Part shown: one piece after another, positions 1 to 36,662 of the stretch | How positions within the stretch are numbered: the first letter of the stretch is position 1 | Layout of the letters: the number at the start of each line of letters is the position of its first letter | From: Lachnospiraceae bacterium | GTDB taxonomy: Bacteria; Bacillota; Clostridia; Lachnospirales; Lachnospiraceae | Assembly: GCA_910574195.1 (NCBI GenBank) | Contig: CAJTBF010000022.1 | Location: 1-36,662, forward strand | Direction: 5' to 3' | Length of the DNA stretch: 36,662 nt | Notes under the pieces: generated by a model | Databases searched by the model: none | Told to the model about the DNA's origin: nothing | Seen by the model: only the letters and a program-made list of their open reading frames with translations | Position numbers and translations under genes: made by a program

Positions 1-24
1 CAAAAAATGTACTTTTTGATCAAG

Positions 25-47
25 GGCGCGAAGCGCCGCATTTTTTG
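25..47 (+). terminator. Rho-independent terminator of the gene upstream of the window
   Basis: A GGCGC stem pairs with GCGCC across a GAA loop (25-37) and is followed by GCA and a run of T. It sits about 140 nt before the first gene, so it most likely ends a transcript that starts left of the window. The stem is short (5 bp) but all G/C. Confidence 0.6.
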
Positions 48-187
48 ACTGGTTTGTCAAGTGTTTTTGAGAAAAAAGTGGGTGATTTTTGAAAAATAGG
101 TTCTGAAAGCCCCATGAAATAAGGGCTGAAGATTCCGAGAAGTTATTTATTTTAAACGGAGGAAGTCTTATCAGGAGGATGCTGCCG

Positions 188-1921
188 GTGTATGCGGGGA
201 TTGTTTTCCTGGCGGTTCTGCTGTGCCTGTATTGGTATGTCTACTGCAAATACCGGGTACAGACGATTCTCGTCCGGCTGCTTCTGGTATTTCTGCTTGG
301 TTTGTTTGTGGCGGATCATGTGCTGGAGGGCTGGATTGAAGAGACGATTCGGCAGCAATTGGAAAAAAACCAGACGCTGGCTATGACTATCCTGGGGGAG
401 CAGTTGCGAAAAGAAATTCTTACAGGTCTTGAGACAAAAGACAGAGGGGAAAAGCAGGGGGTTCTTCTGAAACCGGAGCAGATGATCCATCTTGGAATAA
501 AAGAGGAAGAGAAAGAATCCACGGAGCCGATGAATTATACATACAGCATTTTTGCAGCGTCGGAATCCGGCGGATTTGTGATAGAGGAATCTATGACGGA
601 ATACAAAAAAGTTCCGGATGCGTGGTGCTGTTCCGCAGAAAATCAGGAGGCGTTGAAGACTTCTTATGAAACCGGAAAATGTATAAACCGGCTGGACGAG
701 AACGAATCCGGAAAATGGAATCGCCGTTTTCTGCCGCTTCTTTTGTCGGACGGAACCAGATACGGGGTTTTATCGGTTTCTTTTGAGGGAAATCTATTGG
801 ATTATCAGATCTGGAAATATCAGAAAAATTTGAGGGCAGTGTCGGCTCTGCTGTTTTTGGCCCTGACAGTTTTATTGCTCTTACTTTTGGTCCTGTTTTT
901 GCGACCGCTGAAAAAATTGAAGGAGACGGCGGAGAAACTTTCGGCAGGAGAACTGGGCCTTACGGTGCCGGTCCGGGGACACGATGAGATTGCCAATATT
1001 TCTGCTGCATTCAATCAAATGTCTATGGGGATTGCACAGCACGTACAGGAGATACAGGAAATGTCCGACGGGTATTATAAATTTATTCCGGCAAAAATTC
1101 TGGAGCTGCTGGGGAAGGAATCCATACAGCAGGTGGAACTGGGAGATCAGATGACAGGGCAGATGACGGTGTTGTCTTTGTGTACCTCCGGGGATGCAAG
1201 GCAAAAGCAAATTGCGGGGAATACCTACCGGGAACTCAATCAGATTCTGGAGACTCCGGTTACGGTGATCACGGCGCATCAGGGCGTGGTGGAGCATTTT
1301 GAAGAGGCAGGTTTATCTGCATTTTTTACAGAGAGCAGTGAGGAGGCGCTGCGTGCGGCCATTGAGATCCAGCGTTTGCCGGACGAAAGACAGAAAGAAA
1401 TCTCCGGGGCCGGACTGATGCGGGACGGCCGTACCATAGCGCTCACATACGGGCAGGTGACGATTGGAGTCATCGGAAACGGAAACCGGATGGAGGCGGC
1501 GACCATTTCCATGCATTCGGCGTTGGCGAAGGCGCTGCGTTTGAAGGGAGAGACTTATGGGGCGCGGATTTTGCTTACTCATTTCGTGTACCGGCAGATC
1601 CCGGATTTTGAGAAGACGTATCATGCCCGGTATCTGGGAAATGTGTATCTGCGCGCCAATGATACGCTGGAGCGGATTTATGATGTCTACGATGGCGACG
1701 CGGAGGAAGATTTTTATCAGAAAGAATTGACCAGGCCCTTGTTTGAGCAGGGTGTGGAGCTGTTCGTGGCGAAAAAATTCTATGAGGCCAGACTGGTGTT
1801 TGTGGAAGTACTGAAGCAGTATCGAAGGGACAGGGCGGCCAAAGCGTATCTGTATCGGTGTGACAAATATTATAAATCGGCGGATGTGGAAAACGTGACG
1901 ACGGCGCTGGAACAATTTTAA
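188..1921 (+). CDS. Membrane protein with HAMP and degenerate class III nucleotide cyclase domain, C-terminal TPR-like helices
   Basis: The protein has two N-terminal membrane helices, an extracytoplasmic segment of about 170 residues, a third helix near 220-240 and a HAMP linker near 240-290 (LRPLKKLKETAEKL). A class III adenylate/guanylate cyclase fold follows, recognisable from its entry motif (YYKFIPAKILELLGKESI) and from GVIGNGNRMEAATIS and YGARILLT. The C-terminal 50 residues look like a TPR pair. Both metal-binding Asp positions of active cyclases are lost: the FSDIRGF position reads LSLCTSG and the GDAIMALF position reads EAGLSAFF. The NxxxR region is also altered. It is therefore probably a signalling pseudoenzyme, not a cAMP synthase. 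The ATG at 179 directly abuts its GGAGG; GTG at 188 lies 9 nt from it and is preferred. The gene leads a co-directional block with the ATPase at 4335. Confidence 0.7.
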   Translation: MYAGIVFLAVLLCLYWYVYCKYRVQTILVRLLLVFLLGLFVADHVLEGWIEETIRQQLEKNQTLAMTILGEQLRKEILTGLETKDRGEKQGVLLKPEQMIHLGIKEEEKESTEPMNYTYSIFAASESGGFVIEESMTEYKKVPDAWCCSAENQEALKTSYETGKCINRLDENESGKWNRRFLPLLLSDGTRYGVLSVSFEGNLLDYQIWKYQKNLRAVSALLFLALTVLLLLLLVLFLRPLKKLKETAEKLSAGELGLTVPVRGHDEIANISAAFNQMSMGIAQHVQEIQEMSDGYYKFIPAKILELLGKESIQQVELGDQMTGQMTVLSLCTSGDARQKQIAGNTYRELNQILETPVTVITAHQGVVEHFEEAGLSAFFTESSEEALRAAIEIQRLPDERQKEISGAGLMRDGRTIALTYGQVTIGVIGNGNRMEAATISMHSALAKALRLKGETYGARILLTHFVYRQIPDFEKTYHARYLGNVYLRANDTLERIYDVYDGDAEEDFYQKELTRPLFEQGVELFVAKKFYEARLVFVEVLKQYRRDRAAKAYLYRCDKYYKSADVENVTTALEQF

Positions 1922-2140
1922 AGTGGGGTGTCGACAGGGGGATAGGGATAGATACTTTGGCTGACAGAAAATGATCGTCCGTTTGGTCAGGAGACCTTGT
2001 CCACATCTTTCAAAAGATATAAGAATATTGCGGTGAGGTGTTGGTTGTTGGATAGAAAGCGGGTGTCCACTCGTGCGAAGTACATTCAATGCGGGATGCC
2101 CGGATGGGTGCAGAGATATAGAACAGGGAGGTGAAGCAGG

Positions 2141-4264
2141 ATGGGAACGGAGCAGGAGAAAATCCGGAAACAACGGGAGGCAGGAGAGAAAAACCAACAG
2201 ACAGGAGGAAGTAACAGACAGACGGAAGCGAGAGTTTCGCAGAGCGCGGAAGAAACCAAAGCGGCTCCGCTTCAGGACAGCGAGGATGCAGTAAAGGAAA
2301 TGCTGTCTTCGGCGGAAACAGATGCGATATCTCCCATACAGAACGAAGATGCGGGCGGGGGAACACAGCAGACGCTGTCGGGAACAGAAGGGAATACGGC
2401 GGAAGGGATGCTGACGGAGAATGAGCAGAACGCCGTGAAGGGGACACCGGTGGAGAGTGGGCAGAGCGCCGTAGAGGGGACGCTGACAAAGAAAGAAGGG
2501 GATGCTGCGGACGAGATGCTGACGAAAAAAGGAAAAGACGCCTCCGGTCGGACGGAGGAGGAAAAAGAGGGGGAGGCGATTGATCAGATCAAGGATTCAT
2601 TGTATCGCCTTGCGAAAAATACCCGGGACGGCGGGAAGAATGGAAAAGAAGGAACAAAAGAACCGGTGGAGGATTTGCATTTTGACACCCTTCCGCTTCG
2701 CTGGGAGGAGGAACATCAGGCAGAGATCCAGGGGGATGAAGGAATACAGGCACTGCGGGAGAAAATCGGGAAGCGCAGGGAAGGTTCCCTCTATCAGGCC
2801 GTGATTGTTTCCCGTCTCCTGAAAGAAAATAAGTCCAATCCCCTGGCGGCAAGTGCATTTTCCCGTGCGGTCAATTCTTCGGCATGGGGCACCGCATCAG
2901 ATCTGAACGCGGGCGCGGCCGCCTTTACAGGACTGTTGTCCACGTTTGATAAAAATGCGACAAGTCAGACGGTTTATCAGAGTATGTCGCTGATCACCAA
3001 TTTTATTACCATTGTAGCGTCTGTCCGTAATTTTTATATGAAATTCCGAAAACTGCAGTGGAAAAATACCCCTTCCGCCTGGCTGAACAATGCCCTCCAG
3101 CTTATCGGAATGTTCGGGGATTTTGCGATGATCTTTGCCAAAGCCGTAGCGATAGCAAAAACGATTTCCACGTTTGCGGGGAAAGATCTGCCGGTCTTGA
3201 AGAAAATATCCAACTGGATGTTCCTGGCCACCGGAACCAGTCAGGCTATTGCATTGCTGAACACATCCATCGCACTGACAAAAGGATGGAAAGGGATTCG
3301 TCGTCTCGAGGCCGGGGAGGAAAAAGCGTGGGAAGGCGCAAGTGTCGTCATAACAGACGTGCTGGGAGAAACGGTTTCACCGGCGGCAGGGACAGAAGAG
3401 AAAGCGGGGCAGGAAGCGGCCGGGGAGATAAATGAGTCGCAGGAAAAAACAGGAGAGGGAACAGATTCGCAGCAGGAAAAGGGAACTGCGGAAGAAAAGA
3501 ACGAGAAACAGGATGATTCCCGGACGTCATCCAACGGTGTGAAGCAAAAGAAGAAGTTTGCTTCCGGTGAGGATGGGAAACGCCGGGAACTGGCACAGAG
3601 GGCGTTGGACAAACTCAATGAAGAGGGCGGCGCGCAGCAGACAAAAGAAACGGAGGCAAAAAAGGATATTCTGATCTGCTATCTTGGTTTATCCAAAAGA
3701 GTGGAAAAGCAGAAGCATGATGAAGTTACATTATTGGCAACGGCGGTCAACTGTGCGGTCGGGATCGGCACCAGTCTTGTGACAGGAGGAAAGTTTGTGA
3801 CCGCGCAGGGAGCGGCACGAACCAGGAAAGACGACTGGAACACAGCCAATCAGGTGATGGGATATACCAGTCTGGGGATGGGGCTTGTGGCCAATGGGAC
3901 GACGCTGGCTACGTCCGCCATAAAGATCGGCAGCAGGGCCACCAGCAGAAGAGATCAGCGGAGCGATGCGGTGAAGCAGCGTCTGCTGGGAAAAATAGAT
4001 ACGCTGGGACAGGAAGAGTACGGTCTGAAATATCTGGAAACCGCAATGGTAAACGCTTATACCGGTCCGGAACCGTCAGATGAAAATATCCGGAAGAAAG
4101 CGGAGGAACAGAGGAAAGAAGTGAAAAAAGAAGCGGAACAGGCGGAGGCGGAATATCAGGCCGCGCAGGAGCTGTTTGATATGATGGGCGTGCCCACAGG
4201 GCAGCTTGTAAAAGCGAAGAATCAGGAGGCTTTTGAGAAAATTCTGATTTCCGGACTGGTCTGA
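2141..4264 (+). CDS. 707-aa protein with acidic repetitive N-terminus and two hydrophobic helix clusters; function unknown
   Basis: I do not recognise a family. The start is ATG 2141, with GGGAGG about 9 nt upstream. Residues 1-170 are low-complexity Glu/Lys/Gly/Thr sequence. Hydrophobic or amphipathic helices occur near 281-300, 317-345 and 358-378, and again near 528-552 and 573-598. These clusters are separated by a charged linker (about 400-500) rich in Glu, Gln and Lys. The C-terminus is Lys/Glu-rich and probably coiled coil. There is no signal peptide. The layout (disordered head, two membrane-active clusters, cytoplasmic charged regions) would suit a membrane-inserting cargo or scaffold. 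Position between the pseudo-cyclase and the eCIS-type ATPase suggests it belongs to that system; a role as injected effector is a guess. Confidence 0.55.
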   Translation: MGTEQEKIRKQREAGEKNQQTGGSNRQTEARVSQSAEETKAAPLQDSEDAVKEMLSSAETDAISPIQNEDAGGGTQQTLSGTEGNTAEGMLTENEQNAVKGTPVESGQSAVEGTLTKKEGDAADEMLTKKGKDASGRTEEEKEGEAIDQIKDSLYRLAKNTRDGGKNGKEGTKEPVEDLHFDTLPLRWEEEHQAEIQGDEGIQALREKIGKRREGSLYQAVIVSRLLKENKSNPLAASAFSRAVNSSAWGTASDLNAGAAAFTGLLSTFDKNATSQTVYQSMSLITNFITIVASVRNFYMKFRKLQWKNTPSAWLNNALQLIGMFGDFAMIFAKAVAIAKTISTFAGKDLPVLKKISNWMFLATGTSQAIALLNTSIALTKGWKGIRRLEAGEEKAWEGASVVITDVLGETVSPAAGTEEKAGQEAAGEINESQEKTGEGTDSQQEKGTAEEKNEKQDDSRTSSNGVKQKKKFASGEDGKRRELAQRALDKLNEEGGAQQTKETEAKKDILICYLGLSKRVEKQKHDEVTLLATAVNCAVGIGTSLVTGGKFVTAQGAARTRKDDWNTANQVMGYTSLGMGLVANGTTLATSAIKIGSRATSRRDQRSDAVKQRLLGKIDTLGQEEYGLKYLETAMVNAYTGPEPSDENIRKKAEEQRKEVKKEAEQAEAEYQAAQELFDMMGVPTGQLVKAKNQEAFEKILISGLV
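2396..2545 (+). repeat. Degenerate 12-13-residue tandem repeats in the 707-aa protein
   Basis: Four imperfect units follow one another in the translated sequence at about residues 86-135: AEGMLTENEQNAV, KGTPVESGQSAV, EGTLTKKEGDAA and DEMLTKKGKDAS. The pattern is an acidic or Gly start, a Leu/Pro-Thr/Val centre and an Ala end. It looks like a slippage-prone disordered linker. Confidence 0.55.
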
Positions 4265-4334
4265 ATATGGAAGAAAACAGATTCCGAAAGAAGGACACGG
4301 CGGTATTTTAAAATTTGCGGGAGGACAGGGAGAT

Positions 4335-6488
4335 ATGATACAGGAACCAGAACAGTACTGGGAACGCTTACTTATGCTGGTAAAAAGAGAAATGGATCTG
4401 TATACCCGGTACGCGGTTCGGCTTCGGGAGGACGGAGGAATCCGGCATATTTATCAGACAAAGATTTTCAAAGAGGAACTGCAGAACATTCTGGAGGATG
4501 ATTTTGCGTCCATGGACCGGAAGGCTTACGACAGAGAGCGAAAAGCGCTTTCGAAAGAATGGGAAGTGTTTCATAAGGAATCCTATCAGTGTCTGAAAGC
4601 AGGAAAAATTCTTCCTTTTGCGTATATTCTGCATAGGTTTGCATTGACAGAATTTGAGAGGTACTGTGCCTGTCTGGCAGTGGCACCGGAATGGAACAGG
4701 GAATTTGAACGGATGTATTGTTTTTTGCAGGATGATTATCATCTCAATTATCCTACACTGGATCTTTGTCTTAAGATGTTTACCATGGATTCGCTGGAGC
4801 AGAAAAAACTGCTTCAGCAGACAATGTCCAGAAAGGAACGGCTGTATTTTTTGTTTCAGGAAAAGACGAATTTGACGGAAGGGAGTCTGTCCTGGAAATT
4901 GCGGCTGCGGGAGAATCTGACGGCCTATTTTACGTTTTATCAGGAGGATCTGCATCATAGGAGAAAAGAGTATGCTCTTTATGTTCCGGGAAAGGAATCG
5001 GAGGAGGAGCCGGAGCTTCATCCACAGATCAGAAAACGTCTGGAGCGGGAACTGGATGGGGATACCAAAAGGCGGTTATTCCTTTTTCAGGGAGCGCCCG
5101 GAAGCGGAAGGCGGCGGCAGATACGGCTGGCAGCCGGGAAGCACGGTCGAACGGTGCTTTTTGCAGACCTGCGGGAAATCCGAAAAAAGACGGAGGAACA
5201 GAGAAAAGAGATCATCCGGGATATCGTGGTAAGAGCGGTTTTGTACCGGGCGTATCTGTGCTTCTGTCATTGGGAGACGCTCTGTATTGACGGCGTCTGG
5301 GATCGGGGAATGATTCATGAACTCCTGCAAAGTGCAGGACTGTTTTTTTCTCAGATTTTTGCTGTTATGGAAGGAGCGGAATGTCCGGAAAAGGGGGCGC
5401 CGGATTTTTGCAGGGTGGAGTCATTTTCGATCGAGCCGCCGGACGGGCGGCAGAGAATCCGGTTATGGATGCATTTTCTTTCGGGATGGAGGATGGATCC
5501 CGGTGTTTCCCCGGAGGTTCTGGCCGCGCAGTTTGATTTTACACCGGGAATGATCCGGGACGCGGTGGAATCCGCCGCAGAGAAAACCCGGGCGGAGGGC
5601 GGGGAGCAGATCAGTGTGTCTGTTCTTTATGAGGCGTGCCGGCAGCAGGTTGCGCATCGGCTGGGGGAACGGGCCAGACGGGTAGAGGCAGTCTGTACCT
5701 GGGAGGATCTGGTGCTGGAGGAAGCGCAGAAAAAATTGCTTCGGCAGGCGTGCAGTCAGATTTCCTGTCGCTGTCAGGTGTATGAGACATGGGGATTTCA
5801 GAATAAAATGGCGTATGGAAGGGGTGTTTCCATGCTGTTTCTGGGACCGCCCGGAACAGGAAAAACCATGGCGGCGCAGGTCATTGCCAACGAACTGCAT
5901 CTGGAACTCTATAAGGCAGATCTGTCGGGAGTACTGTCCAAATATATTGGAGAGACACAGAAAAACCTGAAAGAAATCTTTGACGAGGTGCAAAAAAGCA
6001 AAAGCATTCTGTTTTTTGACGAGGCGGATGTTTTGTTTTCACGGCGGGTAGATGTGACGGACGCACGGGATATCAGCGCCAACGCACAGACAGCTTATCT
6101 TTTGCAGAAGATGGAAGAGTATGACGGAATTACGATTCTGGCCACCAATCTGCTGCAGAATTTTGACGACGCCTATAAAAGACGGATGAAATATATCATT
6201 CGATTTTCTCTGCCGCAGAAAGAACAGAGAAAAGAGTTATGGCGAAAGGTATTTCCACGGGAGATGCCTCTGGCGGAAGATGTGGATATGGAATATCTGG
6301 CGTCGAATTTTGAACTGTCGGGCGCGTCCATCAAAAATATTGCGTTGAACGCCGCTTTTTTGGCGGCATCGGAAGGCCAGATCACAGGAATGGGGCAGAT
6401 CATGTACGCGCTGCAGCAGGAATACCAGAAAGCCGGGAAGATTCTTGGAAAAGCCGAGCTGAAAGAGTATGCCGTTTATAAAATATAG
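4335..6488 (+). CDS. AAA+ ATPase, contractile-injection-system (Afp15/PVC15-like) type
   Basis: The C-terminal AAA+ domain is complete: Walker A G504-PPGTGK-T511, Walker B ending in D562-E563, and an arginine-finger pair at R616-R617. The N-terminal 250 residues contain a segment near 97-150 (FALTEFERYCACLAVAPEW, then FERMYCFLQDD) that matches, from memory, the N-terminal region of AAA+ ATPases encoded beside eCIS tail genes. A second, ruined P-loop occurs at 253-260 (GAPGSGRR), where the Lys and Ser/Thr are both Arg, so the first nucleotide site should be dead. Known eCIS ATPases are thought to help assemble or load the particle. No sheath, tube or baseplate gene is visible here; they would have to lie before position 1. 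Start ATG 4335, with GGGAGGA about 10 nt upstream. Confidence 0.7.
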   Translation: MIQEPEQYWERLLMLVKREMDLYTRYAVRLREDGGIRHIYQTKIFKEELQNILEDDFASMDRKAYDRERKALSKEWEVFHKESYQCLKAGKILPFAYILHRFALTEFERYCACLAVAPEWNREFERMYCFLQDDYHLNYPTLDLCLKMFTMDSLEQKKLLQQTMSRKERLYFLFQEKTNLTEGSLSWKLRLRENLTAYFTFYQEDLHHRRKEYALYVPGKESEEEPELHPQIRKRLERELDGDTKRRLFLFQGAPGSGRRRQIRLAAGKHGRTVLFADLREIRKKTEEQRKEIIRDIVVRAVLYRAYLCFCHWETLCIDGVWDRGMIHELLQSAGLFFSQIFAVMEGAECPEKGAPDFCRVESFSIEPPDGRQRIRLWMHFLSGWRMDPGVSPEVLAAQFDFTPGMIRDAVESAAEKTRAEGGEQISVSVLYEACRQQVAHRLGERARRVEAVCTWEDLVLEEAQKKLLRQACSQISCRCQVYETWGFQNKMAYGRGVSMLFLGPPGTGKTMAAQVIANELHLELYKADLSGVLSKYIGETQKNLKEIFDEVQKSKSILFFDEADVLFSRRVDVTDARDISANAQTAYLLQKMEEYDGITILATNLLQNFDDAYKRRMKYIIRFSLPQKEQRKELWRKVFPREMPLAEDVDMEYLASNFELSGASIKNIALNAAFLAASEGQITGMGQIMYALQQEYQKAGKILGKAELKEYAVYKI

Positions 6489-6647
6489 AATCATTCCTAT
6501 TCGTTATACTAGTACAGCGAAAATCGGCAGAAAAAATGAGATAAGGAAAGAAAACGCTGTGAACAGCCGACAAAAAAGGATTGTAGAACGATAAGTGAGC
6601 CGTGAAAAGTAACCGGGAAACCGCCGGCAGAAAAGGAGAATAGAAAG

Positions 6648-7190
6648 ATGGAGAAAAAGCAATTACGGGAAAGACTGAAAAAACTGGGGGATTATGTAAA
6701 GGAACTGGATTTTCCCGCTGTATTTCTGGAGGAAGGGGCAGAGGCACCGCTGGATTCTCTGTTGATTCCGCTGCAGATCGGGGAAGAGTTGAGTGTGGAC
6801 CTGTCCTGCAATTTTGTGGAATTACCGGATCTGGGAGAAATTCTGCAATTTTACGGACAGATTGTGCTGGATGAAATGCTGGAGGAAGCGCCGATTGCTA
6901 TTTCCGATGAAGAAATTCTGCGTTTGCTGAATGCACTGAATCAGATGATCCCCATCGGGCAGTTGCTGTATCTGTTCGACGAGGCGGACGGGAGTGTTCC
7001 CAAAGTGATCGGAATGCGTTATACCATGCTAACGGAACTGGATGGAGAAACAGAATGGAAAAAATGCGCCATAGCGCTCGCATTACTGATGCAGATCTAT
7101 GAACTTCTGTGCAGTAGTCTGCTGCTTTTGGTGGACGGAAGTCCTGTGGAAAATATAATAGATAAAATGAAAGAATTCCTGGGACTGTAG
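6648..7190 (+). CDS. 180-aa acidic cytosolic protein, possibly YbjN/secretion-chaperone-like
   Basis: This is a small Leu/Glu-rich protein without signal peptide or membrane helix. I do not recognise a firm family. The central stretch (EEILRLLNALNQMIPIGQL, then an acidic turn and an aromatic strand) resembles YbjN-type proteins, which share the type III secretion chaperone fold; this is a pattern impression only. It follows the AAA+ ATPase by 160 nt on the same strand and may serve as a chaperone or immunity-like partner in that block. The start is ATG 6648, with AGGAG about 12 nt upstream. Confidence 0.5.
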   Translation: MEKKQLRERLKKLGDYVKELDFPAVFLEEGAEAPLDSLLIPLQIGEELSVDLSCNFVELPDLGEILQFYGQIVLDEMLEEAPIAISDEEILRLLNALNQMIPIGQLLYLFDEADGSVPKVIGMRYTMLTELDGETEWKKCAIALALLMQIYELLCSSLLLLVDGSPVENIIDKMKEFLGL

Positions 7191-7249
7191 GATCGTTCCC
7201 ATGCAGGCAATCGTATAAAACGGTTGGGAATTAAATCAGGAGGAGAGAG

Positions 7250-8521
7250 ATGGGTGGATTTTTAACGAATACAGTGATTATATTGGCGTTTGTAGTGTTG
7301 TTGGGATATCTGAACGAAAAGGTGACGAAATTCACCTATGAGATTTCTTTGCTGCTTTTTTCGGTTCTGACCGGTGGTGTTCTGCTGTTTTTCGGAATGT
7401 TGTTTGGGGAAGCTTCCTCTGTGAAAAAGGTATTGGAACAGGTGCAGGTCTTTCATCTGGAATCGTTTCTGATGGAAGGGGTACTTTGTTTTATGCTTTT
7501 TGCAGGCTCCTGTCATATGCGGCTTCAGGATTTCGGAAAGCATGCCCGAACAATTTCCATACTGGCGGTGGGAGCTACCTTTTTAGGAGCCGTGTTTTAC
7601 GGCGGCCTGTTTTACGCGGCCGGCCGTCTTCTGGGGCTGGACATTCCGCTTCCGGTATGCCTGCTGTTCGGGAGTATCACCGCGCCGACGGATCCGATTG
7701 CGGCGACAAGTATTCTGAAGAAATTTCATCTTCCGTCCGGTGTGGGATTTATTATGGAGGGAGAATCCCTGCTGAACGATGGGGTGGGCGTGGCGCTGTT
7801 CGTCTGTTTTTCCGGACTTGTGACGGCGCAGAAGAGCGGCGGATTCTTTTTGATAATGGCAAAGGAACTCTGTGGGGCCGTTGCGGTGGGAGCCGCGGTC
7901 ACCGCAGTCTGCTTTCCCGTTTTTTGCACAACCGCGGATGAGAACCGGCAGATTTTCACCAGTCTGCTGGCGGTTTCCCTTGCTTATGTGCTGTGCGAGA
8001 GATTTGGATTTTCCGGCGCCATTGCTTCGGTGGTGTGCGGGGTACTTTTCTCCACGCTTCGGGAGCGGGAGGCAAAAAAGGGGCGGCCGCTGACTTTGGA
8101 GCAGTTCGATCATTTCTGGGGCATTCTGGATACCCTGCTGAACTCGGCATTGTATGTAATGCTGGGCCTGTCTTTTCTGCATATTCTGCAGATGCCCCAT
8201 GTGCTGTTGCTGTCGGCTGTTGCAATTGCCGCCAATCTTCTGGCACGGTCCGGAAGTCTGGGGATTTCCACTCTTTTTATGGGAACGCTTCCGGACGGAT
8301 ATGACCGGAGCAGTTTTGTGAAACTGCTTACCTGGGGCGGGCTGCGCGGCGGACTTTCCGCCGCCCTTGCCATGCAGACGCAGGGGATGCTGATGCCAGA
8401 GGTTTACTATATTGTGATGGGCGGTACGTATGCGATTATTTTCTTCACGACGGTCGTACAAGGAATGACGATGCAGAAAGTATATCAAAGGATCGAAAAG
8501 AATTTACAGGGAGAACGGTAA
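7250..8521 (+). CDS. Na+/H+ antiporter, CPA1/NhaP family
   Basis: The 423-residue protein has about 12 membrane helices, as is usual for CPA1 exchangers of the inner membrane that swap cytosolic Na+ or K+ for external H+. Diagnostic motifs are APTDPIAATSI near 144-154 (ion-binding Asp), EGESLLNDGVGVALF near 170-184 (the ND motif) and TWGGLRGGLSAALA near 360-375. It ends shortly after the last helix, with no large C-terminal regulatory domain. An AGGAGG ends 6 nt before ATG 7250. It lies 60 nt after the 180-aa gene and could share its transcript, but its function is generic and probably independent of that block. Confidence 0.9.
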   Translation: MGGFLTNTVIILAFVVLLGYLNEKVTKFTYEISLLLFSVLTGGVLLFFGMLFGEASSVKKVLEQVQVFHLESFLMEGVLCFMLFAGSCHMRLQDFGKHARTISILAVGATFLGAVFYGGLFYAAGRLLGLDIPLPVCLLFGSITAPTDPIAATSILKKFHLPSGVGFIMEGESLLNDGVGVALFVCFSGLVTAQKSGGFFLIMAKELCGAVAVGAAVTAVCFPVFCTTADENRQIFTSLLAVSLAYVLCERFGFSGAIASVVCGVLFSTLREREAKKGRPLTLEQFDHFWGILDTLLNSALYVMLGLSFLHILQMPHVLLLSAVAIAANLLARSGSLGISTLFMGTLPDGYDRSSFVKLLTWGGLRGGLSAALAMQTQGMLMPEVYYIVMGGTYAIIFFTTVVQGMTMQKVYQRIEKNLQGER

Positions 8522-8573
8522 ATGACAGTGTTTATTGAAGCCGAAAATTGTGATGACTCTAATAGAATGGTAA

Positions 8574-8942
8574 TCATCTATCAGCTTTCCAACCATCATC
8601 AAGATAACATCTGTAATGACTGCTGTTATCATATTGAACTTTTGGTGTCTCTCGCAGACCAAATTCAGTTCGTATTTCAGATAAATAGAAATCATCAATG
8701 TTGGGATTCATGTAGATGATTGGTTTCCCTTTATTTGTAATTTCTACTCTACCCCTGGGATAGTAGTTGTATGGCTTGTTATACCCTTTTGGTTTTACAT
8801 ACGGCCATAACTTTTTGTGGTTATATGTTTTACCCGATTTTGCAACTCCTTCTGTTATATCATCTGAAAATGGAAAAGCTAAGAGTTCATCGTCCACTAT
8901 CCAGAAAACACCTCTTGACGCTATGTTTGTAAGTATTTTCAT
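8574..8942 (-). CDS. Hypothetical 122-aa protein downstream of a phosphoribosyltransferase
   Basis: I do not recognise a family. The sequence is soluble, Tyr/Lys/Asp-rich, with a segment KGYNKPYNYYPRGRVEI that looks like beta structure. It starts 15 nt after the stop of the phosphoribosyltransferase gene and so is almost certainly cotranscribed. The DNA is visibly AT-richer than the antiporter next to it, which fits recent acquisition. Its beginning (MKILTN) resembles that of the unknown protein two genes upstream (MKILTD), which may be chance. Confidence 0.6.
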   Translation of the reverse strand: MKILTNIASRGVFWIVDDELLAFPFSDDITEGVAKSGKTYNHKKLWPYVKPKGYNKPYNYYPRGRVEITNKGKPIIYMNPNIDDFYLSEIRTEFGLRETPKVQYDNSSHYRCYLDDGWKADR

Positions 8943-8957
8943 GATTTCACCGTTTTC

Positions 8958-9530
8958 TTAGTTGTTACTACCAATCAAAGTATAGATGTAAATTTCACAA
9001 TTATTATTGACAGTTCCAAGTATCCGTACTATTTCTTCTAACGTCGAACCAGATGTATTCATATCATCAACTATTAATATTTTATTACCCTTGAGTCTAT
9101 CCAAATCAAACGCACTATCCACAGGAGCAGATTTTACAAGTTGATAGCTTGCCCACTTTATATCTCGGGAAGTATAATCTCCAATTACCTCGATCATCCT
9201 CTGAAAAAGCTTACTTCTTCCTGATAATGGATAAACAAAACAATCTATGGAATACATATTTATTTTCTTATGCAAATCATTCAAGGGGTGTTCTATAAAT
9301 TGCCGAAGTTGATAGTCACGGATTCTGTTATTTCCAATCCCGTTAAGATAATGCAGGAAATCGGTTCGTTGCCTGGAAGAAGTATCTTCGTTGAACTCAT
9401 ATCCGAAATAAGAAACAACGCTTTTTATTTCCGAAATATATATTTTCCTGTTATAAATGTGAATGAAATCTTCCGGAGGATGATATCTGTAATCAAAAAT
9501 ATAATCTTCAGAATTATCTGATAATTTCAT
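8958..9530 (-). CDS. ComF-like/type I phosphoribosyltransferase-domain protein
   Basis: The PRPP-binding motif of type I phosphoribosyltransferases is clear at residues 151-163 (ILIVDDMNTSGST). The preceding YPLSGRS near 100 probably forms part of the active site. The N-terminal 80 residues match nothing I know. The layout is closer to ComF-like or stress-associated phosphoribosyltransferases than to a dedicated nucleotide-salvage enzyme, so no substrate is assigned. The start at 9530 has only a weak GGA 4-6 nt before the ATG. It is transcribed with the 122-aa gene and lies 109 nt after the 237-aa gene. The DNA is AT-rich. Confidence 0.75.
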   Translation of the reverse strand: MKLSDNSEDYIFDYRYHPPEDFIHIYNRKIYISEIKSVVSYFGYEFNEDTSSRQRTDFLHYLNGIGNNRIRDYQLRQFIEHPLNDLHKKINMYSIDCFVYPLSGRSKLFQRMIEVIGDYTSRDIKWASYQLVKSAPVDSAFDLDRLKGNKILIVDDMNTSGSTLEEIVRILGTVNNNCEIYIYTLIGSNN

Positions 9531-9639
9531 GTTGTCCGTAGCGGATTATTTCATAGTAATTTTCATTCCTTTCTTTTTGCGCAGGTACAAATAGTAATGA
9601 GAATTTATTTTCGCAGCCTTTGCCTTGCCTGTTAATCAT

Positions 9640-10353
9640 TCATACATACTTATGTGATCGGTTTCCGTATCTTTCCGAACGAAACAGATCAAACGGAGTT
9701 CCCTCAAACAAAACGACCTCGGGCGGATTGGTTTCTTTGTCATGCCCGATCCAGATATATTCCGGCATGTTTTCAGGAATTCCAAAAATATCCCGCATAA
9801 AATTCATGATAACGTCATACCAGTCATATCCATGCGAGGAGATCCGGAAGTATAGGGAATTGGTTCCCTGCGGCTTGTATTTTCCTCCGGCTCTTACCCT
9901 GAGAAAATTTTCATTCAGGAAAGTGGCGATCACTTTGTCAATGGCAGATTCGTCGTATTCCAGGTACTCCCAGAAAATATCGTTTTCCGCGTCTATGCAT
10001 TCTTCATAGGCGCGTTTTATTGCAGAAACAACAGCGTCACATGGGGTATATGAATCGGGATACATTGTGTAAAAAACGGCTTCTTTCAGGGAAGGCGCGG
10101 CGCCGAATTCCACCAGAAATGCGACGCTTGCGGCAACCCATTGATCAAGACAGTTCTGGATCGAACGGATATGATTCCTGTATAACCAGTCAATTGTTCG
10201 TTCGATTCCGGAATAGTCGTTCCTTTCATTACCAGGATTCGGATGGTATTTGCTGTCTATGCATTCATAAATTGTTCCTTCCCGGTCGAGCATGAGACAT
10301 TCCCCGCAGATGGGAATACCATTTCTGTTTTTTTTATCCGTTAATATTTTCAT
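9640..10353 (-). CDS. Hypothetical 237-aa protein, cotranscribed with a YqiA-like esterase
   Basis: I do not recognise a family. The protein is soluble and acidic, with a Cys pair near the start (CGEC, residues 17-20) that could bind metal, and several Trp/Tyr-rich segments in the C-terminal third. Its ATG (10353) lies inside the end of the esterase gene, giving a 20-nt overlap and implying translational coupling. Codon use and base composition resemble the esterase gene more than the AT-rich pair downstream. Confidence 0.65.
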   Translation of the reverse strand: MKILTDKKNRNGIPICGECLMLDREGTIYECIDSKYHPNPGNERNDYSGIERTIDWLYRNHIRSIQNCLDQWVAASVAFLVEFGAAPSLKEAVFYTMYPDSYTPCDAVVSAIKRAYEECIDAENDIFWEYLEYDESAIDKVIATFLNENFLRVRAGGKYKPQGTNSLYFRISSHGYDWYDVIMNFMRDIFGIPENMPEYIWIGHDKETNPPEVVLFEGTPFDLFRSERYGNRSHKYV

Positions 10354-10870
10354 TCGCGATCATCCTTTCCAGCGCTTTTTTGAATGCAGAATAAAATTGT
10401 TGATTTCCTGATAAGCTATGCCCTCCACGGATTTTCCACGTTTCTGTAACCTGTAACGTTTGCATGGTGCAGGCAGGGGATAATACAGTATCGTCCATAC
10501 CGAGAATCATGTAGACAGGCTGCGAATGAGAGGAATATTCCGCTGTCAGATGAACGAGTTCTTCTGTGTATGCATACCCTTTCACAAGAGAGGGAATATA
10601 TTTTTCGGGAGGAATACAGGGATTTACAAGCAGGCATGGAATACGAAGCATGGTACTTAAAATATATGCATAGAATCCTCCGAATGAATTTCCTACGACA
10701 TAACTTATATTTTCAATGCTTTGCAAGCTGTCCAGGATCTTTGCCGGTGAAGTGACGGCATAATCAATCTGCGGAGAGGAGATCAGATCTTCTGCGTATG
10801 CTTTGAGAAGCAATCTGTAAGTTGTGTTGTTCCATTTCCCATTCAGTCCGTGCAAATTCAGTATCATCAT
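10334..10870 (-). CDS. YqiA-like (UPF0227) alpha/beta-hydrolase esterase
   Basis: This is a compact 178-residue alpha/beta hydrolase. The oxyanion-side motif NLHGLNG lies near 5-11, the nucleophile elbow is G60-N-S62-F-G, the acid is D126 or D127 in GMDDTVL, and the catalytic His is H151 in GGHSLSG. Length and motifs fit the UPF0227/YqiA group, small serine esterases acting on short acyl or palmitoyl-CoA-type esters in vitro; the natural substrate here is unknown. AAGGAG lies 6-7 nt before the ATG. It is the first gene of a minus-strand group, with a good promoter at 10904-10932. Confidence 0.8.
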   Translation of the reverse strand: MMILNLHGLNGKWNNTTYRLLLKAYAEDLISSPQIDYAVTSPAKILDSLQSIENISYVVGNSFGGFYAYILSTMLRIPCLLVNPCIPPEKYIPSLVKGYAYTEELVHLTAEYSSHSQPVYMILGMDDTVLSPACTMQTLQVTETWKIRGGHSLSGNQQFYSAFKKALERMIANENING

Positions 10871-10903
10871 GACCGCTCCTTTCGAGAATTCCTTTGTAAG
10901 TAT

Positions 10904-10932
10904 AGTATAATATAAAAATAAAGCAGAATCAA
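10904..10932 (-). promoter_or_regulatory. Sigma-A promoter of the esterase operon
   Basis: On the minus strand TTGATT (10927-10932) and TATACT (10904-10909) are separated by exactly 17 nt, about 35 nt before the start codon at 10870. Confidence 0.65.
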
Positions 10933-10987
10933 ATCAGTTAATAATTTCGTAACATTTGAGCTGCTGACACGGTTATGCACACGATAA

Positions 10988-11016
10988 TTGTATGAGCGTT
11001 GTATGTGTGGTACAAT
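10988..11016 (+). promoter_or_regulatory. Sigma-A promoter of the DUF2726 gene
   Basis: TTGTAT (10988-10993) and TACAAT (11011-11016) are spaced 17 nt apart, about 60 nt before ATG 11076. It diverges from the esterase promoter. Confidence 0.6.
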
Positions 11017-11075
11017 TCTTAAGGAAGAAAACGAAAAAAGTGTCTGTACAGAAGCGAAAAAAGGGGAAATAAGAA

Positions 11076-11543
11076 ATGATGCCGGAGAATTGGGGATTTT
11101 ATCTGAGTGTAGCTGTGTTCATTGTAGTGGTCATTTTATTCTGGATTCAATATTTCAGAAGAAAGCGGTATCCCTATCAGGCGCGCCCGCTTCTCACAAA
11201 ACGGGAATATAAGTTTTACAAACTGCTGCGCAAAGAAGCGTTCGAACGGGAACTGCTGATCTGTCCGAAGGTGGGATTGAAGGATTTGATGGAGGTGACC
11301 GATAAGAAACATTACATGAAATATTTTGCAAAGATTTCGCAGAAGCATGTGGATTTTGTATTATGTGATGTGGAAATGCAGGTCTGCTTTGCGGTGGAAC
11401 TGGACGACCGATCTCATGATACGGAAAAAGCAAAAGAGAAAGATCTTTTTAAAGACCGGGCGTTTAAGGCGGCGGGGATTCCTCTGAAAAGAATACGGGA
11501 GTTTGACGAAAGTACGGTGCGGGAGTTGTTCGGAGAATTTTAG
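11076..11543 (+). CDS. Membrane-anchored DUF2726 protein (PD-(D/E)XK-like fold)
   Basis: One N-terminal membrane helix (residues 7-26) is followed by a basic stretch and a DUF2726 domain. The domain has LTKREYKFYKLL near 40-51 and HVDFVLCD near 91-98, then AVELDDRSH near 106-114 and a C-terminal LF..RAFKAAGIPLKRI segment. The D...(E)xD/H arrangement is that of the restriction-endonuclease-like superfamily; nuclease activity of DUF2726 proteins is not generally shown. It is a single-gene unit with its own promoter. Start ATG 11076, AAGGGG about 9 nt upstream. Confidence 0.8.
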   Translation: MMPENWGFYLSVAVFIVVVILFWIQYFRRKRYPYQARPLLTKREYKFYKLLRKEAFERELLICPKVGLKDLMEVTDKKHYMKYFAKISQKHVDFVLCDVEMQVCFAVELDDRSHDTEKAKEKDLFKDRAFKAAGIPLKRIREFDESTVRELFGEF

Positions 11544-11609
11544 AATATGGCAGATCCCACTTCGAAATCTTTCAGTTTTTGAATCCTTTCAGGGTAAAAT
11601 CAAACTTCT

Positions 11610-11951
11610 TTAAGAATGTATCATTGATTTATAGGAATTTCCCCATGCTTCCATAGCGTCAAGAATCGGGCGCATTGTTTCCCCTAATTCTGACAGAGCA
11701 TATTCAACTCTTGGCGGAACCTCTGCATATACAGTGCGGGTAATGAGTCCGTCCGCCTCCATAGACTGCAGGCTGTCCGTTAGAACTTTCTGGCTGATAC
11801 CGTCCAGATTTTTCTGCAATTCATTAAAACGCCATGGGCGTGTCCGCAGATTGCGGATGATCAACAGTTTCCATTTATTTCCGATGAGTTGAACGGTTGT
11901 AGCTACCGGGCATTCAGGCAGCAATTCGGCTTTTTGGCTGGATTTACACAT
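11610..11951 (-). CDS. HxlR-family transcriptional regulator
   Basis: The 113-residue winged-helix protein has the HxlR hallmarks: CPVATTVQLIGNKWKLLI near 14-31, RFNELQKNLDGISQKVLT near 42-59, and the wing with PPRVEYALSELG near 84-95. Cys14 sits where redox-sensing members such as HypR and YodB keep their reactive Cys, so thiol or quinone sensing is plausible. It is divergent from a gene stump at 12149 with a GGTTAC-A6-GTAACC palindrome between them. The start codon and first codons (MCKSSQKAE) lie inside a truncated transposable element, so the ancestral N-terminus may have differed. A weak minus-strand promoter (TTGTTG, 17 nt, TATGGT; 11997-12025) overlaps the element's end. Confidence 0.85.
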   Translation of the reverse strand: MCKSSQKAELLPECPVATTVQLIGNKWKLLIIRNLRTRPWRFNELQKNLDGISQKVLTDSLQSMEADGLITRTVYAEVPPRVEYALSELGETMRPILDAMEAWGNSYKSMIHS

Positions 11952-11998
11952 TCTTACGGACTTTGCAGCAAGTGCAAAGTCCTGGGATGAACTGTTAC
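11933..11998 (-). repeat. Truncated copy (A) of the ~140-bp GTAAC-ended non-autonomous transposable element
   Basis: This 66-bp stretch matches the reverse complement of the left half of copy B (15638-15780) almost base for base: the TTTACAC block, the GGACTTTGCA/TGCAAAGTCC hairpin and the terminal GATGAACTGTTAC. The other half is missing or unrecognisable where the sequence enters the HxlR coding region. Confidence 0.8.
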
Positions 11999-12026
11999 CA
12001 TACGATTCGGTGTGAAAAACAACAAA

Positions 12027-12066
12027 GGTTACAAAAAAGTAACCTGGGTTATAAAAAAGTGCGTAC
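12027..12066. promoter_or_regulatory. Putative HxlR operator, two tandem copies
   Basis: A perfect palindrome, GGTTAC-AAAAAA-GTAACC (12027-12044), is followed 2 nt later by a degenerate second copy, GGTTAT-AAAAAA-GTGCGTAC (12047-12066). It lies between the divergent HxlR gene and the promoter of the truncated gene at 12149, the usual place for an HxlR site. Confidence 0.55.
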
Positions 12067-12094
12067 TTGTGGGAGTGGAAGAAATTCTTATAAT
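12066..12094 (+). promoter_or_regulatory. Promoter of the truncated HxlR-divergent gene
   Basis: TATAAT (12089-12094) lies 17 nt after a weak CTTGTG (12066-12071) and directly follows the putative operator, so repressor binding would block it. Confidence 0.5.
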
Positions 12095-12148
12095 AGGAAT
12101 TACAGAGAGCAAAACAGCTCCCTGAATATTTAAATGGAGGTTATTACC

Positions 12149-12223
12149 ATGGCACTTTCTAACTTAACTGAATGGAACGGAAACACTCTGGACATAAGCT
12201 TTGATATCATTCGGAGATTTTAA
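12149..12223 (+). pseudogene. 25-codon stump of the gene divergent from HxlR
   Basis: An excellent GGAGG (12136-12140) 8 nt before ATG, behind a consensus -10, drives only MALSNLTEWNGNTLDIS plus seven residues and a stop. Promoter, operator and ribosome site look intact, while the body of the gene is gone, replaced by the 3' end of the opposing 559-aa gene. The product is not identifiable; HxlR targets are often small oxidoreductases. A functional short peptide is a less likely reading. Confidence 0.5.
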
Positions 12224-13843
12224 AGTGTTTATCGAATGCTTATACGCCTCATTAGATTTTCTTATTGTGTTCGTTAATTTATCATACACATTAGTTTGAT
12301 AGGAGTCCCGCAATTTTATCAGGCAAGCGCAGCAGAAGTATTCATTTGGAACTAAAAAAGATTCCAACGTGCCGTTATCCTGTTCATTGTAAATCAATCC
12401 GATACATTGTTGACTATATGAGCCATCCTGTTTTCCAAGCATATCTGACAACTGATACCACATATCCGTTAATCCCAGGGCATCCCTGCTTATAATAAGA
12501 GTATCTTTTTGAAGTGTTACCGCTTGAATGGACATACTGTCATAATTGCCCCAGCAAGAGTATTGCCCCTCTGTTAATTCCCCATATTTTTTGATATGAT
12601 GTTGCTTATATAATTGCAAAATTGCAGATTTTAACATGTGCGTCATTCCTCCCATGCAAGTCTTCGAAATATCCATGTCTGATACGCATATTCGTCGTTT
12701 TTCCAGTTTTTTAAATCCTTTATAAAGTTTTGGAAATAAAGTTTCTTCTTCGCCGTTCAAAACATACATATCAATTATGTGTAATAAATCCAGTTTTTTC
12801 AAAGCAGTGATATATTCTTCCCCCTGATCCCCGCAACATCGCAGATATTCAATATAGAGTAATAAAATGACGATCATTTTCTGACGGTCGCTTTGAGGAA
12901 AGCTATTTAAAATGTTTACAATATCAATTCCTCTGTTTGTACCTCTCCATTTTTCTAATATGGGCAGTATAATTCCCATTCTTATCCACAAACAGCACTT
13001 TTCATCCCAGGGGTGCAGGAGCAGGGCATGAAAGAAGTCCGTGATATTTGCTGCATCATGACGTGTCTTGAATCCGGCTTTTTCGCAATATGCTGAAATA
13101 ATTGGCATAAGCAAGAAATACTGATGTGCAATTTCCTCTTCGCTAAATAGTTTACATATCTCTGTTAAACACTTTTTTACCCTCTTGGTTTCTTCAGAAT
13201 CATTGTGTTCCAGACAGCATATCATTTTTACAAGGGGAAATTGATTCGCACGTACATAATAATCTATGTCAAAGTTTATTTCCTGATCACAGAATCTACG
13301 GGCACGGCTTTTGGTGTTATTTTGAATGGCTTTAAACGTATTTGTATTTTTGCTGTAGTAGATTACGAAAAAACTTGCTCCAATAATCCATATAAATATA
13401 AAAAGTATGTCAACAATAATACAGATGTCTATTCCATAAAAGTATGACCAGATTCCCCATAAAAATAATAATATATAAATAATACCTGAGCCTACAATTC
13501 CTGGTGTGCCTATCTGCCAGCTAATTATGTTATTGAATTTAATGCCATATATAATATCGTTTGTTTTTCCCAGGATAAAAACAATGATTGTAAGACCTGC
13601 TATCCAGAGTGCAGTAATAATACCGAGCCAGGTTAATTTATCATCACATAGTTTTATACTTTGAACAAAGTGACCAAAACTATTGATATAATAAATCATA
13701 GTATTATTTTTCTTTGCAAAATAATTACAGGAATAATATGAAAAAAACATAAGAGTTATCAGAACGGACAGATTTAACAGACAGTAAATACACGTGAAAA
13801 GACTTGAAATCCGATGTTCAAAATGTATAATCATGTTCTCCAT
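12164..13843 (-). CDS. AT-rich 559-aa multi-pass membrane protein of unknown function
   Basis: I do not recognise a family. Four hydrophobic helices occupy about residues 14-45, 70-92, 110-132 and 136-162, followed by a cytosolic domain of roughly 390 residues with many Cys, Tyr and Trp. No enzymatic motif was found. The DNA is strongly AT-rich compared with Wadjet next door, and the 3' end overlaps the stump of another gene, so it probably arrived by insertion. Lying directly before Wadjet and facing away from it, it is a candidate defence or exclusion gene; that is context only. No good ribosome site precedes the ATG at 13843; ATG 13834 is an alternative. Confidence 0.7.
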   Translation of the reverse strand: MENMIIHFEHRISSLFTCIYCLLNLSVLITLMFFSYYSCNYFAKKNNTMIYYINSFGHFVQSIKLCDDKLTWLGIITALWIAGLTIIVFILGKTNDIIYGIKFNNIISWQIGTPGIVGSGIIYILLFLWGIWSYFYGIDICIIVDILFIFIWIIGASFFVIYYSKNTNTFKAIQNNTKSRARRFCDQEINFDIDYYVRANQFPLVKMICCLEHNDSEETKRVKKCLTEICKLFSEEEIAHQYFLLMPIISAYCEKAGFKTRHDAANITDFFHALLLHPWDEKCCLWIRMGIILPILEKWRGTNRGIDIVNILNSFPQSDRQKMIVILLLYIEYLRCCGDQGEEYITALKKLDLLHIIDMYVLNGEEETLFPKLYKGFKKLEKRRICVSDMDISKTCMGGMTHMLKSAILQLYKQHHIKKYGELTEGQYSCWGNYDSMSIQAVTLQKDTLIISRDALGLTDMWYQLSDMLGKQDGSYSQQCIGLIYNEQDNGTLESFLVPNEYFCCACLIKLRDSYQTNVYDKLTNTIRKSNEAYKHSINTLKSPNDIKAYVQSVSVPFS

Positions 13844-13884
13844 TTCAGCAGGTCTGCTGTCGCTTCTTTTGTTTTATATAAAAA

Positions 13885-13927
13885 AGGAAATAAAACCCAC
13901 TTGGTATACAAATGAATTTTATTTCCT
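13885..13927. other. Inverted repeat upstream of the 559-aa gene
   Basis: The perfect 11-bp arms AGGAAATAAAA (13885-13895) and TTTTATTTCCT (13917-13927) are separated by 21 nt. It is too A/T-rich for a terminator and sits 42 nt before the minus-strand start, so an operator or leader hairpin is likelier. Confidence 0.5.
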
Positions 13928-14018
13928 GTATCATAAAATAGCACTTGAACCATAATAACATATTTAGCAGACTTCTACAATAAACTTTGCAGAAGATTCC
14001 TTAAAACAGTGATTTTCT

Positions 14019-14047
14019 TTGCATTTCCCGTCCGGGTGCAGTATACT
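14019..14047 (+). promoter_or_regulatory. Promoter of the Wadjet operon
   Basis: TTGCAT (14019-14024) and TATACT (14042-14047) are 17 nt apart; GGAGG (14068-14072) and ATG 14083 follow, giving a short leader. Confidence 0.65.
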
Positions 14048-14082
14048 ACCAGTAGAACTCTGCATTTGGAGGATACGGTACG

Positions 14083-15561
14083 ATGCGCGATACGGAAAAG
14101 CTGATAAAACCCCTGACCGAAGCGAAGTATTTGAATGCGGATAATGTGGATCGGTATCGGAGCATTATGCGCATTTTTTATGAGAATTATGAAAAATTAA
14201 AATATTGGATGTACCAGGAAGAGGTCTATGCCGAGATGATACAGGATCCTTATTTTTCTGAGTATCGGATGGAACAGTGCCAGCAGGACCTGGCGGCGCT
14301 GACCGAGTGGAGGAACCTGTCCACGCTGCAGGATGCGAGAAAGGTTTCCTCACTGGAAGAATTTAAGAATAAGAAATTCCGTTATCAGATGTCGCAGTAC
14401 AGTGTGGAGATTGAACGGCTGGTTCTTCGGCTGGAGAATCTTTTCATAGAGGGGGCTTCGCTGGAACCCACCCTGTTGGAGCGAATCCGGCGTGAGATCG
14501 AGAAATTTCCGGATATGCAGGAGAAGAGTGCGGAAGAAGTCTATACCTGGTGGAATGATCTGAACAATGATTTTATCCGGCTGAATCAGAATTACCAGGA
14601 TTATATGCGGGATCTGAACAGCGTGAAAGCAGAAGAGATGATGCGGACGAAGGAATTCCTTGTGTTTAAGGACAAGCTGGTTGAATATCTCCGCAACTTT
14701 ATCAAGGGGCTGCAGCGCAATGTGGGAGTGATTGAGGAAAACCTGCGCCTGCTGGACCGGACGATACTGGAGCCGGTGCTGGAAAAGATCAGCCGGTATG
14801 AACTTTCCATTCCCAGAATGGATGCGGAGGTATCCCGGGAATTGCTGGAAGAAAAAGTAAGGGGACGCTATCAGAGTATCCGGGACTGGTTTGTGTCCGA
14901 GAATGGGCAGGAGAACGAGGCGGGAAAGTTGTTCGATGCGACCAACGAAATTATCCGCAGGATTACCCGCTATGCGGCGCAGTTAAGTGAGAAGAACGCG
15001 CTGGGCGCCAATCGTCGGGAAGAGTACCGGAAGGTGGCGGAGCTTTTTCTGAAATGTGCCGACCTGTCGGAGGCACAGAAGATGTCGGCCATGGTATTCG
15101 GCCTGGAACGTCCGTTTCATCTGCGCGGGGAAGCTTCCCGGGAGACGGAGAGCATGAACCGGAGCGTCTATGAAGAGGGCGCAATGGAGTATGTGTTAAA
15201 ACCAAGGATACGGACGTACAGGGAAAAGTCGAGACGGAGCGCCATTGCAGATGCAAGCCGGAAAAAGGAAGAGATGCGAAAGCAGATGATGCGGCAGATG
15301 CAAGAAGACCGGAAGAAAATCAAGATGCTGGAACAGGATGGGCGAATTGATTTTTCCGCCCTCCCGGTTCTGGAGCCGCGGGTACGGGAGATTTTGCTGA
15401 AATGGCTGTCGGACGCGCTGGAAGACGGGGCTTATCGTGCGAAGACGGAGGACGGCAGGGCTTACCGGCTGGATCTGGAGCGGGCGGAGAACAATTGTGT
15501 GGTACACTGTTCAGACGGAAATTTTACGATGCCGTGTATAAGTATTGTCTTTCAGGAATGA
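14083..15561 (+). CDS. jetA: Wadjet type III subunit JetA (DUF2397/TIGR02677 family)
   Basis: The 492-residue protein opens with a segment (YLNADNVDRYRSIMRIFYEN) typical of DUF2397, followed by long helices. JetA is the kleisin-like subunit that bridges the SMC heads of JetC in the Wadjet complex, which extrudes and cleaves small circular DNA such as plasmids. The assignment rests on this N-terminus, the length, and its position first in a four-gene set with clear DUF2398, TIGR02680-type SMC and DUF2399 partners. GGAGG lies 10 nt before the ATG. A 292-nt gap carrying a transposable element separates it from jetB, which is unusual for an operon that elsewhere has a 63-nt gap and an overlap. 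Confidence 0.88.
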   Translation: MRDTEKLIKPLTEAKYLNADNVDRYRSIMRIFYENYEKLKYWMYQEEVYAEMIQDPYFSEYRMEQCQQDLAALTEWRNLSTLQDARKVSSLEEFKNKKFRYQMSQYSVEIERLVLRLENLFIEGASLEPTLLERIRREIEKFPDMQEKSAEEVYTWWNDLNNDFIRLNQNYQDYMRDLNSVKAEEMMRTKEFLVFKDKLVEYLRNFIKGLQRNVGVIEENLRLLDRTILEPVLEKISRYELSIPRMDAEVSRELLEEKVRGRYQSIRDWFVSENGQENEAGKLFDATNEIIRRITRYAAQLSEKNALGANRREEYRKVAELFLKCADLSEAQKMSAMVFGLERPFHLRGEASRETESMNRSVYEEGAMEYVLKPRIRTYREKSRRSAIADASRKKEEMRKQMMRQMQEDRKKIKMLEQDGRIDFSALPVLEPRVREILLKWLSDALEDGAYRAKTEDGRAYRLDLERAENNCVVHCSDGNFTMPCISIVFQE

Positions 15562-15637
15562 AACAGGGAAGATCATTGCAGGAAACCCTACGATGTGAAA
15601 GGATACCGTTATGGAAGGATGTAAGGGCAGTATCCAA

Positions 15638-15780
15638 GTAACAGTTCAGCCCAGGACTTTGCACTTGCTGCAAAGTCCGTAAGAACGTGTAAATTCAGCC
15701 AAAGAATCCAGCCCTTTGCTGAAAGCAAACTTTAAATGGGCTGGATTCCGTAACAGTGAGGCCGGAGGCTGAACTGTTAC
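15638..15780 (+). repeat. Full copy (B) of the GTAAC-ended non-autonomous transposable element
   Basis: This 143-bp element has perfect 14-bp terminal inverted repeats (GTAACAGTTCAGCC and GGCTGAACTGTTAC). The flanks GTATCCAA (15630-15637) and GGATCCAA (15781-15788) match at 7 of 8 positions, consistent with an 8-bp target duplication. Inside are three hairpins: GGACTTTGCA/TGCAAAGTCC (15654-15678), GAATCCAGCCC/GGGCTGGATTC (15704-15748, with a nested TTTGC/GCAAA) and GTAACAGT/ACTGTTAC (15750-15780). No ORF of note lies within. It sits between jetA and jetB on the operon transcript. Confidence 0.85.
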
Positions 15781-15853
15781 GGATCCAAAGTGAAGCGGAA
15801 CATATAGTTATAGGAATTGTGGGAATACAGGCGGATGCGAGGAAAACAGAACG

Positions 15854-16990
15854 ATGCAGGAACTGGAACTTTTATTGGACAGGCGATGGATTTTAAAGTC
15901 GGATGAGAAAGAACTGTATTATAAGGTGCGGGATTCGATCGGGGAAATCCGCAAATTTGCGACGGAAAAGATGGGATGCCAGTTGATTGAGAATTCGCTT
16001 CTGGTAAAGCTGGAGAAGATTCCGGCCATTGCGGAACCGTTTATGGGAATTTCCGAATTTACTTCCCGGGAGGAATATGCGTTCCTCTGTGTGCTGCTGA
16101 TGTTTTTAGAGGACCGGGACGCGGAAGAACAGTTTATTCTTTCGCAGCTGACGGAGTATATTGCGTCCAATATGCCGGGCGACCCTGTGGACTGGACCGT
16201 ATTCAGCATCCGGAGGAAGCTGGTGAAGGTGCTGCGTTATGCGGTGAGTCAGAAAATCCTGCGGGTGACGGACGGCAGTGAGGATGTGTTCATGGACCGG
16301 CAGTCAGGGGAAGTGTTATATGAAAATACAGGCGCTTCCCGCTATTTTATGCGAAGCTTTTCCAGGGATATTATGGATTACGGAAGACCGGAAGATTTTC
16401 AGGAGAGCGACTGGTTTGAAATGGACGAGGATCGGGGAATCGCCAGAAGGCACCGGGTATACAAGCGGCTCCTGTTTTCGGTGGGGATGTACCGGGAAAC
16501 CGATGCGGAGGAGGATTTTGAATATCTGAAATATTATGGCAGGCGCCTGGTGGAAGATCTGGAACAAAACTTCGCGTGCCGGGTGCATCTGCATAAAGGA
16601 AGCGCGTTTTTTCTGATGGGCGAGGACTGCCACATGGGAAAAGCGTTCCCGGGCAATAATGCCGTATCGGATATTCTTCTGCTTTGCTGTGCAAAGATCC
16701 GGGAGAGGGTGGAACAAGGGATCTGGGAGACACAGAAAGACGAGACGATATCCGTGGAAATTCTGGAATTTGAACAAATGTTAAAAGAAGTAAAAACAGA
16801 ATTTGGAAGCGGTTTTACAAAGCATTACCGGGAAATGCCGGACGGGGAATTCCTGCGGGAAATTCTGGGAGAACTGGAACAGTGGACCTTTGTGAAACAG
16901 GAAGAGAAGGAACACCGAGTGGTGATTTACCCATCGGCCGGAAAAGCGGCGGGACGTTATCCCGGGGATTATATACAGAGTGCAGAATAG
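15854..16990 (+). CDS. jetB: Wadjet type III subunit JetB (DUF2398/TIGR02678 family)
   Basis: The 378-residue protein begins with LLLDRRWILKSDEKELY and continues with KLEKIPA and FTSREEYAFLCVLLMFLEDR, the conserved N-terminal blocks of DUF2398. JetB is a KITE-like winged-helix protein that binds JetA and helps hold the SMC complex together. The ribosome site before ATG 15854 is weak (GAGGAAAA), and upstream lies the transposable element, so translation may differ from jetA. jetC follows after 63 nt. Confidence 0.88.
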   Translation: MQELELLLDRRWILKSDEKELYYKVRDSIGEIRKFATEKMGCQLIENSLLVKLEKIPAIAEPFMGISEFTSREEYAFLCVLLMFLEDRDAEEQFILSQLTEYIASNMPGDPVDWTVFSIRRKLVKVLRYAVSQKILRVTDGSEDVFMDRQSGEVLYENTGASRYFMRSFSRDIMDYGRPEDFQESDWFEMDEDRGIARRHRVYKRLLFSVGMYRETDAEEDFEYLKYYGRRLVEDLEQNFACRVHLHKGSAFFLMGEDCHMGKAFPGNNAVSDILLLCCAKIRERVEQGIWETQKDETISVEILEFEQMLKEVKTEFGSGFTKHYREMPDGEFLREILGELEQWTFVKQEEKEHRVVIYPSAGKAAGRYPGDYIQSAE

Positions 16991-17053
16991 TTCCGTGCAA
17001 AGTGTGCGGCCGTGGATGTGAAAAGTAACAGGAAAACAGACAGGAGACGAAAG

Positions 17054-20000
17054 ATGAACAGTAGATGGCAGGCAAGTAAAATCGGACTGATTAATTTCTG
17101 GTATTATGATGAGCAGGAGTTTCCGTTTGTAAAAGGGCGGATGCTGCTGCGCGGTTCGAACGGTTCCGGAAAATCGGTGACGATGCAGAGTGTGATTCCG
17201 CTGCTTCTGGACGGGAACATGAGTCCCGAACGTCTGGACCCTTTTGGATCTAGGGACCGGAAGATGAGCAGCTATCTTCTGGAGGAAGACGACGGAAAAG
17301 AGGAGCGGACCGGATATCTGTATCTGGAATTTTGTCGGCAGGAGAGCGAAACCTATCTGACCATAGGAATGGGGATTCGGGCGAGAAGAGGAAAACCGCT
17401 GGACAAATGGTATTTCAGCCTGACCGACGGAAGAAGAATCGGGAAAGACTTTTATCTGTATAAAGATACCGGGGAAAAGGTGACATTGTCCAAAAAGGAA
17501 CTGGAGAATCGAGTGCAGGGCGGCGGCCAGGTGTTTGACCGGCAGATGGAATATATGGAATATGTAAACCGGCAGATCTTTGGATTTGAGACGGTGGAAG
17601 AGTATAAGGAGATGGTCGATTTACTCATCCAGTTACGTACGCCCAAACTGTCCAAGGATTTTAAACCTTCCGTGATCAATGAGATTTTAAGTGATTCCCT
17701 GCAGCCTTTGTCGGATGAAGACCTGCGTCCCATGTCGGAGGCCATTGAAAATATGGACGTGATGAGTATGAATCTGAAAAACCGGCAGGAGGGGAAGCAG
17801 GCGGCGGAAAAAATCAATCGGATTTTGAACCGGTACAATCGTCTTACTTTATATGAAAAAGCGGGAAATTATGAAGACAGTCAAAAGGAACTTGCCCTGC
17901 TGCAAAAAGAAGAGAAGGACAGGCGACAGAAGAAGCAGGACTGTCTGCTGCGCGTGGAGGAACTGGAAAGGCGCAGGCAGGAACTGGACGCGGAAAAAGC
18001 GGCCCGGGAAAAGGAACGGGAGTCTCTGAATCAGAGCGACGCGGTAGCGCTGAAAAGCAGGGAGATGGATCTGGCTGCAAGGATCGCGGAGAAAGAAGCC
18101 ATATGTAAAGAAAAAGAAGAGCAGCTTACCGCAAAGCAGGAACAGTACATTGAGACGGAGACCCAGCGAAAAGAAGAGCAGGACAGGATGTACCAGAAGG
18201 AACGGGAGTTGTGCGCGCTGCTTACAGAAATGCAGGCGGAAGCGGAGGAAATGGCATTTGAAGAGCATGGGTTTCTGCAAAGTGAATTGCAGGAGGCGTT
18301 TCAGGAACCCTATTCTTTTGGCACCCATCAGATGCAGTTTGAAAAGACACAGACAAAGATCCGGCAGGGACTTTCGGTTTTGCAGAAGGCAGAGATCCAG
18401 AAGGAGAAGGTAGAAAATCTGCTTCGGGAGCGGGAAGGGCATCGGCGGAAGAACGATACCGCACAGCGGCATGTGCAGGAGACAGAAAATGTGCTGGTAC
18501 AGGCACAGAATGAATGGATAGAAAATTTTTACGGATGGTGCGGCAGGAACCGGGAACTGATTCTGGATACGGAGCTGCAAAAGGAACTGGCACGGTTTGC
18601 AGAGGACTACGGGGCACAGTCTGACTTTGCGGGCGTGCGGCAGGCCGTGGCGGACGTCTGGATTGAAAAAAAAGGAAATCTGGAATCCCGGATACGTCTG
18701 TGCCGGGAGCGAATTTCCGTACTGCAGGAAGAATATGAGACATGGCAGAAAGAGTTATCGGAGTGGGAAGACTTTCGGGAGCCGGAACCGCCGCGCAGTG
18801 AGGCGGTATGCAAAAACCGGGAACGGCTTGAGAGGATGCAGATCCCCTATCAGGAGTTTTACAAACTGATTGAATTCGGGCAGGATCTGGATCAGACGGC
18901 CTGTGACCGGCTGGAGGAAGCGCTGCTGCATATGGGTATTCTGGATGCCCTTGTGATTGAGGAACAGTACAAAGAGCAGGTGTTGCAGGAGGATGCAGGC
19001 TGCCATGACAATTATCTGTTCGTACAGAAGCAGCGTGCCGGAAAAAGTATATTGGATGTGCTGGATCTGAATGATTCTGTCAATGATATTTTCTTCAATC
19101 AGAGAATCACCGGAATTCTGGAAAACATCGCCTATGAGGGAGAAGGTACGACGGCGGTATCGGCGGAAGGAACTTACCAGATCGGCGTGCTGACCGGTAC
19201 GGTGACGGGGACGCATGAAGCAGGATTCATCGGAACAAGGGCCAGAGAACAGCGCCGGCAGAGGAAGATCAGAGAATGCAGGGAGACATTGGCGGCGTTG
19301 GCGGCGGATCTGGAAATACAGCGGGAAGAGACAAAAGAGCTGGACCGGCGGATCCGGCTGCTGTCGGAAGAATACGAAAATCTCCCTGCTGAGGAAGATC
19401 TGCGGGTGGCATATCGTATGCTGCTGGACGCACAGCGGGAGGCAGAACAGCTGGAAAAAGAGGGAAAGCGGCTGGAGGAACAGGTCCGGGAAGCGTCCGG
19501 GGAACTTCAGGAACTGAAAAAGGAAGCCTTACAGATCGCGGAAGGCCTGTATCTTACGTGCAGTTATGAGACCTTTGAAAAAGCAGATACGGCGGCCCGG
19601 GAATATGGACAGCACTTCTATCAGTTAAAAGCGGGGCATGAGCTTTATCTGCAGATGGTATTTCATCAGCAGGAATTAAAAAACAGATTGGAGGATCTGG
19701 ACGCTGACCTGGATCAGATTCGTTATGACAAGGGGAATACAGAGCGGGCGCGGGAAAAAGAATGTGCGGAGTACCGTCTGGTGCAGGAGCAGTTGAAACT
19801 GACTGATTATGAAGAGATCCGGGAACGTCTGGATGCCTGTCTGGACTGGCTGCATGCTTACCCGCGGGAACTGCAAAGCTGTATGGAGGAAAAAGGACAG
19901 AAGGAGCAGCAGGTCCGGCAGATCCAGGAGCAGTTGGAGCAGAGCGCGCAGAGAATTCAGGTGTGTGTCCGACAGAAGGAATATTTGCGGAAGTGCTATG

Positions 20001-21367
20001 AGGCGGAACTGGAACTTGGGATGGTGGAACTGCCCAAGGAGGATCCAGAGTCGGGAAAGGCCGCAGGGCGGCAAGGAGGAAATGAGAATCCGGCGAAAGA
20101 AGATAAGGAGACCATGAGAAGGGAAAAATCCGGCATGGAGCGGGATGGAGAACACGGAGGAGAGGAGGACAGGAAGGAAGATGTCCGGTTCCAGGCGGAG
20201 GAATATAAAGAAAATGCAGACGGAACAGGAGGAACCCGGTCCCAGGCGGAGAAATACAAAGAAAGTGCCGGGAAGGTGCGCAGCCTCTTGGAACCGGATT
20301 GTCAGAATCTGCAAAAAGAAGCGGTGATCGCTGATCTGAACCGCATTTATTTTGAAAATCGGGGATTTTTGAACGATTACCACCTGATGCAGACCGAGTT
20401 ATTCGAAGAATTGGAAGAAGAACGGGCGGGGCGGGGGTATCCGGCGGCAAAACGTCTCGCGATCTATGCACGGTATCAGGGCGTGAGAATTCCCTTCGGG
20501 AAACTGCTGCATTATCTGGAAGAGGAAATTGCGGAGCTTCGGGAACTGATCAAAGCCGGAGACCGGGAATTGTTTGAAGACATCCTGGCCAATACGATGA
20601 GCAGGAAGATACGCGGAAAAATCAACAGTTCCAACGCATGGGTGGAAAAAATGAATGTTCTGATGGGGGCGATGAACACTTCCAGCGGATTGAAACTGAG
20701 TCTGCGCTGGAGAAGTAAAACGGCGGAACAGGAAGACCAGTTGGATACCAAAGAACTGGTGGGACTTTTGAAAAAGGATTATCGTCTGATGCGGGAGGAG
20801 GAAGCCGCCCGTTTATCTCTGCATTTCCGTTCCAAGGTGGAAGAGGCAAGAAGACACGCGCGGGACAGCGGAGGGATGATTTCCTTTTATCAGGTGATGA
20901 AGGAAACACTGGACTACCGGAAATGGTTTGAGTTCCAGCTTCTTTATCAGAAAAGCCAGGAAAAACAGAAAGAGCTGACCAACAGCGCTTTCGGGACATT
21001 CAGCGGCGGAGAGAAAGCCATGTCCATGTATGTGCCGTTATTTTCTGCCGTTGTGGCGAAATATCAGGGCGGGCGCGCGGACGCACCGCGTCTGATCTCG
21101 CTGGACGAGGCGTTTGCCGGGGTAGACAATAAAAATATCCGGGATATGTTCCGTCTGATGACAGAATTTCAGTTTGATTTTATTATCAATTCGCAGGTGC
21201 TGTGGGGAGACTGTGACACGCTGGACGCGCTGGCCATTTATCAGTTGATCCGGCCGGAAAACGTCAGGTTTGTAACGGTGATGTCCTATCTGTGGAACGG
21301 ACAGGTGAGGGAGATGTTGGAGGATGAAAAAGAGCTGGAACAAAGAGCCGCAGGATTCGCAGTGTAA
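17054..21367 (+). CDS. jetC: Wadjet type III SMC-like ATPase JetC (TIGR02680 family)
   Basis: This is an SMC/MukB-like motor of 1437 residues. Walker A is G34-SNGSGK-S41, the ABC signature S1317-GGEK, and Walker B ends in D1351-E1352 (ISLDEAF). Long Glu/Gln/Arg-rich coiled coils lie between about 255-480 and 800-1180, with a hinge-like segment between. The N-terminus (WQASKIGLINFWYYDEQEF) matches TIGR02680 well. ATP-driven loop extrusion by JetC is how Wadjet senses small circular DNA. An insertion at about 992-1079 is low-complexity Glu/Lys/Gly and holds a near-duplicate (FQAEEYKENADG and SQAEKYKESAGK). ATG 17054, with AGGAG 7 nt upstream, is preferred over the in-frame GTG at 17012. Confidence 0.92.
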   Translation: MNSRWQASKIGLINFWYYDEQEFPFVKGRMLLRGSNGSGKSVTMQSVIPLLLDGNMSPERLDPFGSRDRKMSSYLLEEDDGKEERTGYLYLEFCRQESETYLTIGMGIRARRGKPLDKWYFSLTDGRRIGKDFYLYKDTGEKVTLSKKELENRVQGGGQVFDRQMEYMEYVNRQIFGFETVEEYKEMVDLLIQLRTPKLSKDFKPSVINEILSDSLQPLSDEDLRPMSEAIENMDVMSMNLKNRQEGKQAAEKINRILNRYNRLTLYEKAGNYEDSQKELALLQKEEKDRRQKKQDCLLRVEELERRRQELDAEKAAREKERESLNQSDAVALKSREMDLAARIAEKEAICKEKEEQLTAKQEQYIETETQRKEEQDRMYQKERELCALLTEMQAEAEEMAFEEHGFLQSELQEAFQEPYSFGTHQMQFEKTQTKIRQGLSVLQKAEIQKEKVENLLREREGHRRKNDTAQRHVQETENVLVQAQNEWIENFYGWCGRNRELILDTELQKELARFAEDYGAQSDFAGVRQAVADVWIEKKGNLESRIRLCRERISVLQEEYETWQKELSEWEDFREPEPPRSEAVCKNRERLERMQIPYQEFYKLIEFGQDLDQTACDRLEEALLHMGILDALVIEEQYKEQVLQEDAGCHDNYLFVQKQRAGKSILDVLDLNDSVNDIFFNQRITGILENIAYEGEGTTAVSAEGTYQIGVLTGTVTGTHEAGFIGTRAREQRRQRKIRECRETLAALAADLEIQREETKELDRRIRLLSEEYENLPAEEDLRVAYRMLLDAQREAEQLEKEGKRLEEQVREASGELQELKKEALQIAEGLYLTCSYETFEKADTAAREYGQHFYQLKAGHELYLQMVFHQQELKNRLEDLDADLDQIRYDKGNTERAREKECAEYRLVQEQLKLTDYEEIRERLDACLDWLHAYPRELQSCMEEKGQKEQQVRQIQEQLEQSAQRIQVCVRQKEYLRKCYEAELELGMVELPKEDPESGKAAGRQGGNENPAKEDKETMRREKSGMERDGEHGGEEDRKEDVRFQAEEYKENADGTGGTRSQAEKYKESAGKVRSLLEPDCQNLQKEAVIADLNRIYFENRGFLNDYHLMQTELFEELEEERAGRGYPAAKRLAIYARYQGVRIPFGKLLHYLEEEIAELRELIKAGDRELFEDILANTMSRKIRGKINSSNAWVEKMNVLMGAMNTSSGLKLSLRWRSKTAEQEDQLDTKELVGLLKKDYRLMREEEAARLSLHFRSKVEEARRHARDSGGMISFYQVMKETLDYRKWFEFQLLYQKSQEKQKELTNSAFGTFSGGEKAMSMYVPLFSAVVAKYQGGRADAPRLISLDEAFAGVDNKNIRDMFRLMTEFQFDFIINSQVLWGDCDTLDALAIYQLIRPENVRFVTVMSYLWNGQVREMLEDEKELEQRAAGFAV

Positions 21368-22655
21368 AGCCTGTGTGGAGTATCTCCGGGAATATCCGGT
21401 ATTTGAGAAGGTGTTAAAAGGATTCCGGGAAAAATATCGTTCTTACGGTAGTTTTGCCGGTACGGTGACGCTGCGGAATCTGACGGAAGAGGAACGGGAG
21501 GTTCTGGAGGGATTTTTTCAGAAAAACTATCATGGTCAGAAAAGCATATCTGTTTCAGCAGCCCGGTTTGAAAAGGCGCTGCAGGAAAGCCGGTTTGCGG
21601 GCGTATCGCCCCGGGAAGTGCTGGAAATGTATTTTCAGGAAGAACTGACAGGCAGGAGGGAGCAGGAAAGAGAAGAGGAAGGGAACTGGAATCGGATGCT
21701 TGCCAACCTGCGGATGCAGTGTACCGGAATCCGGGAGGAAGACTGGGTGAAGGAACTGGAAGATACCCGGAGCGGCATGTATTTTTACCTGCGGAAGCGT
21801 TACCGGGAGGCGGGAAAGAACATGGAGGAAGTACAGCGTCTGGTGCGGCTTGGAATCCAGGCGCTGCGTCAATTGCCCTACCGGCAGGGACGAATGGAAT
21901 ATCTGGCGGTTTTTGCGGCTCTTCTGACGGGGGATCCGCATGGATTTGACGAGGGAACGAAAGACGGAGCGTTTCTTCGGATGTTGGTGGAATGGGATAC
22001 GAAACAGCGGAACATCCGCATTGAGGCATCAACGCTCTTCCCGGCGCTTCGAAAGCAGCGGCTTTATCTTACCGTGGGAATTTTGCGGGACGACGTGTCC
22101 AATTATGTGATGGTGTCCGGGATGCAGGCATGGAAAAAGGACGGAAGTATGCATACCGGAATGGAAGGCTTTCGAAGGGACGGAGATCCGGTGCAGGTGC
22201 CGTTGTCCGTAGTTGCAGGATGGCAGCGTGTTGCCTGTCCGGATCAGGAGATGTATATTGTGGAGAACCCTTCCGTATTTGCCATGTTGTGCAGGAAATG
22301 GCGGGGAAAGAGAGCCTGTATGTGTATGAACGGGCAGCCCCGTCTGAGTTCCGTATTGCTGTTGGATTTGCTGGCGGAGGCAGGAACGAAAATATATTAT
22401 GCCGGTGATTTCGATCCCGAAGGTCTGTTGATCGCGCAGAAAGTAAAGCAGTATTACAGGGGGGAGGCTGTTTACTGGCAGATGTCCGTACCCGTGTACG
22501 AAAGGAGCCGTTCCGGGAAAATGATACCTGCAAAACGAATCAGGGCGCTGGGACGAGTGACGGATCCGGAATTGGCAGAACTGGCGGAAGTAATTCAGAA
22601 ATACAGGACAGCAGGATATCAGGAGAACGTATGGAAAGTCTATTTTGAGAAATAA
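21324..22655 (+). CDS. jetD: Wadjet type III nuclease subunit JetD (DUF2399, TOPRIM)
   Basis: JetD is the DNA-cleaving subunit, related to topoisomerase VI/Spo11. The C-terminal TOPRIM-like DUF2399 domain keeps its acidic residues: E314 in IVENPSVF and D362/D364 in YYAGDFDPEGLL. The N-terminus (FAGTVTLRNLTEEEREVL near 34-51) is the DNA-binding part typical of TIGR02679. At 443 residues it is full length. Its ATG lies 44 nt inside the end of jetC, with AGGGAG about 10 nt upstream, so translation is coupled. No clear terminator follows; the next promoter starts 7 nt after the stop. Confidence 0.9.
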   Translation: MKKSWNKEPQDSQCKACVEYLREYPVFEKVLKGFREKYRSYGSFAGTVTLRNLTEEEREVLEGFFQKNYHGQKSISVSAARFEKALQESRFAGVSPREVLEMYFQEELTGRREQEREEEGNWNRMLANLRMQCTGIREEDWVKELEDTRSGMYFYLRKRYREAGKNMEEVQRLVRLGIQALRQLPYRQGRMEYLAVFAALLTGDPHGFDEGTKDGAFLRMLVEWDTKQRNIRIEASTLFPALRKQRLYLTVGILRDDVSNYVMVSGMQAWKKDGSMHTGMEGFRRDGDPVQVPLSVVAGWQRVACPDQEMYIVENPSVFAMLCRKWRGKRACMCMNGQPRLSSVLLLDLLAEAGTKIYYAGDFDPEGLLIAQKVKQYYRGEAVYWQMSVPVYERSRSGKMIPAKRIRALGRVTDPELAELAEVIQKYRTAGYQENVWKVYFEK

Positions 22656-22662
22656 AAATATT

Positions 22663-22691
22663 TTGTTATTTGGCTGGACATCCTATATAAT
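22663..22691 (+). promoter_or_regulatory. Promoter of the sulfite/nitrite reductase gene
   Basis: TTGTTA (22663-22668) and TATAAT (22686-22691) are 17 nt apart, giving a leader of about 100 nt that includes a short ORF. Confidence 0.7.
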
Positions 22692-22725
22692 AGAATCAGG
22701 AAGCATAAGAAGGGGAGAGTGGCGT

Positions 22726-22764
22726 ATGAAGAAGCCGCCGGTGGAGAGGGCTTGTATATTTTGA
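22726..22764 (+). CDS. 12-residue leader ORF before the reductase
   Basis: GGGGAG lies about 8 nt before ATG and the frame reads MKKPPVERACIF then TGA, 33 nt before the reductase start. It holds one Cys, two codons from the end. A Cys-sensing leader would make sense ahead of a sulfur-assimilation gene, but one codon is thin evidence and no alternative hairpins were established. Confidence 0.35.
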   Translation: MKKPPVERACIF

Positions 22765-22797
22765 ATTATTAAGATCAGTAGTGAGGAGGATTTGGAA

Positions 22798-24333
22798 ATG
22801 GAACAGTTATTGCAGGAATTTAAAGAAGATCTGACAGAATTTCGGGAGATGACAAAAAAATTTTATGCAAAGGAAGTAAGCCAGAAAGATTATAAGGGCT
22901 TTTCCGGCGGGTTTGGAAGTTATGCACAAAGAGGCGGACAGGCCAGTATGCTGCGGCTTCGTCTGCCTGGCGGGAGGCTGACGAAGGAGAAACTGAAATT
23001 TGTGGCGGATATGATCGCGCAATATGGCGTGGAAAAGCTTCACTTTACGACCTGTCAAACTATACAGCTTCATAATCTGAGCGAGAAATCCGTCTGTGAA
23101 ATCAGCCAGAAGGCATTGGAAGCGGGAATTATTACGAGGGGCGGAGGCGGAGATTTTCCGAGAAATGTAATGGTTTCCCCGCTTTCCGGTGTGGAAACGG
23201 ACGAATATTTTGATGTAATGCCGTATGCGGAAGCGGTGTCGGATTATTTGCTGGGATTTATCAAAACAGTGAAACTTCCGCGGAAACTGAAAGTGGGATT
23301 TTCCAATTCCCCGGCAAATGTAACCCATGCCACATTCCGGGATCTGGGGTTTGCGGCCAGGGAGGATAGGACTTTTGATGTATACAGTGCGGGCGGTCTG
23401 GGAAACAATCCGCGGATGGGGGTGAAAGTGGCAGAGCAGGTGCTGCCATCCGATGTGCGGTATTATGTGAAAGCAATGGTGGAGACATTTGTCGCCCACG
23501 GTAATTATGAGAACCGGGGGAAGGCGAGAACCCGTTACATGCAGGAAACGCTGGGTGTGGAGGGCTATAAGGCGGCGTATCTGGAGCAGTTGGATAAGGT
23601 GAAAGGGGAAGATCTGAAACTGGATGTTTCTGCACGTCCGATGACAAAATCCGGGGACGGGACCACCGTATCCGATCCGCGGATCCTGAAACAGAAGCAG
23701 GATGGCCTGTATACGGTAGCATATCATCCGCTGGGCGGCGTGCCGGATGTAGGGAAACTGGCGGAATTGTACGATGCGGTGAAAGAGATGGAAGAGGTGG
23801 AAGTACGTCTTGCACCGGATGAGACGGCTTATATCATCAATCTGAATGGAACCGAGGCAAAGAAAATGCTGGAGGTGACATCGGACGGCGCCCGGAATCT
23901 GTTTGAAACTTCGGTGGCCTGTATCGGAAACTCAATCTGTCAGATTGGTCTTCGGGATTCGCAAGGTGCACTGGCAGAAATCATGGAGGAAGTGAGAAAA
24001 CAAGATTTTGCGGACGGCGTGCTGCCCCGGATTCACATTTCCGGCTGTACTTCCTCCTGCGGGACACATCAAATCGGGAAGCTGGGCTTTCGCGGCGGAG
24101 TGAAACGTGTTGACGAGGTGGTGGAACCCGCGTTTACCTTTTATGTGAACGGTGCGGATGAAGAAGGAAAAGAGCGCTTTGGCGAGTCTTGGGGAATGAT
24201 GCTTCAAAAAGAAATGCCTGCATTTTTTGTGGAACTGGGAAAAGCGGTGGAAGCGGAACATATGACGTTTGATTCCTGGTTTGCGGCAGACCCGGAGAAG
24301 CTGCGGAGAATTGCGGGAAAATATTTATATTAA
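22798..24333 (+). CDS. Siroheme- and [4Fe-4S]-dependent sulfite/nitrite reductase
   Basis: The 511-residue protein has the duplicated ferredoxin-like half domains of the nitrite/sulfite reductase family. The siroheme/[4Fe-4S] ligands are intact: C375-X5-C381 (CIGNSIC) and C417-X3-C421 (CTSSC). The first half carries the substrate-side basic residues (SMLRLRLPGG near 42-51, LHFTTCQTIQLHN near 82-94). Such enzymes reduce sulfite to sulfide or nitrite to ammonia with six electrons; the sequence alone does not decide which. ATG 22798, 7 nt from GAGGAGGA, is preferred over TTG 22792. No cys or nir genes adjoin it. Confidence 0.88.
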   Translation: MEQLLQEFKEDLTEFREMTKKFYAKEVSQKDYKGFSGGFGSYAQRGGQASMLRLRLPGGRLTKEKLKFVADMIAQYGVEKLHFTTCQTIQLHNLSEKSVCEISQKALEAGIITRGGGGDFPRNVMVSPLSGVETDEYFDVMPYAEAVSDYLLGFIKTVKLPRKLKVGFSNSPANVTHATFRDLGFAAREDRTFDVYSAGGLGNNPRMGVKVAEQVLPSDVRYYVKAMVETFVAHGNYENRGKARTRYMQETLGVEGYKAAYLEQLDKVKGEDLKLDVSARPMTKSGDGTTVSDPRILKQKQDGLYTVAYHPLGGVPDVGKLAELYDAVKEMEEVEVRLAPDETAYIINLNGTEAKKMLEVTSDGARNLFETSVACIGNSICQIGLRDSQGALAEIMEEVRKQDFADGVLPRIHISGCTSSCGTHQIGKLGFRGGVKRVDEVVEPAFTFYVNGADEEGKERFGESWGMMLQKEMPAFFVELGKAVEAEHMTFDSWFAADPEKLRRIAGKYLY

Positions 24334-24341
24334 GAGAGTGC

Positions 24342-24370
24342 TTGCCGTCTGTTTTAATCTATATTATAAT
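24342..24370 (+). promoter_or_regulatory. Promoter of the M60 peptidase operon
   Basis: TTGCCG (24342-24347) and TATAAT (24365-24370) are 17 nt apart, about 64 nt before ATG 24434. Confidence 0.65.
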
Positions 24371-24433
24371 TAGGCCAAAGTATCGAAATGGATTTTTGAT
24401 ACGGAATAAGGGGAAGAAAGAAGGGAGAACTTT

Positions 24434-27400
24434 ATGAAGAGAATGGTTTCATTCCTGCTTGCTGCAGCGCTGATCCTGACTCCTGCCGCGCAGGTTTTGG
24501 CAGTGGAGCCTGCCGGTTCGGCTGTAACGGAAGGGAATCAGCCGGAAGGGAACTCCGGTAAGACAAATCAGAATCCGGCAACGGCAGACAAGCCAGGGAC
24601 AGAAGACGGACTTCCGGAGACAGGGCCGGATGGCCAGGAGGAAGGAAATCCGGCGGCAGGGGAGGAAAAGCAGCCGGAATTCACAGCAGCAGAGACCGGA
24701 CAAAACACAGAAACAGAACCGAAAACGGAAGCGGCAGATGCAGAGGGAGCGGATGCGGACAGTCAGGCGGAAGGTTCTGCAAGACAGAATTTACGGACTG
24801 ATATGGGGCAGGTTCATGTGTCTGTCGGGGCAGCAGTGATTTTAGAGAAAGAGATTTCGTTTACCGTGGAACTTACGGGGCAGATGTCTCAGACGATTAC
24901 GTTGCCCTCGGATAAAGACTGTCCGGGAGCAGAAAAAACAGTTTCGTTTGAAAAGCTTCCGGAAGGAAACTATACACTGCGAGTGACGGCTCCTGGTTTT
25001 ACCGATTATACGCAAGATATAGAAGTCAGGAACCGGGCGTACACCGTTACTTTACTGACCGGGTTTGTGGCGGGGTATACATACGAAAGAGGTGTCTTTC
25101 ATCCGGGGGTACTTCTGATCGGCGATGTGGAGAAGGACGGTATCATCGACGACAGGGATCGTGACAAACTGGTGAATGCGATTGACGCAGGAGTATCTTC
25201 TGTGGAGACAGACGTAAACGGGGACGGACTCACAGATCTTGCAGATCTGGAATATTTTTCCAGGAGCTATCAGGAAGAGGGAGATACGGAAGCATTTGTG
25301 GAAAATTCTATTTCTACGGATGCAATTACACCGGAAGCAGGAGTCAATACAAAGGTGGAGGGCAATCTTACCGATCTGCTGACCGGAGGCGGAAGTGTTT
25401 TGGCAAGTGCGGCAGGCGGTGAGATTTCAGAATCAAATCCGGTGATATTAGAGTTTCATCTGGCGGAAGATGCGGATACCCAGGCGGACGGAATTCTAAT
25501 TGAGACAAGTAAGGCAAATCCGATTGCAAGAGCGACGGTGGACATTACATACATGGATGCAGACGGCACGGAGGGAAACATCAGCATACCTGTGGAAAAG
25601 GATGTACAGTATTTGTTAAAAGACAGTGATGCGATTCCTTTTCTGGACGGGAATGGGAATATGCAGATCCATCTGGGTTCTCAGATTGCAGTCAAGAAAG
25701 TGACGCTGACGATCAAAGGGATGCAGAACAATAACAATCTTGCGGAGATTTCCAAGGTGCAGTTCCTAAACGGTATGGAAAGCCGGATTCCAAAACCGCA
25801 GATGGATATTCCGCAGAATCTGGCAGTGGAGGAAGCAAGCCGGGAGTTTGTTGTAACATGGGATCCCTGCAAGAATATCACAGGATATGAAGTGTTGATT
25901 TCCAGTGAAGGAAAAGAAGAGACATGGATGGCAAAAGCGCCGATTTTGTCCATATCCTCGTTCCAGGGAAAAGAGCTTGTCAATAAAACCGAGTACCAGG
26001 TACGGGTGCAGTCCGTGAACGGAACATGGAGAAGCGGTTACAGCGACGCCGTGACGGCAGTTCCGCGTGCGAATAAGGTGCCGGATGCCCCGGATAATGT
26101 ACAGGCAGTAGGGAGATATAAGAGCATCGACGTGTCATGGAAGAAAATGAAGGATACGGAGCATTATCGTCTTTTTTACCGTGAGTCGGATTCCGGGGAC
26201 GCTTATCAGGTCATTGAGGGGATTACAGAAAACAGATATACGATTACCGAACTGAAGGACAAGACAAGGTACGAGCTGTACCTTACAGGCGTCAATGAGT
26301 TGGGCGAAGGGAAACCATCGTTGAAAAGCGTCGCGCAGACAGAAAGTCTGGAGCCCGCACAGATGCCGGAATATAAACTGATTAACACGGCAGAAGAGGG
26401 GACTCCGGGAAGCAGCATCACAGGTGCCGTGAGAGGACGCGGAGAGATGAAAGACAGTCCGCTGGATACAGAAGGAAAGACAGCGTGGGGAATGGTAGAT
26501 CATAATCCGGCGTCTTATTACTATGCGGCAGACTGGGATGAAGGTTCTGCATATCCTGATTTTAACAACAAAGGATTTACATTTGCATTTGATCAAACTT
26601 ATACAATCGATACGATCGGATTCCAGGAACTATATGAACAGGGGAATTTCAGCACGGCTGTCGTCGAATACCGGGACGAAGAAAGCGGACAGTTCCAAAG
26701 GGTTTCCGGTGTGAAGGTGGAACGAAGAAGCGACAGGAACGGAAAACATTATTATTTTATACGGCTGGCAGATCCGGTTCGAACGAATCAATTGAGGTTT
26801 GGCGTCGGAAAAAGTAACGGTTATATACGTGAGATTACCATATCGGAAGTATACTTCTATCATTATGATTCGCTGGAAGACGACATCATGGGACTGTACG
26901 AAGACGACCTTCATATGGTGCTGAAAGCAGAAGTAGATCAGAAAACCATTGATACGCTCCGTACCCGTCTCAATACCCAGGATAGTGTAAGCGGAGAATA
27001 TCATCCGGACAGGGAACGTCTGGAACGGGAACTGAAAAATGCAGAAGAGATTTTGAACAATGAATTAGGAAGTCCGATTGGAATTCACAATACCATCACG
27101 ACAAAAGATGTGGGCAGAGGGTTTGGCGGACTGAACGCATGGCAGCCTCTCGGAATTACAGCGGCGGCCGGGGAAGAGATTACAATTTTTGTGGGACATT
27201 CTGCTTTGCAGACGGGAGCGAATACGAATCTGCAGTTGGTGGCGACACAATATCACGCGGAAAGTTCTCCGATGAGCACGACGGTCGCGACTTTAAAGGT
27301 GGGACGAAATGATATTACACTTCCCCAGATCGGTTCCACAGCTGCGGAGCGCGGAGGGGCGTTGTACATTCAGTACACGGGAAACCAAGCGAACGACCAG

Positions 27401-29800
27401 TATGCGGTCCGCGTAAACGGAGGTGTGGAAGTTCCGAGACTGGATCTTTATCAGACGACGGATCCGGCGGAACGGCTGGCGCGTACAGAAAAGTATGTGG
27501 AAGAACTGAAAGTATATACGGCTCAGGTGGAGGCAATGCATGAAGAGCTGCATCAGAATTCGGAAAATGCGCTGGTGAAGTATTCTTATGATGAGAAGAA
27601 TTGTATTTTGGAGGCATCCGACATCCTGATGGACAGTATGATGCTCTCCATTCCTGCAAAGCAGATTTTAGCGGGATGCGGACAGAATGCGCAGACGTTG
27701 CTGGATTCCCTAAATGCAATGGAAGAGATGATGTATCTGTTCTATCAGCACAAAGGCCTGAACAAAGATGCGAAGGATGAGATAGACAGATTACCGAAAG
27801 GACATCTGAATATTCGCTATCAGAGAATGTTTGCAGGTGCATTTATGTATGCTTCCGGGAATCATATCGGAGTCGAATGGAATGAGACGAAGGGACTTGC
27901 AGGTGCGAAACCGGTACAGTCCGTGGACGGAAGATACGAGAGCGGGCAGTATTTTGGCTGGGGAGTTGCCCATGAGATCGGGCATAATATCAATCAGGGC
28001 GCTTATGCTATTGCGGAGATTACGAACAACTATTTCGCACAGTTGGCACAGGCAAAGGATACCGACGAGAGTGTACGTTTTAAATATCCGAACATCTATG
28101 AGAAGGTAACGTCCGGTACGATCGGAAGATCACCGAACGGAGCGACACAGCTTGGAATGTACTGGCAGCTTCACCTTGCATATGACGATGGATACAATTA
28201 CAAAACGTATGAGAATTATGAAGAGCAGCTCGGTCATCTTTTCTTTGCAAGAGTCGATACTTACGCGAGAACGCCTGCAAAAGCTCCGGCTCCGGGTGGG
28301 ATTCTGTTGAAGCTGTCAGGAGATAAGGATCAGGATCTGATGCGTCTTTCCTGTGCGGCGGCGCAGAAGAATCTATTGGAATTCTTCCAACGCTGGGGCA
28401 TGATTCCGGATGAGGAGACGCTCTCTTATGCGGCGCAGTTTGAGATGGAGACAAGAGCCATCTACTATGTGAGCGACGCATCCCGCGTGTACCGCCTGGA
28501 ACATGGAGGAAGCAGTCTGAATGCAGAAGGAACGGTAAATGCCGTAAGCGGCAGTACCTCGGCAGTGGTAAATGCGAATCATGCCGGTCAGGTTGATTTT
28601 GTGCTTGGGGCAGAGAGTAATATCCCGGCGGAGGATGTGCTGGGGTATGAGATTGTGCGCACGCAGATATCCGGAGGAAAAACAGAAAAAGAACTTGCCG
28701 GATTCACAACAGAAAATACGTTCAGCGATTCTATTTTGACGGTGAATAACCGTGTCATTACGTATGAGGTTACGCTGGTGGATAAATATTTGAATCGTTC
28801 GGCAGTGAAAGTTCTTGCTCCTATTAAAATCGAGCATGACGGAAGTATGGAAAAGACGTTCTGGACGGTGACCACACAGAATCTGGAAACGACAAATGAA
28901 GCGGAGCTGGAAGAGGATAATGTAACCTGTAAACCACAGGTGAAAGAACCCATTCAACTGGCGGTAGATCAAAACGGCCAGACGACCTATACGGCTGTTG
29001 TAAGTAAAAATGCCGGGGATGCTGCGATTATGATGGATTTTCACAGGTTCCATGTAATTTCCGGATTCAAATATACCGTTGACGCCGCGGTGGATAAGGC
29101 GAAGAAGATTCAGGATTACGCCATTTATTTCCGGGCGGAAGACGGCGGATGGAAGGAAGCGGCGAAAGGTACATTTGGCGACGGAGACGCACAGACGGTG
29201 TATTTCGGAAACGAGGACGGAACCTATGTAGGCACGTACAGGGCGGATGCGGTAAAGCTTGTCATTTCCGGGCAAAAGGGGTCCGAGATCGCAATTTCGG
29301 AGCTTGACGTGCTTGGCGTGACCGGAGATAACGTGGATTTCCGTGATACAGAAGAGGGAATCCCGGCAATCGGGAAACTTGCGTCTGCTTATAAGTACGG
29401 GAAAAACGAGTCGGATGTGATTCCGGAAGGATCCATTATTTTCACAGGTTCCTATAAAGGAAATCCGGCGTACAATGTGGTTCTGCTTTATGATCAGAAT
29501 GGCAATATTGTAGGCGGAATGAATGCGGATGGCAGCCTGAAGGCGCAGCAGATTATTCTTGCGGATGTGCCGGAGGGCGGGGAAATCCAGGATGTATCAG
29601 ATGGAACATGGATTTACTGGATTGAACCGCAGGATCAGACGAACCTTGACGGACTGAGAGTGCGCGCGGAACTTTACCGTGTGAATAACGCCGAAACAAA
29701 CGAGGGGCAGCGCCTTGTAAGTGATTCTTTATACCGAGAGATTCCGAATGTGTTTCCCGATATTACATTTACCGGGAATGATGCGGCAGGGGAGGAGTAG
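24434..29800 (+). CDS. Secreted multidomain M60-family metallopeptidase (mucinase) with dockerin
   Basis: The 1788-residue protein runs: signal peptide (1-23); acidic Pro/Thr-rich linker (to about 115); a beta domain (118-215); a type I dockerin (about 225-282, calcium loops GDVEKDGIIDD and DVNGDGLTDLAD); a discoidin-like domain (325-450); two fibronectin III domains (455-640); an F5/8-type C/CBM32-like domain (673-812); the M60 domain (from about 885); and a second F5/8C-like domain (1476-1636). The zinc site is H1180-E-I-G-H1184 with E1195 ten residues on, the M60 HExxHx10E form. M60 peptidases cleave O-glycosylated mucins. There is no wall anchor, so the dockerin may tether it to a cohesin. 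AAGGGAG lies 6 nt before the ATG. Confidence 0.9.
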   Translation: MKRMVSFLLAAALILTPAAQVLAVEPAGSAVTEGNQPEGNSGKTNQNPATADKPGTEDGLPETGPDGQEEGNPAAGEEKQPEFTAAETGQNTETEPKTEAADAEGADADSQAEGSARQNLRTDMGQVHVSVGAAVILEKEISFTVELTGQMSQTITLPSDKDCPGAEKTVSFEKLPEGNYTLRVTAPGFTDYTQDIEVRNRAYTVTLLTGFVAGYTYERGVFHPGVLLIGDVEKDGIIDDRDRDKLVNAIDAGVSSVETDVNGDGLTDLADLEYFSRSYQEEGDTEAFVENSISTDAITPEAGVNTKVEGNLTDLLTGGGSVLASAAGGEISESNPVILEFHLAEDADTQADGILIETSKANPIARATVDITYMDADGTEGNISIPVEKDVQYLLKDSDAIPFLDGNGNMQIHLGSQIAVKKVTLTIKGMQNNNNLAEISKVQFLNGMESRIPKPQMDIPQNLAVEEASREFVVTWDPCKNITGYEVLISSEGKEETWMAKAPILSISSFQGKELVNKTEYQVRVQSVNGTWRSGYSDAVTAVPRANKVPDAPDNVQAVGRYKSIDVSWKKMKDTEHYRLFYRESDSGDAYQVIEGITENRYTITELKDKTRYELYLTGVNELGEGKPSLKSVAQTESLEPAQMPEYKLINTAEEGTPGSSITGAVRGRGEMKDSPLDTEGKTAWGMVDHNPASYYYAADWDEGSAYPDFNNKGFTFAFDQTYTIDTIGFQELYEQGNFSTAVVEYRDEESGQFQRVSGVKVERRSDRNGKHYYFIRLADPVRTNQLRFGVGKSNGYIREITISEVYFYHYDSLEDDIMGLYEDDLHMVLKAEVDQKTIDTLRTRLNTQDSVSGEYHPDRERLERELKNAEEILNNELGSPIGIHNTITTKDVGRGFGGLNAWQPLGITAAAGEEITIFVGHSALQTGANTNLQLVATQYHAESSPMSTTVATLKVGRNDITLPQIGSTAAERGGALYIQYTGNQANDQYAVRVNGGVEVPRLDLYQTTDPAERLARTEKYVEELKVYTAQVEAMHEELHQNSENALVKYSYDEKNCILEASDILMDSMMLSIPAKQILAGCGQNAQTLLDSLNAMEEMMYLFYQHKGLNKDAKDEIDRLPKGHLNIRYQRMFAGAFMYASGNHIGVEWNETKGLAGAKPVQSVDGRYESGQYFGWGVAHEIGHNINQGAYAIAEITNNYFAQLAQAKDTDESVRFKYPNIYEKVTSGTIGRSPNGATQLGMYWQLHLAYDDGYNYKTYENYEEQLGHLFFARVDTYARTPAKAPAPGGILLKLSGDKDQDLMRLSCAAAQKNLLEFFQRWGMIPDEETLSYAAQFEMETRAIYYVSDASRVYRLEHGGSSLNAEGTVNAVSGSTSAVVNANHAGQVDFVLGAESNIPAEDVLGYEIVRTQISGGKTEKELAGFTTENTFSDSILTVNNRVITYEVTLVDKYLNRSAVKVLAPIKIEHDGSMEKTFWTVTTQNLETTNEAELEEDNVTCKPQVKEPIQLAVDQNGQTTYTAVVSKNAGDAAIMMDFHRFHVISGFKYTVDAAVDKAKKIQDYAIYFRAEDGGWKEAAKGTFGDGDAQTVYFGNEDGTYVGTYRADAVKLVISGQKGSEIAISELDVLGVTGDNVDFRDTEEGIPAIGKLASAYKYGKNESDVIPEGSIIFTGSYKGNPAYNVVLLYDQNGNIVGGMNADGSLKAQQIILADVPEGGEIQDVSDGTWIYWIEPQDQTNLDGLRVRAELYRVNNAETNEGQRLVSDSLYREIPNVFPDITFTGNDAAGEE

Positions 29801-29803
29801 GAT

Positions 29804-30760
29804 ATGAAAAGCATGAAAAAAATAGTTACAGGGATTGTAATGGCCGTGTTTGTATGTATCGTCCTGCTTCCGTTTCGCGCATCTGCCGCGGAGGAACCGG
29901 AGATTCGGTTTGCGCCGGAGCGTGATGGAGCGAATGTAATATTGACGCTTCCACAGTCGGTAAGAGAGAATGTATATTCCCTTGAGCTGAGCCTGAAAAT
30001 TGAATCAAACGCACAGGAGAAACTGGATGTAGTGTTCCTGTTTGCAGAAGGAATGGCAAAAATTGCAGAGTACCGTTATCATGAGGATACCGGTATTCTG
30101 AACCTCTATCTGTCAGGAAGTGAAGCTCTTTTGAAAGAAGCATCTGTGCAGCTTGGAGAAGTTTCGTTTTCGGCCGGAAATGAAGAGGGAGTTGTCGTAC
30201 AGGTCAGTATTGTGGACGATTCTCTGAGAATCGTAAGCGGTACAAGATCAGAGCCCCTTCCGGGGATCACTTATCCTGAGACGGAGACGATTGAGCTGGG
30301 GAAAGAGAATGGTTCAGGAGGTGATCCTGGACAGGAACCAGGGAAGGAACCCGGCGGCGATAATGGATCCGGCGGGGATACCGGAGAAACGGATCCCATG
30401 CAGGCTTTGCGGGAGGAATTAGAAAAGACGCTGGCGCTGGCAAAAACTTATAAAAAAGCGGATTATACTTCAGACAGCTTTGCCAATTTGGAGAAAGCAA
30501 TCAAGGCGGCGGAGGAAGCACTGCGTAATCCGGACGCTTTGAGGGAGGAGCTGGAGACGGCGCTTCGGAATCTGGAGAATGCAATCGGCGCCCTGGAGAG
30601 TGCGGCGGTTACGCCTGTAACGTCCCAGAAAGCGGCAGAACAAACAACAAAAAGTGTAAAAACCGGGGATCGCACGGAAATGATTTTATGGATCATGGTT
30701 TTGGCGACGAGCATTGGAGTCACAGGCGTTCTTGCAGGCCGCAGAATACGTTACAGATGA
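29804..30760 (+). CDS. Wall-anchored protein with cohesin-like N-terminus and FIVAR domain
   Basis: A signal peptide (1-28) precedes a beta-rich domain of about 130 residues (30-165), with alternating strands such as VYSLELSLKIES and GEVSFSAGN, which looks like a cohesin. A Gly/Pro/Glu linker leads to a FIVAR domain (about 197-265), then VKTGD (about 284-288), a hydrophobic helix and a basic tail, a sortase-type anchor in which VKTGD replaces LPxTG. It starts 3 nt after the M60 stop with GGAGGA 7 nt upstream, so the two proteins are coproduced. The natural reading is that it holds the dockerin-bearing M60 enzyme at the cell wall. The cohesin call is by pattern only. Confidence 0.7.
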   Translation: MKSMKKIVTGIVMAVFVCIVLLPFRASAAEEPEIRFAPERDGANVILTLPQSVRENVYSLELSLKIESNAQEKLDVVFLFAEGMAKIAEYRYHEDTGILNLYLSGSEALLKEASVQLGEVSFSAGNEEGVVVQVSIVDDSLRIVSGTRSEPLPGITYPETETIELGKENGSGGDPGQEPGKEPGGDNGSGGDTGETDPMQALREELEKTLALAKTYKKADYTSDSFANLEKAIKAAEEALRNPDALREELETALRNLENAIGALESAAVTPVTSQKAAEQTTKSVKTGDRTEMILWIMVLATSIGVTGVLAGRRIRYR

Positions 30761-30842
30761 TAAAAACGGGGAAGCTTTCATTGCTGCAGGATTTTTTTAT
30801 AATCAAACGATATATTGTGCGTATCCGCTATTTTGCAACAGT

Positions 30843-30979
30843 GTAACTATTAGCCTACGGCTAAACAGTTACGGAATCCGGTCTCTTTGCCTTATGGCAA
30901 AGAGGCCGAATTCTATTTCAACTGTTATACGTTCTTACGGACTTTGCAGCAAGTACAGAGTTCTGGACTGAACGGTTAC
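30843..30979 (-). repeat. Full copy (C) of the GTAAC-ended transposable element, with 8-bp target duplication
   Basis: This 137-bp element runs from GTAACT to GGTTAC and is flanked on both sides by GCAACAGT (30835-30842 and 30980-30987), a perfect 8-bp direct repeat. It has the same three-hairpin layout as copy B in reverse: GTAACT/AGTTAC with inner AGCC/GGCT; an 18-bp stem (30874-30913) with one mismatch and a TTAT loop; and GGACTTTGCA against TACAGAGTTC, where two of the changes keep G-U pairing. It lies between the M60 operon and the convergent ABC operon. Confidence 0.85.
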
Positions 30980-31023
30980 GCAACAGTTTCTTTTCTGTCA
31001 GAAAATATGACACAATACCGGAT

Positions 31024-31821
31024 TCAGATTCTTTTCAGATACAATTGTTCCAGCAGGTTGATGAGCGCGTACAGAACCATGGCCATGATGCAGAGCAGAA
31101 CGATGGACATTAACAGCCAATCCATTTTGAATACCTGGCTGGAATAAATAATCAGATATCCCAGGCCGCTGCGTGCCGCCAGGAATTCTCCGATTACGAC
31201 TCCCACCAGGCAGAGGCCCACATTGACTTTCATATTGCTGATGATGGCCGGAATGGAAGCGGGGAGTACCACTTTTAACAGCGCATGTCTTTTCTTTCCA
31301 TGCAGCGTATAGATCAGTTTGATTTTTTCCTGATCAATCCCGATAAAGCTGGTGTATAGATTCAGAATGCTTCCAAAGACGGCAACGGAAATTCCGGATA
31401 CAATGATCGTGGTCTGCGTCGCGCCCAGCCATACAATGAGCAGGGGGGCAAGCGCGGATTTTGGAAGGCTGTTCAGGACCACCAGATAGGGATCCAGTAT
31501 TTCCGATAATTTCCGGCTGTTCCAGAGCAGGACGGCAATCAGGATGCTAAGCAGCATCGTTAGCAGGAAACTGGCAATGGTTTCATAGAGGGTACTTCCC
31601 AGATGCAGGAAGATGCTCCCGTCCAGAAGCATTTCCCAAAAGCAGAGCGCAATCTTTGAGGGACTGCTGAATATGAAGGAATCAATGATTCCCACGTTGG
31701 CGGTAAACTCCCATAAAAACAGAAAGCCCAATAGAATTGCAATACGTGAGGCACGGACAATACGCCGGTGCTTTTTTCGGGTGTTCAGATAGTGCTGTTG
31801 TCCGGCGGAAATTTCAGGCAT
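31024..31821 (-). CDS. ABC transporter permease, SsuC/TauC type
   Basis: This 265-residue permease has six predicted helices and the EAA-type cytoplasmic loop (LPASIPAIISNMKVNVGL). It belongs to the binding-protein-dependent family importing sulfonates, taurine, nitrate or thiamine precursors. Its ATG overlaps the ATPase gene by 8 nt, so they form one unit. The substrate cannot be named because no binding protein is encoded in the window. The proximity to a sulfite reductase might hint at sulfonates, but about 7 kb and a convergent operon lie between. Confidence 0.85.
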   Translation of the reverse strand: MPEISAGQQHYLNTRKKHRRIVRASRIAILLGFLFLWEFTANVGIIDSFIFSSPSKIALCFWEMLLDGSIFLHLGSTLYETIASFLLTMLLSILIAVLLWNSRKLSEILDPYLVVLNSLPKSALAPLLIVWLGATQTTIIVSGISVAVFGSILNLYTSFIGIDQEKIKLIYTLHGKKRHALLKVVLPASIPAIISNMKVNVGLCLVGVVIGEFLAARSGLGYLIIYSSQVFKMDWLLMSIVLLCIMAMVLYALINLLEQLYLKRI

Positions 31822-32581
31822 CGTGATTCAGCTCCTTCCAGATCAGATTAAAATATTGTTTGAATTCCGGCGCGTTGCGTCGCTGCATGGGGGTGTCTTT
31901 TTCCAGTTCAAAGGTGACAGGGATTACTTTTGTGACGGTGGCGGGCCGTTGTGTCAGAACAATGACTCTATCGGCCATACTTACGGCTTCCGACAGATCA
32001 TGTGTGACGAGAACGGCCGTTTTCTGCGCTTCCTTTAAAATCTGTCCGATGTCGTCGCAGACAGTCAGCCGGGTTTGATAATCCAGGGCGGAAAAAGGTT
32101 CATCCAAAAGCAAAATATCCGGATCCAGGACCAAAGTGCGGATCAATGCCGCTCTTTGCCGCATTCCGCCGGATAGTTGAGAGGGTTTTGCATGTTCAAA
32201 CTGTTTTAAACCATATTGTTCCAATAATTCGTGGGCGTGTTCCCGGGATCTGGCGGAAAGCATGTGCTGAATTTCCAGTCCCAGCAGGACATTATGGTAG
32301 ATTGTCCTCCACTCAAAAAGATGGTCATGCTGCAGCATGTAGCCGATATTGGTGGTACTTTCTCTCAGGTATTTGCCGTTCAGCCGGATCAAGCCCTTTT
32401 CCGGTTCAATGAGCCCGCACATGATGGACAGAAGTGTAGATTTACCGCACCCGGAAGGGCCGACGATTGCGACGAATTCTCCGGGCAGTACAGAAAAGGA
32501 AAGGTCCGTCAGCGTCTTTGTCTCGCCTTCCGGACTGTGATATGCGTAATGGATATTTTTTAATTCTAATATTGGTTCCAT
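31814..32581 (-). CDS. ABC transporter ATP-binding protein, SsuB/TauB type
   Basis: All ABC motifs are present: Walker A G41-PSGCGKS-T49, a Q-loop near GYMLQHDHL, the signature LSGGMRQR, Walker B ILLLDEPFSALD and a switch His in VTHD. The short C-terminus and overall sequence place it with SsuB/TauB/NrtD ATPases. GGAG lies 8 nt before the ATG. Only 14 nt upstream of the start begins a mobC relic, so the native promoter and the expected binding-protein gene are missing on this side. Expression would depend on read-through or on a promoter within the relic DNA. Confidence 0.9.
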   Translation of the reverse strand: MEPILELKNIHYAYHSPEGETKTLTDLSFSVLPGEFVAIVGPSGCGKSTLLSIMCGLIEPEKGLIRLNGKYLRESTTNIGYMLQHDHLFEWRTIYHNVLLGLEIQHMLSARSREHAHELLEQYGLKQFEHAKPSQLSGGMRQRAALIRTLVLDPDILLLDEPFSALDYQTRLTVCDDIGQILKEAQKTAVLVTHDLSEAVSMADRVIVLTQRPATVTKVIPVTFELEKDTPMQRRNAPEFKQYFNLIWKELNHDA

Positions 32582-32594
32582 GCAGACACTCCAA

Positions 32595-33007
32595 TCAAAA
32601 GGTATATCTTACTGTATGAAAAAAATGTAGATTGGTGCATGGTAGATGGCAGTTCGCGCGTAAGCCGGTTTGAAATTCTTCTACGCTAAATCGTTGTGGG
32701 AGAGTGGATTTCTGTTGCAATTCTAAGATAAAATCCTCAATCTCCTTACAGATTTCAGCGGCAGAAGCGAAGTAGGGAACGCACTTTTTGAAAGCGTCAT
32801 GCACTTCATAGAGCTTGTTTATCAGCTCCCAAAACTCGGTTTTAGGCTTGGGCTGCGGGGCGTTTCCTTGCATAACTGACGCATAAATTCTGCTGCGGAC
32901 AGACTGCAAGCGGCGGCGCACTGCTTTAATTTTTCATGTTCTTCCTCATTCAATCGGACGGTAATCGGGACATTTCGCATGTCCTTTTCTGATTTTTCTT
33001 TGCTCAT
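32595..33007 (-). pseudogene. mobC: mobC (relaxosome accessory protein), frameshifted
   Basis: The first 45 codons (MSKEKSEKDMRNVPITVRLN onward, then LSAAEFMRQLC) form the ribbon-helix-helix start of a MobC-like mobilisation protein, with GGAGG upstream of ATG 33007. Near 32870 the frame breaks: the continuation PKTEFWELINKLYEVHDAF and EICKEIEDFILELQ lies in another minus-strand frame and runs to 32595. One missing base in the TGCAAGG stretch would explain it. MobC normally helps a relaxase open oriT; no relaxase follows, and the element is cut off next to the ABC ATPase gene. Confidence 0.65.
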
Positions 33008-33072
33008 TTTCTTTATCCTCCAGTCTTGGATTTTATTCTTAACAGGGTATTCAGGGATGTTCCCTGAGTAAG

Positions 33073-33243
33073 TCCACACGCCTTCAGGCTGTGGATTAGG
33101 ATTGTGGCTGACACAATCCGATGCTCGCTATCTCTGTGGACACGTCGTCACAAGTTCCGTATCGCTCATTTCCGTGCAGGCACGGAAAATCACTCACTTC
33201 ACTGCTCCTCCTTTTCCCAAAAAGTCTAGCGACTTTTCGGGAA
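33073..33243. other. Cluster of four strong hairpins upstream of mobC, candidate oriT
   Basis: The stems are TCCACA-c-GCC/GGC-TGTGGA (33073-33095), GGATTGTG/CACAATCC (33099-33119), TTTCCGTG/CACGGAAA (33169-33188), and TTCCC-AAAAGTC/GACTTTT-GGGAA (33214-33243, one A/C mismatch). No coding sequence runs through them. Inverted repeats just upstream of a mobC gene are typical of transfer origins, but no nick site could be identified. Confidence 0.45.
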
Positions 33244-33386
33244 CCCTGTTTCCTGTGCAGCGGCATTCTTAACGCCTGTCTTACCCTCCGAAAAGAAAAT
33301 CCTATGTCCTTTCCACCTCCGTTCTGGATTCGGTTTCTCTTGACCTTTGGATAAATGAAAAAGCCGCTACACTGCACTACGAATGA

Positions 33387-33516
33387 CAGGAGTTTTTTCT
33401 CCTGCTCGGATTCGCAATGCTATGTAACGGCTTTGGGATTCAAAACCATGCTGCCATACGCCAGCCGAAAAGGGCAGAATATTTTCGGCGACGGTCAGCC
33501 TTGTCTGTTGGCTGAC
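33387..33516. other. Further hairpin cluster in non-coding mobile-element DNA
   Basis: The stems are CAGGAG/CTCCTG (33387-33404, T6 loop), GCCGAAAA/TTTTCGGC (33464-33489) and GTCAGCC/GGCTGAC (33494-33516). Between 33244 and 33672 I see no convincing gene; the stretch seems to be structured leader DNA of the same element. Confidence 0.4.
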
Positions 33517-33672
33517 ATTCCATTCTTCCATCTATGTGCTTGTTTAATTTTCAATCTTCCAATTCCCATATGGGTATTTCAGAATACCATAGCGGCTGTC
33601 CCCATGTCAAGATTTTGGGCAAATTTTTTAGTATTCCCTGTGGACAGGAATTTTATTCACCTATTTTGAAAA

Positions 33673-33702
33673 TTGGGTAAGGGAATTTTATCCCTCACCC
33701 AA
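33673..33702 (-). terminator. Hairpin terminator after the sigma-factor relic
   Basis: TTGGGT and AGGGA pair with TCCCT and ACCCAA around a 6-nt loop with one A/C mismatch; on the minus strand it is followed by TTTTC. It lies 33 nt beyond the relic's stop codon. Confidence 0.45.
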
Positions 33703-33734
33703 TAGTCCATAAGAAAACAGAAAATATTAGATGA

Positions 33735-33878
33735 TTATAAAATCTTCCGCAGCTTTTTTCGCAAGTGGTCTAATCTTGCATAGATAGCCCCTGTTGTCAA
33801 TCCGACAAGCGGGGCAATTTCCTTTGTGGAATAGCCCTGCATTTTCAACAGGATGATTTGCAGGGTACGCCTGTCCAC
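33735..33878 (-). pseudogene. Sigma-70-like factor, C-terminal region 4 relic
   Basis: Forty-seven codons remain, with a helix-turn-helix of sigma region 4 (GYSTKEIAPLVGLTTGAIYA and RLDHLRKKLRKIL). Small sigma-like proteins of this kind are common in Tn916/Tn1549-type elements, normally 130-180 residues. The N-terminal part is gone; upstream sequence switches abruptly to a KTR-gene relic. Confidence 0.6.
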
Positions 33879-33886
33879 TCACATGT

Positions 33887-33990
33887 TTATCGGCTCTGCA
33901 TCTATGTGTCTGGCTCTTTAATAACTGCTATTTCAAATTTTTTGCTTTTCAAGATTGCTCATTTACCTTTTGGCATATTACTTCATTTCT
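33887..33990 (-). pseudogene. Decayed copy of a KTR-domain gene end
   Basis: The minus strand still reads VIKEPDT, stop, MQSR, stop at 33887-33926, the ending of the KTR protein also seen at 34722 (VIREPDAKMQSR). The preceding sequence has a few matching residues and several stops. It is joined directly to the sigma relic. Confidence 0.45.
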
Positions 33991-34002
33991 TGACTTATAA
34001 TT

Positions 34003-34485
34003 TTATAAAAGTTCACTATCTAAAGCTCGTAAATTTATGACAGAGACTATTTCCTGTTGTATTCTTTCAACTTCATCAATTCTAACTCTGCCAATACGGT
34101 TTCTTTCCATTTTATAATCTATATCTGGAAATAATTTTTCCAGCAAATTATTTATTTCTGGAGATGCCCCCATTGAAGCTATCACAAGTGATGTCATATC
34201 ATATTGTTCCAGTATATCTCTTAATTCGTTTTCTGGAACTTTTGATAATTGTTCAAAATCAGTTATTTTTTTAGTCGGTATATTCGGCTCTAAAATATCA
34301 TTTATTGTAATTCCGTAAAGCTTAGATATTTTTAACAGAACCTCTAAATCTGGAATAGCTGCTCCCGTTTCCCATTTTGAAACAGCTTGTCTGGATATAT
34401 CCAACCTTTTTGCTAATTCGTCTTGTGTGTAGTTATGTTTTTTTCGCAGTAATTGCAAATATTTTGAAATGATGTTTGTATTCAT
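34003..34485 (-). CDS. XRE-family transcriptional regulator
   Basis: The 160-residue protein has an N-terminal HTH_3 domain (about 8-62) with the recognition segment DISRQAVSKWETGAAIPDLE, and a helical C-terminal part of unknown role. ATG 34485 has AGGAGGG 7 nt upstream and is preferred over the longer reading from 34560, which lacks a site. An 8-bp inverted repeat overlaps the probable -10 upstream, suggesting autorepression. It is the best-preserved gene in the mobile-element graveyard, probably a former element or phage-type repressor. Confidence 0.85.
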   Translation of the reverse strand: MNTNIISKYLQLLRKKHNYTQDELAKRLDISRQAVSKWETGAAIPDLEVLLKISKLYGITINDILEPNIPTKKITDFEQLSKVPENELRDILEQYDMTSLVIASMGASPEINNLLEKLFPDIDYKMERNRIGRVRIDEVERIQQEIVSVINLRALDSELL

Positions 34486-34500
34486 AAAAATTCCCTCCTT

Positions 34501-34530
34501 TTTTCTATTATAAAATGACCTTATAGAAAA
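34501..34530 (-). promoter_or_regulatory. XRE promoter with overlapping operator palindrome
   Basis: TTTTCTAT (34501-34508) and ATAGAAAA (34523-34530) form an 8-bp inverted repeat. On the minus strand a TATAAT (34507-34512) lies within it, with a weak TTTATT (34530-34535) 17 nt before. Confidence 0.5.
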
Positions 34531-34721
34531 ATAAAGAGCTTGAAAAGTGCCAAAAAGCAATTAGCGGTTGCTGTCATTTACCTTATTTCGATGGATGTCT
34601 TATCTGTATTCGGTGTATCGCAGACTTTCTAGTATTGTAAGATAAAGCAGTAAAATGAAAAATCTTGACTGTCTGCGTAAGCAAAAACAGAGCCAACAAA
34701 CTGTGAGTTTATTTCACAAGT

Positions 34722-34893
34722 TCATCGGCTCTGCATCTTTGCGTCTGGCTCTCTGATAACAGACATATTCATTTGTCGAACATTTATAAGAGTTTCCTGC
34801 TTACATTTTGGGCAAAATAAAGGAAATTTCTCAAGTACCGTATCTTCACGCAATTTCAATCTCGTCTTGTTTCCGCATACAGGACACAATATT
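34722..34893 (-). pseudogene. Cysteine-rich KTR-domain protein, 5'-truncated and fused out of frame to tnpV
   Basis: The minus strand encodes ILCPVCGNKTRLKLR, then CPKCKQETLINVRQ and a C-terminal VIREPDAKMQSR, nearly a complete KTR protein with two CxxC zinc knuckles. Its own start is missing; upstream sequence is tnpV, in a different frame, joined near 34890. KTR proteins are common small cargo of Tn916/Tn1549-like elements with no settled function. Confidence 0.65.
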
Positions 34894-35055
34894 GGTGTAT
34901 GTAACTTTGCAATATTGCTTCAGATAGTCCAGATGCCGCTGTCCCCATGCGCCTATCGGCTGTTCTTCTTCGGCGGGCAATCGTAAATCCGGAATAAAAT
35001 ATCCATTTTCTTCGTGATATGTACCGCCTAACTGTTCAAATAGTGATTTTGCCAT
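34846..35055 (-). pseudogene. tnpV: TnpV-like transposon protein, N-terminal fragment
   Basis: MAKSLFEQLGGTYHEENGYF, then LPAEEEQPIGAWGQRHLDYL, is the characteristic TnpV start, with GGAGG 9 nt before the ATG at 35055. After about 55 residues (VTYTN) homology ends where the KTR sequence begins, and the frame closes at 34846. Intact TnpV has about 120 residues and accompanies Tn4451-type transposons. Confidence 0.65.
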
Positions 35056-35132
35056 CTTGTAAATCCTCCGTATGAATTGAATTTACCTACAATCCAATCA
35101 TTCTGGCTGATTACAAAGTCTTTGGGTTTTAA

Positions 35133-35479
35133 CTTCCTTATGAAAAATTAACCATCGTGGAATTTTTTGAATTGTGGGATTCATTCCTGATTCGTGGATA
35201 TACGGCACAGGGTACAAAAATGTTCTATGGTACAGGTAGTTCATTGATGGATTATTCCAATCGAATGACCGGCCTGTATGGGATATGTTTCCCGGCGATG
35301 TAATGCAACGACTTCCGGCAGGCAAACGGAGGAACCCTGACTGGAACGAGCGTACCAAGCGGAGCGAAATGCCGCCAAAGAGGGGGCAGAAACGACAGCA
35401 GAAGGAACCGGTAAAAATGAACACCGAAACGATATCGAAACACAACAATCTTACAGGGCATAGCCTGCCCTGTCCGTAA
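35133..35479 (+). pseudogene. Coding-like remnant in two overlapping frames, unidentified
   Basis: One frame (35133-35303) reads LTIVEFFELWDSFLIRGYTA and GSSLMDYSNRMTGLYG. A second (35240-35479) reads LFQSNDRPVWDMFPGDVMQR and NPDWNERTKRSEMPPKRGQK. Both have protein-like composition, no proper start, and overlap by about 60 nt, as expected from a frameshifted gene. I do not recognise the family. The basic second part could be the tail of a DNA-binding mobilisation protein. Confidence 0.3.
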
Positions 35480-35522
35480 TACCAAGGGGGATTTTCCGCC
35501 GCCGCTCCGGTCGGCGCAGAGT

Positions 35523-35636
35523 CAACGTCCACCGGACGTTGTGCGTCCTGCGGACAGCGGATGATTTCCGTAGATTTTCAATCTGCTCCAATCATCACAG
35601 AGGAAGCTACACTTCCCCTGTGCTGGCACTGCCAGC
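35523..35636. other. Second hairpin cluster in element DNA, before the methyltransferase
   Basis: The stems are CAACGTCC/GGACGTTG (35523-35541, 3-nt loop), CACAG-GGAAG/CTTCC-CTGTG (35596-35622, one A/C mismatch) and GCTGGC/GCCAGC (35622-35636). The rest of 35480-35699 shows no convincing gene; the in-frame extension of the methyltransferase ORF through it is not protein-like. Confidence 0.4.
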
Positions 35637-35676
35637 TACCTCTTTGTGGACTTGCCCCCATCTTTCAGAAAGCCTA

Positions 35677-35705
35677 TTCCATTTAGCAAGTCAAAGCTGT
35701 ATAAT
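35677..35705 (+). promoter_or_regulatory. Probable promoter of the methyltransferase gene
   Basis: A perfect TATAAT (35700-35705) lies 40 nt before the TTG start; the -35 (TTCCAT, 17-nt spacing) is poor. Confidence 0.45.
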
Positions 35706-35745
35706 AGAGCCAGTGACAAATCGAAATTTAGCGGAGGTAAGACTT

Positions 35746-36453
35746 TTGAATATTAGCATCTATAAGAAATACATTTCAGAAGAAACGATGATGGGACCAA
35801 ATAGTGTCAGGATTTTAGCTGAATTACTTGACAAATATCCCTTACAGCTGGCCGATGATGATTTGATTCTTGATTTGGGATGCGGAACAGGATTAACAAG
35901 TTTTGTAATTGCGAAAGAAACAAGAGCGAAGGTTTATGCAAACGACTTATGGGTTAGTGCAGAAGAGAATGGGAAGCGATTTACTCAATGGGGAGTTGGT
36001 GAACAGATAGAGCCAATTTGCGAAGATGCGAACAACCTTCATTTTGAAGAAAAGCAGTTTAATGCTCTGGTTAGTATTGATTCTTATCATTATTTTGCAG
36101 GTCACGAGGGATTTTTTCAAGAGAAAATTTTGCCGTTTATGAAAGACGGCGGGGGAGTTTTAATTGGTATTCCTGGTTTGAAAGATGAATACACAAACCG
36201 TGCAAAAGAGCTCCTGTTTGATTGGCTTGGTGATGATGCCTATATGTTTAAAAGTCCAACACACTGGAAAGAACTTGTTGGTAGCCACGACAGAATTAAA
36301 ACGGTAATAACATGGGAAATGGATTGCTTTGAAAAAGCATGGGGTGAGTGGCTTGCAACAAATAATCAGTTTGCTTATGGTGACAGACAGCACTTTGAAA
36401 CAATCATTAGGCCATATACTTGTTTTGTAGGCATCTATATAAAGCTGAAATAG
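35746..36453 (+). CDS. Class I SAM-dependent methyltransferase
   Basis: The 235-residue protein has a Rossmann-like methyltransferase fold: motif I LDLGCGTG (about 42-49), an acidic end of strand 2 near YANDLWVSAEE, motif II-like FNALVSIDSYHYF and GGGVLIGIPG further on. The substrate is unknown; the layout recalls UbiE- or cyclopropane-synthase-like small-molecule enzymes. The start is TTG 35746, with GGAGG 8 nt upstream and a TATAAT just before. A longer reading from 35539 has no ribosome site and runs through hairpin DNA. Composition is AT-rich like the neighbouring element DNA, so it may be cargo. Confidence 0.8.
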   Translation: MNISIYKKYISEETMMGPNSVRILAELLDKYPLQLADDDLILDLGCGTGLTSFVIAKETRAKVYANDLWVSAEENGKRFTQWGVGEQIEPICEDANNLHFEEKQFNALVSIDSYHYFAGHEGFFQEKILPFMKDGGGVLIGIPGLKDEYTNRAKELLFDWLGDDAYMFKSPTHWKELVGSHDRIKTVITWEMDCFEKAWGEWLATNNQFAYGDRQHFETIIRPYTCFVGIYIKLK

Positions 36454-36594
36454 GCGCTATAATATAAATTCCAGTTTGTAAGCTTTTTCCATAAGTTTCC
36501 CCTATTTTCAAGGCTTTGCACAATGCCAGCCTCAAAATATGTATCCTTTTGTAAGCGACACAAAACATACCGTAGTGAATCTTCCCCAGTCAGT

Positions 36595-36615
36595 TGATAT
36601 ACTTTCCTTATATCA
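36595..36615. promoter_or_regulatory. 21-bp operator-like palindrome before the right-edge gene
   Basis: TGATATA and TATATCA are separated by 7 nt and end 2 nt before the AAGGAGG of the next gene. A repressor here would block transcription or initiation of that gene. Confidence 0.45.
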
Positions 36616-36631
36616 CAAGGAGGTATTTCAA

Positions 36632-36662
36632 ATGAATGCAAAGTTTACCGATGATGAATGGC
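36632..36662 (+). CDS. Start of a gene cut by the window edge
   Basis: AGGAGG (36618-36623) lies 8 nt before ATG 36632, and the frame reads MNAKFTDDEW to the edge. Too short to identify. Confidence 0.5.
   Translation, partial: MNAKFTDDEW

Follow-up and report, generated by a model that had tools for sequence, protein, structure and literature searches.

The window, that is, the whole stretch of 36,662 nucleotides analysed from a Lachnospiraceae bacterium, holds two full copies and a half copy of a short sequence with three hairpins, and the locus of copy C raises the question of whether this sequence is mobile DNA and, if so, what moves it. The three copies are members of one non-autonomous mobile family of approximately 130-150 bp, widespread but patchy among the relatives of the host, a reading to which a probability of about 0.7 is assigned. 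The preliminary description of this DNA had proposed a non-coding, transposable, MITE-like element, and this proposal is borne out by the further copies, the 8-bp target duplications, and a paralogous locus without the element; the element is a real, widespread, structured, miniature mobile DNA. The two full copies, half copy A, and the flanking octamers are all present in the window as had been described, with perfect flanks at copy C and flanks agreeing at 7 of 8 positions at copy B (Table 1). The model match of half copy A scores 55.8 bits at 11899-11998. Compared with shuffled sequences, copy B folds with z values of -7.6 and -9.4 on its two strands, and copy C with -5.7 and -7.4.

Table 1. 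Element copies, their parts, and flanking octamers in the window.
Feature	Position	Strand	Basis
Copy C, full element, 137 bp	30843..30979	minus (model strand)	cmsearch 99.1 bits (training sequence L097)
Copy C, left 8-bp target duplication GCAACAGT	30835..30842		8/8 as L097
Copy C, right 8-bp target duplication GCAACAGT	30980..30987		8/8 as L097
Copy C, hairpin 1 (terminal palindrome, 30 bp in copy C)	30843..30872		sequence and fold
Copy C, hairpin 2	30873..30913		sequence and fold
Copy C, hairpin 3	30939..30963		sequence and fold
Copy B, full element, 143 bp, between jetA and jetB	15638..15780	+	cmsearch 158 bits (training sequence L001)
Copy B, left target duplication GTATCCAA	15630..15637		7/8 as L001
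Copy B, right target duplication GGATCCAA	15781..15788		7/8 as L001
Copy B, hairpin 3, conserved loop around CACTTGCTGC	15654..15678		alignment, fold, covariation
Copy B, hairpin 2	15704..15748		fold, covariation
Copy B, hairpin 1 (31-bp terminal palindrome, elsewhere also alone)	15750..15780		pattern scan of own genome
Half copy A, hairpin 3 and one end	11933..11998	minus	blastn 95% over query positions 1-66; without duplication

The family and its target sites

A search of the host genome and its relatives, suggested in the preliminary description, retrieves further copies in both. With copy B as the blastn query and a threshold of E ≤ 0.001, the own genome yields 42 places (117 first-look candidates, 40 of which were scored); copy C is absent from these 42, and its identity to other copies reaches 92% over part of its length and 85% over 137 bp. 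The end motif GTAACWRTTCRGCC, with at most one mismatch, occurs at 144 sites in the own genome versus 7 for the reversed control (about 20-fold), and the near-complete genome of a congener, G006, has 165 such ends versus 0 in the control. Copy B has matches in 10 of 61 genomes, a set made up of the own genome and others from its genus, family, and order, and the covariance model, applied at E ≤ 1e-4 with at most 8 matches scored per genome, finds the element in 81 of the 397 genomes sampled from this bacterial family, corresponding to 72 of 334 genera. Among the 80 matches listed for the palindrome pattern in named genomes, most are Lachnospiraceae records, and Clostridiales, Eubacterium, Eisenbergiella (with Eisenbergiella porci among the carrier species), Roseburia, Mediterraneibacter, and one Christensenella are also included. 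The exact palindrome and hairpin 3 patterns have no match in viral contigs, and copy B has none in plasmids or phages.

The elements carry terminal inverted repeats, which were also a criterion for set selection, and the end form of the family is GTWACWGTTCA; each element has three hairpins, the last of which (31-37 bp) consists of one outer end paired with a partial inner copy of that end. Divergent forms occur in three other genera (L035, L036, L056), each with perfect octamers. A 147-bp relative with the ends GTTACATGTCACACC is present at L186:1571-1717, L169:5112-5258, and L187:3279-3425, each time with a perfect 8-bp duplication and in two of the three cases beside another element.

The 8-bp target duplications claimed for the window hold in three sets of loci, each set against mismatched flanks. 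Octamers were counted for every covariance-model match of at least 60 bits with both flanks, with the ends set at GTAAC...GTTAC. Among the own copies (45 rows minus 3 duplicates), 25 of 42 octamer pairs are equal at 6 or more of 8 positions and 11 are perfect, compared with 16 and 1 of 1722 for mismatched flanks, while the remaining 17 of these 42 model matches fall below 6/8. At the loci of named genomes, which had been retrieved by the palindrome pattern (55 rows minus 3 cut by locus ends), the corresponding figures are 43 and 31 of 52, versus 33 and 0 of 2652. Model-found loci taken one per genome give 24 of 29 at 6/8 or better and 15 of 29 perfect, versus 7 and 0 of 812, with two of the 29 (L339, L340) being identical to the training sequences L035 and L036. 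In one locus (L086:3351-3644, contig C1 of G000), two elements lie in tandem, and the target octamer, GAAAAATC or GAAAAATT, is present three times.

An empty paralogous site was found in G006 (L178), where two tandem units are filled, with GCCAGTAA on both sides of the element, and flank a third, continuous unit of 97% identity, in which the octamer is present a single time and in a form altered at one base (GCCAGTCA). At the level of sequence, this comparison shows exact ends and an empty site, and it is compatible with either insertion or clean loss. A weaker, cross-species case is given by L328 and L408, which are 75% identical and have a gap near the junction. Around copy C itself, one neighbouring gene does not keep its place next to it in the genus.

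Pairing in the hairpins

The pairing was followed in an alignment of 40 elements that had been picked by their ends, terminal hairpin, and octamers of at least 6/8, and aligned without the use of structure. Hairpins 2 and 3 played no part in the selection; both sides have changed in 22 of their 27 pairs, and the same applies to 31 of 41 pairs in the whole structure, in which 88.9% of the cells are paired versus 74% in shuffles and 26.6-40.1% in slid controls. While the stems vary, two parts are near-constant, namely the hairpin 3 loop and the T/A-rich bulge in hairpin 2. In hairpin 1, the paired changes partly reflect how the training set was picked, namely by the terminal hairpin and octamers of at least 6/8; its first seven columns pair in 37-40 of 40 rows, partly through this selection, and the next three (columns 8-10) are unpaired in 7, 26, and 21 of 40 rows. 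Strict pairing at this point of hairpin 1 is therefore unnecessary, since columns 9 and 10 are unpaired in 26 and 21 rows. The same columns (TTC) pair from one outer end of the element to the other in 38, 40, and 39 of 40 rows, so that the outer ends share GTNAC..TTCA, which the inner arm often does not have. The converse claim, that hairpin 1 pairing is kept and end-to-end pairing lost, was rejected, as it relies on one column (39 versus 27 of 40), the set having been selected for this very hairpin, and other columns behave in the opposite way.

Whether such pairing is kept in DNA or in a transcript bears on the earlier suggestion of selection on RNA structure. Selection on a transcript is expected to raise G-U above A-C on the transcribed strand, and the correction of palindromes during replication can generate paired changes with few G-U even without selection. 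The G-U:A-C counts in three alignments (A1, A2, and A3) are 32:8, 25:2, and 40:13 for hairpin 1, with a G-U excess in each and one column supplying 16 of the 32 G-U in A1; 16:22, 10:14, and 20:26 for hairpin 2, with no G-U excess; and 27:8, 8:8, and 9:12 for hairpin 3, with an excess in A1 alone. A1 and A3 have sequences in common, A2 and A3 were fitted to the structure, and the counts refer to the best 55 of 120 rows in A2 and the best 40 of 68 in A3. From these counts, we read the pairing as mainly a DNA-level property, and the hairpins would be kept as a DNA structure, cruciform or single-stranded, rather than as RNA alone; the G-U excess of hairpin 1, and that of hairpin 3 in A1, counts against this reading. 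The earlier hint of selection on RNA is weak: hairpins 2 and 3 show good conservation, but a G-U excess is absent from hairpin 2 and present in hairpin 3 in one alignment of three; in hairpin 3 of copy C, the G-U-compatible changes amount to two G-T pairs on the plus strand, accompanied by one C-A mismatch.

A mobile structured RNA, whose transcript is under selection and whose DNA hairpins simply follow, is accordingly given a small chance, although the strong folds on both strands, the covariation in the stems, and the overall G-U counts (75:38 in A1 and 43:24 in A2) would suit it. Against it stand the G-U counts of hairpin 2 in all three alignments and those of hairpin 3 in two of them, together with Rfam, which gives 0 matches above the gathering score in the window and 8 loci; for copy B alone at E ≤ 1, there is one weak miRNA match of 15.8 bits versus the 71.8 needed. 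Further support for such an RNA comes from orientation: beside co-directional genes, elements point in the same versus the opposite direction 15:8 in the own genome (p 0.21) and 18:3 in the named loci (p 0.0015). This skew hints at some effect of transcription, as a strand-neutral DNA element would not need it, and it is taken as a hint only because the gene calls are simple open frames. A terminator role was tried and rejected, convergent gaps being not enriched (6 of 84 intergenic sites versus 15% of the background gap length, again with simple open frames).

The lone palindrome and the candidate movers

The 31-bp palindrome of hairpin 1 also stands alone between octamer duplications in several species. 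In the own genome, 18 of 23 hand-sorted lone palindromes agree at 6/8 or better and 5 are perfect (control: 6 and 0 of 506). Thirteen of the 23 derive from one exact pattern with 32 sites, of which 19 were set aside as parts of longer elements, and among these thirteen, 10 reach 6/8 and 0 are perfect; the other ten derive from a looser scan, with L074 picked by eye. In the named genomes (80 of 108 stretches, with 1 of 38 palindromes set aside), 16 of 37 reach 6/8 and 8 are perfect (control: 14 and 0 of 1332); the misses among the 37 probably include some ends that belong to full elements of another size.

Most likely, the lone palindromes with 8-bp duplications are full elements collapsed in place between two GTAACAGT repeats. 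The octamers around the lone copies would also suit a palindrome acting as the mobile unit in its own right, with insertions and 8-bp duplications of its own; the long element would then be this palindrome plus extra hairpins. Such a unit is unlikely: two transposase sites would be physically hard to accommodate inside 31 bp, collapse between the outer and the inner GTAACAGT yields an identical product, and in many lone copies the arm GTGAGGCC equals the inner arm of full elements. Moreover, the inner arm often has no TTC, which is kept at both outer ends, and this makes such a unit less likely. Equally doubtful is the related idea that a 31-bp DNA palindrome transposes alone, with 8-bp duplications, through an enzyme that reads hairpin DNA instead of two distant ends; if true, it would be one of the smallest such mobile DNAs.

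Collapse of full elements leaves the movement of the long form to be explained. A DDE-type transposase supplied in trans would recognise the two outer ends and cut the target with an 8-bp stagger; that neither a transposase nor an autonomous copy was found in the sequence searched counts against this reading. The search for an autonomous copy with these ends considered 249 end pairs in 1.98 Mb, with contigs below 3 kb read as N, and returned none that is convincing; such a copy could have been missed, because the masked contigs are where a repeated insertion sequence would collapse and because about 100 of the 144 and about 100 of the 165 ends were examined. Six rows, corresponding to five segments, have octamers of at least 7/8, namely an Rpn composite (two overlapping loci), the segmental duplication of L178, L391, L450, and a weak T-rich pair, L414. 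The elements L391:188-638 (451 bp, in a record titled Christensenella sp.) and L450:385-950 (566 bp, partly N) have the same kind of ends, different perfect octamers, and an interior of non-coding repeated hairpins.

The mover is probably an enzyme other than that of IS66. An IS66-derived MITE, moved by the IS66 transposase from elsewhere in the genome as the preliminary description had proposed, would account for the 8-bp duplications and for the GTAA ends of most own-genome copies, and the IS66 elements of the genus do make 8-bp duplications (perfect in L166, L168, and L174, 7/8 in L175, and shifted by one base in L169-L172). The ends, however, run apart: IS66 elements with definable borders start with GTAAGC in G006 and G007 and, in one case in G009, with GTAAAT (the border scan sought GTAA ends only; in G006, aligning the copies with one another places the borders identically), whereas the sister families with perfect duplications terminate in GTTAC. 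The transposase profiles PF03050 and PF05717 were searched; PF03050 co-occurs weakly with the element, being present in 36 of 81 carriers versus 101 of 316 other genomes (p 0.04), and it has no match in 13 of 25 element-rich genomes, several of which are incomplete drafts with contigs below 3 kb masked. The own genome has a single PF03050 match (contig C39), with no end pair of either kind in 7 kb, and 0 of 30 IS66 loci gave an end pair with an octamer, in 1.5-kb flanks that rarely show both ends. Because the ends differ and the distribution fails, the IS66 label is unsupported, and an IS66 origin is quite unlikely.

The Rpn-family putative transposase (PF12784, TIGR01784) is a very improbable mover. 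It is brought forward by a 1992-bp segment in G006 with an element copy on each side, an Rpn gene inside, and perfect GTGTAATT flanks. This is a single case, for which cargo between two element copies is the simpler reading; the other 29 of 30 loci have no end pair (at most one mismatch) whose octamers agree at 7/8 or better, a loose 8/8 pair in L218 is read as chance, and G014 and G005 have elements and no PF12784 match. Lastly, DDE_Tnp_1 (PF01609) was rejected, as its definable ends differ, e.g., CAATGTCATTTAGTTA with 10-bp duplications. An insertion sequence with those ends, 1907 bp long and with a 10-bp duplication, lies at L296:813-2719 in G006, and the adjoining sequence suggests insertion into an existing three-hairpin element.

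Relation to known systems and genomic context

REP sequences and REPINs are not known to leave a target duplication, and on this point the lone palindromes, which have octamer duplications, do not fit among them. The likeness otherwise lies in palindromes of 20-40 bp, single or in larger units, that form hairpins, and the ends here are GTAAC or GTTAC instead of GTAG or CGTC tags. REP sequences and REPINs are the subject of PMC3116915 and PMC3733652. Bacterial MITEs, as reviewed in PMC10969869, are similarly short, non-coding, and intergenic, with inverted ends, flanking duplications, and stable folds; in contrast, here no parent insertion sequence was found in the sequence searched, the three-hairpin plan is kept across genera with paired changes, and one end is also present as a local palindrome. 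MITEPsy1, according to PMC3189936, is likewise a small gene-less element with inverted ends, and differs in its length of 100 nt, its 4-nt duplications, and its probable parent, ISPsy2. The IS66 family shares the 8-bp duplications and, in most own-genome copies, GTAA, after which the ends diverge, and many carriers have no IS66 match. No description of the three-hairpin family was found among the listed titles and abstract openings of the open-access literature. That a single plan recurs in about one fifth of the sampled genomes of this large gut bacterial family, and does so with clean duplications and defined ends, points to a transposition system not yet named here.

The element is, in addition, a source of hairpins that can move and come to rest between genes. 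A defence operon, a Wadjet type II system that is complete by PADLOC models (jetA, jetB, jetC, and jetD; 14083-22655), contains copy B. Within the remnant that is copy A lie the first ATG and the initial codons of the frame of an HxlR-type regulator (11610-11951), this ATG being a candidate start. Toward copy C, a frame of 1788 aa occupies 24434-29800, and a frame of 318 aa with a FIVAR domain (29804-30760) adjoins the element.
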